DNA of 64,000 bases, taken from Meira nashicola (Eukaryota; Basidiomycota; Exobasidiomycetes; Exobasidiales; Brachybasidiaceae). The stretch is taken from contig BCJU01000004.1 of NCBI GenBank assembly GCA_001600355.1, positions 1,240,001 through 1,304,000 of the forward strand, read 5' to 3'. The stretch's first letter is position 1; each line of letters begins with the position of its first letter. The notes below the pieces were generated by a model. It had not been told where the DNA came from. It saw nothing but the letters and a program-made list of their open reading frames with translations, and made no database searches. The translations under genes were made by a program, and so were the position numbers. Of this stretch, positions 1 through 64,000 are shown in pieces.

Positions 1-2
1 TT

Positions 3-3000
3 CTATGACGTGTTCAATTTCGAATAAGCTGGTGGTGAAATTCTCTGTCGAACGAATTTAATGATATACAAAGGAAGACTGCTAACGGCAACAATGATGG
101 CAGTCTTCCAAACAAAAGATGACGATAAGACAAAGTTTAAATCAAAGAACTCTGGTAAGAATGCCATACTGACGCAATAAAGCAATAAAGAAAGAATTTC
201 CGCCAAAATCATATAAACGTGCCATGTTGTGATCTCTAATGCGACCATGATTAATTCGTTCAAGATTAAAGCTGTAAAGCTAATACTTAAAATATTAATC
301 AATTCTCGTTCAAACACATAAAGAGAGACGATCATAATTGCTCCACCTTGATAAATACTGATAATTAGCCATTCGGTAAATGTTTTTGCCGTTAATGCTC
401 GTCCAATACCTTTGAATAATTCCGGATAGAGCAATGCAACATCTTCGCTTACATCTCTGTCTAACGTTAAGCTAAAAGCAGGTGCTGCAGTATAAATTGT
501 TGCATAGCCAACCATTAACCATCCTTGATATAGTGCAATCGGACTAAAGTAAAAAATACTTGAAAAGACAGCTTGAATGATGGCAATAATCAAACCACGA
601 TGAATGACAAATTGAGCCAATTTTGCGCTTCTTTGATACGAATTTCTTCCATGCCAAACAACAAGTTTTGTCAAATGACTGAATTGGGATAAAGAGAAAT
701 CCGCTGCCAAACTTGCTTGCATCCCTTCTTTTCCCTGAATACCCAAACCGACATTTGCAGCTTGAATCATAGAAACATCATTACCTCCGTCACCGATACA
801 ACAAACTCGCTTTTTGGTATAAGCTTGAATCAATTTTGCAACTTCAGCTTTTTGAGTTGGCGAACAACGACAAGCAACAACACTTGTTAATTGGGTGGAC
901 AGTTCAAAAAATTCTGCACTGTAATTATCCAAACATCTTTGCAATGATTCACCATCTATCACAAGACAGCAATCTAATCGTGAAGCTAAAAAGTCAAGCA
1001 TATCACGTACTTGTTGTCGAGTTTGTAATTTTGCAACTTGATGGATGTATTGATTACGTGCGACCAATTTACTTGAGATTGCTATACAAGTAGCAGTTTC
1101 AATCTTGTCTCCTGTTAACATCCAAACTTTCACACCTGCATTGCGCAATAATTCCAAAGTAGTCTTTACATCATCTTGCAATTTGTCTTCTACACCAGTC
1201 AATCCTAATAGTTCCAAATCACGCTCTAAAAATTCATCAACCACTTTGGCCATAGCTTCATTACGGCCGTCAACTTGGATACGAGCGGCATGATAGGCTG
1301 ATTCGAAACTCTGCCATCTTTCTGTCGTTAATCTTTTACGTCCGACGACCAATGTACGTAAACCTTCGCGTGCCATATTACCACATTCTTCATCCAACCA
1401 ATCATTTTGTGCTACAATCTTTGCCATGACAACATCTGCACCTTTTTGATAAAAAGTTACTTCATTAGTTCTGCGATCACGTACAACGATACCCATCCTT
1501 TTACTTTCAGAAGTGAATGGAAAGATGTCTAGGATGTCAAATTGATGAATACCATGGTCATAGAGCGATTTCAGCGTGATACTGCTTCGATCACGGGAAA
1601 CAAGAACGAGTCCAACGGATTGTGTCCAACGTACGATTGCCACTTCATCAGGACTGCTTGCTTGATATGTAACCGTTCCATCGTCATTGTCCACAGGTGT
1701 AACATTATGGCACAATGCCAAGGCCAAAACCACATCTTTAACACGAGAGCTCATATCTCTACGAATACGACCGCCAAACATAGCATCAGCGGCCATATTC
1801 TTTGTTGGACTTAAAAGTGCATCTTGTGTTTCATTTTGCTCTTTCTGTTGATCGAAAGCAACTGTTAATTGTCGTAATACTTCATCCATACTATCCCAAC
1901 TGTAACTCATCGTTCCCATATGAAGTTTCTTAAGTTCCATTTCATTTTGCGTTAATGTTCCTGTCTTGTCGCTTAATAGGTATTCTATCCTTCCTAGTTC
2001 TTCTGGTAGAGTACTCGTTCTTACAATAGTTCCTGGAATTTCGCGATCAGACATAATTTGTCTTGCATAAACAGTCTTTCCCATATCCATATTGACACGA
2101 AGTGAAATGGGAATGATTGAACTGAATAAGATCAAGAATCGAAAAACATAAATGTACCATTGTCCGCGGAAACCGTTCAAAGCAACCATACCAAAAGAAA
2201 GTGTGAAACTGAATGCAAACAAGATCTTAGACATCTTGTTCAATTCAAGATCTAAAATACCAAACTTAGTGGAAGGATGGCTGGTGTTCATGACGGCACG
2301 TGTATCTTTTCCTGTGTAAATGACCAAACCAATCGCACTTCCTGCTGCCAAAACTGTATTTGCCCATAAAACATTTTCTGAAGTGAGTGGAGAAACCTGA
2401 TTTTGACGTCGTAATTGATAATCTTCTGTTTGGTCTGCTTCTGTTCCGATGAGATCGCCAAGACCAGTTTGTTGATTTGTCGTTGTGCTAGAGGCTAGAG
2501 ATCCATTTCGAGAGTAAGGTGGATGAACGGTGAGATTGCCAACAAATGTATGGATGTCTTTGATAGGTGGTCCTGCAAATACACCTGCTCTTCCTTGTAA
2601 TTCCGCTAATTCATCTTCACTCATCCTTTGAGTTGTAGACACAGCGACACGCAATTTCCAATCCGTTTCACCATCCAATTGATCAGTTCTTACAAAGCAA
2701 GTTCCAGCTTCATCCCCTCTAGGCTCCTCCACTGATGAAGCAGAAAGATCTTCATGTGCGTCATCTGCTTTTGCAGCACTTATCTGGTCAGCTTCGACTG
2801 TCTCGTCATCGTCACCTAAAACGAAATGAGCACTTTCTGTTCCAGGATTGTGACGTTTTACTTCGTTAGAATGATCTCCTGAGCTTGTTTTGAGTAAAAC
2901 CATATCTGCTGGAACACGTTGATTCTTGTGCAATACAACCAGGTCGCCAACACGAAGCTTCGAACTCGGTTTAAGGATCGAACGTGATTGTGAAGAATTA

Positions 3001-3911
3001 GTCTGACCTTCAACATCATCACGATATTTCTGCTTGCGATTCCCTGTTTGACTATTGTAAATCTCAATCGGAACGAGAGTTTCGTAGGGTGTGCTATTGC
3101 TCTCTACATCACGTTTGTACCTTGCATGATCATCAACGGCCTCTTTGCCGATCGTGATGCATAAGACAAATGTGAGTGGAGCGATATACGTTGCAATGAA
3201 TCCGATCTTGAGTGCAGGTATGAATTGACTTAATGCGACGAGCAAAAAGTATAAATTATAAAACATCTTGAATTGCGAATAAAGCACTAAAGGAAGAAAG
3301 AGGATTGCGCTGTATTTTTGATTTCTAACAACATTAGCAGGATATTTTGTCTTTTTCCTTTCTGCTTCCAAAAATTCCACTGTTCTACTTTCCCCAACTT
3401 CAGAACCTCTTCTACTTCGCGTGATCCAGCCTGCTATCCGTTTTGTAATTGGTTTATCTTTATTTTTGATATTGTGGGCATCTTCGAACGATTTTCGAAA
3501 AACGTGTGTATCTGACACTCGTCTCGACATCGAATTTCTCGCGCTGCCATGACCTATCTCATCATTTCCTGCTAAAAGGCCTACATGCTCTTCATCACTT
3601 GAGAAATCATCATGCGATTGTCTTCTTGCTCCTAAACGTGCTCCACCTATCCGCCTTCGGGATGATGGACCTGGCCTTTCGTTTGTATTCATAGTTTTAT
3701 TTGATGATGATTTTGAAGGTTTGATTGATTTTTCGTATAATGTTTCTTCGTATTCTTCGTCGTCGTAAATTGCGTTTGGATATGAATTCGAATTTAAAGA
3801 TCCGTGCTGCAAAATTCGTAAAGCTATATTCTCATGTGATGAAGATGTTAAAGAAGAAGTACTACTTCTACCCGTTCGTATCCCTTCACTTTTACCTCCA
3901 CTGCTAGGCAT
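3..3911 (-). CDS. NEO1: NEO1/ATP9-type P4-ATPase (phospholipid flippase)
   Basis: A 1302-residue intronless ORF, complete: its TAG lies at 3-5 of the window. After a disordered, Ser/Arg-rich N-terminus of about 185 residues comes the block KYPANVVRNQKYS followed by two membrane spans (FYNLYFLLVALSQFIPAL), which is characteristic of the NEO1/ATP9A/B branch. The actuator loop carries DGET near residue 410, the phosphorylation motif is DKTGTLTQNE with Asp648, the nucleotide-binding KGAD is near 823, and the hinge motif GDGGND has its first Asp at 1041. The C-terminal third is hydrophobic with several membrane spans. Known for the family: Neo1 works without a CDC50 partner and flips aminophospholipids in Golgi/endosomal membranes. 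The N-terminal extension is longer than in yeast Neo1 (about 1150 residues in total). Identity is secure; substrate is inferred from the family. Confidence 0.95.
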   Translation of the reverse strand: MPSSGGKSEGIRTGRSSTSSLTSSSHENIALRILQHGSLNSNSYPNAIYDDEEYEETLYEKSIKPSKSSSNKTMNTNERPGPSSRRRIGGARLGARRQSHDDFSSDEEHVGLLAGNDEIGHGSARNSMSRRVSDTHVFRKSFEDAHNIKNKDKPITKRIAGWITRSRRGSEVGESRTVEFLEAERKKTKYPANVVRNQKYSAILFLPLVLYSQFKMFYNLYFLLVALSQFIPALKIGFIATYIAPLTFVLCITIGKEAVDDHARYKRDVESNSTPYETLVPIEIYNSQTGNRKQKYRDDVEGQTNSSQSRSILKPSSKLRVGDLVVLHKNQRVPADMVLLKTSSGDHSNEVKRHNPGTESAHFVLGDDDETVEADQISAAKADDAHEDLSASSVEEPRGDEAGTCFVRTDQLDGETDWKLRVAVSTTQRMSEDELAELQGRAGVFAGPPIKDIHTFVGNLTVHPPYSRNGSLASSTTTNQQTGLGDLIGTEADQTEDYQLRRQNQVSPLTSENVLWANTVLAAGSAIGLVIYTGKDTRAVMNTSHPSTKFGILDLELNKMSKILFAFSFTLSFGMVALNGFRGQWYIYVFRFLILFSSIIPISLRVNMDMGKTVYARQIMSDREIPGTIVRTSTLPEELGRIEYLLSDKTGTLTQNEMELKKLHMGTMSYSWDSMDEVLRQLTVAFDQQKEQNETQDALLSPTKNMAADAMFGGRIRRDMSSRVKDVVLALALCHNVTPVDNDDGTVTYQASSPDEVAIVRWTQSVGLVLVSRDRSSITLKSLYDHGIHQFDILDIFPFTSESKRMGIVVRDRRTNEVTFYQKGADVVMAKIVAQNDWLDEECGNMAREGLRTLVVGRKRLTTERWQSFESAYHAARIQVDGRNEAMAKVVDEFLERDLELLGLTGVEDKLQDDVKTTLELLRNAGVKVWMLTGDKIETATCIAISSKLVARNQYIHQVAKLQTRQQVRDMLDFLASRLDCCLVIDGESLQRCLDNYSAEFFELSTQLTSVVACRCSPTQKAEVAKLIQAYTKKRVCCIGDGGNDVSMIQAANVGLGIQGKEGMQASLAADFSLSQFSHLTKLVVWHGRNSYQRSAKLAQFVIHRGLIIAIIQAVFSSIFYFSPIALYQGWLMVGYATIYTAAPAFSLTLDRDVSEDVALLYPELFKGIGRALTAKTFTEWLIISIYQGGAIMIVSLYVFERELINILSISFTALILNELIMVALEITTWHVYMILAEILSLLLYCVSMAFLPEFFDLNFVLSSSFVWKTAIIVAVSSLPLYIIKFVRQRISPPAYSKLNTS

Positions 3912-4219
3912 GAAGTACGAATGACATGCAAAACAATAGCATGCAATCGAATGCCTAGAATTTGGGTTTGTAGTATTATTGGGTTTGTGGTGAAGGAGAG
4001 AAAGACGATCATTACGATACTACACAACACATGTTGGACTGTGCATCACGTCTGCATAATGTATGCGTACACAGAATAGACTATGCAGCGTAAGGCTGTA
4101 TATAGACTACGCGGTTGACCTCTGCTTAAATAAAAATTTCTTGGATCAAAAAAGTTCTAACCAAATATTTTGTCAATCTTCTTCTTTATGGCATAACCCT
4201 ATCAACAACAAAAGAAAAG
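3912..4219. promoter_or_regulatory. divergent intergenic region NEO1/LRP1
   Basis: The 308 bases between two divergently transcribed genes must hold both promoters. No clear TATA box is seen. Two short TAGACTA words occur at about 4078-4108, a word that recurs in other intergenic stretches of the window. Confidence 0.4.
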
Positions 4220-4897
4220 ATGAGTTCTTTAAAATCTCCGGCGCCAACAATCAAAAAGCTAAGGAGTCTATTACGAGATTTAAATGATTCTCTAGACCCA
4301 GTCACATCGCAAAGTCTCGAAAAGCTTACGTCAAATTTGGAAAGTGGAACGAAAGCAGGTACAACAAGTTTAAATGATGTAATTTTAACGGGTAGACTTG
4401 AATCTGCACAACTTCAATCTTCACTTGCATATATTCTATTAGATTTAGTTTGGATCCTACTTAAAGTAAATGGAACAGATCCAACTTCACATCCAGTTAC
4501 AGCAGAATTAAAACGTGTTCAACAATATTTGGAAAAAGTTCATAAGATTGATAAAAATCTTATTGCTGCAAATTTTAAAAATAATCAACAATCTACTTCA
4601 CATTCTCATCATATCGATCAAGCTAAAGCATCTAGATTCATCAAAGGTGCTTTAGGCTCAAATAGTGGAAATCCAACTACCGGAAAGAGAACAGTTTTTG
4701 CAGAAGATGGTACTATTCAAAAAGTTGTACCGGTAGGATCAGAAGAGGCAGAACCTGAAACAAAAGATGAAAACAGGAAAGACGATGAAAAAGGCGAGAC
4801 TGACGATAAGGATGACGGAAAGTGGGAAGAACCAAAGTCAAAAAGGAGAAAGAGCGAAAAGGGAGACAAGAAGAAAAGTGGCAGAAAATCCAAGTAA
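4220..4897 (+). CDS. LRP1: nuclear exosome cofactor LRP1/Rrp47 (C1D family)
   Basis: A 225-residue intronless protein of the Sas10/Utp3/C1D family. The N-terminal helical part (about residues 1-120) includes the family hallmark HPVTAELKRVQQYLEKV, followed by the conserved DQAKASRFIKGAL segment near residue 135. The C-terminus from about 165 is a highly charged Lys/Glu/Asp tail ending in a KRRK...KKKSGRK basic patch typical of RNA-binding Rrp47 tails. Known role: Rrp47 binds and stabilises the exonuclease Rrp6 and helps the nuclear exosome with MTR4 in processing of rRNA, snoRNA and snRNA 3' ends. The start at 4220 is the first ATG of the conserved helix region. MTR4, its partner in that pathway, is at the far right end of this window, not linked in an operon sense. 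Confidence 0.88.
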   Translation: MSSLKSPAPTIKKLRSLLRDLNDSLDPVTSQSLEKLTSNLESGTKAGTTSLNDVILTGRLESAQLQSSLAYILLDLVWILLKVNGTDPTSHPVTAELKRVQQYLEKVHKIDKNLIAANFKNNQQSTSHSHHIDQAKASRFIKGALGSNSGNPTTGKRTVFAEDGTIQKVVPVGSEEAEPETKDENRKDDEKGETDDKDDGKWEEPKSKRRKSEKGDKKKSGRKSK

Positions 4898-5015
4898 TGC
4901 AATTCTAGAATGATTGCACGATTCGGTCATTGTACTATAAATTTCACCATTAAAAGACACTACCTTTAAAATTGCATGATGTACATTATGGCATAGATAC
5001 AAGAATACTATTTAT

Positions 5016-5867
5016 TCATTCTTTTTTCTCTTCTGCAGGTTTTGCCTCTTCTTCGATTGCAGTAGCTTCAGATGCGTCCTGAGCATCATCTTGTGCTTGC
5101 TGTTCTAACTCTTCCTTTACAATCCCTTTAGCAAGCTGTTGAATCTTGTCTACGTCTGCTTGACTAGCACGAAGAGTTGCATCTGAAGCTTCACTTACAT
5201 TTTCTGGAATAGAACGTAATTGAGCTGTAGAAGCAGCCAACATTTGCGTACCAAAGCCAACAGGAACATGACGAAATACTTCCGCTCTCATTCCAACACC
5301 TTCCATCGCATGAATACGTAAAAATTGTAACCATTTTTCTACTACTTCAAAATCTGAATCCCAAACTTTGATAAGCCTTCGATTCGTTCGCCTTTCAAAA
5401 TTTTCTTGACTCTTTTTATGTACAAAAGGACCTCTTGGAACTGTCCAAAGTGATTTTGTCGTTTTTAATGAATGAACTTTTGAAAGTGGAATTCCTAACG
5501 CATATCCTGCTCGAATTGCAAAATCAGAAAAGAAATCTAAATCTTCAACTTCTTGTGCATGTCCGAACGATTGTAGTTGCAAAGATGCTACATGATGAGA
5601 ATGTGTTCTTGGATGATATTTGGCCGGTTCAAAAGGTGATGGTAAATCGTGCTTCATTGGTGATTCATCAATTTCAGATGCAGGCAGGGGTGATGATGAA
5701 GCTGAAGTAGATGAAGTTCTTTGTGCTTCTTGTTGTACACTTGAAGACGAACTTGCTTGTCGTATCGATCTACAAACTACTCTAGATGGCGCTGAGCTTG
5801 AAGAGCATGCGAGAGATTGCGTTGATCGCCTTAGGGATGCGTTGAAAATTCTTCCAGGCATTGCCAT
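5016..5867 (-). CDS. RSM10: mitochondrial small-subunit ribosomal protein uS10m
   Basis: The reading frame is open further upstream to 5975, but the start chosen is the ATG at 5867, because it gives a typical mitochondrial presequence (MAMPGRIFNASLRRSTQSLA, rich in Arg and Ser). This yields 283 residues. The conserved uS10 domain lies in the middle: a segment with LGIPLSKVHSLKTTKSLWTVPRGPFVHKK, then ENFERRTNRRLIKVWD, then WLQFLRIHAMEGVGM. The C-terminal tail is acidic and low complexity (Glu, Ala, Lys). Known role: component of the head of the mitochondrial 30S-like subunit. It converges with LRP1 (118 bases between stop codons). The exact start is inferred. Confidence 0.88.
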   Translation of the reverse strand: MAMPGRIFNASLRRSTQSLACSSSSAPSRVVCRSIRQASSSSSVQQEAQRTSSTSASSSPLPASEIDESPMKHDLPSPFEPAKYHPRTHSHHVASLQLQSFGHAQEVEDLDFFSDFAIRAGYALGIPLSKVHSLKTTKSLWTVPRGPFVHKKSQENFERRTNRRLIKVWDSDFEVVEKWLQFLRIHAMEGVGMRAEVFRHVPVGFGTQMLAASTAQLRSIPENVSEASDATLRASQADVDKIQQLAKGIVKEELEQQAQDDAQDASEATAIEEEAKPAEEKKE

Positions 5868-6124
5868 TTTGAAGGTATATGTTGGTGAAATGGGTAAGTA
5901 ATCTTTCCATTTCATTTTGCTAGAATACTTGGTAATGCATGCGAAGAAAAGCGCTACTCTTATGAATAAGCGCAAGGAGCATCACGTGCATTTCTGTAAT
6001 AATAATTTTTGGCACTTTAATGGAATTTAGAAATATTCATGCATATATCGATCAGAACTTAACATATTGATGATAATTTTGGTCATTCTTCTTCAACACA
6101 ATCATCATATCATCGTTTGATACA

Positions 6125-6644
6125 ATGGGCAGAATACGACATAAGCGTAATCATCATGCAAGAAGAGGTAAGTCGTTTATTTGTCAATAATCACAAGTGT
6201 GGATGACTGCTTACACTTTATAATCATACAACAGATATCTCTCGTGCAGCACGAACAAGAGCTCGTAAGCTAGATGCCGATCAAGTTGAACAAAATTTAA
6301 AAGATGCAAAAAAGAATAATGAACTTCTTAATCCTGATCATTTGGATATCGAAAAGCCAGGTTTAGGATTATTTTATTGTGTCGAATGTGATCGTCATTT
6401 TCCATCAAATGGCGATAGAGAAGTTCATCAACGTGGCAAATTACACAAACGTATTGCAAAACGAATGCATGAAGAGAAAGCATATACGATTGAAGAAAGT
6501 ATGAGAGCAGCAGGTATAGGTATTGATAACACACAACGGAAACCAAAGGAACAGCAGCAGCAACAACAACAAGATGGCTCCCAAGGTGGCATTGAGAATG
6601 ACAATTCATCATCAGCTGCACAGGCTATGAAGACAGACGCATAG
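6125..6644 (+). CDS. BUD20: pre-60S shuttling factor BUD20 (C2H2 zinc finger)
   Basis: Two exons, 6125-6167 and 6235-6644, with a 67-nt intron (GTAAGT...ACAG), give 150 residues. The first exon encodes MGRIRHKRNHHARR, the usual basic N-terminus of Bud20/ZNF593. A single U1-type C2H2 finger follows (YCVECDRHFPSNGDREVHQRGKLHKRIAKR: Cys-x2-Cys-x12-His-x5-His). The C-terminus has a Gln run (QQQQQQQ) and is low complexity. Known role: Bud20 joins late pre-60S ribosomal particles in the nucleus and assists their export. The gene starts 257 bases from the divergent uS10m start. The exon structure keeps the frame and the domain intact, so it is well supported. Confidence 0.9.
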
Positions 6645-7497
6645 CTGAATTCTTTTTGTTTCACTTTATTCACGATCGCATTTCATTTGTATTTGTATTT
6701 CCATTTGGCAATCAATCTATTATTTTCTCAGTTGAAACGCATACACACACACAACAAGCAGATTTCATAGATGGTATGACATTAACCACACAGTACAAAA
6801 CCACATCACAAGCACTTCTTGCCTGCTTGCCAAACATGATAACCACAATGAACGAAATACCTCTTCAGACTCACCCGCACGCTCCCTCATCTTGGCCGCA
6901 CCTCGAACCACAAAAAGGGTAACGAGGAAAAATGCAACGCCAAAATGAGCAAGTCATCGAAGGGCGACACAAACTTCAAAAAAGAAGAAAGGGCCCTGAA
7001 AAAGTCTCGTTGTACAGGAACGTGCAGGTAGTGCTCTCATCGTCAGAGGTGAAAATTGTGGCTAAAATATTTAGCAAGTAGGACCGGGAATTCACTATAA
7101 AAATGATTCTGTTAGATGGGAATGACAAGGGTAAAAATAGTTGAAGGAAGGGTTGTGAGTAATTATTGTTGAGGAAGAATTAGTTGAAAGAGAGTGATGA
7201 CAATGATTGTATAGTTGTCATTGTCAAAACTTTGTAATATACTTACCCGTAGAGTTGGTCGTTGAAGAAAAGAAAGAAGTGTGCGCGTATATTTTCGCTC
7301 TTTATACTTGTCAATAATTATGCAGTACGCTGAAATTTTCAAAGAAAAAAAAATCCCAAAAGCTAGTTGCACGTGCCGATAGCGCCAAAAAGAGAAGAAA
7401 TTGAATACGCCTTCACTCACAAGAACCCTCGTTTTGTTGCAAAATTGGTCATCACTGCCATCTATTTCATTACCCCTAAAAAGGCGGCATTGTCAGT
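6645..7497. other. intergenic, no gene seen
   Basis: 853 bases between BUD20 and the downstream ribosomal protein gene. Only short unconserved open frames are present. It should hold the BUD20 terminator and the promoter of the next gene; no clear TATA box is seen. Confidence 0.5.
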
Positions 7498-8955
7498 ATG
7501 ACTTCAATGATGCTTCCGCCGCCCGGCTCAAGGGCCAGGGTTTTACGGCACCTACAACATTTGGAAAAGCCAAGGAAGACCAAATTTCTCACTCAAATAC
7601 CATTCTTTGATGCACCTTACGTTCATCCTAAAGATCGAGTGCCATTTTGGAATATTGGACCAGGAGATGAAGTTCGGGTAAAAGTTGGTGGAAAACAAAT
7701 TAAAAAGGAAGATGGTAGTATTGAAAAGGTACCATTTGAAGGAATAGTTGACACAATCGATCGTGAAAGGAGTGTAGTTTGGTTGCGTGCTCCTGAAAAA
7801 GGAGATGAGTCTTTGATACCGAGAAATTTAAAACACATGGAACCACGATATGCAGATGCTTCAAAGGGTTTAGAAGGTGGCTTTGGACCTAATGCAGCTT
7901 ACGTTGCAAGACCTGTTCATTATAGTAATCTACAGCTCAAAATTCCATCTGACCTGAAATTACCCGAAGATATCAAATTGGATTTGAAGCAAGGTGTATA
8001 TGCATCAAGAATAGCGAGAACAAAGGCATTTTACGATAAAAGTAGAGGATTCTTCCGGTGGAGAAGATACGCAATCGTACCTACAAGTGAAGGAACATTA
8101 AAGATTGAAATCCCATGGAAGAAGGTCGATAGTCGCGATGTTCCACGCAAAGAGAACAACACTTTATCACATCTTGTTGATAGAGAGACGTGGCTACCCT
8201 GGGCACCCAGCGATCCTACTTGGCTCATTCCACGAGCACCTCGTACATCACCTCAAGCCCTAGAACGTTATCAGAAGTCACTTGAACAAAGGACGACAGA
8301 TTTGATCGCTAAAGGAGCAGATGAGAATGGAAAAATTTCCGTTGCCAGAGCTGCACAAGCTCAATTAGAGGCAGGCAAAGCTTCTCCGCTACCATCAATG
8401 ATACCCGGTGTATCTACAGCCACTTTAGGATTACCAATGTATCCTGGTTTTGCTAAACAATTATTATCTAAACCAAAGATGCCAATCACACCTCAACCTC
8501 CAACACCTGCTGAAAAGGTTTGGATGGCGAAACAATCAATGAAAGAATGGCATGAAGATGGTCAATTGACACCGAACTCGACAAGCGAAACAAAAGCAGA
8601 GAACACAAAACGATACACATTCTCAGCTTGGGATTATTTGGATGTTTCTCCACTAGAAGGACCTTCAAGCAGATCATTTAATATTTTGGAAAGTGAAAAG
8701 GATGTATCGACAGATTCAAGCGATAGACCACGAGGCGATGCCGGTCGATTGTCCAATTCAAGCCAAATCACTAAACGTGAGATGGACAATTGGCCAATCG
8801 AATTAATGATGAAAGAAGATTTGATTAATGAACAAGGTACAAAGCATCGCAGACTCAGATGGCAACGTCGTCAACGTGAGAATGCAGAATGGCAAAAAGT
8901 GATTGCACAAGAAGAGAAAGCAAATTTGCAAGCTTTCAAAGAGATGGAATTGTGA
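7498..8955 (+). CDS. probable mitochondrial large-subunit ribosomal protein uL24m (KOW domain)
   Basis: A 485-residue intronless ORF. The N-terminus is basic (RARVLRHLQHLEKPRKTKF). A KOW-like segment follows at about residues 50-100 (FWNIGPGDEVRVKVGGK, then EGIVDTIDRERSVVWLRAPEKG). Next comes the phrase PVHYSNLQL, which resembles the uL24 segment after the KOW fold. Later parts hold conserved-looking aromatic and basic blocks (YDKSRGFFRWRRYAIVPTSEG; WLPWAPSDPTWLIPRAPRTSP). The C-terminal coiled, basic stretch (RRLRWQRRQRENAEWQKV) is common in fungal mitoribosomal proteins. It is longer than yeast Mrpl40 (about 300 residues). The KOW signature supports uL24m; another KOW-containing mitochondrial protein is possible. 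Confidence 0.62.
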   Translation: MTSMMLPPPGSRARVLRHLQHLEKPRKTKFLTQIPFFDAPYVHPKDRVPFWNIGPGDEVRVKVGGKQIKKEDGSIEKVPFEGIVDTIDRERSVVWLRAPEKGDESLIPRNLKHMEPRYADASKGLEGGFGPNAAYVARPVHYSNLQLKIPSDLKLPEDIKLDLKQGVYASRIARTKAFYDKSRGFFRWRRYAIVPTSEGTLKIEIPWKKVDSRDVPRKENNTLSHLVDRETWLPWAPSDPTWLIPRAPRTSPQALERYQKSLEQRTTDLIAKGADENGKISVARAAQAQLEAGKASPLPSMIPGVSTATLGLPMYPGFAKQLLSKPKMPITPQPPTPAEKVWMAKQSMKEWHEDGQLTPNSTSETKAENTKRYTFSAWDYLDVSPLEGPSSRSFNILESEKDVSTDSSDRPRGDAGRLSNSSQITKREMDNWPIELMMKEDLINEQGTKHRRLRWQRRQRENAEWQKVIAQEEKANLQAFKEMEL

Positions 8956-9334
8956 GGCCGTATTCTGAATAAATAAAAGTCTTATTGTACTCTTACCATG
9001 ATCATATATGAAATCACCATTATTTGTGCATTGAAGTATTGAATTGTATTAAAAGTATGAAAAATGCAGAAAGAATCCATGTGAGTATGTAAACAAAATG
9101 TGGTAAAAGTGAGGTATAAAATTGGGTGAAATGAAGTGACGATAACCGGTATTTCCTGGAAATGTTCCATTGTCCTTCTATTGGGGGAAAGTGTGTTTTA
9201 AAATGCCATCTATTGCGTTTGCTTTTGAAGAGCAAGCAAGAGGGAAACTATGCCTACCTGGGCATGTGCTGAAGAGAATGATGAATGATGAGGGGATAAA
9301 GTACAAATGCGTCGTCATATGTAGTAACTGATGA
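8956..9334. other. convergent 3' intergenic region
   Basis: 379 bases between two convergent stop codons. It holds two 3' UTRs, including an AATAAA at about 8967, and nothing else that I can see. Confidence 0.5.
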
Positions 9335-10786
9335 TTAATTTGACACTTTCAAGAAAGCCAAAGTGAAGCCTAAAATTAGGCAGCAAATCGTCATTCCAGT
9401 CGAAGTCATTCGAATTGCCGAAGACGGTAGAGTGTCATGTTCAGCTGTGGCTTGTTTACTGGTTGAACTTGTTTGTACAGAGCGTGCTTGAGTGTTGGTG
9501 TATGTGGGAGCAGTGGATTTTGAAGATGGAGGTGCTGCTTTCCATCCTTTTGGTCTCCATCCGGGTAAAACATTGGCCGAAAAGAGTGCCGATCTTCCTT
9601 CTTGTGAGCTAAAAACATCTTCAGCGTTATGTGCAGCATCGGCAACGACGGTTAATCGCAAGCCAATTTGATTGTTGGATACATCAGACCAATCTGGTAA
9701 TTTATCAAAAGTGGCCGGAAATCCGTTCAAATCTTCATTGGTTCTTGCCAATGTGTTTACGTATTGCCACCAACTCAAATTACGATCACGTCTCTTCGTG
9801 CCTCCTTGCATTCGTGCCATACAATAATTATCACCGCTTGCTTTAACATCTTGATAGCCTACAATCGAAACAACATCACGAGTGATATATTGTTGGAAAT
9901 ATTGTTTGGGGGTCTTGAGTCCATCTGCAGTTCCGGTAAAATTATCAAAGCCATAACGCCATGTATTGTAATATTTACAATCTTTGCGTTGTGGTAAATT
10001 GTATCCATCACTCATCTTGCTTGGTCGATTTTTGGTAAAGTATGCGCAGGATGAAGGATCTCCATGAATGTAACGGATATGAGGTGTACTACTTTTCGGA
10101 GATTTGGCAACCATTGCGTATCTTTGATTTAATTGACCACCACCTCCATGTCCAACAACAGTAATATTTTTCAAATTAGGATATTTGGATGTGTTTGAGA
10201 ATTCATCAACAAGGGAATCCAATGCATCAAAAGAAGTCAACTTTGTTCCTGGTGGATGGACAGCGGGATCACCTGCTTGCCAAGCATTAACATCACCAAA
10301 AGCAAGCATTTCTTTCGTATATTGACCTGAATTGTACACTTCTGAAAAGAATTGAGGAGCGACAACGATTGCTGAATCACTTGCGCCATCAACGCCAGCT
10401 TTTGCTGATTCTTGTAAAATATTGTTCATCGTTGTCCAATATTCACCACCGTTTCGTAGTTTTCCATGAATCATAATGTATGCATGTTTGGCGGAAGAAT
10501 TGTTAGGATTTGCTGTCCAAAAAGCGGGAATTAATTCACCTCCAGAACCGACTGGAAGAGTGGTAAATGTCGAACCAGTAGGTGCTACAATTGCGGTGTG
10601 ATTTTCACCTTCATTATTCTTTCCTTTAGACATACGTGTGCTTGCATCTCTGGAAAGAAGTTTATGACCTGCACCTGCAGCATTCACTCCGCTATGGCCA
10701 AAACCAGAAGCAAAAGCGGTTGTGAAAGAAAGGATGCAGATTGTCGATAGCATGAACCATAATCGGTTCGACTGTGATGTTGTCAT
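9335..10786 (-). CDS. secreted, probably GPI-anchored alpha/beta-hydrolase-like protein, nucleophile Ser absent
   Basis: The frame is open to 10888, but the ATG at 10786 is chosen because a signal peptide follows (LWFMLSTICILSFTTAFAS). This gives 483 residues. The body looks like an alpha/beta-hydrolase: AYIMIHGKLRNGGEYW, then IVVAPQFF, then ITVVGHGGGGQLNQRYAM at the nucleophile elbow. Active members have Ser in the third position of GHSxGG; here the codon is GGA (Gly). The segment VIHGDPSS-like (RYIHGDPSSCAYF) and VVADAAHNAEDVF (possible catalytic-His region) are retained. A Ser/Thr-rich linker and a hydrophobic C-terminus (MTICCLILGFTLAFL) suggest a GPI anchor. Function is unknown; the missing serine suggests a non-catalytic or altered-mechanism member. 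Confidence 0.7.
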   Translation of the reverse strand: MTTSQSNRLWFMLSTICILSFTTAFASGFGHSGVNAAGAGHKLLSRDASTRMSKGKNNEGENHTAIVAPTGSTFTTLPVGSGGELIPAFWTANPNNSSAKHAYIMIHGKLRNGGEYWTTMNNILQESAKAGVDGASDSAIVVAPQFFSEVYNSGQYTKEMLAFGDVNAWQAGDPAVHPPGTKLTSFDALDSLVDEFSNTSKYPNLKNITVVGHGGGGQLNQRYAMVAKSPKSSTPHIRYIHGDPSSCAYFTKNRPSKMSDGYNLPQRKDCKYYNTWRYGFDNFTGTADGLKTPKQYFQQYITRDVVSIVGYQDVKASGDNYCMARMQGGTKRRDRNLSWWQYVNTLARTNEDLNGFPATFDKLPDWSDVSNNQIGLRLTVVADAAHNAEDVFSSQEGRSALFSANVLPGWRPKGWKAAPPSSKSTAPTYTNTQARSVQTSSTSKQATAEHDTLPSSAIRMTSTGMTICCLILGFTLAFLKVSN

Positions 10787-12665
10787 ACTGACGGCTGAAC
10801 GAGGATATGTTAATTGCCCTACAAAATGAATGTCGATGATTGTGAAATCAGTAAAGTCTTTGTCGAGTTGGCGAGTAGGTGATGGCAATCGTGACGATGT
10901 TTGAATAAATGAATGTTTACGTTAATCGATTAGCATCTGAGTAAGCAACTAAGGCCTTTTTGTCATTCATATGCTTCTTGCCAAGATCCAAAAGTCAGGG
11001 CGAATTTCTTGAAAGTACGAGTGTTGTTGACACGATTGATGGAACAGACGGTAAAGTTTATTCTTTATCAAATCTTTAGTCTGATTCTAGCGTTCCTCGG
11101 CACTCGAAACGGTTAAGAAAGAAAGTGAACTTGGCCAAGTTTACCTCCTATGCTTTCATTGGAAGACAAGGATGTAATCGTGCTTTGAGACTGAATCACC
11201 ACCCAAAAATAAAAGTAAATGTATGCAGAAAGATGTGGAAGAAAAAGCTGTGTAAGAGTGGCAGTACTGCTACAGGCCTCTTTCTTGCGTCTTTGCCGAA
11301 ATAGTCTGGATGTAAATGAATATGTATTGAATATGCCGAAATGGAAGATGATGTGAGTGTAAAAGTGAAAGTGAGAGGGCCCTGTCCCTATTGTGTTGCA
11401 GAGGAGAAAACGTTGAATTGAAGGAAGAAGAAGAAGTCTTTTTTGGCGGTAATGCTAAGAGATGCGTCTGCAATGCAAGTGCTTGCTTGCTTACGTGCCT
11501 GCCTAAGATTTGATGAACAATGAATTGCAAATGTTACGATGCATGGATCCCTTCCTTTCTATGTGCATGAATTTCAAGCGGCTTTTTCTACCAATAAACA
11601 TGTATAAAATTCGAGCCAAATGGCTTTTGATGCATACACATAAATTGATCACTAAAATAGATTTCGTATTTTTCTGAGGGTAGCGTTTTTGATACAGTTC
11701 AATCAATCGATCAATTACATACGCTAACGATTGGAATGTACATACTCTCTGCCTATGCAAACCATCAACCATGAAGGAAAAAAGTTTTCTTCGCGCTGCG
11801 CACCCGCACAATACTGTACGTGGGTAAAAGAAAGTTTTCTTCTTTCAGTCGTTTCCCTACATAATTCCTCACGTCGGTGTTTAATACACACTGCGCTGCG
11901 CCCAAAAAAAATTAATAAAGGAAAACAAGGCATCCACCCGGCATGAAGCGGACGTGGGCAAGAGTTTGAGGGTGGGTACCATTGGCGCAGCGCGTGCGAA
12001 CCTCCCCCTTTTCCTTATGAGTGTGTGGGCGTAAATTGATCGAAGCAAAAAGCAAAAGAGTTTTTCTATGCAGATTCCGCCAAGCCATAATTACGGCACC
12101 TTCAAAAAGGGGCGCTCATAGGTACACTCAATGTCCAAAAATAACTTTTTGCTTACGTACAAACATACCTGTATATGTATATATTACTGTTACCATCTCG
12201 AGATCCGTTTTCCGAGTCAAATGATAATCAACAGTGTCGATAAATTTAACCCGATCTTCAGGTACAAGCCACAACCATAAGATGCACTAACTTTTTAACG
12301 CACACTCAGAATCAAAAATGTAGATAATATGAGAAACGATTTTCCCTTCTTTTTGAAGGTAGATAAATCGAGCAATGATCTATTCTATTCAAGAGAAAGA
12401 AGTAGTGATGAAACAAAGGATGCTGTAATAAAGTCGTTTGTTAATTTGAGTGGAAAGTAATGTTGATGTGCTTGAGATGTGTATGTATGTTGTATAGACT
12501 TTTGGTCTTTGAGATTGAGATTATCGATACAAATGCGAAGAATGAAAACGAGAATCGAAAATAAATAATAAAAAGTTGGGGAGTGAGTCCGGTAGCCCAA
12601 AAAGAAAAGGTGTATTAAAACATAGGTCCAATTTGCTTACTATGTATTTGCAGCAAGTACACATT
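10787..12665. other. long intergenic region, no gene seen
   Basis: 1.88 kb between a divergent-side promoter (hydrolase gene) and the 3' end of the GDPD gene. Only short, low-complexity open frames are visible. A homopurine/homopyrimidine-biased stretch lies around 11335-11440. No tRNA-like B box or repeat was recognised. Confidence 0.45.
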
Positions 12666-13796
12666 TTAGGCTGTTGCAACCATACTTGGTGTGATTGCAG
12701 CCGCATTTGGTAAATCGGATTTGCCAACACTCAAAGGAGGTACATCTCTATCTGCCAATGTTGTGAGTGAAGCAGGAGATGAATCCAAAACGCTTCCAGT
12801 TTGAATGGTAACTTTTGGAGGTACATCCATCTTATCCAAAGCGCCTTCCACCCAAGCTTGTTTGAATGTACAACCCGCCCTTCCTTCTAATTCGCTCATC
12901 CAAACAGCTTGTTTGAGAAATTGTGGTAACATCCAATACTGTAATGTAGCCCAACGGAAAAAGAATCCAACTTTTTCACTTCTTGCTAATGCGAAATCGT
13001 CTTGCATTTCTTGTCTAACGTTTTGGAACATATCCGTTTTATCAGTCAAAATTGCTTTTACGCCCCATCGTGTTGCTTCAATCATTTCATCACGACGGTT
13101 AACTGTCCAAACAAAGACATCCTTTCCTTCTCTGCGAGCATCTGCCAAGAAATTTTGTCCTTCGGATCCGACTAAGCTGGGGAACCACATACTGAAACCG
13201 TCGCAATGTTTCCAAAAGTATGTTCTTGCCATTGTTGGACTTCCACCGATGTGTACTCTGCGGAGAGTAGGAAGATATGCCAAGGCTGCTTTCAAGAAGA
13301 CGGGATGCCACAATCCTAAAATTAAACGAGGAGAAAGATCTTCTGCGAAATTGTCATGTTTTTCGACGGTTTCTTTCATTAATTTGAACAAGCGTTCGGG
13401 ATCATTTTCCGGCTTGATATCAATGTTAAGTTTGACGTGACGATTTTCAGGTCGCATCAATAAATCGCAAACTTGTGCGAATGTTGGAATTTGTTGATGA
13501 GGTTTTGCTTTTGTACGAACGTTTTCGATTATACCTTTCCATGGTTGATCGCGAATCAATCCTTTTCCGTCCGTCGTTCTGCTCAAAGATGGATCGTGGA
13601 ACATGATTACCATATCATCCGATGTAACGTGAACGTCACTTTCCAATCCTTCTGCTCCATCTCGGATTGCTCGTTCAAAAGAAGCGATTGTATTCTCTGG
13701 GAAAGCGGCAGAAGCTCCACGGTGACCCCAGCATTCAGGCATGGGCGGCTTGACCGTTGGCGAAAGCTTTGGAGATTTGGTCCAAGGGCGAGACAT
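12666..13796 (-). CDS. PGC1: glycerophosphodiester phosphodiesterase family, PGC1-type phospholipase C
   Basis: A 376-residue intronless protein. The GDPD catalytic motifs are all visible near the N-terminus: HRGAS with His25, PENT with Glu34, ESDVH with Glu52/Asp54, and MFHDPSLSRTTDG with His67. KLNIDIKP near residue 125 is the next family motif. VFVWTVNRRDEM and GVKAILTDKTDMF near the end of the barrel are the usual C-terminal strands. This layout (GDPD domain starting almost at the N-terminus, about 320-380 residues) matches fungal Pgc1, a phosphatidylglycerol-specific phospholipase C of lipid droplets and mitochondria. Substrate is assigned from family likeness. The C-terminal 60 residues are unconserved-looking and end without an obvious membrane span. 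Confidence 0.82.
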   Translation of the reverse strand: MSRPWTKSPKLSPTVKPPMPECWGHRGASAAFPENTIASFERAIRDGAEGLESDVHVTSDDMVIMFHDPSLSRTTDGKGLIRDQPWKGIIENVRTKAKPHQQIPTFAQVCDLLMRPENRHVKLNIDIKPENDPERLFKLMKETVEKHDNFAEDLSPRLILGLWHPVFLKAALAYLPTLRRVHIGGSPTMARTYFWKHCDGFSMWFPSLVGSEGQNFLADARREGKDVFVWTVNRRDEMIEATRWGVKAILTDKTDMFQNVRQEMQDDFALARSEKVGFFFRWATLQYWMLPQFLKQAVWMSELEGRAGCTFKQAWVEGALDKMDVPPKVTIQTGSVLDSSPASLTTLADRDVPPLSVGKSDLPNAAAITPSMVATA

Positions 13797-14785
13797 TGTG
13801 TGTAAAAATGATTTGAATGTGAAAGAAGAAATGCGTCAGATAAAAAGGTTCGATGACGATTTGAATGCCAAATAGACGGTATCCGCTATTGGATTATGAC
13901 GAAATAAAAAATGGGAATTGATCCAGAAATGAGTGGGGATATATACTTTTCCGAAGAAGAAAAAGATGAATGACGCAAAGAATGTCGTATTGACTCTATA
14001 CTTTCAACCCAAATAAGATTAGAAAGAAAAAGAATCAAGCCATTCTATAATTCCGGGGATGAACTTGTTGTTATGTGAAAATAGGGGATAAACAATCTGA
14101 ACTCAGATTCAAGCCCACGGCAAAGATCTGAGGTAGAATGAATGGGGTTGTAATTGAGCCGATAGATATGGGCGTCAAAAATTTAAATCAAGATCGATCG
14201 CGCTTCTTGTCGGGCGGCGGCGTCGTAGTTTGGAGGGAATTTGGGATTCTCCTTGGGAATGAAATGAATCAAAGGGATGATTGTAAAAAGATAAGTTTGC
14301 CTCGGTACAACATTCTTCCCATCCGAGGATGAACCTTTTGTATGTGTGTATATGTGTCTGTCGATCAAGAACACATCAATTAGGTTCCCTCGAAAATCCG
14401 AGAAAGTTTTGGAACGAACGTGTGTTGATCGCGTAGGGGTGGAGGAAACGCGCCAAAAATTACAGTGGACAAATGCAGCGCCACTAGTGATGTGACAACA
14501 TTTTGATAAGGGCACATTGCATGCATGCATATAATAGAAGCACAACCCAAAACGCCCAGCAGCAGTCTCGGAAAAAGGGGGAGTTTTTTCATTTGCGCGA
14601 GCAACAAAAAAAAAAGTGAAAAATTTCCTCTTTGTTTGCAAATCTAGCTACGTAAAGGCAAATTACGAGCATGAGAAATTGTCAAACGCCTTAGGATGCG
14701 TCATTGTGCGCGTTTTCTTCATTCAATCCGGCCCGAAGTGACACATTGTTCATTAGAGGTAACCAACAAGTGTGTATGCATCTGC
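13797..14785. other. intergenic, possibly holding a missed 3' exon
   Basis: 989 bases between the GDPD start and the 3' end assigned to the next minus-strand gene. No recognisable domain is present. If the neighbouring gene is spliced at its internal GTGAGT (see its entry), its last exon could lie here. A GCATGCATGCATATA run occurs at about 14519. Confidence 0.35.
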
Positions 14786-15532
14786 TCAGCGCCGGATGAA
14801 TATGTCCCTGAGAAAAGCGTGGAATAGGGCCCTAGGAAACGTTCCCTCCAGCGCTAAAGGAACGGATGCGTGATAGGGTGAAATGGATGGGAAGGGCTTT
14901 ACTATTTGCTTTTGGTTAAACTGGATCATCCATTCAGCCAAAAGCAAAATAAAAAAAGGTTGAGACAAGCTCCAATTTTTCGGACCCTGTATTTCTTTTA
15001 CGTAAACGCGTAAAGAAAAAAGCCAAGGAATCATTTGTCCGTTCCCCGCACTTCTCATTTTTTGTTTATTTTTTGTTTTACTCACCTTATTTTCGTCATC
15101 ATTCATTTTGGATTGTGGTGGTGGCATTTGAATTGGTGGATAATGAAATTCGATAAAAGAACGAATGTTTGAATAAATCGAAAAAGGTAACCAATTGACC
15201 AAAATTGAAAGTGTTCTCCCTGCGATTAATTCAGTTTTATAACGTGTACCTAAAGCTCTATATTGACGAATGATTAATTTTACCCAATCAAATCCTGTTT
15301 TTGGTGCCGGTTCCAAAAGAGAATAATCAAAAGGTGGAATTCCGTGGGAGTTGCGCGTTGTTTGTTGAATTTGTTGTTGTTGTTCTTGTTCCTGCGTCGT
15401 CTCTTCAACGGTTTTAGAACGGCGAGATTGTAGATTGGCGCTTGTTTGAATTGAGATTGCCGTTGAATTAGAGCTAGGGTATTCTTCGGTTTCTTTTTCT
15501 TGATTGGTAAGAGTACTCATTCGGGCAACCAT
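14786..15532 (-). CDS. hypothetical protein, possibly with unresolved 3' exon
   Basis: I do not recognise this gene. The open frame encodes about 248 residues from the ATG at 15532; a second ATG at 15520 is equally possible. The N-terminal 65 residues are Ser/Thr/Gln-rich, with a Gln-rich run near residue 60. A compact, conserved-looking stretch follows (FDWVKLIIRQYRALGTRYKTE, then LSILVNWLPFSIYSNIRSFIEF). Just after it, at about 15085, the sequence AAG-GTGAGT is a good 5' splice site, and the translation beyond it changes in composition. The real protein may therefore leave this frame there and continue in an exon I could not place. Amphipathic and weakly hydrophobic, so membrane association is possible. 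Confidence 0.45.
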   Translation of the reverse strand: MVARMSTLTNQEKETEEYPSSNSTAISIQTSANLQSRRSKTVEETTQEQEQQQQIQQTTRNSHGIPPFDYSLLEPAPKTGFDWVKLIIRQYRALGTRYKTELIAGRTLSILVNWLPFSIYSNIRSFIEFHYPPIQMPPPQSKMNDDENKVSKTKNKQKMRSAGNGQMIPWLFSLRVYVKEIQGPKNWSLSQPFFILLLAEWMIQFNQKQIVKPFPSISPYHASVPLALEGTFPRALFHAFLRDIFIRR

Positions 15533-16815
15533 AAACAAGTGAAAGAAGTGTGTATGTTAGTTGATTTGTTGAAATCTAATAAAACAATCTCAATCTTTCG
15601 ATCGTGGTGGAAAAGAGAATGAGTTGGGATTATTTCTCTTGGCTGCCAGAGAGAATTTGTGATGAAAATTTCGATTTGATAATATTCGAGCCGATGGCTG
15701 AATATCGCTTAAAACGGATCCGTAATTAAAGCTGCGCAAAGATGAGACCCTTACTTTGTGACTTGTTTTTAATAATGTCACTTCCCACAGCGATCGAAAA
15801 TTATCTTCACCTCGAAGGTTTCTCCAGAAAAAAAAAAGTCGTAAAGAGATGTGAAAAATTAGCGGGTTTTCTTGATGGTGATGATGAAAATAAAGCCGGT
15901 TCGGAGAATTTGTAATTCTTTCACTGTAACTTCGGCTTACCGTTCTTTACGCTTCTTCCCTCGGACAAAGAATTGCATGCATGGAAGGCCGGATAAAAAG
16001 GTCGCTCTTCACTCCATTTTACATATTTAGGTGCAAAATAATTTTAGAAGCGGCGCCGCTTTGTCCACCTATACCTCTCTCATTTCGGGTGACAAATTTT
16101 CTTGTCTATTAGTCTATTCCGCCTTCATTCTCTTTGCGTCCGCACTCCTTCTCAAAACGCACTGAATCGACCTCCTTTTCTTTGTAAGTCATCTCATTTC
16201 AAAATTCTTTCACTTTTTGTTTGACAAAAACTGAACAACTTCCTTCCCTTCGGCAATTTACCCCACGTCAATGTACTGTACTGTACTTTTTTGCTTCTTC
16301 TTGCGTGATCGGCTAAAGTGCATGCATATAGACTACATGTGTAGGCCGATGTATGTATGCTACCTGTATGCATTTTCGCGCAACTTTCTCTTAGCACATC
16401 ATTAACGCACGCGCCGACTACGCCCTTTCCGCCCGCTCTCAATTTTTCTATTCTTCTTTTTCAACAAAAATAATAAAAAATTGCACATAGACTATGTAAG
16501 AAGGGTTTTTATGGAGAGTACTTACTTGTATTGTGTGCAAAGCGTGCCTGAATCTTAAGGGGGAATGAACATACAAACAAAACCCCTAACCCTGTTCCCA
16601 CGCATGATGAAGTACACATACATACATACATGCTATACGGCTTCTTGCATGTCAGATTTGCCGCGGCTCAATTTGATCATTGATCAGACGAGAAAGTTTT
16701 AAGTCATGGAATAAATATGATGAATTGAAAAACACTATAGAAAGCTAATTTTTATGTAAGGGAAACAATCCTATCCTGAAAAGAGGAAGAGCATATGTAT
16801 ATGTATAGTTTTTAT
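15533..16815. other. intergenic, no gene seen
   Basis: 1.28 kb upstream of the hypothetical gene and downstream of the thiolase. A 63-codon minus-strand open frame (15590-15781) with a basic start looks like a presequence but has no continuation, so it is not called. TAGACTA words occur at about 16327 and 16488. Confidence 0.4.
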
Positions 16816-18177
16816 TTAAAGCTTAGATTCTGGCAAAGCTGGAGGTAAATAATCGGAAACGTGCTTTGAACGAACTTTAGCAAGATCTTGTTCGGAAACA
16901 CGACGACATTCGTTGGCAACATTGTAACCTAAACGATCGGCAGTTGTTTTTCCTTTTTTGTAGAAACCAGGTTTACGTAAAACTGTTACTACACAACTTC
17001 CACCTAGACCTAAATTATGACTCATTGCATTTTTAACATCTTTAACTTGTAAATCACCTGCTTCTTCACGTAATTGTAAAGTGAGATAGAAGATCATACC
17101 TAATCCAGTTGCACCTAAAGGATGTCCTTTTGATTCTAAACCACCGGAAGGGTTAATGACCCATTTACCTCCATAAGTGAAATCACCTGCATCGACGAGC
17201 TTATGTGCTTCTCCTTTTCCACACAAACCAAGAGCTTCATAAGTGATCAATTCGTTTGGTGCGAAACAATCGTGTAATTCGATAACTTGAATATCTTTTG
17301 GTGTAATACCTGCTTGTTTATATGCGATTGAAGAAGCACGACGAGTCATATCTGATCCGGCCAGCTCAATTCTTGAACGATCTTCGTACAATTTAGGTGT
17401 ATCAGTTGAAACGCCCATACCGACTAATTCAATAGCACGATCTTGTAAATTATGCTTTTGAACGAATTCTTCACTTGCAACAACTGCTGCTGCTGCACCG
17501 TCTGAAGTTGGCGAACACATTGGCAATGTTAATTCACGTGTAATCTTTCTTGCTTTTGCAACTTGTTCATGTGTTTGTGGGAATCGGAATTGAGCGTATG
17601 GATTTTTGACCGAATGAGTGTGATTCTTTGCTGAAATTTTAGCGATATGTTCTTGTTTGGCACCATATTTCTCCATATATTCTAAACCGGCAGCTGCAAA
17701 GATACGAGCACTAAAAGGACCAAATTCTTCTTCTTTGTATTCCTTTTCACCTTCAATTTCGAATAATTGAGCAGTTGTACCTTCCATTGGATTTGCACGA
17801 TCATCCCATGCAGAACCTAAAGAACCAGGAGCCATCTTTTCGAAACCTAAAGCTAAAGCGGCATCAGCTTGACCAGACATAATTGCAGTTACTGCATGAA
17901 CGAAAGCAGAAGAACCTGTTGAACAATTATTATTCACATTCACGATTGGAATACCAGTCATTCCTAATTGATAAAGTGCACGTTGACCGCATGTTGAATC
18001 ACCATAACAATAACCGACTGCAGCAGTTTCAATTTGATCATAATTAACTTCTGCATCTAATAATGCTTTCGTTGATGCTTCTAATGCTAATTCAGGATAA
18101 TCACGTTCACCACGTGGTTTATCGAATTTGGTCATACCAACACCGACAACAAAGGCTTTACGAGGATTGTACGGCAT
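16816..18177 (-). CDS. peroxisomal SCP-x type thiolase (3-oxoacyl-CoA thiolase)
   Basis: The open frame reaches 18240, but the ATG at 18177 (MPYNPRKAFVVGVGMTKF) fits the family start and gives 453 residues. Thiolase hallmarks: NNNCSTGSSA with the acyl-accepting Cys85, the HDCFAPNELITYE block, and GGLESKGHPLGATG near residue 345 with its catalytic His. The glycine-rich HNLGLGGSCVVTVL end motif holds the second active-site Cys. The last three residues are SKL, a canonical type-1 peroxisomal targeting signal. Known for the family: the thiolase part of sterol carrier protein x cleaves branched-chain 3-oxoacyl-CoA. Here there is no fused SCP2 domain. It most likely acts in peroxisomal beta-oxidation. 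Confidence 0.92.
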   Translation of the reverse strand: MPYNPRKAFVVGVGMTKFDKPRGERDYPELALEASTKALLDAEVNYDQIETAAVGYCYGDSTCGQRALYQLGMTGIPIVNVNNNCSTGSSAFVHAVTAIMSGQADAALALGFEKMAPGSLGSAWDDRANPMEGTTAQLFEIEGEKEYKEEEFGPFSARIFAAAGLEYMEKYGAKQEHIAKISAKNHTHSVKNPYAQFRFPQTHEQVAKARKITRELTLPMCSPTSDGAAAAVVASEEFVQKHNLQDRAIELVGMGVSTDTPKLYEDRSRIELAGSDMTRRASSIAYKQAGITPKDIQVIELHDCFAPNELITYEALGLCGKGEAHKLVDAGDFTYGGKWVINPSGGLESKGHPLGATGLGMIFYLTLQLREEAGDLQVKDVKNAMSHNLGLGGSCVVTVLRKPGFYKKGKTTADRLGYNVANECRRVSEQDLAKVRSKHVSDYLPPALPESKL

Positions 18178-19231
18178 TTTGAATGATGAGAAGGAGTTGT
18201 GTTTTGTGTGTAAGGGTGTGTGTGTGTGTGATTTGTACAAGGATGGTGGTATTTAAGTAAGAGAATCTATTCCGCTCATGAATGGATATTTATAAAAACG
18301 ACTGATTCTCTTCCCCCCGGCCAAGAAGGCACCGGTGATCGGTAAAATGAAAATCCGCACGAAAGGAGAAGGGATAGAAATGTAGGCAAGAAAGCACACA
18401 TTCGAGAAAAAAATAAGCAGTTTCCCCGCTCTTCCAATCTCGCTACTCCACCATTCACATAAATATAAATAAAATACGGAAATACATCTCGCTAGAATTA
18501 AAATTTGGCAATTAAGCAGTCTAGCAATTGAATCAACACCCCTGCCCTGCGCCTGCGCCTGCGCTACGATAAATTATTGTAAAAGTGCACTTCTTCAGCT
18601 TTCGGACCGTAAAACCGGTTTAATGTTTAAACCGAGTAAAATCCAATGCTCATAATCACAGCAGACATGATTCTTTTTTTTGTTTGTTTGCACGAATAGC
18701 CGTAAAACGGCTTCTTAATTACCAATAATTACCTTCAGACTGTTTTGAGATTTTAGAAGTTGGCCAAATTGAGCTACATAGATTAGAGGTATAAGAACGA
18801 TGATTATGTAATAAATACCCGATTTCGCTCCACTTACAAATCATACGCTTAGACTATACACGCTCAGCAAGCAGTGCATAGTCTACATTAATAATATTTT
18901 TTCTTGCATTTTTAATTTAAAGCTTTTTTTGTTCTCATCAAGTTGAACAATCTCGCACATCCGATCAAAAGCTGAGCGTTATTTCATCTTCACGCTCAGT
19001 CAAAACAATCTGCAAATAAACGAGCACAGCCTAATTGTTTCTTAAGTCACAAATACAACTGCTACTCTTGCGAGTCACTGCTGCTGAGTAAGGTACAAAT
19101 ACAAAGATTTCGAATTTCGAATCGAGTCATAAGTCCACCTTCAAAATCCAAAACAGTGGAAAATCTCGGTACCGTTTTGTGGAACAGATTGTCGATCAGA
19201 TAGTATAATCCTACGCAGGAACGGGAAGAAA
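18178..19231. other. divergent intergenic region
   Basis: 1.05 kb between the thiolase (minus) and PET117 (plus). A CA-rich 5' leader lies just upstream of the thiolase start. A GC-rich, hexamer-repeating stretch (CTGCGC copies) is at about 18546-18565. TAGACTA/TAGTCTA words occur at about 18853 and 18883. No gene seen. Confidence 0.4.
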
Positions 19232-19581
19232 ATGTCTAGAGCTGCAAAAGTTACTTTAGCAGCTTCTTTGGTTGTTTCTGCTACAACTGTTTGGGCAGTT
19301 CATTATATGCAAATTCAAGAACGTGAGGTGAGTAAATGCGTTTGATTTGAATGATGAGATGAAAAGAATGCTGATGCTGTCTACTTTCTCTTCTCTTCCA
19401 GGTCATGCACAAGGGCGTAGAAAGAGATGCGGCAAGACAGGCGGAAAAGAAACGACAGAGAGCGTTGGACTTGGAATTGAACAAAGAAAGAGAGAAACAA
19501 TTTCAACAAATTCAACCTACCAAAGGATGGTTAAGTGGAAAGAGTCAGACTCAAAATTCAGAACAGATACCGGAACGGTAA
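19232..19581 (+). CDS. PET117: cytochrome c oxidase assembly protein PET117
   Basis: Two exons, 19232-19327 and 19402-19581, separated by a 74-nt GTGAGT...CCAG intron, give 91 residues. The product starts MSRAAKVTLAASLVVSATT, a single membrane span, followed by the family signature VHYMQIQEREVMHKGVERD. The rest is a charged helix (RQAEKKRQRALDLELNKERE). This matches Pet117, a small mitochondrial inner-membrane protein that works with Cox15 in heme a synthesis for cytochrome c oxidase. Length is typical for fungi. The frame is closed by TAA at 19579-19581. Confidence 0.9.
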
Positions 19582-19864
19582 AAAAGGACTTTACAACACA
19601 CTGTACAATAAGGCAAAAAACGAATGTGATTTATTGATAATTAAAGAGAAACAAATGAATGACTAGAATAAAGCTATAATATGCGATAGTAAATGAAGAT
19701 GATCAATCGAATTTGGTTTTGAATTGTGAGAATGATGTATTAAAGTACAGATGCGAAACAAATATCATTTGTTTGTTGGATATAGAGTATGCAATGCGAA
19801 CGAAACGAAACGAGAATGTTGCAATCAAAAAAAAACTTGAAGCAACGATTGCGACCTAGAAAGC

Positions 19865-20308
19865 CTATTGAGGATTTTGCGATGAAGAAGACTGCGAAAA
19901 GGCTGAACTAGCTTCACTTCTGGTGTATGCGGGTGAATCAACACTGATGATACTCTCTGAAAAATGGTAAGGAAATTTATCAGTCAGCGATGTTTCAAAA
20001 AGTACAAATCAAGTCCAATTTTATTACTCACTTCCATCAACGATCTGTTTAGACGTGTTCCAATTCAAATAAGCCAAATCTTTTGGTTCTTTTGCACTTT
20101 TGAGCAAAGCGATCAATTCATCATCAGTGAGGACAGATACATCCAAGTCAGGGTTTGTTGCCAAGTTGTGTTCATGAAGTGCGTTCAATGGGTCGTATTC
20201 ATTGAATTTGAATTCATCACTCATCATAATGCAATCATCGTACATTGCTTTAGGTGAATAAGAACCGGATGAGACTGTTTGAGATGAGTAAGTATTGGAT
20301 GAAGCCAT
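19865..20308 (-). CDS. SQ-rich/DPLNALHE family, copy 1 (two-exon, one module)
   Basis: Unrecognised family, five copies in this window (numbered left to right by me). This copy appears to have two exons, 20032-20308 and 19865-19956, with a 75-nt intron (GTGAGT...TTTTCAG, branch-like CTGAC), giving 122 residues. The N-terminus is Ser/Tyr/Gln-rich (NTYSSQTVSSGSYS), followed by one module: DDCIMMSDEF, YDPLNALHEHNLATNPDLD, VSVLTDDELIALLKSAK. The second exon adds a Ser-rich tail ending SQSSSSQNPQ. The other four copies stop earlier, at a TAA in the position where this copy reads TAT, and lack the intron and most of exon 2. No signal peptide or membrane span. Function unknown; the intact exon structure suggests this may be the parental form (inference). 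Confidence 0.6.
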
Positions 20309-21212
20309 CTTGAAACAACGACAAAAAAGTGTTTGGTTGGTGAAAATGTCAAAGGTAGATGATTTGTTGAAATTGATTAATCGATACTATGACAATAATG
20401 AGATATTGTCAAGTTGCAGTTAAAACTTTGGTTGAGACGGATAAGTTGGATATGATAGAGAAGAGGGAAAAGGGGGAAATTGATTAAAGTGGCCACCTTA
20501 TATGCCCTTTTTGGAGATTGATAGAAAGTCCAAACAATCGATAAAGTGGATAGTGACTTAGTGCCCTCTTCCATTTTATCGCGCGCCACACACTGCAATA
20601 GTCTAGTCTACACTTTTTAATTTTGGCGGTAGACCTAGACTCGTCCATTAGCTTTCGGATGTTTAATATGCCTCCCGCGCTCTTTTTCTTTACGCGCCCT
20701 GTGTTTACGTAGTCTACAGGGCTGTGTCTTTATGCGGGAAAAAATATGCATGCACAGTAGTCTATACTCTCTCACGCTGCAACCTTTACGGCCGGAAATA
20801 AGGCCAAAGTGGACTGATATAAGATAAGAGAAACAGATGATCAGATCTGACTATACACATCAGAGACACCATGATGATACTTATGTAATAAAACTATCAT
20901 TTTTCCTTAAAGGCTAGATTTATGTTAAGACAAATTTTGTAATAAAAAGAGAGTATTAAATATAGAAATGAAGAGAAAATGAATTTGATGGCTTTAATCT
21001 ATAGAAAAATAAATAAGTAAAAGTAGATGGACTTCAAACTTAGTCAGAAACCAGAATTGTAAGGTTGGACAGGATAATGGACTTATCGATAAGATAAAAA
21101 CGAGTGTGATTCTTAATAATTTAAAGAAATGTGAATGAAAGGTGAAAACGAGAATAAAAGTTGATCAATTGAATTGAATTTTGAATTATGAGAACGATGC
21201 GTAAAAATACAA
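20309..21212. repeat. copy-1 upstream region and diverged shoulder of copy-2 unit
   Basis: From 20309 to about 20860 lies a diverged version of the upstream block shared by all family copies, including TGGCCACCTTATATG (TATA-like), CCCGCGCTCTTTTTCTT and GCTGCAACCTTTACGGCC. From about 20900 to 21212 is the diverged 3' shoulder of the copy-2 unit, alignable by eye with 30046-30330 in inverted orientation. No gene. Confidence 0.6.
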
Positions 21213-22334
21213 ATGTGAACAAGAACATTTGTTTTATGAATGTAGAGTATGCAGTGCCAACGAAAAGGAACGAAACGAGACGAGAATGTTGCAAACAAAA
21301 AAAAGCGGAAGAAGTGATAGCAACATTTGAAACCCATTGAGTATTATTGACTTCCACCAACGATGTGTTTAGACTTGTTCCAGATAGATTAAGCCTTTGT
21401 TTCTTTTGCACTCTTGAGTAAAGCGAAATATTCATCATCAGTGAGAACAGATACATCCAAATCGGGGTTTGATGCCAAGTTTTGTTCATGGAGTGCGTTC
21501 AATGGGTCGAAATCTTTACTTTTTAGCATATCTGCATCGCTCACCATAGTGCATTCATCTTCGTACTTCACTTGAGATGAGTGACCGGCTTGAGATGAGT
21601 AAGCAGCGAAATATTCATCATCACTAAGGATAGATACATCCAAATCAGGGTTTGTTGCCAAGTTGTGTTCATGAAGTGCGTTCAATGGGTCGTATGCTTT
21701 GTTTTTTAGCATATCTGCATCACTCATCATAATGCAGTCATCCTCGTTCATCATTTGGGATGAGTAAGTTTGAGAAGAGTAAGTTTGAGATGAGCCACTT
21801 TGAGAAGAGTAAGATTGAGATGAGCCACCTTGAGATGAACCACTTTGCGATGAGTAAGAAATGGATGAAGACATCTTGAAATCAAAAAAAAGTGTTTGAG
21901 TTGAAAAAAGTAAAGGTTGATGATTTGTTGAAGATGACAATATGGCAGTATTGTCAGATTTGCAGTAAGAACTTTTGAAAAAGATCAATGTAGTGAAGAG
22001 GGAAAAAGGAAATCGATCAAAGTGGCCGCTTTATATGCATTTTTCGGACATTGATAGAAAGTACAAACGATCAAAATGCGGATAGTGATTTAATGCGCCT
22101 TCCACTTTATTCTGCGTTACGCGCTGCTACAGTGTAGACCTAGGCTCGATGATTCAAGTTACGGATGTTTTACATACCTCCCGCGCTCTTTTTCTTCACG
22201 CGCCCAGTGACAGGCTTTTTCGGCCGCAAAAAAAACCTACGCACAGGCGTATCCTTATGCGGGCAAAATTATGCATGCACAGCATAGACGTACACTCTCC
22301 CACGCTTCAACCTTTACGGCCGAAGATAAGACCA
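21213..22334. repeat. inverted repeat, left arm core (1.12 kb)
   Basis: This stretch is the near-identical reverse complement of 28924-30045, with the same length. Evidence: three different reading frames in the two arms translate to identical proteins over this range, both in the coding and flanking parts. On both sides homology continues but drops sharply (indels and many substitutions). The core contains all of copy 2 and its promoter. The arms flank about 6.6 kb carrying four unrelated genes. Confidence 0.88.
21389..21874 (-). CDS. SQ-rich/DPLNALHE family, copy 2 (two modules)
   Basis: A 161-residue protein starting at the ATG at 21874 (MSSSISYSSQSG). The first 40 residues are a low-complexity run of GSSQ and TYSSQ units, nearly every one an SQ dipeptide. 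Two acidic modules follow at about residues 41-88 and 100-150, each with MSDADMLK, DPLNALHE, NLA(T/S)NPDLDVS and (S/T)DDEYFA. It ends LLKSAKETKA. The protein is identical to copy 3 at 29384-29869. No signal peptide, no transmembrane segment, no cysteine framework. The low-complexity part resembles prion-like SYSQ-type sequence, and SQ clusters can be PIKK kinase sites; neither function is shown here. Function unknown. Confidence 0.7.
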   Translation of the reverse strand: MSSSISYSSQSGSSQGGSSQSYSSQSGSSQTYSSQTYSSQMMNEDDCIMMSDADMLKNKAYDPLNALHEHNLATNPDLDVSILSDDEYFAAYSSQAGHSSQVKYEDECTMVSDADMLKSKDFDPLNALHEQNLASNPDLDVSVLTDDEYFALLKSAKETKA

Positions 22335-23192
22335 AGACCAAAATCATCTGATTGGAGATACAAGCGATTCTGTCCGAAGTGATTCATCCGTCCGCAGAAA
22401 ATTGCAAAAATGGCCGAAGTAAAGCATCGCTTTCTGTACGATAGTATGACGAAAGTGTTGTTACAGTTCAGATTGGTGTGGAGAAATAGAGCTTGAGCAG
22501 CCTAGGGTGTTACGCGGATAGGAAGTGTTGCACTGTACGCGGTCTCTCAAGCGTGCATGTATAACACGCGTGTCTAATACTGGCCTGATGCTGCCCTAAT
22601 TTGCCTGCATAAAAGAAACACACACACACAAGCAGAACAACAACAAAAAAATTACCCCTGAGTTGGACAAACACACAAACTTTTCTCATCTTCTTTTTGA
22701 CGAATTGGCCCCTTTCCGATCAAGCGAAGCAATACTGCTTTGCTCTGTTACTCTTTGATATTGGCTGCATGCACGTTTGGACGTATGCATCAAGGGAAAT
22801 AGATGCTACTTTACTTTATTGATCAGCATTTGCCTAGAATATGCATGTTTGTATGTGCATACATGAAAGAGAAGTAGACTGAGAGCGGCCAGTATGTAAC
22901 AAAAAAAAAACTCTTTCGTGTCTCACTTAGTTATCTTCGTCACCATCAACACTTGATCAACAAGGTAGGCTGATATAATGGGATTCATTTGAACAATACT
23001 CTTTAACGAACACTCAAAACTTTTCACGACCACATCACGGTAAGTCACACGATCGGACGGCAGTTTCACTTTGATGCTGACAAAATCCATTTGTTATTCG
23101 GATCACGCCAGACTTGCATTTTTACGACACAGACATACTATACCCACACTTTTACGAATCACACACTCACAAACTAGGAAACATTCGACAAA
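22335..23192. other. diverged shoulder of the inverted repeat and promoter of the secreted protein gene
   Basis: Homology to the right arm continues with indels to about 22552 (matching about 28697-28923 inverted). The rest, to 23192, is the 5' region of the Cys-rich secreted protein gene and shows a CA repeat at about 22618 and several ATGCAT words. No gene seen. Confidence 0.5.
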
Positions 23193-24104
23193 ATGAAACT
23201 ATTCACTACTTCTTTCAGCATCGCAGTATTACTTCTGCTTGGATCACTTGTTCATGCCGCTCCTATGCCATCACCTGTTCAGCGCAGAGCACCGACAAAT
23301 GGCATTGTAGGAAGCTCTGCACAGCCTACTCCACAACCTAGAGGGCTTGCATCCGATGCGAGTGCCAATGAAGTATTTGAATTTTACAAACCTGTTGCCA
23401 GATGGGCAAACGAACGATTGGCAGAAGGAAGAGATATCAGAGTAAGGGATGATCAATTAAATTATGCTGCTCTTGGTGCAAGAGAGGCGATGAAGAGAAA
23501 GCTATCGGTAGAAGGAGAATTGAGTCCGAGTCCTGTGGAAAGAAGTGATGTTCCGAGCGTTCCACTTTCGCAACTTGGTCCTCCTTCATTCCCTGCTCAA
23601 TATCCAAGTTGTTATAATTGTCAACAAAAATATTCTTCTTTAAGTTCTTGCATGGAAGCAGCATCGGTTTTTCAAAATGCAACAAGTATCTTTAATTCAC
23701 CTTTGAGTTATATTGCGGTAATTAAATGTGCATGTACTGATACATTTCAAGCCGTTTATCCACAATGCGTTCAATGTTTCCAAATGACGGATCAATGTTA
23801 TTATCTAGGTACGGATCCAAAAGGAACAGGTGCACCGGAAATTGTGACAAACATTCGACAAATTTGTGCTTTTGGAAGTTCTTTATTAGGAGGTGCAGAT
23901 AAAGCAAATTATCCGGATAATAACAACACATTCACACCTTCTGTTGTGCCTGCTTATACTGACGTTACTCAAGGTGGAGAGGGATATCAAGATCAATCTA
24001 CTGGTGCAATCTTTGGAGGAGCTATGCAAATTTCTGCACCTACCGTTTTACCATTCCTCTTAATGACTTCTTTTGCTTGCTTAGCTGCTCTAATGTTTAT
24101 ATAA
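23193..24104 (+). CDS. secreted Cys-rich protein, probably GPI-anchored
   Basis: A 303-residue intronless ORF I cannot name. It begins with a clear signal peptide (LFTTSFSIAVLLLLGSLVHA, then APMPSP). A pro-like segment follows with QRRAP and other dibasic sites. The core, about residues 130-230, is rich in cysteine: SCYNCQQKYSSLSSC, then VIKCACTDTFQAVYPQCVQCFQMTDQC. The C-terminus has a short Ser/Thr-rich region and a hydrophobic end (VLPFLLMTSFACLAALMFI), the layout of a GPI-anchored wall or plasma-membrane protein. The cysteine spacing is unlike a standard CFEM domain. It lies between the inverted-repeat arms. Confidence 0.75.
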   Translation: MKLFTTSFSIAVLLLLGSLVHAAPMPSPVQRRAPTNGIVGSSAQPTPQPRGLASDASANEVFEFYKPVARWANERLAEGRDIRVRDDQLNYAALGAREAMKRKLSVEGELSPSPVERSDVPSVPLSQLGPPSFPAQYPSCYNCQQKYSSLSSCMEAASVFQNATSIFNSPLSYIAVIKCACTDTFQAVYPQCVQCFQMTDQCYYLGTDPKGTGAPEIVTNIRQICAFGSSLLGGADKANYPDNNNTFTPSVVPAYTDVTQGGEGYQDQSTGAIFGGAMQISAPTVLPFLLMTSFACLAALMFI

Positions 24105-25015
24105 AAAACCATTGTACCCTTTATTCGCCGAATTTATATTTTGATGCTTTCGAGAACAAATGAATCGCAAATGAGGACAATGAGATACTGTGTGATTATG
24201 TAATGATGTATCAAGTGTCTCAGCTTTGGTTTTTGGTAGAATGTTCGACAGGTGTGTATACATTACAATTGATTGATTCAAAAGAGTTGTTTACATAACT
24301 TTCATGTTTGTATTAAAATCCATTTCCTAAAGATATTTATTTATCTAATGAAATGATGTAAGTAGTTATTTATACATATGTATTCACTAATGTTTCGTTA
24401 AATGTGTTACTTTATCATCTTACCATGGTGAAGCTAATGTAATGGTTATTGACAGCTATCCGGGTAGACTCCTGCTGATACTTTCTATTTTGTCGTAATC
24501 AATGATTTGTTTGATATAAAAATTATTGTTTACGTTCAATTTCAATGTTTTCTTCTTTTATTTACGTCGTGATAAATTGTTTTCGATTCGTCTAAATAGT
24601 TTCACACCAGCTATCATGTAGCATGGTCATGCACAAACCAATAGTCAGTTCATCTAAAATCTTAGTCATCCTTCTCACAATCGAGCAAGAACTTAATCTA
24701 TAACCATCACCTGAAATGTCACGGATCTCTAGGAGCGACGAAGAGTTGATTTTCACGTGTTTGTGTTTCTCAAGTGGGCGTGCACACTTAACAAATGTGA
24801 AAGCGTGTTGCTTGGAATGCCTACGCTTCAGCTGTCTTGTTTTAGAGCGGCGCGTAAAGTTACATGCAAGTATTAAACAATAAAGCAGCACGACTCCACA
24901 ACTAACCAACACATACATAGGACTAGACTATAAGGGAAAATTGATAATCTTTATCTTGTCACGATCATCTCTTTTACCAATAGGGCAAGAATCAGACAGG
25001 CTTGTCATCATAGAG
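24105..25015. other. AT-rich intergenic region, no gene seen
   Basis: 911 bases, very AT-rich from about 24290 to 24600. It holds the terminator of the secreted protein gene and the promoter of the next gene. A TAGACTA word is at about 24925. Confidence 0.45.
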
Positions 25016-26761
25016 ATGTTCAGCATTATGCAGCCTGAAAAGGCTCGTGCTAAATCCAAGTATGTCTTGACAATTGTTTCAATCTTGCTCATTATAGCAG
25101 TTTCTTGCAGACATCATATATTTGCTACTGCATTAGATAGCAATGTCGGTCATCAACAATATCCGCACGCAGCGGCTGTTCATCAACAAAGACAGCAAGG
25201 TCATGTGGTAAATATGCAATCGAATGCCCAAAAGCAGCATGCAAAGATTGAAGAGGATGATGATGATGATGAAGTAGAATTTCAGACCTATATACCCTCA
25301 AGTGAGAGAAGGACTTTAGCGGAGGAATTACGAGCTGCTAGAAAAGCAGAAAGAGCCCGTACGGCAAGAAAGTTACAGCAAGAGAAAGCTTCTTTGCCAG
25401 TTGAAGAAAAGTCAGTAAAAGCAGAAAATGTACCCGAAAAAGTCCAAAACAAAACGCCCACGAAAGCTGCTTCAAAAGGAATTCGAAAGGGTATCAGTGC
25501 CGTTCGAAATGCTGGAAGACAAGTCAGGAGCACCATGCATCATTATCTAGATCATGACGATGAAGACGAATACGAATACATCGATGAGAATGGAGAGGTA
25601 ATCTCGGATACTGACGGATGGCATGAAGTTGCACCAGCAGCAGCGACAAGGATACGCAGGAGAAGAAAGGTGAATAATTCCAAATCCGTTCTTGCCAGTA
25701 TTATGGCAATCATACCGCATGTATTCAAATCTGCTTATGCAATCGCTCTTTGGATGAGCAGAAACGTGGTTTGGACACCGATGACTTACGTTGCAGGTGC
25801 TGTTAGCTGGTCAGCGCATACATCATGGCAAACGACAACTTGGGCAGGCGAGAGAGCATTTGTTGGACCAGCAAGAACGGTTACAGCTCCTTTTGTCTAT
25901 CTTATTGAAGGACTTTTGTTCATCTTTGTTTGGATTCCGGCTCGAGTGATCAAAGTTGTTGTTCGTGAATTATATCCTGTTTATGTCTTCTTGGGCGCAG
26001 CTTTAGCAGTTGGAACAGCGATGGGAATTGCTGCTGCTGTGATACTCTATGTTGGATCGTTCGTCTTTGGAGATCAATCAAAGCTCGAAAGCTCATTGTA
26101 CGAGCGTGGCGAAAGACTGCCTCGTGAAATGGAACAGTACGTAGCCGATAGCTATCGAACAGCAGAGAAGAGAGGTAACGGAAGAAAGACAAAGAGACAG
26201 GGAAGCATCATCGAAGAAGCAATTAGAGAAAGTCTGCAAAGGGAAGAACGTCAAAGAGCGAACGGAAATGGTATATACCCTGAAGAAGATGAAGAATTGG
26301 CGAACGAACGAGTTTTGTTCGGATTTGAACGTGCATGGAAGCAAGGAGAGCAAGTGGAAGATAGCGATGAAGATGATGATTATTTTGGCACAACTGTTGG
26401 TTCTAGTACGTTTAAAGGGAAAGACAAATCACCACCTGCACAACAAAATGGCAGAAGAAGAGCGTCTTATCCGATTCCGTCAATCGTAACATCAGCTGGC
26501 AATTCTGCATATACTAAATCCATTCCAGTCGGAGCTACAGGCCATGGAGGATGGGGTCAAAGAAGCGATTCAAATAGTTCAACTCCTATTGCATCGCCAG
26601 TCTACACAAGATCAAATGTTGCATCTCCCTTTGCATATGCATCTTCAAGAACTTCACCAGTAATTACGCCTTCTCCTGCATCGCGAGTTGGACCAGATGC
26701 GATTCGATCTCATCACAGTCGCCAAAGGAGAAATGTACAAGCTGCATCTCCTGTTGCATGA
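25016..26761 (+). CDS. multi-pass membrane protein of unknown function
   Basis: The frame is open from 24941, but the ATG at 25016 (MFSIMQPEKARAK) is the likely start, giving 581 residues. An N-terminal membrane span or signal anchor (VLTIVSILLIIAVSC) is followed by an acidic run (EEDDDDDEVE) and a charged, helical, Lys/Arg/Glu-rich stretch. A second acidic cluster (HDDEDEYEYIDENGE) precedes a hydrophobic block at about residues 225-360 with several membrane segments (SVLASIMAIIPHVFKSAYAIALW; YLIEGLLFIFVWIPARVI; YVFLGAALAVGTAMGIAAAVILYVG). The C-terminal 200 residues are disordered, Ser/Pro/Arg-rich. I do not recognise the family; the composition suggests an ER or nuclear-envelope membrane protein, which is only a guess. 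Confidence 0.7.
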   Translation: MFSIMQPEKARAKSKYVLTIVSILLIIAVSCRHHIFATALDSNVGHQQYPHAAAVHQQRQQGHVVNMQSNAQKQHAKIEEDDDDDEVEFQTYIPSSERRTLAEELRAARKAERARTARKLQQEKASLPVEEKSVKAENVPEKVQNKTPTKAASKGIRKGISAVRNAGRQVRSTMHHYLDHDDEDEYEYIDENGEVISDTDGWHEVAPAAATRIRRRRKVNNSKSVLASIMAIIPHVFKSAYAIALWMSRNVVWTPMTYVAGAVSWSAHTSWQTTTWAGERAFVGPARTVTAPFVYLIEGLLFIFVWIPARVIKVVVRELYPVYVFLGAALAVGTAMGIAAAVILYVGSFVFGDQSKLESSLYERGERLPREMEQYVADSYRTAEKRGNGRKTKRQGSIIEEAIRESLQREERQRANGNGIYPEEDEELANERVLFGFERAWKQGEQVEDSDEDDDYFGTTVGSSTFKGKDKSPPAQQNGRRRASYPIPSIVTSAGNSAYTKSIPVGATGHGGWGQRSDSNSSTPIASPVYTRSNVASPFAYASSRTSPVITPSPASRVGPDAIRSHHSRQRRNVQAASPVA

Positions 26762-26949
26762 TCCATCTAAGCTATTTCTCGGATTTATTCTATACCAACC
26801 TTTTGTGATACCCAGCTATTCGCTTTTCTTTAAAAAGCGGAGACCTCTTTTGTACACCTATTACACAGAAAAAAAGAGAGAATCGATCCTTGATGACGAT
26901 ACTATACATTGTGCGATTATGAATATCATACAAGACTTGCTGCGCGTGT

Positions 26950-27437
26950 TTAAACTTCTATCTCTCCCTGTTGTCCACCTTGCTGGAGTTGTTGTGCAGC
27001 TTGTTGAATTCCAACTACTTCCAATCTTTTCTTTTCACTACGTTCATTAATTTCTTTCAATTGTGTTTCGGTACGTTTGATTTCATTTTGAATGAAATCG
27101 ATTCTTTTATCAACGTTTGTTTTTGCTTCCGATTGTTCTTGTTTGAGTAAAATAGGTCCTACCATCTTGTAAATCACATCATCCGATTTCAATACAGAGA
27201 ATTCCTGTCAAGAATTCAGAATGAAATGTTAGCACTGGATAAGAGCATATACTCAAACACGAACGCCCCCACACTTTAACTGCAACTCACCTTTCTTACT
27301 TGTTCATTTTCTGTTAATTGAGAATCAAGTCTTTGTCGTACTTCTACGCATGATTGTAGTTCATCTTCAATCTTTTGTAATTGCGTTGCAACCGTTTGCA
27401 TACGTTCTTGTAAATCTTTCTGTGTTGCGGCTGCCAT
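26950..27437 (-). CDS. YKE2: prefoldin subunit 6
   Basis: Two exons, 27291-27437 and 26950-27204, with an 86-nt intron in phase 0 (GTGAGT...GACAG), encode 133 residues. The product is a beta-type prefoldin: an N-terminal helix (QKDLQERMQTVATQLQKIED), the central VLKSDDVIYKMVGPILLKQE hairpin signature and a C-terminal helix (KRIDFIQNEIKRTETQLKEI), ending in a Gln-rich tail. Known role: one of six prefoldin subunits that deliver unfolded actin and tubulin to the CCT chaperonin in the cytosol. Tubulin cofactor E, at 42.7 kb, acts later in the same tubulin-folding route but is not adjacent. Confidence 0.92.
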
Positions 27438-27665
27438 TTTTTTTGTTATATGCCCAAGATGATGAAGATGAAGAAGAGAGCAGACTAGACTATACAAAGA
27501 AAGATCTTCTTAACTTTCTTCTGGGATTATTTTCTACGCGTGAATTAAGTGTGTGCTTTTGCACGAGTTTGTTGCTTAATTATGACATTTACACACACAC
27601 CTACATGCACGGACACTAGATCATACCTTCTTCTCCATCATCATCACACATACACATAAAAGAAG

Positions 27666-28406
27666 ATGTCATACTACTTTTGCATTGTGGGAACGAGGGA
27701 TAATCCAATCTATCAAGCTGATTTGGCTTCTAAACCTGCAGGTTCAAGTGGATCATCTTCATTTTTTAGCAGTAGTAGTAGCAATACCACAAATTTACCT
27801 TCTGCAAATACACCTAATACGGCATCAAGTATAGCATCACAACAGACACAGATAGATCCAACAACCGCTTCCTCAAATGTTCTACAGAATGCAACAACAA
27901 ATAGCACTTCAGGTGGTGTATTTGGATTCGGGAATGCATTAGGTGCGATCACAGGTGGATTAAGTGCAGCAGCAAGAGAGGCACGTAATACGGGTCAAAG
28001 CGGATTATCAGCCTTGCAAGCTGGTAGCGGAGGAAATACGGAAAAGAGTGAAGGAAAAGGATTAGGTTTTGGAAGGTATAACGATAAACATGTTTTACAA
28101 ATGATCGCTCATAGTTCTTTGGATGTTGTTGAAGATAAACAATTTTCTTCAAACAATAATTCAATGTATCTAAAAGCTGTCGATAGAATGAACGAATGGA
28201 CAACTTCAGCTTTCATTGCTCCTGGAAATATAAAATTTTTAATCTTACATGAACATAAACATGATGATGGAATTAGAAATTTCTTCTTTGACGTTTGGGA
28301 ATTATTTGTTAAAATCATGATGAATCCTTTCCATGATCTCAATCAACCAATTCAATCCGCTTCTTTTGATGCAAAAGTACGAGCAAGCGCAAGAAAGCAT
28401 TTATAG
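27666..28406 (+). CDS. TRS20: TRAPP subunit TRAPPC2/Trs20 (sedlin) with large internal insertion
   Basis: A 246-residue intronless protein. Sedlin-type start MSYYFCIVGTRDNPIYQADL at 1-20, and the family core resumes near residue 137 (HVLQMIAHSSLDVVED, then MYLKAVDRMNEWTTSAFIAPGNIKFLILHE, then GIRNFFFDVWELFVKIMMNPFHDLN, ending VRASARKHL). Usual family length is about 140 residues. The extra 105 or so residues, about 25-130, are Ser/Thr/Asn/Gly-rich low complexity placed after the first beta-hairpin. Known role: longin-fold subunit of TRAPP tethering complexes in ER-Golgi traffic. Its stop codon is followed at once by a broken copy of the 3' end of WDR83. Confidence 0.92.
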   Translation: MSYYFCIVGTRDNPIYQADLASKPAGSSGSSSFFSSSSSNTTNLPSANTPNTASSIASQQTQIDPTTASSNVLQNATTNSTSGGVFGFGNALGAITGGLSAAAREARNTGQSGLSALQAGSGGNTEKSEGKGLGFGRYNDKHVLQMIAHSSLDVVEDKQFSSNNNSMYLKAVDRMNEWTTSAFIAPGNIKFLILHEHKHDDGIRNFFFDVWELFVKIMMNPFHDLNQPIQSASFDAKVRASARKHL

Positions 28407-28569
28407 GAAGAATAAAAAACAATATTGTACATTACTACACATAAACTATCGATTCATTCAATTGCACGACCATAGAAGTAGTGATCATCCTACCTACGTC
28501 TTTAGCTGTGCATTCTGTTCACAACACTGCTCTAGAGCGAGCATTTTCCTAGGATGGCATTTGAGGAAT
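28407..28569 (-). pseudogene. duplicated 3' fragment of WDR83
   Basis: This stretch aligns by eye with 32370-32548, the 3' UTR and last roughly 45 codons of the intact WDR83 gene, including ATTCATTCAATTG, GAAGTAGTGATCAT and ACAACACTGCTCT. It carries substitutions and an internal loss of about 20 bases across the final WD repeat, so it is not functional. It begins right after the TRAPPC2 stop codon and ends abruptly where the family repeat unit begins (GCTATCATCG...). Confidence 0.8.
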
Positions 28570-28933
28570 GCTATCATCGTACAGTAAGCGATGCTTTGCT
28601 CCGGGGACTTTTACATTTTCTGCAGAACGGATGAATCTCTTCCGACAGAATCACTTGTTTTTGGGTATCTCCGATCAGATCATCAGGCCAGGATTAGGGT
28701 CGCGTCTCACGCTTGAGAAACCGCGTACAGTGCAACACTTCCTATCCGCGTAACACTCAGCCTAGACTGCTTAAGCTCTATTTCTCCACACCAATGTGAA
28801 ATGTAACAACACTTTCTTAATGTTATCATCATACAGAAAGCGATGCTTTACTTCGGCGACTTTTGCATTTTCCTGCGGACGGATGAATCACTTCGGACAG
28901 AATCATCTCCGATCAGACGATTCTGGTCTTATC

Positions 28934-29228
28934 TTCGGCCGTAAAGGTTGAAGCGTGGGAGAGTGTACGTCTATGCTGTGCATGCATAATTTTGCCCGCA
29001 TAAGGATACGCCTGTGCGTAGGTTTTTTTTGCGGCCGAAAAAGCCTGTCACTGGGCGCGTGAAGAAAAAGAGCGCGGGAGGTATGTAAAACATCCGTAAC
29101 TTGAATCATCGAGCCTAGGTCTACACTGTAGCAGCGCGTAACGCAGAATAAAGTGGAAGGCGCATTAAATCACTATCCGCATTTTGATCGTTTGTACTTT
29201 CTATCAATGTCCGAAAAATGCATATAAA
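28934..29228 (+). promoter_or_regulatory. conserved upstream block of the SQ family, with TATA box
   Basis: All five copies share, in order, TTCGGCCGTAAAGGTT, GCGTGGGAGA, a TGCGGCC or similar element, AAGAGCGCGGGAGG, and a TATA-like element (TATAAA at 29223-29228 here and at 22030-22035 in inverse for copy 2; TATAAG at 31593-31598 and 41371-41376). The TATA lies about 155-160 bases before the start codon. This conservation outside coding sequence marks it as the promoter of the repeat unit. Confidence 0.6.
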
Positions 29229-29383
29229 GCGGCCACTTTGATCGATTTCCTTTTTCCCTCTTCACTACATTGATCTTTTTCAAAAGTTCTTACTGCAAAT
29301 CTGACAATACTGCCATATTGTCATCTTCAACAAATCATCAACCTTTACTTTTTTCAACTCAAACACTTTTTTTTGATTTCAAG

Positions 29384-29869
29384 ATGTCTTCATCCATTTC
29401 TTACTCATCGCAAAGTGGTTCATCTCAAGGTGGCTCATCTCAATCTTACTCTTCTCAAAGTGGCTCATCTCAAACTTACTCTTCTCAAACTTACTCATCC
29501 CAAATGATGAACGAGGATGACTGCATTATGATGAGTGATGCAGATATGCTAAAAAACAAAGCATACGACCCATTGAACGCACTTCATGAACACAACTTGG
29601 CAACAAACCCTGATTTGGATGTATCTATCCTTAGTGATGATGAATATTTCGCTGCTTACTCATCTCAAGCCGGTCACTCATCTCAAGTGAAGTACGAAGA
29701 TGAATGCACTATGGTGAGCGATGCAGATATGCTAAAAAGTAAAGATTTCGACCCATTGAACGCACTCCATGAACAAAACTTGGCATCAAACCCCGATTTG
29801 GATGTATCTGTTCTCACTGATGATGAATATTTCGCTTTACTCAAGAGTGCAAAAGAAACAAAGGCTTAA
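29384..29869 (+). CDS. SQ-rich/DPLNALHE family, copy 3 (two modules)
   Basis: 161 residues, start at the ATG at 29384, identical in protein sequence to copy 2. It has the same SSQ-repeat N-terminus and two DPLNALHE modules, ending in KSAKETKA at a TAA. Downstream, the sequence remains alignable to the read-through and second exon region of copy 1, but the splice donor (GGAAGTGAGT in copy 1) reads GGAAGTCAAT here, and the intron and most of exon 2 are missing. The identity with copy 2 despite diverged flanks suggests recent gene conversion. Function unknown. Confidence 0.7.
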   Translation: MSSSISYSSQSGSSQGGSSQSYSSQSGSSQTYSSQTYSSQMMNEDDCIMMSDADMLKNKAYDPLNALHEHNLATNPDLDVSILSDDEYFAAYSSQAGHSSQVKYEDECTMVSDADMLKSKDFDPLNALHEQNLASNPDLDVSVLTDDEYFALLKSAKETKA

Positions 29870-30045
29870 TCTATCTGGAACAAGTCTAAACACATCGTTG
29901 GTGGAAGTCAATAATACTCAATGGGTTTCAAATGTTGCTATCACTTCTTCCGCTTTTTTTTGTTTGCAACATTCTCGTCTCGTTTCGTTCCTTTTCGTTG
30001 GCACTGCATACTCTACATTCATAAAACAAATGTTCTTGTTCACAT

Positions 30046-31039
30046 CTGTATTTTTATGCATCGTTCTCATCATTAAAGATTAAATTCGATTGATTATCTT
30101 CATTTCTTATCGTATCATTCTCGTTTTCACCTTTCATTCGCTTTGTTTTAGATTTATTAAGAATTGTTTTCATTTTTACCTTATCATGCAGTCTATTGTT
30201 CATCCAACTCTACGATTTTGGTTTGATCTAAGTTTTGAGTCTGCTTTGATTCAATAATTTTTTAACAGATTAAAGCTATCAAACTTTTTGTTTCTTTATT
30301 TAATACTCTCTCCTTTTTTTTAAAAAAAAAAACTATTTTACCGTAAAACTAGTCTTTAAGAAAGAAATAAAAAGGTGCTATATACAAATGGTTCTGAGAG
30401 CCATCCTCATTTGTCGATTGGGATAGATCGATCCCATCCGATTCGATGTCTGAGCCTGAAGTACTTCCCTAAGCATGATGAAGACCGGATTGCCTAATAA
30501 CTAGGGTTCTATAGATTATTCGAGAATGTATATCTGCAAAAGATACAAATGCATGAGTGAATCTAGCGTGGATTGACCTTCGTAGTGAATCGGTATCCTA
30601 TGGTAAGAACAAGGATGGAGGTTGATACGTTCTTGATGGTCTGCATTAGTTTTCATCTTCGTCATCAGCATGAGGAATTAAAGCAACTAAAGATACTATC
30701 CTTCTCACAGAAGCTCTCAAACTACGATTGGAAGGAGTACGCTTAAGTGTATATATCTTATGATTACTCGTTATACTGATGAATCGATGAGCAATAGATC
30801 GTAATGACGTTTGACGTTGTCGACTTATCTGGTATCTCCAAATTTCGTACGAGAATTCAAACGATATGCCGTATCCGACACTAAAAGTATGAGAGTAAAT
30901 GCTGGAGAAGACTATATGCGTATTAACTACCGTAGGAAGATCATGCTGCCGGATAAGCACATAAATGATGATGGTACAAATTTTGCCTAAGCAGACGCAC
31001 GTACTGTATGCACTGTCTTCGGACTAGAATATCATTGTC
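30046..31039. repeat. unit tail and gene-relic-like repeat
   Basis: Up to about 30330 is the diverged 3' shoulder of the copy-3 unit. A separate segment at about 30858-31020 (ATGAGAGTAAATGCTGG...GCCTAAGCAGACGCACG) is repeated at 42418-42570 behind copy 5. A 104-codon minus-strand frame (30646-30960) crosses it; I do not recognise it and it may be a relic of a coding sequence. Otherwise no gene. Confidence 0.5.
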
Positions 31040-32360
31040 TCGGGAGCGAGCGTTCTGTGTATTTCTCTGTTAAAAAACGCGTGTGTTGGATTTACGCTCG
31101 AAAGACCGCGTATAGTACAACACTTTTTATCCGCATATGCAGTAAGCAATAGTCTAGGCTACTTGAAATTCCATTTCTCCACACCAATGTGAAATGTAAC
31201 GACACTTTCTTAATGTTATCATCATACAGAAAGCGATGCCTTACTTCGGCGACTTTCGTTTTTCAATGCCGGCGGACATGATCATATGGTTTTCTTATCT
31301 CGTATCAGTCCACTTTGGCCTTATTTTCGGCCGTAAAGGTTACAGCGTGGGAGATAATACTGTGCATCATAATTTTACCTGTGCGTACGTTTTTTTTGGC
31401 CAGAAGAGTCTGTCACTGGGCGCTTGAAAAAAAGAGCGCGGGAGGCATGTAAAACATCCGAAACTTGAATTATCGAGCCTAGTTCTACCTGTACTGTAGC
31501 AGCGTGTAGCGCAGGATAATGTTGGAAGGTGCAATAAATCACTATCCGCCTTTTTGATTGTTTGAACTTTCTATCAATGTCCGAAAAATGCATATAAGGC
31601 GGCCACTTCGATCAATTTCTTTTCTCTCTTCACTACATTCATCTTTTCCAAAAGTCTTTCCTGAAAATTTGACAATACTGCCATATTGTCATCATCAACA
31701 AATCATCAACCTTTACTTTTTCTCAACTCAAACACCTTTTTTTTGATTTCAAGATGTCTTCATCCAATGCTTCTTCATCTCAAAGTGGTTCAGCTTCAAG
31801 TGGCTCATCTCAATCTTACTCTTTGCAAGCTTTCTCATCTCAAATGAAGAACGAAAATGACAGCATTATAATGAGTGATGCAGACATGTTGAAAAATGAT
31901 CAACACGATCCATTGAACGCACTTCATGAACACAACTTGGCATCAAACCCTGATTTGGATGTATCTGTCCTCAGTGATGATGATTTTTTCGCTACTTACT
32001 CTTCTCAAATGAAGTGCAGAGATGAATGCATTATTATGAGTGATGCAGATATACAAAGAAACAAAGAATTCGACCCATTGAACGGACTCCATGAACACAA
32101 CTTGGCAACAAACCCCGATTTGGATGAATCTTTCCTCACTGATGATGAATTAATCGCTTTGATGAAAAGTGCAAAACAAACAAAAAGTTCGGCTTAACCG
32201 AATTGAAACAAGTCTAATCACATCGTCTATGGAAGTGAAAAAAACTCAATAGGCTTCAAAGGTCGCAATCACTGCTTCCACTCTTCTTTGGCTGCAACAT
32301 TCTCGTCTCGTTTCGTTTCGTTCGTATTGCATACTCTGTATTTTTGAAATAAATGTTCTT
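31040..32360. repeat. SQ-family repeat unit around copy 4
   Basis: The same order as in the other units: GAGCGAGCGTT, ACGCGTGTG, CGCTCGAAAGACCGCG, TAGTCTAGG, the GGCCGTAAAGGTT block, AAGAGCGCGGGAGG, TATA-like element, coding sequence, then GCAACATTCTCGTCTCGTTTCG in the 3' part. It abuts the 3' end of the intact WDR83 gene. Confidence 0.7.
31754..32197 (+). CDS. SQ-rich/DPLNALHE family, copy 4 (two modules)
   Basis: 147 residues from the ATG at 31754. The Ser/Gln-rich N-terminus is shorter (about 33 residues: SASSGSSQSYSLQAFSSQ) and the two modules are more diverged than in copies 2 and 3 (DQHDPLNALHEHNLAS and KEFDPLNGLHEHNLAT), the second ending FLTDDELIALMKSAKQTKSSA. DDELIAL at the end is the same variant as in copy 1, while the two-module layout is that of copies 2, 3 and 5. 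Intact frame despite divergence suggests selection to keep the protein. No localisation signal. Confidence 0.68.
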   Translation: MSSSNASSSQSGSASSGSSQSYSLQAFSSQMKNENDSIIMSDADMLKNDQHDPLNALHEHNLASNPDLDVSVLSDDDFFATYSSQMKCRDECIIMSDADIQRNKEFDPLNGLHEHNLATNPDLDESFLTDDELIALMKSAKQTKSSA

Positions 32361-32416
32361 GTTCACTTGGAAGAAAAATTATATTGTACAATACTATACA
32401 TAAATTATCAATTCAT

Positions 32417-33436
32417 TCAATTGTCCGACCATATCTTGACTGTCCCATCAGCTGAAGTAGTGATCATTCTACCTCCGTCTTTAGCAGTGCATTCTGTCCA
32501 CAACACTGCTCTGGAGTGTGCATTTTCCCAAGATGACATTTGAGGAATTTCACTTCCATTCAGCACATCCCACGCTGCTATTCTTCCTGTTTCATCACCA
32601 GCAATGATTGTGGAATCGTTTGCCCAGAGTGATGATTTACAGCGGTATTGTACATTCAGGCCACCTTGTATGGTTTGAACATGTGATCCATCATTGACAT
32701 CTAGAATGACATGAGAAGCTGATTGAGATTTACTGGAAGATGCAAGAATAGAGACTAGCAAAGAAGATCCATTATGAAATGAAGTAAGAGATGTGATTGG
32801 GCGATCGATTGTATCTTCTTGAAGTATTCCAGCACGCATGTCATATTTTCTAATGATTCCATCTACTGAACCTGTCCAGATACAAGATTGATAATGAGCA
32901 GTTGTCAAAATTGTATCTTTTGCATTTTTGCATTCCATTATTGGTTTCCAAGCACCTCTAGCACGTAAATCATAAAAACGTAAAAAACCATCTTCGCCTG
33001 CCGTTAAGACAACATCTTCGGGTGAAGGTGTTACTTGTTGCGAACTTGCACCACAATAATTCACAGAATGAATGCTACCTGTATGAGCGGAAAATCGTCT
33101 AATGATCGAACCTGTTGCAACGTCCCACACCAATACATTTCTATCTTGACCTCCTGAAACAAAGGTAGCATTATCTTTTGCAATACTTATCCCCAATACA
33201 GTACCAGAATGAGATGAATATGATTTGATCGGATTAATCTCTTCTGTAGCTGTTGTTGCATTAAAAAGATGGATTTGTCTATCTGCTCCACCTGTCAAGA
33301 AATATTTACCGGAAGTATTGAATTTTGCAATATGTACTGGCCCTTTATGTGCTTCTATAGTGGATTGCAGTCGACTCGGGAGAAAGATTTTGGAAGCTTG
33401 GCCATCGTCTTGTCTATTGTCTCCCTCCTCCGCCAT
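32417..33436 (-). CDS. WD40 protein WDR83/MORG1
   Basis: A 339-residue intronless protein with about seven WD repeats filling the whole chain: the first starts IEAHKGPVHIAKFNTSGKY, others end in GGADRQIHLFN, GGQDRNVLVWD, AGEDGFLRFYD, GSVDGIIRKYD, GDETGRIAAWD and TSADGTVKIWSDN. Order, length and the starting LPSRLQSTIEAHKGPV segment fit WDR83 (MORG1), a scaffold associated with MAP-kinase modules and with the spliceosome in animals; in fungi its role is less clear. A broken duplicate of its 3' end lies at 28407-28569, next to TRAPPC2. Confidence 0.82.
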   Translation of the reverse strand: MAEEGDNRQDDGQASKIFLPSRLQSTIEAHKGPVHIAKFNTSGKYFLTGGADRQIHLFNATTATEEINPIKSYSSHSGTVLGISIAKDNATFVSGGQDRNVLVWDVATGSIIRRFSAHTGSIHSVNYCGASSQQVTPSPEDVVLTAGEDGFLRFYDLRARGAWKPIMECKNAKDTILTTAHYQSCIWTGSVDGIIRKYDMRAGILQEDTIDRPITSLTSFHNGSSLLVSILASSSKSQSASHVILDVNDGSHVQTIQGGLNVQYRCKSSLWANDSTIIAGDETGRIAAWDVLNGSEIPQMSSWENAHSRAVLWTECTAKDGGRMITTSADGTVKIWSDN

Positions 33437-35256
33437 AACTATTATCTGAGGCCATTCATTGAATGAAGTGAAAGATGAGAAGAAAGTAAAAGTGCACTAA
33501 CAAACGCGGTCAAACCATGCACACACACTGCACAGTGAATCGGAAGAATAAAATTAGAGCGTAACGCTCCGGCGCCTGCGTTTAGTAGAGGGTCATTTAT
33601 CCGAACTGTAACAAACATGCACCGGCACACACACACACACACATAAGTAGGAACACTGCAAGCTAAGCCGATGATCTAGGAACCATGATAACAGTACCAG
33701 GGTTCTGTAAAAATCAGGCGATATCTCATAATGAGCAAAGACGGAGATGTAATCAAGTATCTATGTTATATTAAAGCCGAAAAGAAGAGTCACTTGTAAG
33801 GAACGCTTCGTAATATGAACTCTTTTTGGACTTATTGTTACCGTAAATATGGATCGCCAGGCAAATTCATAGTTTTTTTGCGAAGCCGAATCGAAGGACC
33901 ATTAAACCAGCCAAGAAGCTTAAAAGGATGACCGGCAAATAAAGAGATGACCCTCTCTCATATGATAAAGTGAGACATTGCCGAATCTCATGATTATTAT
34001 ACACATGACAACATAAAGATGATCAATTCCATCAGTTGTGTTTTTTCATCATTCTTGTTATCAGACTAATGCAATTAACATACCGCAAATAGCAATCCTT
34101 AAAATCCTTAGCGTATTATGTTCCTGCCTTTCTATGTATTTTATTTAACCCCTTGGACACCTCCTGTGGGCTGAATCAATCATTCAAAAGGGGGGAATGT
34201 ACAGTAAACGCTAAAATATTTAAATTTGTACGCATTCGGGCATTTTAATTACACTAACGATGATCGTCCATACAGCACGCGTACGTTATTCTCCTCGCTT
34301 CGCATGCGGTTTAGAAGGGGTTCTATATACTCACGCTAGTATCGAATATCCTTCATATTCATTGTCATATCGTCCAAATGAATACTGATGATGTGCTGAT
34401 GCCGGAAACATTCACGATTGGCACTGTAAAGATGTCCGTGAAAAGAAAATGATATCTTCCATCCTTTTGATTTCATTGTGATTTTATGCACTTCTTTATT
34501 TTCTTGCCAAGGTTGATTGAAATGGCAATTTATTCCCTTCACAATGCATTAATTGGATAACAATGCCGAATTGCTTGCTTTCTATAGTAGATTAAAGTAA
34601 AAAGCTCATCATTACAGTGACGCATTCCGTAATCGATTTGGATTGCCAAGCGGCTTGAATATTTCTCACCTCGTTCAGATGATGAAATTGCTAGCCAGCC
34701 GAAGAAAAAAAGGGACGCACAGGACCACGGAGAGAACAAGACGGGATCCGATCACATCACCGGCCCCCTAAAACTCCTGCATAGAACACATCAGCACAAG
34801 GTGGAAACCCTGAAGGATCGGCAATTAGTTTTCTTTGTCGTAATGGCAACTTTTATTTTTGCCATCCGTTCCCAAAATTGCCATTTTGTTATTCTATATT
34901 TCTATCTCGATCCTCGAATACGTAGATGCAGTTGGGCGCAAGAAGCCTTTTNTTTTTCCACGTTCCTTACCTGCCATAAAGTAAAATTGAGATTCTTTTG
35001 TGATATTTTGCCACTTTCGATCATAATAATAAAAGAGTTCCATGCATATTTACCTTTCTTGAGGTACATACACACAAACCTTTTCCGGTTTCCTAGGCAC
35101 ATATATAAAACCCACCATTTTGGTTTGAACCTCTATTTTTGGTTCATTTTGTTTCGTCCACACTTTGATCTCCCAACTACCATCAACAATTGTCGATCTG
35201 GACGTACCGTAAATTCATTACACACTACCAATCTCGACAAAACAAACAGACACACG
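33437..35256. other. long intergenic region upstream of the peptide precursor gene
   Basis: 1.82 kb without a recognisable gene. Contents: the WDR83 promoter, a CA repeat at about 33627-33642, several short frames with no family likeness, and one ambiguous base (n) at 34952. The distal end holds the TATA box of the repeat-peptide gene at 35102-35109. Confidence 0.5.
35102..35109 (+). promoter_or_regulatory. TATA box of the repeat-peptide gene
   Basis: TATATAAA lies 148 bases upstream of the start codon at 35257. Strong TATA boxes like this suggest regulated, bursty expression. The decapeptide gene at 38.3 kb has the same octamer. Confidence 0.65.
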
Positions 35257-36210
35257 ATGAAGGTTACCGCTGTCGCATTCACTTTTGCCGCTTTGGCTTC
35301 CGCCACTTTGGCAGTTCCAGTTCTTTCATCTGAACAAAATCAAGGTACGTATTGATTACTCGTTTCGCATCACGACCCCTTCGATGACATCAATGATCAT
35401 TCCTTTGCGGGTAATGTGATCATACAATCATGGGGAGGGGGTGTTGTATAAAAAAAGCAGGAGCGTGTACAGTATATGCGTCCGCGCGCGCGTTGATGTA
35501 CGCCAGTACGCGCATACATTCTGGCTTATATAATTCATTCCACGATCTTGTTTGAACATTTTGCTGACCAATTGATTTGATCGTTCCTTTCTCTATAATC
35601 AGTTGAAAGTCGTAGTGAAGATGCACCATTGAATGCAGTCCAAGAAAAATGGATCAATCCAGCCAAATTTGCATTCAAGAGGGAAGACGCAGAAGAGAAG
35701 GCTGTTAACCCAGGTAGCTATGCATGGAAAAGGGATGCCGATAAAGCGGAATTCATTAACCCTTCAGCTTTTGCATTCAAGAAACGTGAAGATGAATCAG
35801 AAGAAAGTGCTCCATTAGCAGACGCAAAAGGAAGATGGATCAATCCAAAAAAGTTTGCATGGAAACGTGAAGAAGATAGTGAACGGTTTATTAACCCTTC
35901 AGCTTTTGCATTCAAACGGGAAGAAGATAGTGAGAGATTCATTAATCCCGAGGCATTTGCATTCAAGCGGGAAGAAGATAGCGAAAAGTTTATTAATCCT
36001 GAGGCTTTCGCATTCAAACGGGAAGAAGATAGTGAGAGATTCATCAACCCAGAGGCCTTTGCATTCAAACGTGAAGAGGATAGCGAACGATTCATCAACC
36101 CATCAGCATTCGCATTTAAACGAGAAGAGGATACAGAAGAAGCTTTGGCCAAGTCAAAAGGAAGATGGATCAACCCAAAAATGTTCGCATGGAAGAAGCG
36201 CGAAGAGTAA
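35257..36210 (+). CDS. Kex2-processed repeat peptide precursor (ten units)
   Basis: Two exons, 35257-35344 and 35603-36210, joined over a 258-nt GTACGT...ATCAG intron, give 231 residues. The signal peptide (VTAVAFTFAALASATLA) is on exon 1. After a short pro-segment come ten units, each ending in KR or KKR: WINPAKFAF, AVNPGSYAW, FINPSAFAF (three copies), WINPKKFAW, FINPEAFAF (three copies) and WINPKMFAW. Spacers are acidic (EEDSER, EEDSEK), and most units are preceded by a single Arg or Lys, so cleavage at both ends would free a nonapeptide with aromatic ends. This is the layout of Kex2-processed repeat proteins, including alpha-factor-like precursors. No CaaX, no Cys. Role unknown: secreted signal, repellent or modified peptide are all possible. 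Confidence 0.88.
35869..36123 (+). repeat. five tandem 51-bp repeats inside the peptide precursor
   Basis: Exactly five 51-nt (17-codon) units encoding EEDSE(R/K)FINP(S/E)AFAFKR. Third-base differences between units (for example cgg/cgt/cga for the last Arg) show they are not the product of a very recent slippage and that the peptide is conserved. Confidence 0.9.
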
Positions 36211-36986
36211 ATTATACAATCCAAAAAAATCCTTCCTTCATTTCTCTTTGTATAACATGTCTTTTCTCTTTCTCTGTCCTCACTCATTATGAATTGCTGT
36301 AGCCCTTTCATTCTTATTGCTCTCTTACTCTCACTCTCTTTCTCTCTCGGTCACCAAGCATATACAACATACATGTACAGGGGTATCTATCTCGTTCTAT
36401 TCATTAGTTAAAATGGGTTTTTAATTTGCCGGTCTGATCGTGAAGCAACAAAAAGAATACGAGAAATCATCTGCGCTCAGGCCCGATTTGTGTTGCTATA
36501 TCATTTCCCCCGAAGTGCTTACCATCGAGTGTTGACCTTACCCATGATCCGAAAATGTAGCATTCACGCGTACGTGTGAATGATTATCTCTACTAGCTCT
36601 TCTAGGAGGCGTTACGAACTACTTACCTAGTTTGCAAATATAGCATTCATTGTACATAATTCAACAGAATACTTGATGGATTGATTGCATTTCAATTTAT
36701 CCAGAAATGGAATTCAATAAAAACGCAGGAGAAAAGCCACAATCGGCCCCACAAGGTAGCAATATGCAGTAAGGGCAAGTTGACCTGATATCAGACTTTA
36801 ATGCATAAAGCTTAAATTGTATGTAGAAGCATTCTCTAAAAGAAACTTTCACTAACGAAATCCATACACATGTGTTATTGTTCTTTAGTAGAACTTAGTT
36901 TATCCAAATTGATTTGAACAAAATCAAAGGATAAGAGCAGTGATTTAAACGTTGGGAAAGAGGAAAGAGGAAACCAATTTAACGGC
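36211..36986. other. intergenic with 22-bp palindrome
   Basis: 776 bases. CT-rich 3' UTR of the peptide precursor gene at about 36300-36350. An almost perfect 22-bp inverted repeat lies at 36561-36582, centred on CGTACG with arms CATTCAC and GTGAATG. Nothing else recognised. Confidence 0.5.
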
Positions 36987-37097
36987 TCAACATTTAGCGT
37001 AATCTGCTTTAGGTGAGAAAGACCGGTACGGTCGCAAAGGGAATGCAATGATTGATTGCACTAGAATTCCAATCACAATGAATAAAAGAAAATGCAT
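36987..37097 (-). CDS. possible tiny secreted peptide (36 residues)
   Basis: A minus-strand frame starting at the ATG at 37097 encodes a near-ideal signal peptide (MHFLLFIVIGILVQSIIA) followed by FPLRPYRSFSPKADYAKC and a TGA. The frame continues upstream to 37169, but the inner ATG gives the signal peptide its correct position. It has a C-terminal Cys but no CaaX box. It lies between two convincing peptide-precursor genes. A 36-codon frame can arise by chance, so the call is tentative; an additional upstream or downstream exon is possible. Confidence 0.3.
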   Translation of the reverse strand: MHFLLFIVIGILVQSIIAFPLRPYRSFSPKADYAKC

Positions 37098-38312
37098 ATG
37101 TAAATTGATTGACCTTTCTTTAATTAGCGTGTATTGAAGTGAAAGCATGTGGGAGGAAAATAGGCGCATTCGATTAGTTTTGCAAACATGCCGAGCGGCG
37201 GGGGCGTAAAATTAATAAATCGAACTTACTCTGGAAGGCGGGACTGTCAAAAAATAAAAAGAAAACTCAGTTCATGACTGTTGTAGCGCCGATCGATTTA
37301 CAAACACGCGCTTTATTTTTCGTTTTAACACGCGTTACCTACGGTTTTATACGGCAATCGTTTACAAAACGGCGGCAATGTATTGTCATTTACCTTTACG
37401 TGCAGTAGTACAATGCGCGGCAATTGTACACCGGTGCATTAGGCTACAGATAAGCCTAGCGGACATATGGAGGAAAGTACACAGCAGGCATAATAACTGA
37501 GGTAGCGAAACGATATCATTCGAAACGCAATTCAAATAATGGTACGATACAGACTGGTAATGCCTTACAAAACTGGATTTCCCCCCTTGCCTGTGATGGA
37601 TTGCATTTTCGCACACACGTTTCCTTTTGTACATACATATGATTACAACTTTGACATGAATGTTTCATCATTTTTACGCTAATCTTTTGTGCTCCGCAAC
37701 GCATATATACAGTAGTCTAGATTCTCGATCGAAAAAAAAGGGAGTACCTGATCACTGATATGCATTTTTAGAAAATTGCGTGCGCTCGTGCGGGTAGGCT
37801 TAGTGTACCTACAGGTTTAATTTGTATTTTTGTTACCTTCAGGCACCTTTACAGTACCCGATTAAAAGTTAAACTTCCAGGTTTTATTCTGATTTTCTAC
37901 CCGAAAAGAAGATTTGTTTGTTGGATTTAAAATAATAAAAACTGCGCCTGCCCTGATCCCAATGCCCCTTACCTTCCTTTTCGTTTTTAATGAAGATTTG
38001 GGCGATAGAACACGCTGAGTTTAGCTGGAGAATCCACAGAAAAAGAAAATAAGTATTAAAGTTAGATAAAGCAGTGTACCTCGTCTAAAAGAATCAAAGA
38101 AAAAGACGGTTGAATTGCTTGCATAAATGAATTGCATGTGTAAGTGTGATGCATTACACCTTCATTGTCCACATACATGTGTAGATAGAAACCGTTGGAT
38201 ATATAAAGGCCGTTTTGGTTTTACCTTTTTTCGCTAACGGTCTCCCTTTATCCGATCTCTTCTTTCTCATTCTCACAACCAACTACCAATCTTCACACTT
38301 TTACATTTCACA
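37098..38312. other. intergenic, promoter of the decapeptide gene
   Basis: 1.2 kb. No gene seen. A TAGTCTAGA word is at about 37712. The right end contains the TATA box and a short pyrimidine/AC-rich 5' UTR of the decapeptide precursor gene. Confidence 0.45.
38200..38207 (+). promoter_or_regulatory. TATA box of the decapeptide gene
   Basis: TATATAAA lies 106 bases between its last base and the start codon at 38313. The following leader is C/T/A-rich (CAACCAACTACCAATCTTCA), a style shared with the leader of the repeat-peptide gene (CACACTACCAATCTCG). Confidence 0.6.
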
Positions 38313-38512
38313 ATGAAGTTCACATTCGCCGTCGTTATTGTCGCCGTTATGGCCACCTTGGCTGTTGCCGCACCCGTTGAGGAAGGTGAGTTTTGTTGTT
38401 GAGAAATGGCCCGCGTTTTGATTGGTATACTGATCCAAACATTTCTTCTTTCCCTTTACTAGTCGCTGAAGACAAGCGTGCTTTCTGCGGTCAAGGTAAC
38501 TGCGGATGGTAA
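38313..38512 (+). CDS. single-peptide Kex2 precursor releasing AFCGQGNCGW
   Basis: Two exons, 38313-38385 and 38463-38512, with a 77-nt intron (GTGAGT, branch-like CTGAT, TTACTAG), encode only 40 residues. Residues 1-20 are a signal peptide (KFTFAVVIVAVMATLAVA), followed by a short acidic pro-region (APVEEVAED), a KR site, and the terminal decapeptide AFCGQGNCGW directly before TAA. The two cysteines would close a six-residue ring. The design recalls ascomycete alpha-type pheromones, which also have two Cys, GQ and a final Trp but wider Cys spacing; the six-residue Cys ring also recalls oxytocin-like peptides. Both are resemblances only. The gene is too short for ordinary ORF finding. TATA box and leader support real transcription. 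Confidence 0.75.
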
Positions 38513-38920
38513 ACAGTTAGCCTGATGCAAGGTGTTCATCGCCAAAAAAAAGATATCCCCAAACAAATTCAACTTCTCAATCAATAAATTATGACATATA
38601 TTTTATGGATCATCGGATGGAACGCATGCAAGATATTGCAAACGCTTTAACGCCTTTTTTATTTTTTTATCTCTTTTGTATCTTTCATCATGTTGCTGCT
38701 TCTTTGCGCATTCCCCAGGGTTTCCATGATTCAACATGAGAATGAACATTAGCTTTCAATACGAGTCACCTATTTATTGTTTGATGATTGCTTGTGATTG
38801 TGAGCTCATACAGTGAGTCGTAAGGACACAGTGTGGTTGTTAATGATCTGATACGAGTCAATTGAAGATAAATACAGATGAAAAGGTACTTTACACTTTA
38901 TTGTTTGTATACCAAAGCCT
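38513..38920. other. convergent 3' intergenic region
   Basis: 408 bases between the decapeptide gene and the Derlin gene, whose 3' ends face each other. AATAAA at about 38583. Nothing else seen. Confidence 0.5.
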
Positions 38921-39693
38921 TCATCGGCCATCTATCAAACGAACTCTACGAAATTAAAGGTGTAAGCTCTTTCGTCAATATCATAGTCTCTATAGTGTTT
39001 TCATCTCTTACTCACAGAATTCGTGGTGTTGCCAATAAATTCCTTCCTCCACTTTTCACCTCTCTTGGCCATATATCCACGAGGAAATAATCTGTATGAT
39101 AGAATGAGAGAAATTAGCCACACATTGTTCAATTGTAAGAGTAGTAAGCGATGAGAGCACTCACATAAGTGACCGACAGCAATGCCCAATAAATCTCCAA
39201 TAACGTATTTTGGACTTCCAGCCAAAACCCAAGAAAATGCAACCAAAGCCCAAGGTAAATAAGGAGCAGTGATGACCAAAACACCAAACAAACTTAAACG
39301 AACATGACGATTACGTCTACTCCAAATATAAACCAAAACGAAACCTAAAGGACTTCCAAGGAAAGGTAAAGTTGCCAAAGGGCTCAAAATGACCAAAATT
39401 GTTGAACTGAAGATTAATAACCAAACGAAATCTGCTCGATGACCTGCATAATGATTTTCTTCCAACATACGTGCATAACGTGTTGTGAATAATAAATTGA
39501 ATAAGAAATCAATACTAAAAGGACCGAAATAAGCCAAAGAAGTTGGTATACGCCATATTTGACCTTTTAAAACTAAACGAAATGACAAGAAAAGTTGTAA
39601 GGATGAAACCAAACCAACATGTTCAGCCAAAGCAAGAGCTAAAGCTGATCCTGCCCATAATCGAGTGATCGGAGGAATTGAATCTAAATCCAT
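38921..39693 (-). CDS. Derlin (Der1-like ERAD membrane protein)
   Basis: Proposed exons 39165-39693, 39016-39091 and 38921-38945, giving 209 residues. The first junction is firm: splicing turns the frame into GIAVGHLYYFLVDIWPRE, the classic derlin segment, and removes an out-of-family stretch. The second intron (GTGAGT...CGTAG, 70 nt) is likely but optional; without it translation stops at TGA 39012-39014 (202 residues). Other family marks: IPPITRLW at the start, WRIPTSLAYFGPFSIDFLFNLLF, SPLGFVLVYIWSRRN and PYLPWALVAFSWVLAG, in a chain with about six membrane spans. Known role: rhomboid-like pseudoprotease in retrotranslocation of misfolded ER proteins. Confidence 0.9.
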
Positions 39694-40024
39694 CTCTATC
39701 GTGGTTGTGTGTATGTTGTACTGATTGATATCACTTGAGCATCAGTAACTTGTCATCTTTGGGAGAAGAAGAATGTATGCAGTTCAAACACTCCGCCTAT
39801 TTGACGTGGAAGGTGCTGCAATAGCCAAGCTTTAAAGGAGAGCCTAATATGCAAACACACAGCCAAGCAACAAATTACGCGGAACACGGGGGACTTAAAT
39901 CTCTCAAAAAAAAGCAGCTGGAATTCTCCACCTACGCTTAAGCTCGGCCTCCGGACATGGATTACGAATACAGAAAAAAGATTTCCTTCCTTCATACTTT
40001 CGCATAGATACTCTACAAATCAAG
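39694..40024. promoter_or_regulatory. divergent promoter region Derlin/DAP1
   Basis: 331 bases between divergent starts. No clear TATA box. Both neighbours act in ER membranes, but shared control is only a possibility. Confidence 0.35.
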
Positions 40025-40729
40025 ATGGTGTTGAGTATACAACATTGGCTTAACCATATACAAGAGATTGTTTCGGATAAGCCAGCATTACATGTAACGG
40101 GAAATAGAAGGATAGATGGATGGATTGAACATTTTTCTGTTGGATCACAAGATGCATTTCAACAATTACGCAATTCCAATCCTCTCAATGTGTTTTTGAG
40201 CTTAATTGTTGCTTATTTGTTCATATCTTTACTCAAACCTTATTCGATTGCCAAACTTACACCAACTCTCGCACAAGCAAGATCAACAAAAAAGAATCAA
40301 AATAATGCCTATTCATTTTTACCCGATCAACACCCTCCAACGACTGTTTGGACAAAGTATACGCCAAGAACGTTAGCAGTTCATGATGGTAGCGAATTAT
40401 ACAGTAAAACTAAAAGATCATCAAACGATCAACAAGGTGGTAGAATTTTATTAGCAATTCAAGGTAAAGTTTTTGATGTAACAAAAGGAGCAAACTTTTA
40501 CGGACCTGGTGGACCTTATGGTAATTTTGCCGGAAGAGATGCAAGTCGTGGAATGGCAAAACAATCTTTTGATTTGGAAATGTTAACACCTTTGGATAAA
40601 CCGATCGATTCACTTGAAGATTTAACACCTATGGAAGTTAATAATATGCGCGAATGGGTTTCTCATTTTAGTGCAAAGTATACTATTGTAGGAGAATTGG
40701 TGAATGAAGGAGAAGAAGGAGACGATTGA
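40025..40729 (+). CDS. DAP1: membrane-associated heme protein DAP1/PGRMC family
   Basis: A 234-residue intronless protein with one membrane span near residue 60 (NVFLSLIVAYLFISLLKPY) and a C-terminal cytochrome-b5-like domain, about residues 105-230. Motifs: YTPRTLAVHDGSE, ILLAIQGKVFDVTKGANFYGPGGPYGNFAGRDASRGMAKQSF, and LTPMEVNNMREWVSHFSAKYTIVGEL. The Tyr residues of the FYGPGGPY segment are the expected heme ligand region in this family, which lacks the His pair of true cytochrome b5. Known role: Dap1 binds heme and supports cytochrome P450 enzymes such as Erg11 in sterol synthesis. ERG6, another sterol gene, lies 11 kb away without evident linkage. Confidence 0.9.
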   Translation: MVLSIQHWLNHIQEIVSDKPALHVTGNRRIDGWIEHFSVGSQDAFQQLRNSNPLNVFLSLIVAYLFISLLKPYSIAKLTPTLAQARSTKKNQNNAYSFLPDQHPPTTVWTKYTPRTLAVHDGSELYSKTKRSSNDQQGGRILLAIQGKVFDVTKGANFYGPGGPYGNFAGRDASRGMAKQSFDLEMLTPLDKPIDSLEDLTPMEVNNMREWVSHFSAKYTIVGELVNEGEEGDD

Positions 40730-40829
40730 AATAATAATTGTGATCCAAATTCTATACTTCTTTGTTCTTGTCTGTCTGTAATTTGTCTCTTAAAATTGTG
40801 TTCTATTTGAAGTCGTAAAGGTAATCCTA

Positions 40830-42575
40830 GCAGGAGCGAGCGTTTAACATCGAGTGACTTTTGTATTTCTCTGCTAAAAACGCGTGTGTAGGATACACGC
40901 TCGAAAGACCGCGTACAGTACAACACTTTTTATCCGCATGTGCAGCAGTAGTCTAGGCTGCTCCAAATTCCACACATCCGTAATGCTATCATCATCATAC
41001 AGAAAGCGATGCTTTACTTCGGCGACTTTCGTATTTCAATGCCGGCGGACATGATCATATGGTTTTCTTATCTCGTATCAGTCCACTTTGGCCTTACTTT
41101 CGGCCGTAAAGGTTGCAGCGTGGGAGAGTATACTGTGCATGCATAATTTTACCTGTGCGTAGATTTTTTTTGCGGCCGAAAAAGTCTGTCACTGGGCGCG
41201 TGAAGAAAAAGAGCGCGGGAGGCATGTAAAACATCCGAAACTTGAATTATCGAGCCTAGGTCTACCTGCACTGTAGCAGCGTGGAGCGAAGGATAATGTT
41301 GGAAGGTGCAATGAATCACTATCCGCATTTTTTGATTGTTTGGACTTTCTGTCAATGTCCGAAAAATGCATATAAGGCGGCCAGTTTGATCGATTTCCTT
41401 TTTCCCTCTTCACTACATTGATCTTTTTCAAAAGTTCTTACTGCAAATTTGACAATACTGCCATATTGTCATCATCAACAAATCATCAACCTTTACTTTT
41501 TCAACTCAAACACTTTTTTTTTGTTTTCAAAATGTCTTCATCCAATGCTTACTCATCTCAAAGTGGTTCATCCCAAAGTGGCTCATCTCAAACTTACTCT
41601 TCTCACACTTACTCATCCCACATGATAGACGAGGATAACTGCATTTTGATGAGTGATGCAGATATGCTAAAAACCAAAGCATACGACCCATTAAACGCAC
41701 TTCATGAACAAAACTTGGCATCAAACCCTGATTTAGACGTATCTATTCTCAGTGATGATGAATATTTCGCTGCTTACTCATCTCAAGCTGGTCACTCAAC
41801 TCAAACAAAGTACGAAGAAGAATGCATTATGATGAGTGATGCAGATATACTCAAATCTAAAGAATACGACCCATTGAATGCACTCCATGAACAAAACTTG
41901 GCAACAAACCCTGATTTGGATGTATCTGTCCTCACTGATGACGAATATTTCGCTTTACTCAAAAGTGCAAAAGAAACAAAGGCTTAACTGAACTGGTACA
42001 AGTCTAAACACATCTCAATAGGCTTTAAAGGTTGCTATCACTGCTTCCACTTCTTTTTTGGTTGCAGCATTCTCGTCTTTTTTCGTTCCGTTCCGTTCGT
42101 ACTGCATACTCTCTATTTATGAAACAAATGTTCTTATTCACATCTGTATTTTTACTCATCGTTCTCATAATTCAAAATTCAAAATTCAATTCAATTGATT
42201 ATCTTCATTTATCATTCTCGTTTTCACCTTTCATTCGCTTTTCTTTAGATTATTAAGAATCATATTCGTTTTTAATTTATCATCCATTCCATTATCCTAT
42301 CCATCCTTACGATTCTGCTTTCTAATCATGTTTGAAGTGCAACTACTTCTACTTAATTATTTTTCTATAGATAAAAGCTACTGTTTTCTATTTCTACATT
42401 TAATCCTCTCTGTTTTTCAAACGATACACCGTATCCGATGCTAAAATTATGAGAGTGAATGCTGGTGAACACTATATGCGCATCAACTATCGTAGGTGCT
42501 GCCGGATAATAAGATGATGATGGTACAAATTTTGCCTAAGCAGACGCACGCCCTGCACTGTCTCTGGACTAGTGG
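40830..42575. repeat. SQ-family repeat unit around copy 5
   Basis: The most complete unit: 5' part from GAGCGAGCG at about 40833, the shared promoter block (GGCCGTAAAGGTT at about 41103, AAGAGCGCGGGAGG at about 41210), copy 5, the 3' part with GCAGCATTCTCGTC, and the tail segment 42418-42570 also found at 30858-31020. It lies between DAP1 and TBCE. Confidence 0.75.
41532..41987 (+). CDS. SQ-rich/DPLNALHE family, copy 5 (two modules)
   Basis: 151 residues from the ATG at 41532. N-terminal SSQ units (SGSSQSGSSQTYSS) are fewer than in copies 2 and 3. Two modules follow, AYDPLNALHEQNLASNPDLD and EYDPLNALHEQNLATNPDLD, with ILSDDEYFA and VLTDDEYFA, ending LLKSAKETKA. Differences from copies 2/3 are spread over the chain but keep the frame and the module core, which argues for a working protein. 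Transcribed from a unit with its own TATA-like element (41371-41376). Function unknown. Confidence 0.7.
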   Translation: MSSSNAYSSQSGSSQSGSSQTYSSHTYSSHMIDEDNCILMSDADMLKTKAYDPLNALHEQNLASNPDLDVSILSDDEYFAAYSSQAGHSTQTKYEEECIMMSDADILKSKEYDPLNALHEQNLATNPDLDVSVLTDDEYFALLKSAKETKA

Positions 42576-42705
42576 ACAATCTAACTTATCTCATGAGGGT
42601 CGCCGCGCTAAAGTCAAATCCGCGCTCAAGCCAGATTAACACTAGAACTGTTTCTTCTTCTCATCTTTCATTTGATGCTCACCACTTTAAAGGTTACCAT
42701 CACGC

Positions 42706-44580
42706 ATGACCTCTAACAATGAGACAGATGATCAGAATAGATTGATTGCTGTCGGAACAAGAATATCTCAAGGACCATGGCGAGGAACGCTTCGTTATGT
42801 TGGACTTGTTCCACCTACAGAAGGTATTTGGTTGGGAATCGAATGGGATGATGCTTCTAGAGGAAAACATGATGGATTTCATAAAGGTATACGATATTTT
42901 AGCTGTCGTAAAAATGCAAATGCAGGCTCATTCATTCGACCTTCTTCATCCAAATTAAGTTTTGGTTCTTCGTTTTTACAAGCAATTCGATTTAAATATA
43001 TCACTGAACCGGAAGTTGAAAATTTGAGCGATACAACCTCTACTGTTCAACAATATTCTCGTAAAAATCTTGCAGAGATTGAAATTGAAGCACCTAATAT
43101 GGAAGGCGTAAGGAAGAGAAATGCACAATTAAATAGATTGAGAGAAGTGGGTCTTGGTGGATGGAAGATGGAGAAAAGTGAAGATGCAAATCGTAAAGGT
43201 GACAGCACTTCTGATGGCTTGGAAAGTTTTGCAGAAGTTTCAAGAGCATTTGACGAATCAAGAGGTGAAAAAGAAGGTGATATTGCAAATATATGCCCCA
43301 ATATTCGATGGTTGGATCTTTCCAGGTCTCTTTTACCTTCTTGGCAAGAATTGTCAAAGATCACCAGAGAGCTTCAGAACCTTGAAACTCTCCTTCTACA
43401 TTTCAATCGATTTGACTCTATTGCTCAATTGGAAGAAAAAATACAAACACAATCTTTTACGAACCTCAAGGATCTACGGGCAGATGGAATACTCGTTTCA
43501 TGGAGAGAGATGTGTCAGATAGGTCTGTGTATGCCATCACTCGAAAGCATACAATTAGGAGAGAATGGCTTAAATACGTTTGAGTATGATTCATCCGATC
43601 AAAGAAGCCCTTTTCCGCAGCTGAAACAGATCAATCTTGCAAACAATAAAATATCAAATTGGCCAAAACTTCTGATTGCATTGGAAATTTGTCCAAATAT
43701 TGAACGTATCATTTTGTCGGATAACGAGATTACCTCCATACCGACAGTTTCTCATTCGGCAAAAGCAAGGAAGCTGCAACACATCAGTCTCAACAATAAT
43801 GCAATTCAATCTTGGACAGACTTGGAGAATTTGGATAATTGGTGTTTAGGATTACAAAGTCTTTCTATCACAGCTGAACATTGTCCTTTTTTGGCTTCTC
43901 TTGATTCAAGGGATATTCGACCATTGATTGTTGCACGCTTACCATATCTACAGACATTGAATCATGCTAAAATCTCACAAACAGAAAGAAGGGATGCCGA
44001 ATTGTACTATTTATCAAGAATGAGCAAGGAAACTGTTGGAATACCTTTAAGCCAACGTGATCAGCTTCATCCTCGTTTGCGATTTTTGGAGGAGGAATAT
44101 GGCAAACAAGAGGAAGGGAGGGTTAATTCAAACTCCAAGGAAAACAATCAAAAGTCTACATTGCGTAGTAAACTTTTAACGATCAAAATACACAAATCAA
44201 CATCTATACCCTCTTCCAAACCTCCTCACATCACTCCACCAAATACGAAAGATGGTGTCGAAGTAAGCTTATTAATGACAACGCCAATTCGATTATTACA
44301 AGGAAAGATTGCACGTAGTTTGGGTATTAAACGTGGAGCACGAGCTATTGAATCAGTCTGGGCTTTATTAAGTCCAAATATTGATCCTGAATTATCGACT
44401 GCAATTCAGATCAGAAGCGAGATGAGACCTGAAGAGGTTACAAATGATACTAAAGGGCAAATCCACTCTAGCCTCGACGAAGAAAGGATCGTCTACCAAC
44501 TGGATAATTTGGATTGGGATCTTTCGGCTTACAATATAACAAAGGATGATAGACTAATCGTTGTTGTTAATGAAGATTAA
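42706..44580 (+). CDS. PAC2: tubulin-folding cofactor E (TBCE/Pac2)
   Basis: A 624-residue intronless protein with the full cofactor E layout. CAP-Gly domain at about residues 10-85 (GTRISQGPWRGTLRYVG, then GIWLGIEWDDASRGKHDG, then GSFIRP). Leucine-rich repeats at about 200-420 (NIRWLDLSRSLLPSWQEL; LETLLLHFNRFDSI; LKQINLANNKISNWP; IERIILSDNEITSIP). A ubiquitin-like C-terminal domain from about 510 (EVSLLMTTPIRLLQGKIARSLGIKRGAR), ending DDRLIVVVNED. Known role: binds alpha-tubulin and works with other cofactors to assemble or take apart the tubulin heterodimer. The 5' end lies about 130 bases after the repeat unit of copy 5. Confidence 0.94.
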   Translation: MTSNNETDDQNRLIAVGTRISQGPWRGTLRYVGLVPPTEGIWLGIEWDDASRGKHDGFHKGIRYFSCRKNANAGSFIRPSSSKLSFGSSFLQAIRFKYITEPEVENLSDTTSTVQQYSRKNLAEIEIEAPNMEGVRKRNAQLNRLREVGLGGWKMEKSEDANRKGDSTSDGLESFAEVSRAFDESRGEKEGDIANICPNIRWLDLSRSLLPSWQELSKITRELQNLETLLLHFNRFDSIAQLEEKIQTQSFTNLKDLRADGILVSWREMCQIGLCMPSLESIQLGENGLNTFEYDSSDQRSPFPQLKQINLANNKISNWPKLLIALEICPNIERIILSDNEITSIPTVSHSAKARKLQHISLNNNAIQSWTDLENLDNWCLGLQSLSITAEHCPFLASLDSRDIRPLIVARLPYLQTLNHAKISQTERRDAELYYLSRMSKETVGIPLSQRDQLHPRLRFLEEEYGKQEEGRVNSNSKENNQKSTLRSKLLTIKIHKSTSIPSSKPPHITPPNTKDGVEVSLLMTTPIRLLQGKIARSLGIKRGARAIESVWALLSPNIDPELSTAIQIRSEMRPEEVTNDTKGQIHSSLDEERIVYQLDNLDWDLSAYNITKDDRLIVVVNED

Positions 44581-44657
44581 AAGTCAAGTGTAAAATTATA
44601 ACAATTGTATAATTAAATAGAAATACAGAAAAAAAAAGAGACAGTAAAACAGATTGA

Positions 44658-47600
44658 TTATAATAATGTTACAGGGGAAGAAGTTGGTGGATGTTGAACA
44701 TGTTCGTTTGCTGTCTTATCTTCCCATTCTTTGTGACAATTTAATTGTTCTTGACATAAATCCAACGTCCAACCTTTAGCAAGCATGATGGACCATAAAC
44801 GCGAAAGCATAGGTGCGTTTGATAAGGTATCTTGATTACCCAAAATGATTAACTTTTTTCTTGCACGAGTTAAAGAGACATTGATTCTACGAACGTCATG
44901 TAAAAGTTGTCCGACAGAAGAAGATTTTGTGATAGATTCGTCTTTTTGTTGACTACGAACTAAGCTAACAATGACTATATCTTTATCACGACCTTGTGCT
45001 TTATCGGCTGTCCAAACTTCTACTTGATTTAAAGTTTCAACTTCATTATCTTGTAAGAGTGCACTTATCCTTCGAATTTGTTGTCTATATGGCGTCAAGA
45101 TTGCAATCTCTTTTGCATCAATTCCACCATAAATTAAACCAAGACATAATTGCCAAACCATCTTTGCTTCAAACATATTTTCCACTAAATCTCCCGTCCT
45201 TTGTTCGTATGCTTGTGCATCTTGTGTATTAATGAATAAAGCTTTTGTTTCTGATGAAAGACATTTTTCAATCCAACATCCAGAACAATTAGAATGAGGT
45301 TGAGAATGCATCATTTGAAGCGATTTTTCCAATTGAGGTATACGAATATGTGATGATGCTACTGCTTCGTTGCCACAACATAATCGACCTTGATAAGTAA
45401 GAGCGTTACTGAGAGACATTATATCATCATTCATACGATATTGATGACAAAGATGAACGACTGCATTAGGATGAGCACGTTGTAAGCGTTCAAAAAGACT
45501 GATATCCAAACCACCTTGACGAGCCCGAGGATCACGTACGAGAGGAGGTAATTGATGAGGATCACCAACGAGAACGAATTTTTTAGCATAACGTAATGGT
45601 CCAATACAAGCAGGTAAAGTGATTTGACTTGCTTCATCGATAATACAATAATCAAATGAATTCCTTAAAGCGAAAATTGTATGTCCGATTGATAAACATG
45701 TTGTAGCAATCACGTTTGGTTCCAATAATCTTGCTTGTAATTGTTCAACAGTTGAACTCTCTTTGAGCATATTATTTTGTACGTCAACATGAACACGATC
45801 GGAATTGCCTAATCTTAAAAGATTTACACCTTCTACATCGACTAACTTTCGACAAATTGTATCAACTGCACTATGAGTATAACTTGCCAAAAGAACACTT
45901 TTACCTTGTTTGGCTAACAAGGTGATCAATTTTGCAATCGTCGTTGTTTTTCCCGTTCCAGGCATACCAATAATCAAAGCATAATCTTCAGCAGAAAGAA
46001 CTTTACGAATCGCTCCAAGTTGATCGACATTAAGTTCATGTTTTATTGCTTTCAAAGGAGCTTTTGTAGCAAGCATATCTTCTTCGTTCAAGAATTTTGG
46101 TTTTACCAGATCAACGATCAACTCTCTCCTTCTTGCATCACCACCAGGAGGAGCAAAGAACATTTTCGCCAGATTATATCGAATTCTTGCCATTCCACTA
46201 ACTTGTTCTTCACGATCTATACGAAAGATTGCTTTTTGCGGTTCTCCTGCTCGTTTCATGATCGGATAAAGGTTTTTATCTACACCTACGAGGATATGAG
46301 TTGGACTCAATTCCAATAAGAATCCTTGAGCGATTGATAATAAAGAAGGTTCGATAGAAATACAAATTGCATCTCCAACTGAAAAGTTACCACCTAATAA
46401 TAAAGATTCACTCGCTCCTCCTCCTTTTGCACGTTTAAAGCCATAAACTATACATTGATTCATTCCATTCAATTGTTTTGCACGTTCATATTGCGTTACA
46501 GTTGGCATTCGAGTTGATAAAACCATATTTGCATAACAACGACCTGCTCTTTCACGTGCTGGAGCTGTCATTGTCCACATCTCCCTTCGATGTTTGACCG
46601 TATCTGCTTCTTCAAGAGATAATAAATTATCCCAATGTTTGAAAAATGCAATGTGTGTCTTTGTTAAATGAGATGTATGTCTATCGAACAAATTCGTAAG
46701 AGGCCATTCCCTTTCATCTTCTTTTGATATTTCTTCGTTCGTTTCTGATTTGCGATACAACATACAAGAATCCGAAACATAACAACGCGAACAAGTTCTT
46801 TCATCATCAATCGTTGCAGGTAATTCGGACCTTGTCATTGTTTCAATCAGAAATTGAACAGCTTCTTCTTCATTTCCTTGTTTTCGAGTCATATAACTTG
46901 CCAATTCGTTACGTGCTAAAATCAATCCACGAATTTCATTTCTTGCCGTTCGAATAATGTGTAATTCAGCAGATTTGGAGTAGTAAAGTAAACCACAATC
47001 GATATGACGTCTATAACGATCTGACATCATTAATGTGTATAACATCGTTTGTGCTCTATGTTCAATCATATTAATCGATCGTCCAGTTTTGAGTTCTAAT
47101 GGCATCATTGAAGTTGTTGTGCTTGTACATGGAATCGCTCCTTTGGGAACATTCTTTCCATCACTTCCTCTTTCTGTAATTTGAACTTCTACACTCACAT
47201 CCACAAAACCTTTTAAGCCATACATCGGTGACCAAATATCTTCTTCAACATCATGAATTTCAACAACTCGAACTAAAGGTAAAATTGATGATCTTCTATC
47301 GATTGCTTCAGCAAGTGGATTTGCTACAAAAGCAGAAGGTGTCATAAGATCAAATTGTCTAGATGTGCCCAAATAAGTTGTAGAAAATGGTCCGAAAGGT
47401 AAAGTAGCCTCCCAAAGATGATCCATTGCTTTTATAGTATCCATTCCAGCGTGCAATAAATCATCTAAACTTGTACGAACTTGAGCTGTAATTTGTCGCT
47501 TTACAAAACTTTCCGAAAAGTTGGTAGAAGCTGGACCGTTCCATTTTTCCGGAAATGTTGAAGGAGTTGCGAATGTATGTTGTTGTAATTCTTCTTGTAA

Positions 47601-48992
47601 TCCAATTGGAAGTTGTTTTGCTTCTCCTGTTAAACAACTTTGTAATACTTCGTGTAACATACGTCCCATCACTAAAGCTTCTGTTGGCTTATCTTCAACG
47701 CCAGGACCTGATTGCTTAATCTTTGCTTGTAATAATGGCTTTCTAGCACATGTTACAACAGAAGAGATTGCAGTAGCCGAAAGAAGAATGTCAGGTTGCA
47801 AGATGAGCAAATTATCAGCTTCACAAGTACCTGAGCGTGAAGGATTGAAAGTCTCTGATGATAATGTAATGAAAGGATTTGTTGATGACACAGGCGTAAG
47901 ATCGATTTCATTCTCAGAATCTTCCTCAAGTGCTACTTCTACTCTTTGAATTGTCTTGCGTGGTGTATTCCATGTACCGATAAAATGAACGATATCACCA
48001 GGTAAAATGTGTGTTTGTAACCATTCATCTCTCAAATATGCTTTTCGTTTTGTTGACATTGTCTCATTGTTGCATTCCTCTCCTTCTTCTCCTTTGCGTC
48101 CTAATTGTGTTAAATCTAATACGATTTGATTTCTTCGCATATTCGCATCAACACTTTCAGGTTTTACGCCTTTGGTAGTATGTTTCCCAGGTGTTGCATT
48201 TAAATATCGATCGGGTATATAAGTTGACCTGTTCACATAATCGACACGACAACGAACATATCTACCTGGTGATCCTCCATTTTGAGCAACAATGTCTAAG
48301 GATTTGTTGAGTTGCGGTTGTTTCTTTGGACTTAGTTCAAAATCATCCCAATCATCGAGATGTAAGGTCAACAATTCATTCGCGGCTTCTTGTTCGTCCT
48401 TGAGAATTTTGTTCTGGATTTCAGAGAGAGGTTGTCTTGTACGATTGGACTTCACATTTTCTCTAGTGGGAGTCTTTATACTTTGACCGCTGCTACTGCT
48501 CTGAGATCCCAGTCGGGCTTGTTTTCTTTCAGGAGACAGCTTTGTAGGAGAAAATAAAATTCTTTTGCTTTTAATAGGACTTGATCCAAACACATCCCAA
48601 TCATCACCTGATAATAATAATAATTCACGAGCCGCTTTATTTTCCTCTTCGAATATTTTCTGTTGACTTGTTGTGAGATTTTGTCGTTTATTAATCACAA
48701 AAGGGCTTAAAGCTTGACTCGTGCTGCCTTGTGATCCTATCCGAGGTTGTTTCTTTTGTGGAGATGATTTAGTAGGGGAAGATAATACTCTCTTATTTGC
48801 AAGTGGACTTGAGTTGAATATTGATTCTTCTTTTTTGTTTCCTGTTGTAAACTCTTGCGATACTCTCGACCCTCTTGCTTGCTTTTCGATTGCTGTATTT
48901 GGTGTTGGTGTTGGACTGGCAAAAAAACTTTCATCCAAACCTTCTAAAAGGGATTGCATAAAATCTCCTTCGATTTCTTTACTTGCCGCCAT
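44658..48992 (-). CDS. DNA2: DNA replication nuclease-helicase DNA2
   Basis: A 1444-residue intronless protein. The N-terminal 220 residues are disordered and hold two similar blocks, 61-135 and 137-218, each with SPTK, a KR/R-GSQ motif or relative, an AA-ELL-L helix and a DDWD aromatic-acidic motif (W132 and W215). The nuclease domain includes PLELKTGRS near 632 (the catalytic Lys) and the Fe-S cysteines CSRCYVSDSC near 730 with an earlier Cys in VVTCARKPLL. The SF1 helicase has Walker A GMPGTGKTTTIAKL near 1010, CIIDEASQITLP (motif II) and LVGDPHQLPPL, ending with VSLTRARKKLIILG. Known role: flap removal in Okazaki maturation and end resection. Confidence 0.95.
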   Translation of the reverse strand: MAASKEIEGDFMQSLLEGLDESFFASPTPTPNTAIEKQARGSRVSQEFTTGNKKEESIFNSSPLANKRVLSSPTKSSPQKKQPRIGSQGSTSQALSPFVINKRQNLTTSQQKIFEEENKAARELLLLSGDDWDVFGSSPIKSKRILFSPTKLSPERKQARLGSQSSSSGQSIKTPTRENVKSNRTRQPLSEIQNKILKDEQEAANELLTLHLDDWDDFELSPKKQPQLNKSLDIVAQNGGSPGRYVRCRVDYVNRSTYIPDRYLNATPGKHTTKGVKPESVDANMRRNQIVLDLTQLGRKGEEGEECNNETMSTKRKAYLRDEWLQTHILPGDIVHFIGTWNTPRKTIQRVEVALEEDSENEIDLTPVSSTNPFITLSSETFNPSRSGTCEADNLLILQPDILLSATAISSVVTCARKPLLQAKIKQSGPGVEDKPTEALVMGRMLHEVLQSCLTGEAKQLPIGLQEELQQHTFATPSTFPEKWNGPASTNFSESFVKRQITAQVRTSLDDLLHAGMDTIKAMDHLWEATLPFGPFSTTYLGTSRQFDLMTPSAFVANPLAEAIDRRSSILPLVRVVEIHDVEEDIWSPMYGLKGFVDVSVEVQITERGSDGKNVPKGAIPCTSTTTSMMPLELKTGRSINMIEHRAQTMLYTLMMSDRYRRHIDCGLLYYSKSAELHIIRTARNEIRGLILARNELASYMTRKQGNEEEAVQFLIETMTRSELPATIDDERTCSRCYVSDSCMLYRKSETNEEISKEDEREWPLTNLFDRHTSHLTKTHIAFFKHWDNLLSLEEADTVKHRREMWTMTAPARERAGRCYANMVLSTRMPTVTQYERAKQLNGMNQCIVYGFKRAKGGGASESLLLGGNFSVGDAICISIEPSLLSIAQGFLLELSPTHILVGVDKNLYPIMKRAGEPQKAIFRIDREEQVSGMARIRYNLAKMFFAPPGGDARRRELIVDLVKPKFLNEEDMLATKAPLKAIKHELNVDQLGAIRKVLSAEDYALIIGMPGTGKTTTIAKLITLLAKQGKSVLLASYTHSAVDTICRKLVDVEGVNLLRLGNSDRVHVDVQNNMLKESSTVEQLQARLLEPNVIATTCLSIGHTIFALRNSFDYCIIDEASQITLPACIGPLRYAKKFVLVGDPHQLPPLVRDPRARQGGLDISLFERLQRAHPNAVVHLCHQYRMNDDIMSLSNALTYQGRLCCGNEAVASSHIRIPQLEKSLQMMHSQPHSNCSGCWIEKCLSSETKALFINTQDAQAYEQRTGDLVENMFEAKMVWQLCLGLIYGGIDAKEIAILTPYRQQIRRISALLQDNEVETLNQVEVWTADKAQGRDKDIVIVSLVRSQQKDESITKSSSVGQLLHDVRRINVSLTRARKKLIILGNQDTLSNAPMLSRLWSIMLAKGWTLDLCQEQLNCHKEWEDKTANEHVQHPPTSSPVTLL

Positions 48993-49316
48993 ACTTGATT
49001 AATAGATACTCTGAGGATATACACACATTGCGAGCGGATGATGGAAGTAAAGAGGGTAAATATTACAGACACTTGATTGCTGAGCAGTGTTCCTTCTCTT
49101 CCCCAATCATTCAATGTTGGCGTTCCCGTTGCATACGTACTCGAAAAAAAGTGTTGTTCTTCGCGCCGAGTACGCGTAAAATACCGCGTTTAAGCATCTC
49201 CACACGTGGAAGGAGGAGCGGGGGGGGGTGGATAAATCATATGTCGGATTAGCGTAAAAAAGAGCCACGAATTGTTTGTAGCATTGAATGCTTGCTTTAA
49301 CCCCCCATACACAAAC
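48993..49316. promoter_or_regulatory. divergent promoter region DNA2/MRS6
   Basis: 324 bases. Two words containing ACGCGT or a close relative (TACGCGTAAAA at about 49170), of the kind bound by MBF in yeasts, lie upstream of DNA2, which would suit an S-phase gene. This is a motif match only. Confidence 0.3.
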
Positions 49317-51206
49317 ATGGCCAATTCATCTTTATTAGATGAAAAGTATGATTTTGCACTTTTAGGAACATCTTTACCTTTGTCAATATTATCAGCAGCT
49401 TTAGCAAAAGCAGGATTTTCAATTTTACACATTGATGATGCAGAACATTATGGAGGTCCATGGGCAAGTTTAACGTTGAAAGAACTGGCGGGTTTGAAAG
49501 AAGCACATAAAGGAAGGAGAATAGAAGATGGAATTGTTGACATTAGTTTGAAATTTACTTCTTCTTCATCATCAAATCCAGAAGAAGAAGAAATACCTGC
49601 ACAACTTGAAGCAGTCAATAGACATTTCGCAATCTCATTAGCACCAACATTATTACCTTGTTCTGGAACAACTATTGATGTTTTAATTCGTTCAAAAGTA
49701 GCAAGTTATTGTACTTTTAGATTATTACAACAAACTGCAGTTTATTCAAATGAAGGAAGATCGAAAGATTCGTGGCCTTTACGTACCGTTCCAAGTAGCA
49801 AAGAAGATATATTTAGAGATAAAACTTTAAGTTTGGTGGATAAACGAAGATTGATGAAATTATTACAACAAGCTGCACCTAAAACACCATCTACAGAGGA
49901 AGGCACAAATGTAGAATCGGACACATCTACAATCGATCAATTAAAAGGAAACTTTTACGATTATTTAACTTCTTCTGATGGACCAGGATTTTCGGCACGA
50001 TTGGCAAGTGATGTTGCATATGGTGTCGCACTTTGTGCTTCTACCAACGAATCAGCCTCTGCAGCTATGCATCGCATACAAAGACATATAGTTAGCGTTG
50101 GAAGGTACGGTAATTCTGCTTATTTGGTAGGACAATATGGAGGTGCAGGTGAAATGTCACAATGTTTCAGTCGTGCTTCTGCTGTTCAAGGAGGAACATT
50201 TGTCTTGGCTCATAAGGTTAAAGAGCTTGAACGAATTCAAAGCAAAACGGAAGAGCAGCCAAAAGACGGAATTTTACCTAGATGGAATATTGCATTGGAA
50301 GGTATCGATGGTTCTTGTCAGGCTGGTTGCGTGATTGGGGATACGGATATGTTACACAGAATCGATTCTACTGCTTCTTTGATCAAAAATAAAACAAACA
50401 AACGATCCAGACAAGCACTAGGTATTCTTTTGCTGGATCGAGGTATGCGAATCAATCCTTTACCAAACACTACTGAAACAGACGCAGAAGGAAATTCAAT
50501 TCCTATTCCACCTCCACCAGAAACTGCATTAGTTGTATTTCCACCTTTGGATGATGGAAGTGATTCGGATAAAATTGGATCTGTTTGGGCACTTCAAATG
50601 GGAGAAGGAACGTTTTCATGTCCGAAAGGAACGTATTTAGTTTATCTTTGTGCTGCTCTACCACAAGGAGAGGATCAACTTCAAACTGCTGAACAAGCAA
50701 AAGTGGCTTTGGCACATGCTCGAGAAGGTGTTTTACAATTGGCTTCTGCCAGTCAACCTGAATGGCCTAATGATCAGTCACAGCAACAACAGCAGCAGCA
50801 GCAACCAACATCCTCTTCTATCACACCTCTTTTCGAATGTTACATGGTTCGAGAAAGTGCAGTATCAGAAGAAGAACAACAACAACAACAACACAGCCAA
50901 ACAGAAGAACGAAAGAAGGAATTAGAAGAGAATGCTCTTTTATCCGTTCAATCTTCTTTGGGAAACTTAGCAACTTCTTTAGATAATGCAACCCAACAAG
51001 CGGAAGAGTTATATTGGATATTGTGTGGTCACGAAGGTGTTGGAAGGGAAAAAGCAGAAGAATTACGAAGGCGTCAAAGAAGGACGGCGAGTGCATATGC
51101 CGTAGGAAGAGGTTTGGGTGGTCTACCAGAGCCAGAAAGTTCGCAATCTGAATCAACAGAAGTTTTGGACTTCTTTCCAATCTCAGAAGATGCAGATGAA
51201 AGCTGA
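49317..51206 (+). CDS. MRS6: Rab escort protein MRS6
   Basis: The frame opens at 49272, but the ATG at 49317 (MANSSLLDEKYDFALLGTSLP) aligns with the FAD-like fold start of the GDI/REP family, giving 629 residues. YDFALLGTSLPLSILSAALAKAGFSILHIDDAEHYGG is the first conserved region, although the usual GTGLxES is altered. YLVGQYGGAGEMSQCFSRASAVQGGTFVL matches the Rab-binding region. The protein is longer than GDI, with insertions expected of REP and two poly-Gln runs near 500 and 540. Known role: presents newly made Rab GTPases to geranylgeranyl transferase II and to membranes. Confidence 0.9.
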   Translation: MANSSLLDEKYDFALLGTSLPLSILSAALAKAGFSILHIDDAEHYGGPWASLTLKELAGLKEAHKGRRIEDGIVDISLKFTSSSSSNPEEEEIPAQLEAVNRHFAISLAPTLLPCSGTTIDVLIRSKVASYCTFRLLQQTAVYSNEGRSKDSWPLRTVPSSKEDIFRDKTLSLVDKRRLMKLLQQAAPKTPSTEEGTNVESDTSTIDQLKGNFYDYLTSSDGPGFSARLASDVAYGVALCASTNESASAAMHRIQRHIVSVGRYGNSAYLVGQYGGAGEMSQCFSRASAVQGGTFVLAHKVKELERIQSKTEEQPKDGILPRWNIALEGIDGSCQAGCVIGDTDMLHRIDSTASLIKNKTNKRSRQALGILLLDRGMRINPLPNTTETDAEGNSIPIPPPPETALVVFPPLDDGSDSDKIGSVWALQMGEGTFSCPKGTYLVYLCAALPQGEDQLQTAEQAKVALAHAREGVLQLASASQPEWPNDQSQQQQQQQQPTSSSITPLFECYMVRESAVSEEEQQQQQHSQTEERKKELEENALLSVQSSLGNLATSLDNATQQAEELYWILCGHEGVGREKAEELRRRQRRTASAYAVGRGLGGLPEPESSQSESTEVLDFFPISEDADES

Positions 51207-51450
51207 GATTAAATTATATCATTTGTACTATGTATAACATCATCATCATTGGGTAATATCGATCAGATTGACAAAGCGCATCTTTCTTGTATGTGTAAAA
51301 CGTACATGGTTAAAATTCGGATATGTGAGAATTGCCTCGCAAGACATCTTTCAGTAATATATTGTTCACAAAAATGGAGATATAATCGAGGAGAAAAAGT
51401 GAGTGTATAACGGTCAGTGTGGGTTGAAGAACGTAACGAGGGAAGCCTGC

Positions 51451-52500
51451 TTATGCCTCGGGCTTGCGACAGATGAATAACATCATTGGTGTGAACAACT
51501 TAGTCTTTCCACCTGCGACCAAATTGACAGCAGCAACCTTGAGAGATTCTCCTACATCGTATGTTCCCTTTGGAGCCAAACGAGCAGTTTCCAAAACACG
51601 AACGGCAGTTTGAGTGGTCAAAGTACCTAACCAAGTCATACGCCAGCAAGTGAATAAATCCCAAAGTGATTGACATTTTCTCAAATCTCCTTCTAATGGA
51701 TAATACCATGGAACAGCATCTCCACGATCAGCAAGATCTTCTTCTTGTAAGATTTCGAAACCGACTGTTTTGAGAGCGTTTCTTGCTTGTGCGATTGTAC
51801 GCATTTCTGGAATACCATCACCCAATTCAATTCCATGAGCGATCTTCTTGTGTTCGGCATTCTTTGAGTCCCAAGCATCTGTCATGCACCATTCGTATAC
51901 ACCAAAGATACCACCTGGCTTCAAGACGGACAAAATTTCTCCATAAACACCTTCCCATGTAGGAGCATGGCAAGTAGCTTCGATTGCGTAAACGGCATCG
52001 AATGCATTTTCACCAAATTGTTCTTTCAATTTCATAAAGTCTCCCTTTACGAAAGAAACTTGATCTTCTAATCCTGCTTTTTTAGTGTATTTGTTTGCAC
52101 GTTCGACTTGATATGCGTTGTTGTTCAAACCAACGATTTCCACATCAGCAAATCGTGCAATCTCTCGTGCAGGTCCACCAACACCACATCCGACATCCAA
52201 AACACGCATCTTACGCTTCAATCCCATCGAATGGGCCAAGTAATGTTCATGACGAGCAATGGCTTGGTAAAATTGTTCTCCAGGATAGTAGCGAGCAAAG
52301 TGGAAGTTTGCACCCCATCCGTATTCGTACAATTGAGTGGCACCGTCGTAGTAACCGTTTACCACGCTTGTGTATTCTGACAATCGGTTATCGGTATCAG
52401 TTTGGCTGTCAGTCTTTGAGTCTTTTTGCCAGAATTTGGTGTAGTTAGAAATACCGTCCAAGTTACGGACGTTTCCGTTTGAGGTTGCTGAAGGTGCCAT
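51451..52500 (-). CDS. ERG6: sterol 24-C-methyltransferase ERG6
   Basis: A 349-residue intronless protein. The N-terminal family segment is YYDGATQLYEYGWGANFHFARY, the SAM-binding motif I is VLDVGCGVGGPAREIA near residue 100, and further marks are GLNNNAYQVERAN, YAIEATCHAPTWEGVYGEI and KPGGIFGVYEWCMTDAWD. The sterol-methyltransferase C-terminal domain follows (WYYPLEGDLRKCQSLWDLFTCWRMTWLG). Known reaction: SAM-dependent methylation at C24 of zymosterol-type sterols on the way to ergosterol, at the ER or lipid droplets. Length and motifs are typical. It converges with MRS6 (244 bases between stops). Confidence 0.97.
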   Translation of the reverse strand: MAPSATSNGNVRNLDGISNYTKFWQKDSKTDSQTDTDNRLSEYTSVVNGYYDGATQLYEYGWGANFHFARYYPGEQFYQAIARHEHYLAHSMGLKRKMRVLDVGCGVGGPAREIARFADVEIVGLNNNAYQVERANKYTKKAGLEDQVSFVKGDFMKLKEQFGENAFDAVYAIEATCHAPTWEGVYGEILSVLKPGGIFGVYEWCMTDAWDSKNAEHKKIAHGIELGDGIPEMRTIAQARNALKTVGFEILQEEDLADRGDAVPWYYPLEGDLRKCQSLWDLFTCWRMTWLGTLTTQTAVRVLETARLAPKGTYDVGESLKVAAVNLVAGGKTKLFTPMMLFICRKPEA

Positions 52501-53721
52501 GTTGAAGAGACTGTGATGTATGAGAGAGAAATAGGAAATGTGAGCGAGCTGTCTCGTGTGACCTTATTCATTGCGACATCTTTTCGCCAAACATTCCTTC
52601 TGTATCTTCCTTGTGCCATCTCAGGGACTTGAATGGGTGATTGAAGCTCGCATTGCCGCATACATTGATATATCCACAAAGAATAAACCTCTAGATTTTA
52701 CTCCGGAGAGCTGTTCCCTGCGAATATTGATGTGATGCTGCTAACGAGCAATCGATTTTTTCATCTTCGCATGGCCGTCTTTATTCCTTACAGAAAGAAA
52801 GAAATGTGCATTTCGCCTTATACTGAATACTCACAAATAGGTTTAAGTTGGTACAACTTTGATGAGAAGAAGAAAGAAAGAAGTTGTACGTGTGTCAGAT
52901 ATGGACCCGTACATCACAAGAAGGTATGAGCCAATTTATAAGAAGCAGAGAGAAGGTGCCTTTACTAATTTTATTCTAGTGTGAATATTCTACCGAGTTT
53001 TGAATAAATGCAAAAGAATACTGAAAATGTGCCTTCTCCAAGATTTCCTATCTTCGCATTCGTGCTATTCTTGCATCTTTCTGCAGATTTAAAATAAGAA
53101 TTTTAAACGAATGCGTGCAGCGTGTTAAGGCAGGCAGGCGTGTACCAACCCAAAATTCCACCTGTTTTCACAGCCTCAAGCAAGCAAACACGTGTTTTCG
53201 GTTGTTGGAAGAATCCTCAAAAGTATGAATTATATACCTATTCCCGTGGAGATTGCGAGAGAGGACAGGATTGATTATGTGATATGCGATAATAATCTTT
53301 AATAGAACACTTCGAGGAAGCTTCTCAGAGCTCAAAAGCATGTAATTGTGGCAGAGAAGGACGAAGATTGCTAACAAGGACAAAAGTTTGTCTTAATGGG
53401 CTTATAATTCTAGCCCTAGTCTATATAGTCTACATACACTACTATTATTCCACCAGAATGTGTAAGTCACCTTCCAATCGCGTGCCTTGTCATACTGAAC
53501 GCGTCAATGAAACTGAATTCAGTAACACATGCCATTTTGGAACATCGCGTTTTGAGTAGCAGTTGAAGCCGCGCCGCGCTCCGCACTATTTCCCTTTATT
53601 CTCGCCCAGCACAGCGCACTGACCTTGCGCTGAAATAGCATCCGTCAATCATCGATTAATCTTACGCATTTTACATCCATCTTTATACCCAATACAAGTT
53701 TTCGATTACATTTCTGGAAAG
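52501..53721. other. intergenic, no gene seen
   Basis: 1.22 kb between two divergent genes (ERG6 and the HMG-box gene). Two TAGTCTA words overlap a TATATAGTCTACATA stretch at about 53415-53432. No TATA box can be assigned with confidence. Confidence 0.4.
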
Positions 53722-54645
53722 ATGATAACTCCTCTGTTGCGGTCTGTTACTCGTGGTCTAGGTAGATTGAGCGTGACTTCTGCCAGATCTTATACTACAT
53801 CGTCAACAAGAACGATCTTGTCTGGTTCAAGTAGGACTGTTGAACATTTTGCTCAAACTCGTAGAAGCTTTATTGCTGAAGCATCCACTCAAACGGCAAC
53901 AGATTCTACACCAAAGAAGAAAACAACAACAACAAAAGCCAAATCTACAACAACAAAGACAAAGAAGGCAAAAGCGGCAAAGAAGCCAAAAAAGGCAAAG
54001 AAGGAACCTAAAAAGAAATTGAAATCATGGGAGAAATTAGGACCGGATGGAAAGCTTTTACCATTACCTTCAGCATCTAAGCCAAAGAGAAGATCGGCAT
54101 TCATCATCTTTATGACTAAACGTATTGCAGAAATACGTTCAGATCCTTCCTTTGCGACGAGCGGAAAGGATGGAAAGCAAAAGTTTGATATAATTAAAGC
54201 GGTCAAAAGTATTTCAGAAGAATGGAGATCATTGGGCGAGGGAGAGAAAGCTGCAATCAATGAACAAGCCGTAAAAGAATCAGAACAATATGAACGTGAT
54301 ATCGAACGTTGGCGCAATTCTTTGACACCAGAAGATATCAAACGTGAAAATGCTTATATTACCTCTCAACGAAAGAAAGGAAAATCAAAGATTGCAAGAC
54401 TAAGGGATCCTACAAAACCAAAAATTCCCCAAACGCCTTTCTTCCAATTCTTAACCGAATATAGAAGTAAGAATTCATCCGAAAGTGCAAGTTTGTCACT
54501 TCCTGAATTCGCCAAAAAGGCCGGTGCAGAATGGAAAAAATTGACGGCAGACGAAAAGGACCCTTACACAAAGAAATATGCTGAAAATCGCGAGAAGTAC
54601 AATGATGAACTAAAGGCATGGAAAAGTGCAAATGGATTAGCGTAA
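53722..54645 (+). CDS. mitochondrial two-HMG-box DNA-packaging protein (ABF2/TFAM-like)
   Basis: A 307-residue intronless protein. The N-terminus is a mitochondrial presequence (ITPLLRSVTRGLGRLSVTSA, with SARSYTTSS). A Lys/Ala/Thr-rich linker (about 60-105) resembles histone H1 tails. HMG box 1 spans about 115-195 (PKRRSAFIIFMTKRIAEI, then ISEEWRSLGEGEKAAINE) and HMG box 2 about 233-305 (PKIPQTPFFQFLTEYRSK, then AGAEWKKLTADEKDPYTKKY). Two boxes behind a targeting peptide is the Abf2/TFAM arrangement, known for coating and bending mitochondrial DNA. A nuclear HMG protein is possible but the presequence argues against it. Confidence 0.83.
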   Translation: MITPLLRSVTRGLGRLSVTSARSYTTSSTRTILSGSSRTVEHFAQTRRSFIAEASTQTATDSTPKKKTTTTKAKSTTTKTKKAKAAKKPKKAKKEPKKKLKSWEKLGPDGKLLPLPSASKPKRRSAFIIFMTKRIAEIRSDPSFATSGKDGKQKFDIIKAVKSISEEWRSLGEGEKAAINEQAVKESEQYERDIERWRNSLTPEDIKRENAYITSQRKKGKSKIARLRDPTKPKIPQTPFFQFLTEYRSKNSSESASLSLPEFAKKAGAEWKKLTADEKDPYTKKYAENREKYNDELKAWKSANGLA

Positions 54646-55738
54646 AGATGTGTGATATCAAAGGACACATGAAGTGATACCAACCAGTCTACATGGCGGA
54701 CGACATTTTGCAAACGATGTACTTTTATCATCGCTGCACACATTTACTTCTCAAGAGAAGGAAAAGCAAGCGTACTTTTCACCACTTTCTAGTCAAATTC
54801 TCATATCTTATATCGGCATCAATCTTTCATGTATTAGTCGGCATTCAGTTCTTTGTACGAAGATGCGTAGACTGTTTTCCTGCTTTGCAAAAATGTATGA
54901 CTTATCAGGGCTATTGAAGGAAATGAATTCAGAATCGACAGACAGGCAGTGATGATACTATTGATTGACGCATGGGTAGCATACATGAATATGTTGAAGT
55001 GAAGAAGATATTTGTGAATATACCGAGAGAACTGCGGAAGGAAGTGAGAAAATATTTTTTTGAAAGTCAGTTTCACTTGTCCTTCTTTTGCAACATTAAA
55101 CATCCTTTTTTGAAGGAGGATTAGAATCAGACTTAATTAGGCAATATGTTGTTTATCCCCAATTGCATCATAAATGAATACGATGCAGACGGTTCAGGTC
55201 TGTGAAAACTTTGTTTCATCTTTGTATAGCTAGCTGCTTTGAGATCGAAATGAGCAAGAAATTCGGGCAATAGTGAAAGAGCACAGAATTCTCGTTGAAA
55301 GCGTTTCGATCTCAAAAGGAACTTTTGATAGATTATTCCAAGATAAAAAAAAATACTCACATTTACAAAAAGATGATGATGGTTTTGTGAAAGCAAATGT
55401 ACAAAGATGGATAAACTCTTTTGAGCTTGCGAAAAAAAAAAGTGGTGAAAATTTATTCACTCTTCCTTCGTGTGCTTACAGAAAAGTCAGCGGCGCGTAC
55501 GCGTTTGTCCTTTGTCCTTTGATTTAACCTTGGCTGGTCAAACGATATGCCTAGGCCAGTATAGGGGACAGACGAATTTAGCCTACGTGAGACAGCGAGC
55601 GCCGGGCGGGCGCACGGCCGTACGAGCCAAAGTGTAGGAATTTCCCGAAGTTGTTTCTGTCACTTCGCTTCCCGTATTGGTTTCCTGATCACCATCTTTA
55701 GAGATATTTTCACTACTATTCCATCAGCTTGAGCAAGA
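54646..55738. other. intergenic, no gene seen
   Basis: 1.09 kb. Mostly AT-rich with one GC-rich spot at about 55590-55627 (GAGCGCCGGGCGGGCGC). Short open frames in both strands show no family likeness. Confidence 0.45.
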
Positions 55739-56429
55739 ATGTCTACCTATTTCGAAACTGTGAAGAAAGTGAGTGTTTGGTTTTAACAGCATACCCTTTC
55801 AAACGAGCAAAAGCAGCTAATCTAAACCCCCTATCATCTTTACCCCGCATTCATTCCAGTCTTACGCAGATGTTCCCGTAACTGAAAAGAGTGTCGATAC
55901 ATCCTCTTTCCTTGAGGCAACAGAAGGTTTGATCAAATTGTTTGATTTGTTGGGCAATTCTGCTTTTGTTATTGTGCAAAATGATATGAAAGGAAATGTG
56001 AAAAAGATTCAAGATAGATTTCTAACGAATCCTGTTCAAAATGAAACTTTGGAAGAATTAATAAAAGGAGAAGGTGCACCAGGAGATAAAAAACGAACGG
56101 CAACAGAAGGTTTGATGTGGTTATTACGTGGATTAGATTTTACAGCAAAAGCGTTAAGGAGAAGTGTTGATGATCAAAAAGAAGAATTAGCAACTTCATT
56201 CTCAAAAGCATACGAAGGAAGTTTGAGACAATATCATAACTTTGTCGTTAAAGGTGCATTTGCATTAGCAATGAAAGCTTGTCCTTATCGTCAAGACTTT
56301 TTTGCTAAACTTGGTTCACCACCTGAAAAAGTTGATGTGGAATTGCATAAATGGTTAGACGCTCTCGAAAAGATTGTTAAACAATTACAAGACTTTTACA
56401 CTTCGGGTAATTACGCAAAAGGCTTCTAG
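55739..56429 (+). CDS. glycolipid transfer protein (GLTP fold)
   Basis: Two exons, 55739-55768 (only ten codons, MSTYFETVKK) and 55860-56429, with a 91-nt GTGAGT...TCCAG intron, give 199 residues. GLTP marks: FDLLGNSAFVIVQNDMKGNVKKI with the sugar-headgroup Asp, Asn and Lys; GLMWLLRGLDFTAKAL with the stacking Trp; and LRQYHNFVVKGAFALAMKACPYR with the conserved His. Length is that of GLTP itself (about 200 residues). Known role: cytosolic transfer or sensing of glycosphingolipids between membranes. All key residues appear intact. Confidence 0.92.
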
Positions 56430-56627
56430 AGAGGCACATCAATCTTCACACTCGCACTCAACACATTATTTCATGTATGATCATATCTAGACATTCCTTT
56501 TCGCATTTGATCTTTTGTTTTCGTGAATTTGCAGCGCTTGCATTTATAATATTATTGAGAAGAGGTGAAATTGTGCTAATTATACATAAATGATGAGAAT
56601 GCGTTCTTTTTGCTCGAAAATGACCAA

Positions 56628-57190
56628 TTATTCAGCTTGATCAGGACTTAAAGCAGAAGATGGTTCATTTGCGGATCTAGCAGAATTTTGTTCGTTCAAA
56701 GTTGCAGCTGAAGAAGAGACTGTACTTGTTCCACCTGGAGCTGGATTACCTGCTGTTGTTGCAGGAGCATTACCACGGAATCTGAAAGGAGAAGGAAAAT
56801 AGATTAACATACAGTCTACGAGACAATACACTTGCTTATACTCACCTTTTCCGCATATCTAGCTATGAATGCGAATGAATGCAAAGCCGGGTGTCAGCTT
56901 TTGTCATAAAAGATACACTTTCTCATCTGATCATGTTATGCCCACTCACCAATCCTCTACGACAATGGACATAACTCTTATATACCGCTTGACAATCTTC
57001 CGGTAATTCGTTCATATGATTCCTTAGACAATCTTGACCTGATTTACCACTTTGAACGCATTCGCTCTTGATTAAGCAAGCTGCTAATTCATCCCGAATC
57101 GCTCTGCACTGATTACATGAAGAGGAAGGGTATGTTAAGCAATCTGCAGGGCATAAGCCGAAAAACCCCACTATTACTTACAGAATTCAT
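56628..57190 (-). CDS. PET191: cytochrome c oxidase assembly protein PET191 (four exons)
   Basis: Exons on the minus strand: 57182-57190 (9 nt, MNS), 56950-57108, 56846-56862 (17 nt) and 56628-56781, total 112 residues. All junctions use GT-AG and preserve frame. The assembled protein reads MNSCRAIRDELAACLIKSEC, then QDCLRNHMNELPEDCQAVYKSYVHCRRGLLDMRKRFRGN, which is the Pet191/COA5 twin-Cys pattern with the family signature CRRGLxDMRKRFRGN spread over three exons. A Ser/Ala-rich tail follows. Known role: intermembrane-space CHCH-type protein needed for cytochrome c oxidase assembly. The splice model rests on the family signature, and is strong because no other reading restores it. Confidence 0.9.
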
Positions 57191-57486
57191 TTTATTCGAT
57201 ACTTTCTTCCTTTACAAGGTGGCGATAGGAATTGTAGAAATATGAATTTATGCCCTCCCGATTTTTTTTTCTAGCTTACATGCACGGCACGCAACAGTAA
57301 AAGTTCGTAAAAGCCGAGCCCACGCTTACAGCGCTAAACGTGGAATCGGAAAAAGGCCTCCACTGAAATTGAGTAAAGCCGAAGAGCAGCAGGCAGGTGC
57401 TTTTATCTTTGGTTCCCCGCATTTAAACGACGCCGCCGACCCTTTTCTCTTCTTCTTTCTTGACCAAAAACATCAAAATTGTCATC
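57191..57486. promoter_or_regulatory. divergent promoter region PET191/FAH-family gene
   Basis: 296 bases between divergent starts. No clear motif apart from a pyrimidine-rich leader just before 57487. Confidence 0.35.
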
Positions 57487-58503
57487 ATGTCAAAACAATC
57501 AAATTCGCCAGCATGGACTCGATTGATTCGATTTATTGCCGTTGAAGATGGTTTAACATATTCAGGTGAGCCAATACTAGCACAAACGGCAGATGTTGGA
57601 GAAGCATTTGCTGCTGGTTCACCACCTTTACAAGCTCGTATTTTAGCAAGAGATGATCCCTTAGATTCATCTTTACGATTATTATCAACGATTAAAACTG
57701 TAAAAAAACTTCTACCACCTCTAGACCCAAAAACTCAACTTGGCGAAATACGTTGTTTAGGTGCAAATTTCGTTCAACCCGGTCAAGATGTTAAAGAAGC
57801 AAAAAGTGTAGAAAAAAGACCAAAATTGCCAATCGTATTTTATAAACCTGCAGGATGCGTTGTAGGATATGGAGATGATATTCGATTACCGATAGAAGCT
57901 GCCGGTCAAACAGATTGGGAGGTAGAGTTGGTGAGTTGCCAAAAGGGATAGGCTTTAAGTATATCATTCTAACAAATCTCTCTTTTTCTCATTTAGGTCG
58001 TCGTGATTGGAAAGACATGCAGAAATGTGAAGCGTGAGAATGCGTTGGATTACATTCTAGGATATACATTATCCAACGATGTGAGCGCAAGAACTCGAAT
58101 GTTCAGCGTTCCGCAGTGGGGTTTAGGAAAAAGTTTCGATACGTTTCTACCTTTAGGTCCTTGTATCGTCAGTCGTGCATCTCAATTAGTTTATGATCCT
58201 GATTCCGTTCAACTTAAAACTCATGTTAACGGAAAAAAGATGCAAGATGGAAATACAAGAGAAATGTTGTTTGGCGTTTGTGAAACGATTGAATGGTTAT
58301 CACAAGGTACAACTTTAGAACCTGGATCGATCATTTCAATGGGTACTCCGCCAGGTGAAGGATTTAAAATGAAACCACCGATCTTTTTCAAACATGGTGA
58401 TCTTTGTACCGTCTCTGCTTCTCATGGTCTAGGTTCCTTAACTAATCCAGTTGTAGAAGAAAGCAAGTTATCCAATACAGGTGGTGAAAAGTCACGTTTG
58501 TAA
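57487..58503 (+). CDS. fumarylacetoacetate hydrolase family protein
   Basis: Two exons, 57487-57930 and 57997-58503, joined in phase 0 across a 66-nt GTGAGT...TTTAG intron, give 338 codons less the stop in all but the first nine upstream codons; I count 316 residues from the ATG at 57487. Family motifs: GEIRCLGANFVQP, PIVFYKPAGCVVGYGDDIRLP, then VVVIGKTCRNV, LDYILGYTLSNDVSART, and WGLGKSFDTFLPLGPCIV, ending GSIISMGTPPGEGF. These cover the metal-binding and substrate loops of FAH-domain hydrolases/decarboxylases (FAHD1/FAHD2 type). The specific substrate cannot be told. No targeting signal is obvious. Confidence 0.85.
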
Positions 58504-58758
58504 ATGTTATACTGAAGATACGAGGGCCTAAAGGTAGAAACGTATCAAAACTTTTTCCTGAGCCCCATTGTGGAACGCTAAACATTCGAATTATCATTCT
58601 TGTAGTATTGATGTCCACTCATTATAAAAATAAATAATATGTCTATATCGTAATATGCGTTAATAGTACAAGAATGAAAATTAGGTAATACACAATACAA
58701 GGTAGAAAAAGAAGAAGAAAAGAAATTGAGCATGACTACACGCACCCTTTGCTCTCGA

Positions 58759-60822
58759 TCAAACGAATAAACGCATGATCGGATTTCCTCTTGTGAAATC
58801 TCGAACACAAATTCGATTCATTTCACCACAAGATACGACTCGAGTAGCATCCATTTGAACATCAAAAACACGATGACGAAGTAGGTTCACCGTTCTCGGA
58901 GTAGGTAAATCCGCCTTTTCGCCTACCACATTACCTCCTTCGATATGGAAAGATGTCGGTAAAAGATGTCTTCGAAGATCGTATAATTTCACATGACCAT
59001 CATATCCTGCCGAAATGAGTATCTTGCGTACATCATCAAAAGCAACTGCTCTAACCAAATCCGAATGCGCATCACATCGAACTAAACATTTTCCAGTTTT
59101 TGCATCCCAAACACGTACCGTATGATCACTACTTCCACTGATCACCGTACTACCCACAATTCTTACACATGCTAAACCTTTGGTATGCCCTTCAAATGTT
59201 CGAGCTAATTCGCCAGTCAATAAATTCCACAATTGAATACTTCCTTCTCCGCTTGCTGTGACTGCATGCAAGACACCGTCCAATAAAGAAATTCCGCCTG
59301 CATTGATAGGACCTCCATGACCTCGATAAACATGTACAGTTTTATAATCATCATGTCGATCGTATACTCGACAGGTAGCATCCTTGCTACAAGTCATAAT
59401 ATAACGATCAGTCATGGAAACGTCCAATACTCCTGCATTATGTTCTGTTAATTTTTTGATGACCGTAGGTGGCTCTCCTTCCTTGATCTTGGTCAAATCC
59501 CAAATAAACACATTTGAATCAGAACTACCGGTCAGAAGAACCTCTTCGTCAAACTCCATACAAAGTACACTACCCTCGTGACCTTTGAGAGTGAAAAGAC
59601 ACAGGCCACTATCAGCATCCCAAATTTTGATTGTTCGGTCCCTACTACCACTATAAATCCGTCCTCGCGAGCCAAAACCCAAAGATGATCTGGAATCGTA
59701 CAAAGGTGATCTTTTGTATTTCCCTTGAAGCTCGAGCTTTTTCTGAGAAGGTAGGCTATACGGTTTAGGATGTATGCGCACACAATAAACACTATCAGCA
59801 TGTCCTTCGAGAAAGGCGACATCAGGTCTGAACGTAGGTGTTCCTTTTCGTGCTCGCACAATTCCGCGTCTTTGAGAAAAGCGAAGTGCTTGAGGATAAG
59901 AAGGGTGAGAGCGATATTCTTCTTGTACGCTTTCTGAATCTCCGTGAATGTTGATGTCTTGTAAAAGACTCAATGCTTTCGCTTCATCTAACGGAATAGG
60001 TCGAATATTCTGGCGATGTAAATCCCAATGTCGGTCAAGAAGATGTCTGGCACAGAATAAGACTCTATAATCAATGGGTCCAGTAAGTTTCTCAACGGAA
60101 GTGTTTATCGAGAAAGGACTGTTTCCTTGAAATTTCACCCTCTGCTCATTCTCCTTTACTTTGGTATTCGTCGATTCAAGGGTTGAAGCGAGCCAAGAAC
60201 GTACTTTGTTGAGTTGAGGGAAAGGCGATTGAGGATATATTTCATCATCAGGACTGTTGCTATAGTCTTGGCTAGATTGAGGAATAGAGTTATTGAATCT
60301 CTTCAACTTGTTCCATAGAAGTTCTACGCTATCAATAGTCTTCCAACCCACGCATTCACGTTGCTTGAATTGTTGGGCCCATAAGGAACGTTCAACGGCG
60401 TATTGATTCCATGTCTTCGAGACGAGAGAGGCGGAATTTAAGTCAAGAACATCTTCAAAGAATGAAAAGATAAGCATAGAAATTTCTGGAGGCAATTTGG
60501 CAATGATATCGAATCTTTTTTCTTTTGGGGTCAAAGCATCAAATTGTTGCGGAGGAGGAGGTGTGCTTGATCTGGATATGCCATTCAGACCATTAACTGC
60601 TATAGACCCTTGAGAGCCTCCAGATACACAAGAAGAATCAGGAGAAAGCGAACCGCTCTTTGGTTCTCTGTACATAGTACGACGACCTGCACGATCTTGA
60701 TGAGGCCTTCGCTGCACGATAGCCATAGCCATTGAGAGTAATTCTTCCGAATCAGATGCGTCAGAACCTGTATCCGAGAGGATTATCGGATCGTCTACTT
60801 CTGTTGTCATTGTATCTATCAT
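58759..60822 (-). CDS. F-box/WD40-repeat protein (SCF substrate receptor)
   Basis: A 687-residue intronless protein. Residues 1-100 are Ser/Pro-rich and disordered. An F-box is at about 103-150 (KLPPEISMLIFSFFEDVLDLNSASLVSKTWN). A WD40 propeller occupies about 340-680: GHADSVYCVRIH, GSRDRTIKIWDADSGLCLFTLKGHEG, GSSDSNVFIWDL, CSKDATCRVYDR, GSIQLWNLLTGELARTFEGHTKG, GSSDHTVRVWDAKTGKC and YDGHVKLYDLRR. This is the layout of SCF ubiquitin-ligase receptors such as Cdc4, Met30 and Pop1; I cannot decide which. Between F-box and propeller lies a long linker. Stop codon lies 255 bases from the FAH-family gene, convergent. Confidence 0.85.
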   Translation of the reverse strand: MIDTMTTEVDDPIILSDTGSDASDSEELLSMAMAIVQRRPHQDRAGRRTMYREPKSGSLSPDSSCVSGGSQGSIAVNGLNGISRSSTPPPPQQFDALTPKEKRFDIIAKLPPEISMLIFSFFEDVLDLNSASLVSKTWNQYAVERSLWAQQFKQRECVGWKTIDSVELLWNKLKRFNNSIPQSSQDYSNSPDDEIYPQSPFPQLNKVRSWLASTLESTNTKVKENEQRVKFQGNSPFSINTSVEKLTGPIDYRVLFCARHLLDRHWDLHRQNIRPIPLDEAKALSLLQDINIHGDSESVQEEYRSHPSYPQALRFSQRRGIVRARKGTPTFRPDVAFLEGHADSVYCVRIHPKPYSLPSQKKLELQGKYKRSPLYDSRSSLGFGSRGRIYSGSRDRTIKIWDADSGLCLFTLKGHEGSVLCMEFDEEVLLTGSSDSNVFIWDLTKIKEGEPPTVIKKLTEHNAGVLDVSMTDRYIMTCSKDATCRVYDRHDDYKTVHVYRGHGGPINAGGISLLDGVLHAVTASGEGSIQLWNLLTGELARTFEGHTKGLACVRIVGSTVISGSSDHTVRVWDAKTGKCLVRCDAHSDLVRAVAFDDVRKILISAGYDGHVKLYDLRRHLLPTSFHIEGGNVVGEKADLPTPRTVNLLRHRVFDVQMDATRVVSCGEMNRICVRDFTRGNPIMRLFV

Positions 60823-61355
60823 CGTTAATGAAATTGTAGGAGATGAAGGTAGATCAAAAATCTGTCAAAGGACTTAATGGTGGCGTTTACCTTGATTGCA
60901 TCTTGAATTCATCAAAGTTTGCGATAATTATGTGTAATGTCGTTATTTGATGATATGTCACAATTGTGTTGAATTTGGGTTATCGGTCATGCTACTTGTC
61001 TTGAGAGAAAATAAGTAATGGACGACAGACACTTCATTTGTGACAAATAAAGTTTGACTTCTTCAACTTTTCGTTGTTTATTCGTGGGACGACGGACAAT
61101 AAGTGTGAAATTTAACCCGTCTTGCAGAGCAACACTAGGGTAGCAAGCCTAGAGAACGCGTTAATGCATGCACACAATGTAAGTGCCTCTTAAAGGCTGC
61201 CTGCCTACATTATGCACTTGCATTTTTTTTTTATAAAAAAAAAAGCTCAGACAGATTTTCCGCGAAGTTTTTTTTTTCTTTTTTTTTGCGAAGCTTTGTT
61301 CGATTATTAATTTCAGCTTTAACTACTCTTTTACCATCATAAAACTTCAAAAAAG
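60823..61355. other. divergent intergenic region
   Basis: 533 bases between the F-box/WD40 gene and MTR4. Long A and T homopolymer runs at about 61225-61290 just upstream of MTR4 are the poly(dA:dT) type of promoter element. An ATGCATGCACACA word is at about 61163. No gene seen. Confidence 0.45.
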
Positions 61356-64000
61356 ATGGATCCAAGCATCCTTTTCGGTGCTCACGAAGCACAAGGGGAT
61401 GAAGGTCATACAAATGGTTCTTCTTCAAAACAGTCTCGGTCATCAACACCCGAAGAAGCTACCCCTCGCACCAAAGCTGAGAAACGAAAAGAGAGAAAGG
61501 CACGGAAAAAAGCTGAAGCATCGGCGACTTTAAATAACGGAGATTCAAATGAAAAGAAGAGAGCACACGATGATAATGATGCATCCAATGTCAAAGCGAT
61601 TGAAGTAGCAGACAGCTCAAGTCCATCCACTTCAGCCAAAACAGAAACGCCACGAAAACGCATAAAAGCTGATGCGAAAGGTAAGGATGCTCAACCTGCT
61701 ATCTTGACTGATGAATTCACAGCTGAAGCAACAAGACAGATACCGGCTGCAGCTTCTGACACTAAAAGCAATACTTCCGAACAAGAAAAAGTTGATTCAG
61801 CAATCCAAGCAGAAGCTTCTGGATCTGTCATTGGGCAATCGAAAACTACAGTTCCAGCAAATGGTGTTAATGGTGCCCAAGCAGGTTCGATGCAGATCAC
61901 CCACTCTGTAAGACACCAAGTCGCATTGCCACCCAATTACCCTTACATTCCTTTATCATCACACGTTCCACCAGAGAAACCTGCGAAAGAGTATCCATTC
62001 ACTCTAGACCCCTTCCAGAGAACGGCAATCTCATCTATCGAAAGAGGAGAAAGTGTGCTTGTATCTGCGCATACATCTGCAGGCAAGACAGTCGTTGCAG
62101 AGTACGCAATTGCACAATGTTTGAAAAACGGTCAAAGGGTTGTCTATACAAGTCCGATCAAAGCACTTTCAAATCAAAAATACAGAGAATTACAGAAAGA
62201 ATTCAAGGATGTTGGATTGATGACAGGTGACGTCACAATCAATGCTGAAGCGAGTTGTTTGGTCATGACGACGGAAATTTTGCGTTCGATGCTTTATAGA
62301 GGAAGCGAAATCATGAGAGAAGTAGCTTGGGTCATTTTTGATGAGATCCACTACATGCGTGATAGTGAAAGAGGTGTAGTTTGGGAAGAGACAATCATTC
62401 TATTACCGCGCAAAGTGCGTTACGTATTCTTATCGGCTACAATTCCGAATGCTATGCAATTCGCCTCTTGGATCGCTCAAATTCACGTTCAACCTTGTCA
62501 TGTCGTATATACGGATTTCCGCCCTACTCCATTACAACATTATTTGTTCCCTACTGGCGGAGATGGTATCCATCTTGTGGTTGACGAAAAAGGAACATTC
62601 AGAGAAGATAATTTCCAAAAGGCCATGGGAGCATTAAGTGAAGGACGCGGTGAAGATCCTGCAGCGGCAGATAGCGGTAGAGGTAAGCAGAAGGGACAAA
62701 CAAAAAAGGGAGGTCAAAAAGGACCGTCGGATATTTATAAAATTATCAAGATGATTATGATTAAGAATTATAACCCCGTCATCGTTTTTGCTTTTTCCAA
62801 GAAAGAATGTGAATTTCTAGCTTTACAGATGAGTAAGCTGGAATTTAACACAAAAGAAGAAAAGGAGATGGTCTCACTCGTATTCAACAATGCTATCGGT
62901 GCATTGCACGAAGAAGACCGATCACTACCGCAGATTGAGCATATTCTTCCCCTATTACAGCGCGGAATTGGAATCCATCATGGCGGTCTATTGCCTATTC
63001 TAAAAGAGATTATTGAACTTTTATTTCAAGAAGGATTGATCAAAGTTTTATTTGCTACAGAAACTTTCTCGATTGGTTTGAACATGCCCGCAAAGACTGT
63101 GGTCTTTACAGCTGTTCGAAAGTGGGACGGAAAAGAATTCAGAAATTTATCAAGTGGTGAATTTATTCAGATGTCAGGAAGGGCAGGTCGTAGAGGATTG
63201 GATGATAGAGGAATTGTGATTATGATGTTTGACGAAAAGCTTGAACCTGCATCGGCAAAGACTATGGTGAAAGGCGAAGCAGATCGATTGAATAGTGCTT
63301 TCCATTTAGGATACAATATGGTTCTCAATCTGATGCGCGTTGAAGGAATTTCACCTGAATTCATGCTCGAACGTTGTTTCTTCCAATTCCAAAGTGCAGC
63401 TTCTGTGCCCGAATTGGAGAACGAATTACGTGAAGCAAAAGATGCGGCAGATGCCATCATTGTTCCTCAAGAAGAAGAGACGAACGAATATTTTGGCTTG
63501 CACAAACAACTTGACGAACTCAACCAAAACTTCAGAGAGATCACAACACATCCGGATTATTCATTAACATTTTTGCAACCAGGTAGATTGGTAAAAATTA
63601 AATATGAAGATATCGATTTCGGATGGTGCTGCGTAGTGAATTATCAAAAGAAACATTCTGCCGCGAAAGGTAAACCTGCAGCTTCGCCAGAATCAGAGCA
63701 TAGTCAATATATCGTAGAATGTCTCATGCATGTCGCAAAAGGTGGCACTGTTCCCACAATGAGAGACGTCGTTCGTGGTTCGAGTACATTGGCATCTTCT
63801 GGATTGCATCCTATTAATCCTGATCAAGATGGAGAAATGGTCGTTGTACCAGTATTACTCTCAACCGTTCAAATGATCTCAGGTCTTCGATTAAAATTGC
63901 CAAAAGAGTTACGATCTCGTGACGCTCGACAACAAGTGAAAAATCGATTGCGCGAGCTATTCAATCGTTTCCCAGAAAAAGGTAAAGATGCCAAAGGTAT
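61356..64000 (+). CDS. MTR4: exosome RNA helicase MTR4 (partial, runs off window)
   Basis: The open frame from the ATG at 61356 is unbroken for 881 codons to the window edge, so the 3' part is missing. Residues 1-200 are disordered and charged (NLS-like [10 protein letters not shown]). The helicase core shows [31 protein letters not shown] (Walker A), [36 protein letters not shown] (DEIH box, typical of Mtr4), FLSATIPNA, then [12 protein letters not shown], and [12 protein letters not shown] near residue 607. The start of the arch/KOW insert follows ([16 protein letters not shown]). Known role: 3'-5' helicase of TRAMP and nuclear exosome complexes. LRP1 at 4.2 kb acts with it. Confidence 0.95.

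Follow-up and report, generated by a model that had tools for sequence, protein, structure and literature searches.

Kex2 prefers dibasic sites, and among the proteins known to be processed by it is the repeat protein Rep1 of Ustilago maydis. Proteins of this kind were named KEPs (Kex2-processed repeat proteins) in 2019 by Le Marquer (PMC6339444), and were surveyed again in 2020 by Umemura (PMC7329392). According to the accessible text of Vogt et al. (PMC9769878), most KEP peptides are without a known function, linear peptides are reported for agaricomycete KEPs, and products of single-Arg cuts for Coprinopsis KEPs made in Pichia. Other P2 residues for Kex2 are mentioned in the accessible part of PMC2515848.

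The locus studied here lies in a 64,000-nucleotide stretch of Meira nashicola DNA (the window; C4:1240001-1304000 of a 17.9 Mb genome in 20 contigs), which has a G+C content of 39%. A two-exon gene is predicted on the + strand at 35257-36210, with the ATG at 35257 and the stop ending at 36210, giving a product of 231 aa. The coordinates, the frame and the 258-nt predicted intron are as described in a previous sequence-only reading of this DNA, and were found again when the sequence was re-read. The features are the following, in window positions:

35257..35344, + strand: exon 1, coding for the signal-peptide-like start MKVTAVAFTFAALASATLA and the beginning of the pro-region
35345..35602, + strand: predicted intron, 258 nt, with GTACGT at the 5' end and CTGAC about 40 nt upstream of the TAATCAG end
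35603..36210, + strand: exon 2, remaining pro-region, ten units and stop
35650..35682, + strand: unit 1, WINPAKFAF followed by KR, K before the core
35701..35733, + strand: unit 2, AVNPGSYAW followed by KR, K before the core
35752..35787, + strand: unit 3, FINPSAFAF followed by KKR, the residue directly before the core not basic (DADKAE|FINPSAFAF)
35836..35868, + strand: unit 4, WINPKKFAW followed by KR, 16-residue spacer ending in KGR
35887..35919, + strand: unit 5, FINPSAFAF followed by KR, spacer EEDSER
35938..35970, + strand: unit 6, FINPEAFAF followed by KR, spacer EEDSER
35989..36021, + strand: unit 7, FINPEAFAF followed by KR, spacer EEDSEK
36040..36072, + strand: unit 8, FINPEAFAF followed by KR, spacer EEDSER
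36091..36123, + strand: unit 9, FINPSAFAF followed by KR, spacer EEDSER
36166..36201, + strand: unit 10, WINPKMFAW followed by KKR, 14-residue spacer with KGR before the core
35854..36133, + strand: 51-nt tandem array, 5.5 copies with 80% matches

The N-terminus of the precursor contains a hydrophobic stretch (Kyte-Doolittle) and, judged by eye, an Ala at the likely cut. All ten units follow the consensus [W/F/A][I/V]NPxx[F/Y]A[F/W], and every core is directly followed by a basic tail (10/10), which is KR in eight units and KKR in two. The form (W/F)INPxxFA(F/W), which had been claimed for all ten units, is found in 9/10 and fails in unit 2, which reads AVNPGSYAW. Recounting gave the same ten K(K)R sites as previously reported and the same six distinct nonapeptides, namely WINPAKFAF, AVNPGSYAW, FINPSAFAF (three times), WINPKKFAW, FINPEAFAF (three times), and WINPKMFAW. 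The single Arg or Lys said to precede most cores is indeed the last residue of the pre-core stretch in 9/10, the exception being unit 3. These stretches differ in their letters and are acid-rich throughout, with lengths of 26 (including the pro-region), 6, 6, 16, 6, 6, 6, 6, 6, and 14 residues for units 1 to 10, and the pieces between the predicted KR cuts have 17-18 residues, with two of 26-27. The splice model finds independent support in the alignment of this precursor to a second one, a single open frame, which runs ungapped across the junction (Q|V).

These features, namely a signal-peptide-like start, internal repeats, KR between the repeats, and a kexin in the genome, fit those of the KEPs as far as can be judged from sequence. 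At least three internal repeats are asked of a KEP, and here there are ten units and a tandem array; Kex2 sites are found between the repeats, with 10/10 units ending in KR or KKR; and the genome carries a kexin gene. The assignment to the Kex2-type repeat precursors made in the sequence-only reading is backed by the sequence, by this kexin gene, and by the related precursor in whose homologues many KR sites are kept. The claim that the peptide is undescribed needs to be divided. Six strings of the cores do not occur in the main texts of the papers searched, and the peptide is not mentioned in the accessible portions of the literature on Exobasidium, on a fern genome, and on Ustilaginomycotina, but the class of the precursor was already known (PMC6339444 and PMC7329392, in their accessible text).

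The five regular 51-nt units show that it is the peptide that has been kept. In the coding frame pS is 0.904 and pN is 0.041, which makes it the best of the six frames, while in the other five pS lies between 0.06 and 0.50 and pN between 0.10 and 0.25, the next best being an antisense frame (pS 0.499, pN 0.097). At the level of single sites, 14/18 of those that vary among the regular units are third codon positions. The synonymous differences between units that had been pointed out from the sequence are, thus, borne out for the five regular units. An antisense ORF of 210 aa at 35718-36350 was considered as a rival coding sequence and set aside (pS 0.50 and pN 0.10 versus 0.90 and 0.04 in sense). 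In the mature part, none of 20000 shuffles reached ten KR, the best one having nine. A degenerate DNA pattern (NPxx[FY]A[FW]K[RK] and a few neighbours) has 12 matches in the 17.9 Mb genome, ten of them in the units and the other two isolated on C3, and the reversed control pattern has 0 matches in the same 17.9 Mb. The two matches on C3 are single motifs in short repeat-free frames and were taken as chance rather than as further precursors. Chance or a frame artefact is ruled out by the pattern search with its reversed control, the shuffles, and the six-frame pS and pN. The Pfam scan of the precursor gave Transp_Tc5_C, DUF7723, Herpes_UL1, DUF4148, and NosL, all under the curated cut-offs.

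Conservation is unevenly distributed within the core. Over the ten units, N, P, and the A of position 8 are present in 10/10, and I and F in 9/10, while positions 5 and 6 are free in size and charge (S, E, K, A, G and A, K, S, M, respectively). The codon of the Ala in position 8 is GCA in 10/10 units. An invariant frame with a variable middle is what would be expected of a recognised ligand. Conservation of the spacer EEDSE(R/K) matches that of the core when the five regular units are compared (pN of 0.032 versus 0.056), and a 15-residue product that keeps the spacer would fit this conservation.

Beyond the sequence-only reading, a second precursor related to the ten-unit one was found here. 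It was reached through a weak match (E 0.05) in a protein search of the own genome with the ten-unit precursor, and is located at C2:1799013-1801088 (minus strand), where one intron-free open frame codes for 692 aa. Its N-terminus is signal-like, and predicted cuts after KR or RR, 27 in all, would give many different aromatic peptides (e.g., SPIFSWKGKGYL and EPIFHINRYYSG). The pro-region and the first unit are common to both precursors, with a score of 53 that was reached by 0/5000 shuffles and a BLASTP E of 5e-6; in the alignment of the two pro-regions and first cores, PVLSSEQNQVESRSEDAPLNAVQEKWINPAKFAF stands against PVSVNGFNSIEKRSEGANL, three gap positions and EERYVDNRKFAY. The two have in common this aligned part, aromatic cores, and many KR sites, whereas the second precursor does not repeat one core but carries a diverse set of them and, being one open frame, lacks the intron predicted for the ten-unit precursor. 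With a common pro-region and first unit, the two precursors likely belong to one Exobasidiales peptide system.

Searching the own genome with the second precursor, either that of Meira nashicola or that of Meira miltonrushii, gives only the C2 locus. The Meira miltonrushii homologue is FA14DRAFT_155093 (P0004; E 5e-105, 29% identity over 98%), and a further homologue, P0005, does not cover the part before the first core. An alignment of the three sequences has many KR pairs among its invariant columns. Judged by this one protein family, the genome would be placed near Meira in the order Exobasidiales, a tie that the sequence-only reading did not make. The cut before the first core reads EER|Y in Meira nashicola versus EKR|Y in Meira miltonrushii, and this replacement of EER by EKR supports cutting at a single basic residue. 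The Meira miltonrushii copy also contains VWNPNRYAFAPP, which has the same NPxxYAF frame as the ten-unit precursor; this frame is found neither in the second precursor of Meira nashicola nor in P0005. When the ten-unit pro-region is compared with the Meira miltonrushii copy, the score is reached by 19/5000 shuffles for the first part and by 544/5000 for the whole length. An annotated protein of the fern Adiantum nelumboides (P0003) is 100% identical to the second precursor over 63% of it; the entry in the fern record is probably a fungal contaminant of that assembly.

No orthologue of the ten-unit precursor was found in 5.8 billion proteins, of which the 7995 candidates sharing most words were scored, and 194 candidates in a second search. 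This lack is weak evidence, given that exon 2 has no ATG upstream of unit 10 and gene callers that require a start may, for this reason, have missed it in annotation. The search with 7995 candidates returned the species' own exon 1 together with the doubtful P0001, and that with 194 candidates gave no match. P0001 comes from a contig of 1820 nt and has ...INPEAFAF... repeats with a period of 17-18 residues, being 47% identical over 76 residues; its five ...(N/K)PxA(F/Y)AF blocks are without KR, and it has no signal-like start. Compared with phage proteins, it gave a best PHROG E of 0.026 and no phage match. P0001 may represent convergence, or a relative that weakens the argument drawn from KR; were it a true relative, it would follow that KR is not universal. 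Homologues in which KR is not kept had been named as grounds against the precursor, and P0001, as a doubtful relative, bears on this.

The enzymes that such a precursor calls for can be looked for in the genome. The kexin P domain has one match, within a frame of 940 aa that also carries an S8 catalytic domain and whose best match among solved structures is Kexin 2id4 (E 1e-152). S10 carboxypeptidases, the family of Kex1, have 22 matched stretches, with neighbouring matches clustered at C1:4532491-4551167 and C5:370938-393033, and the dipeptidyl peptidase family of Ste13 has one gene. No match in the genome was obtained for UstYa (PF11807, DUF3328) or for STE2, both searches being without a positive control, whereas STE3 matches are present, a eukaryotic family found by the same kind of search. 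At C1:3456532-3463672 two STE3-type receptor regions are oppositely oriented with about 6 kb between them, forming a candidate mating locus, and one of them has two TGA inside the matched stretch, possibly an intron.

In the window, 10/28 ORFs were scanned with Pfam and gave thiolase, sedlin, WD40, Derlin, cytochrome b5-like, and CAP-Gly/LRR, with four having no family above the cut-off; nothing suggestive of a biosynthetic cluster was seen among these ten. A duplicated gene family flanks the peptide gene on both sides (20028-20218, 21151-22334, 28924-30107, 31170-32322, and 40943-42395). Two of its copies form an inverted pair of 1184 nt that is 99% identical, and the two copies that were scanned gave no Pfam family above the cut-off. 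The encoded proteins are rich in Ser and Gln and contain two repeats, for example ...DPLNALHEQNLASNPDLDVSVLTDDEYFA.

From these observations, it is considered somewhat probable that the repeat precursor is cut by kexin into linear aromatic-ended nonapeptides, likely unmodified, which act outside the cell as signals. The N-terminus would direct the precursor to secretion via the ER, and Kex2, for which the single kexin detected in the genome is the candidate, would cut after KR or KKR. A Kex1-like carboxypeptidase from the S10 family, members of which are present, would trim the KR tail, and cutting at the single basic residue, the least certain of the steps, would free the acidic spacer. Rings would not be formed, given that no UstYa gene was detected in a search without a positive control. 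Finally, the fungus's own cells or their neighbours would have a receptor or transporter that recognises the fixed I-N-P and F-A-F/W frame. Cleavage at both ends, as had been proposed, gains indirect support from the exchange between EER and EKR and from the single-Arg cuts in the accessible text of PMC9769878. Weighing against it are unit 3, whose core is not directly preceded by a basic residue, the preference of Kex2 for dibasic sites, and a spacer kept like the core among the five regular units.

A precursor of this type could instead be surface-active, with 15-residue peptides (EEDSERFINPSAFAF) whose head, EEDSER, is acidic and whose tail, FINPSAFAF, is aromatic, and that would assemble on the hyphal surface like the Rep1 repellents of Ustilago maydis. 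This is rather unlikely, even though Rep1 is from a fungus of the subphylum of Meira and, in the accessible text of PMC6339444 and PMC4617103, is without the STE13 signature, a net charge of -3 or -4 next to a hydrophobic tail would suit such a role, and the spacer is kept like the core in five units. The repeats of Rep1 have 34-55 residues according to PMC4617103 (accessible text), against 17-18 here with two of 26-27; there is a proline inside the tail, and the pre-core stretches of units 1, 4, and 10 are long and dissimilar. A strict N, P, and A around a free middle would also exceed the needs of an amphipathic coat, and it is because the fixed letters are this specific while the middle is free that signalling is favoured over a wall coat. 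Peptides directed at a host or a competitor, as effectors or antimicrobials, could come from the same type of precursor. An effector role of KEPs in plant-associated fungi is under discussion (PMC6339444), and the order also includes plant pathogens, namely species of Exobasidium (PMC13010171), both as given in the accessible text, but the sequence holds no pointer to a host target and Vogt et al. found, in the part of PMC9769878 available, no specific function for the KEP peptides examined, which leaves this role doubtful.

A ustiloxin-type RiPP, modified and cyclic, would have the same precursor layout, and the aromatic residues could be linked; nonetheless, this is very improbable, since neither the genome, in a search without a positive control, nor the ten scanned of the 28 window ORFs gave a UstYa match, and 9/10 cores have no Tyr. 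It is similarly hard to believe that the array is a repeat expansion without a peptide function, in which a coding tandem repeat was kept by chance or by homogenisation. A 51-nt tandem array, the lack of an orthologue in the protein searches with 7995 and 194 candidates, and the similar blocks without KR in P0001 would agree with such an origin, but synonymous change is near saturation while the peptide is kept, KR stands behind each unit, and a related precursor has a homologue in Meira miltonrushii.

Returning to secreted linear nonapeptides as signals, a wider proposal, which is put forward tentatively and is possible at best, is that of a neuropeptide-like system of the Exobasidiales, in which kexin would cut two related precursors at both dibasic and single basic residues and a fungal receptor would read the products. 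If this is so, one precursor would yield a single ligand, (F/W)INPxxFA(F/W), in many copies, and the other many different aromatic peptides. One defined core in six variants, together with a related second precursor that has a homologue in Meira miltonrushii, provides a small set of candidate synthetic peptides for assays of binding, transport, or response, and a natural case where single basic and dibasic sites seem interchangeable.

Among the known systems, the ten-unit precursor differs from the KEPs in the single basic residue that precedes the core in 9/10 units and in core strings of which six were not found in the paper texts searched. Like the alpha-type pheromone precursors of Ascomycota, it has a signal, a spacer, and a repeated short peptide with KR. 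The STE13 signature of these pheromones is seen here only as X-Ala after 1/10 cuts (KR|DA), while the second precursor has X-Pro after 9/27 cuts and X-Ala after 1/27; as for the alpha-type receptor, the genome has STE3 matches and no STE2 match in a search without a control. Qsp1 of Cryptococcus neoformans is, in the accessible text of PMC7537855, a secreted basidiomycete peptide with a signalling role, which is likened to the present peptides by description and not by sequence and which, unlike them, is matured outside the cell by the protease Pqp1. Rep1 and Hum3 of Ustilago maydis, as far as their accessible descriptions go, share with the ten-unit precursor the Kex2-processed repeats and, in the case of Rep1, the absence of the STE13 signature. 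The likeness is drawn from layout. The repeats of Rep1 and Hum3 have 31-55 residues versus 17-18 (two of 26-27) here, and, where Rep1 has amphipathic repeats of 34-55 residues, the pieces of the ten-unit precursor have 17-18 residues and at most 27.
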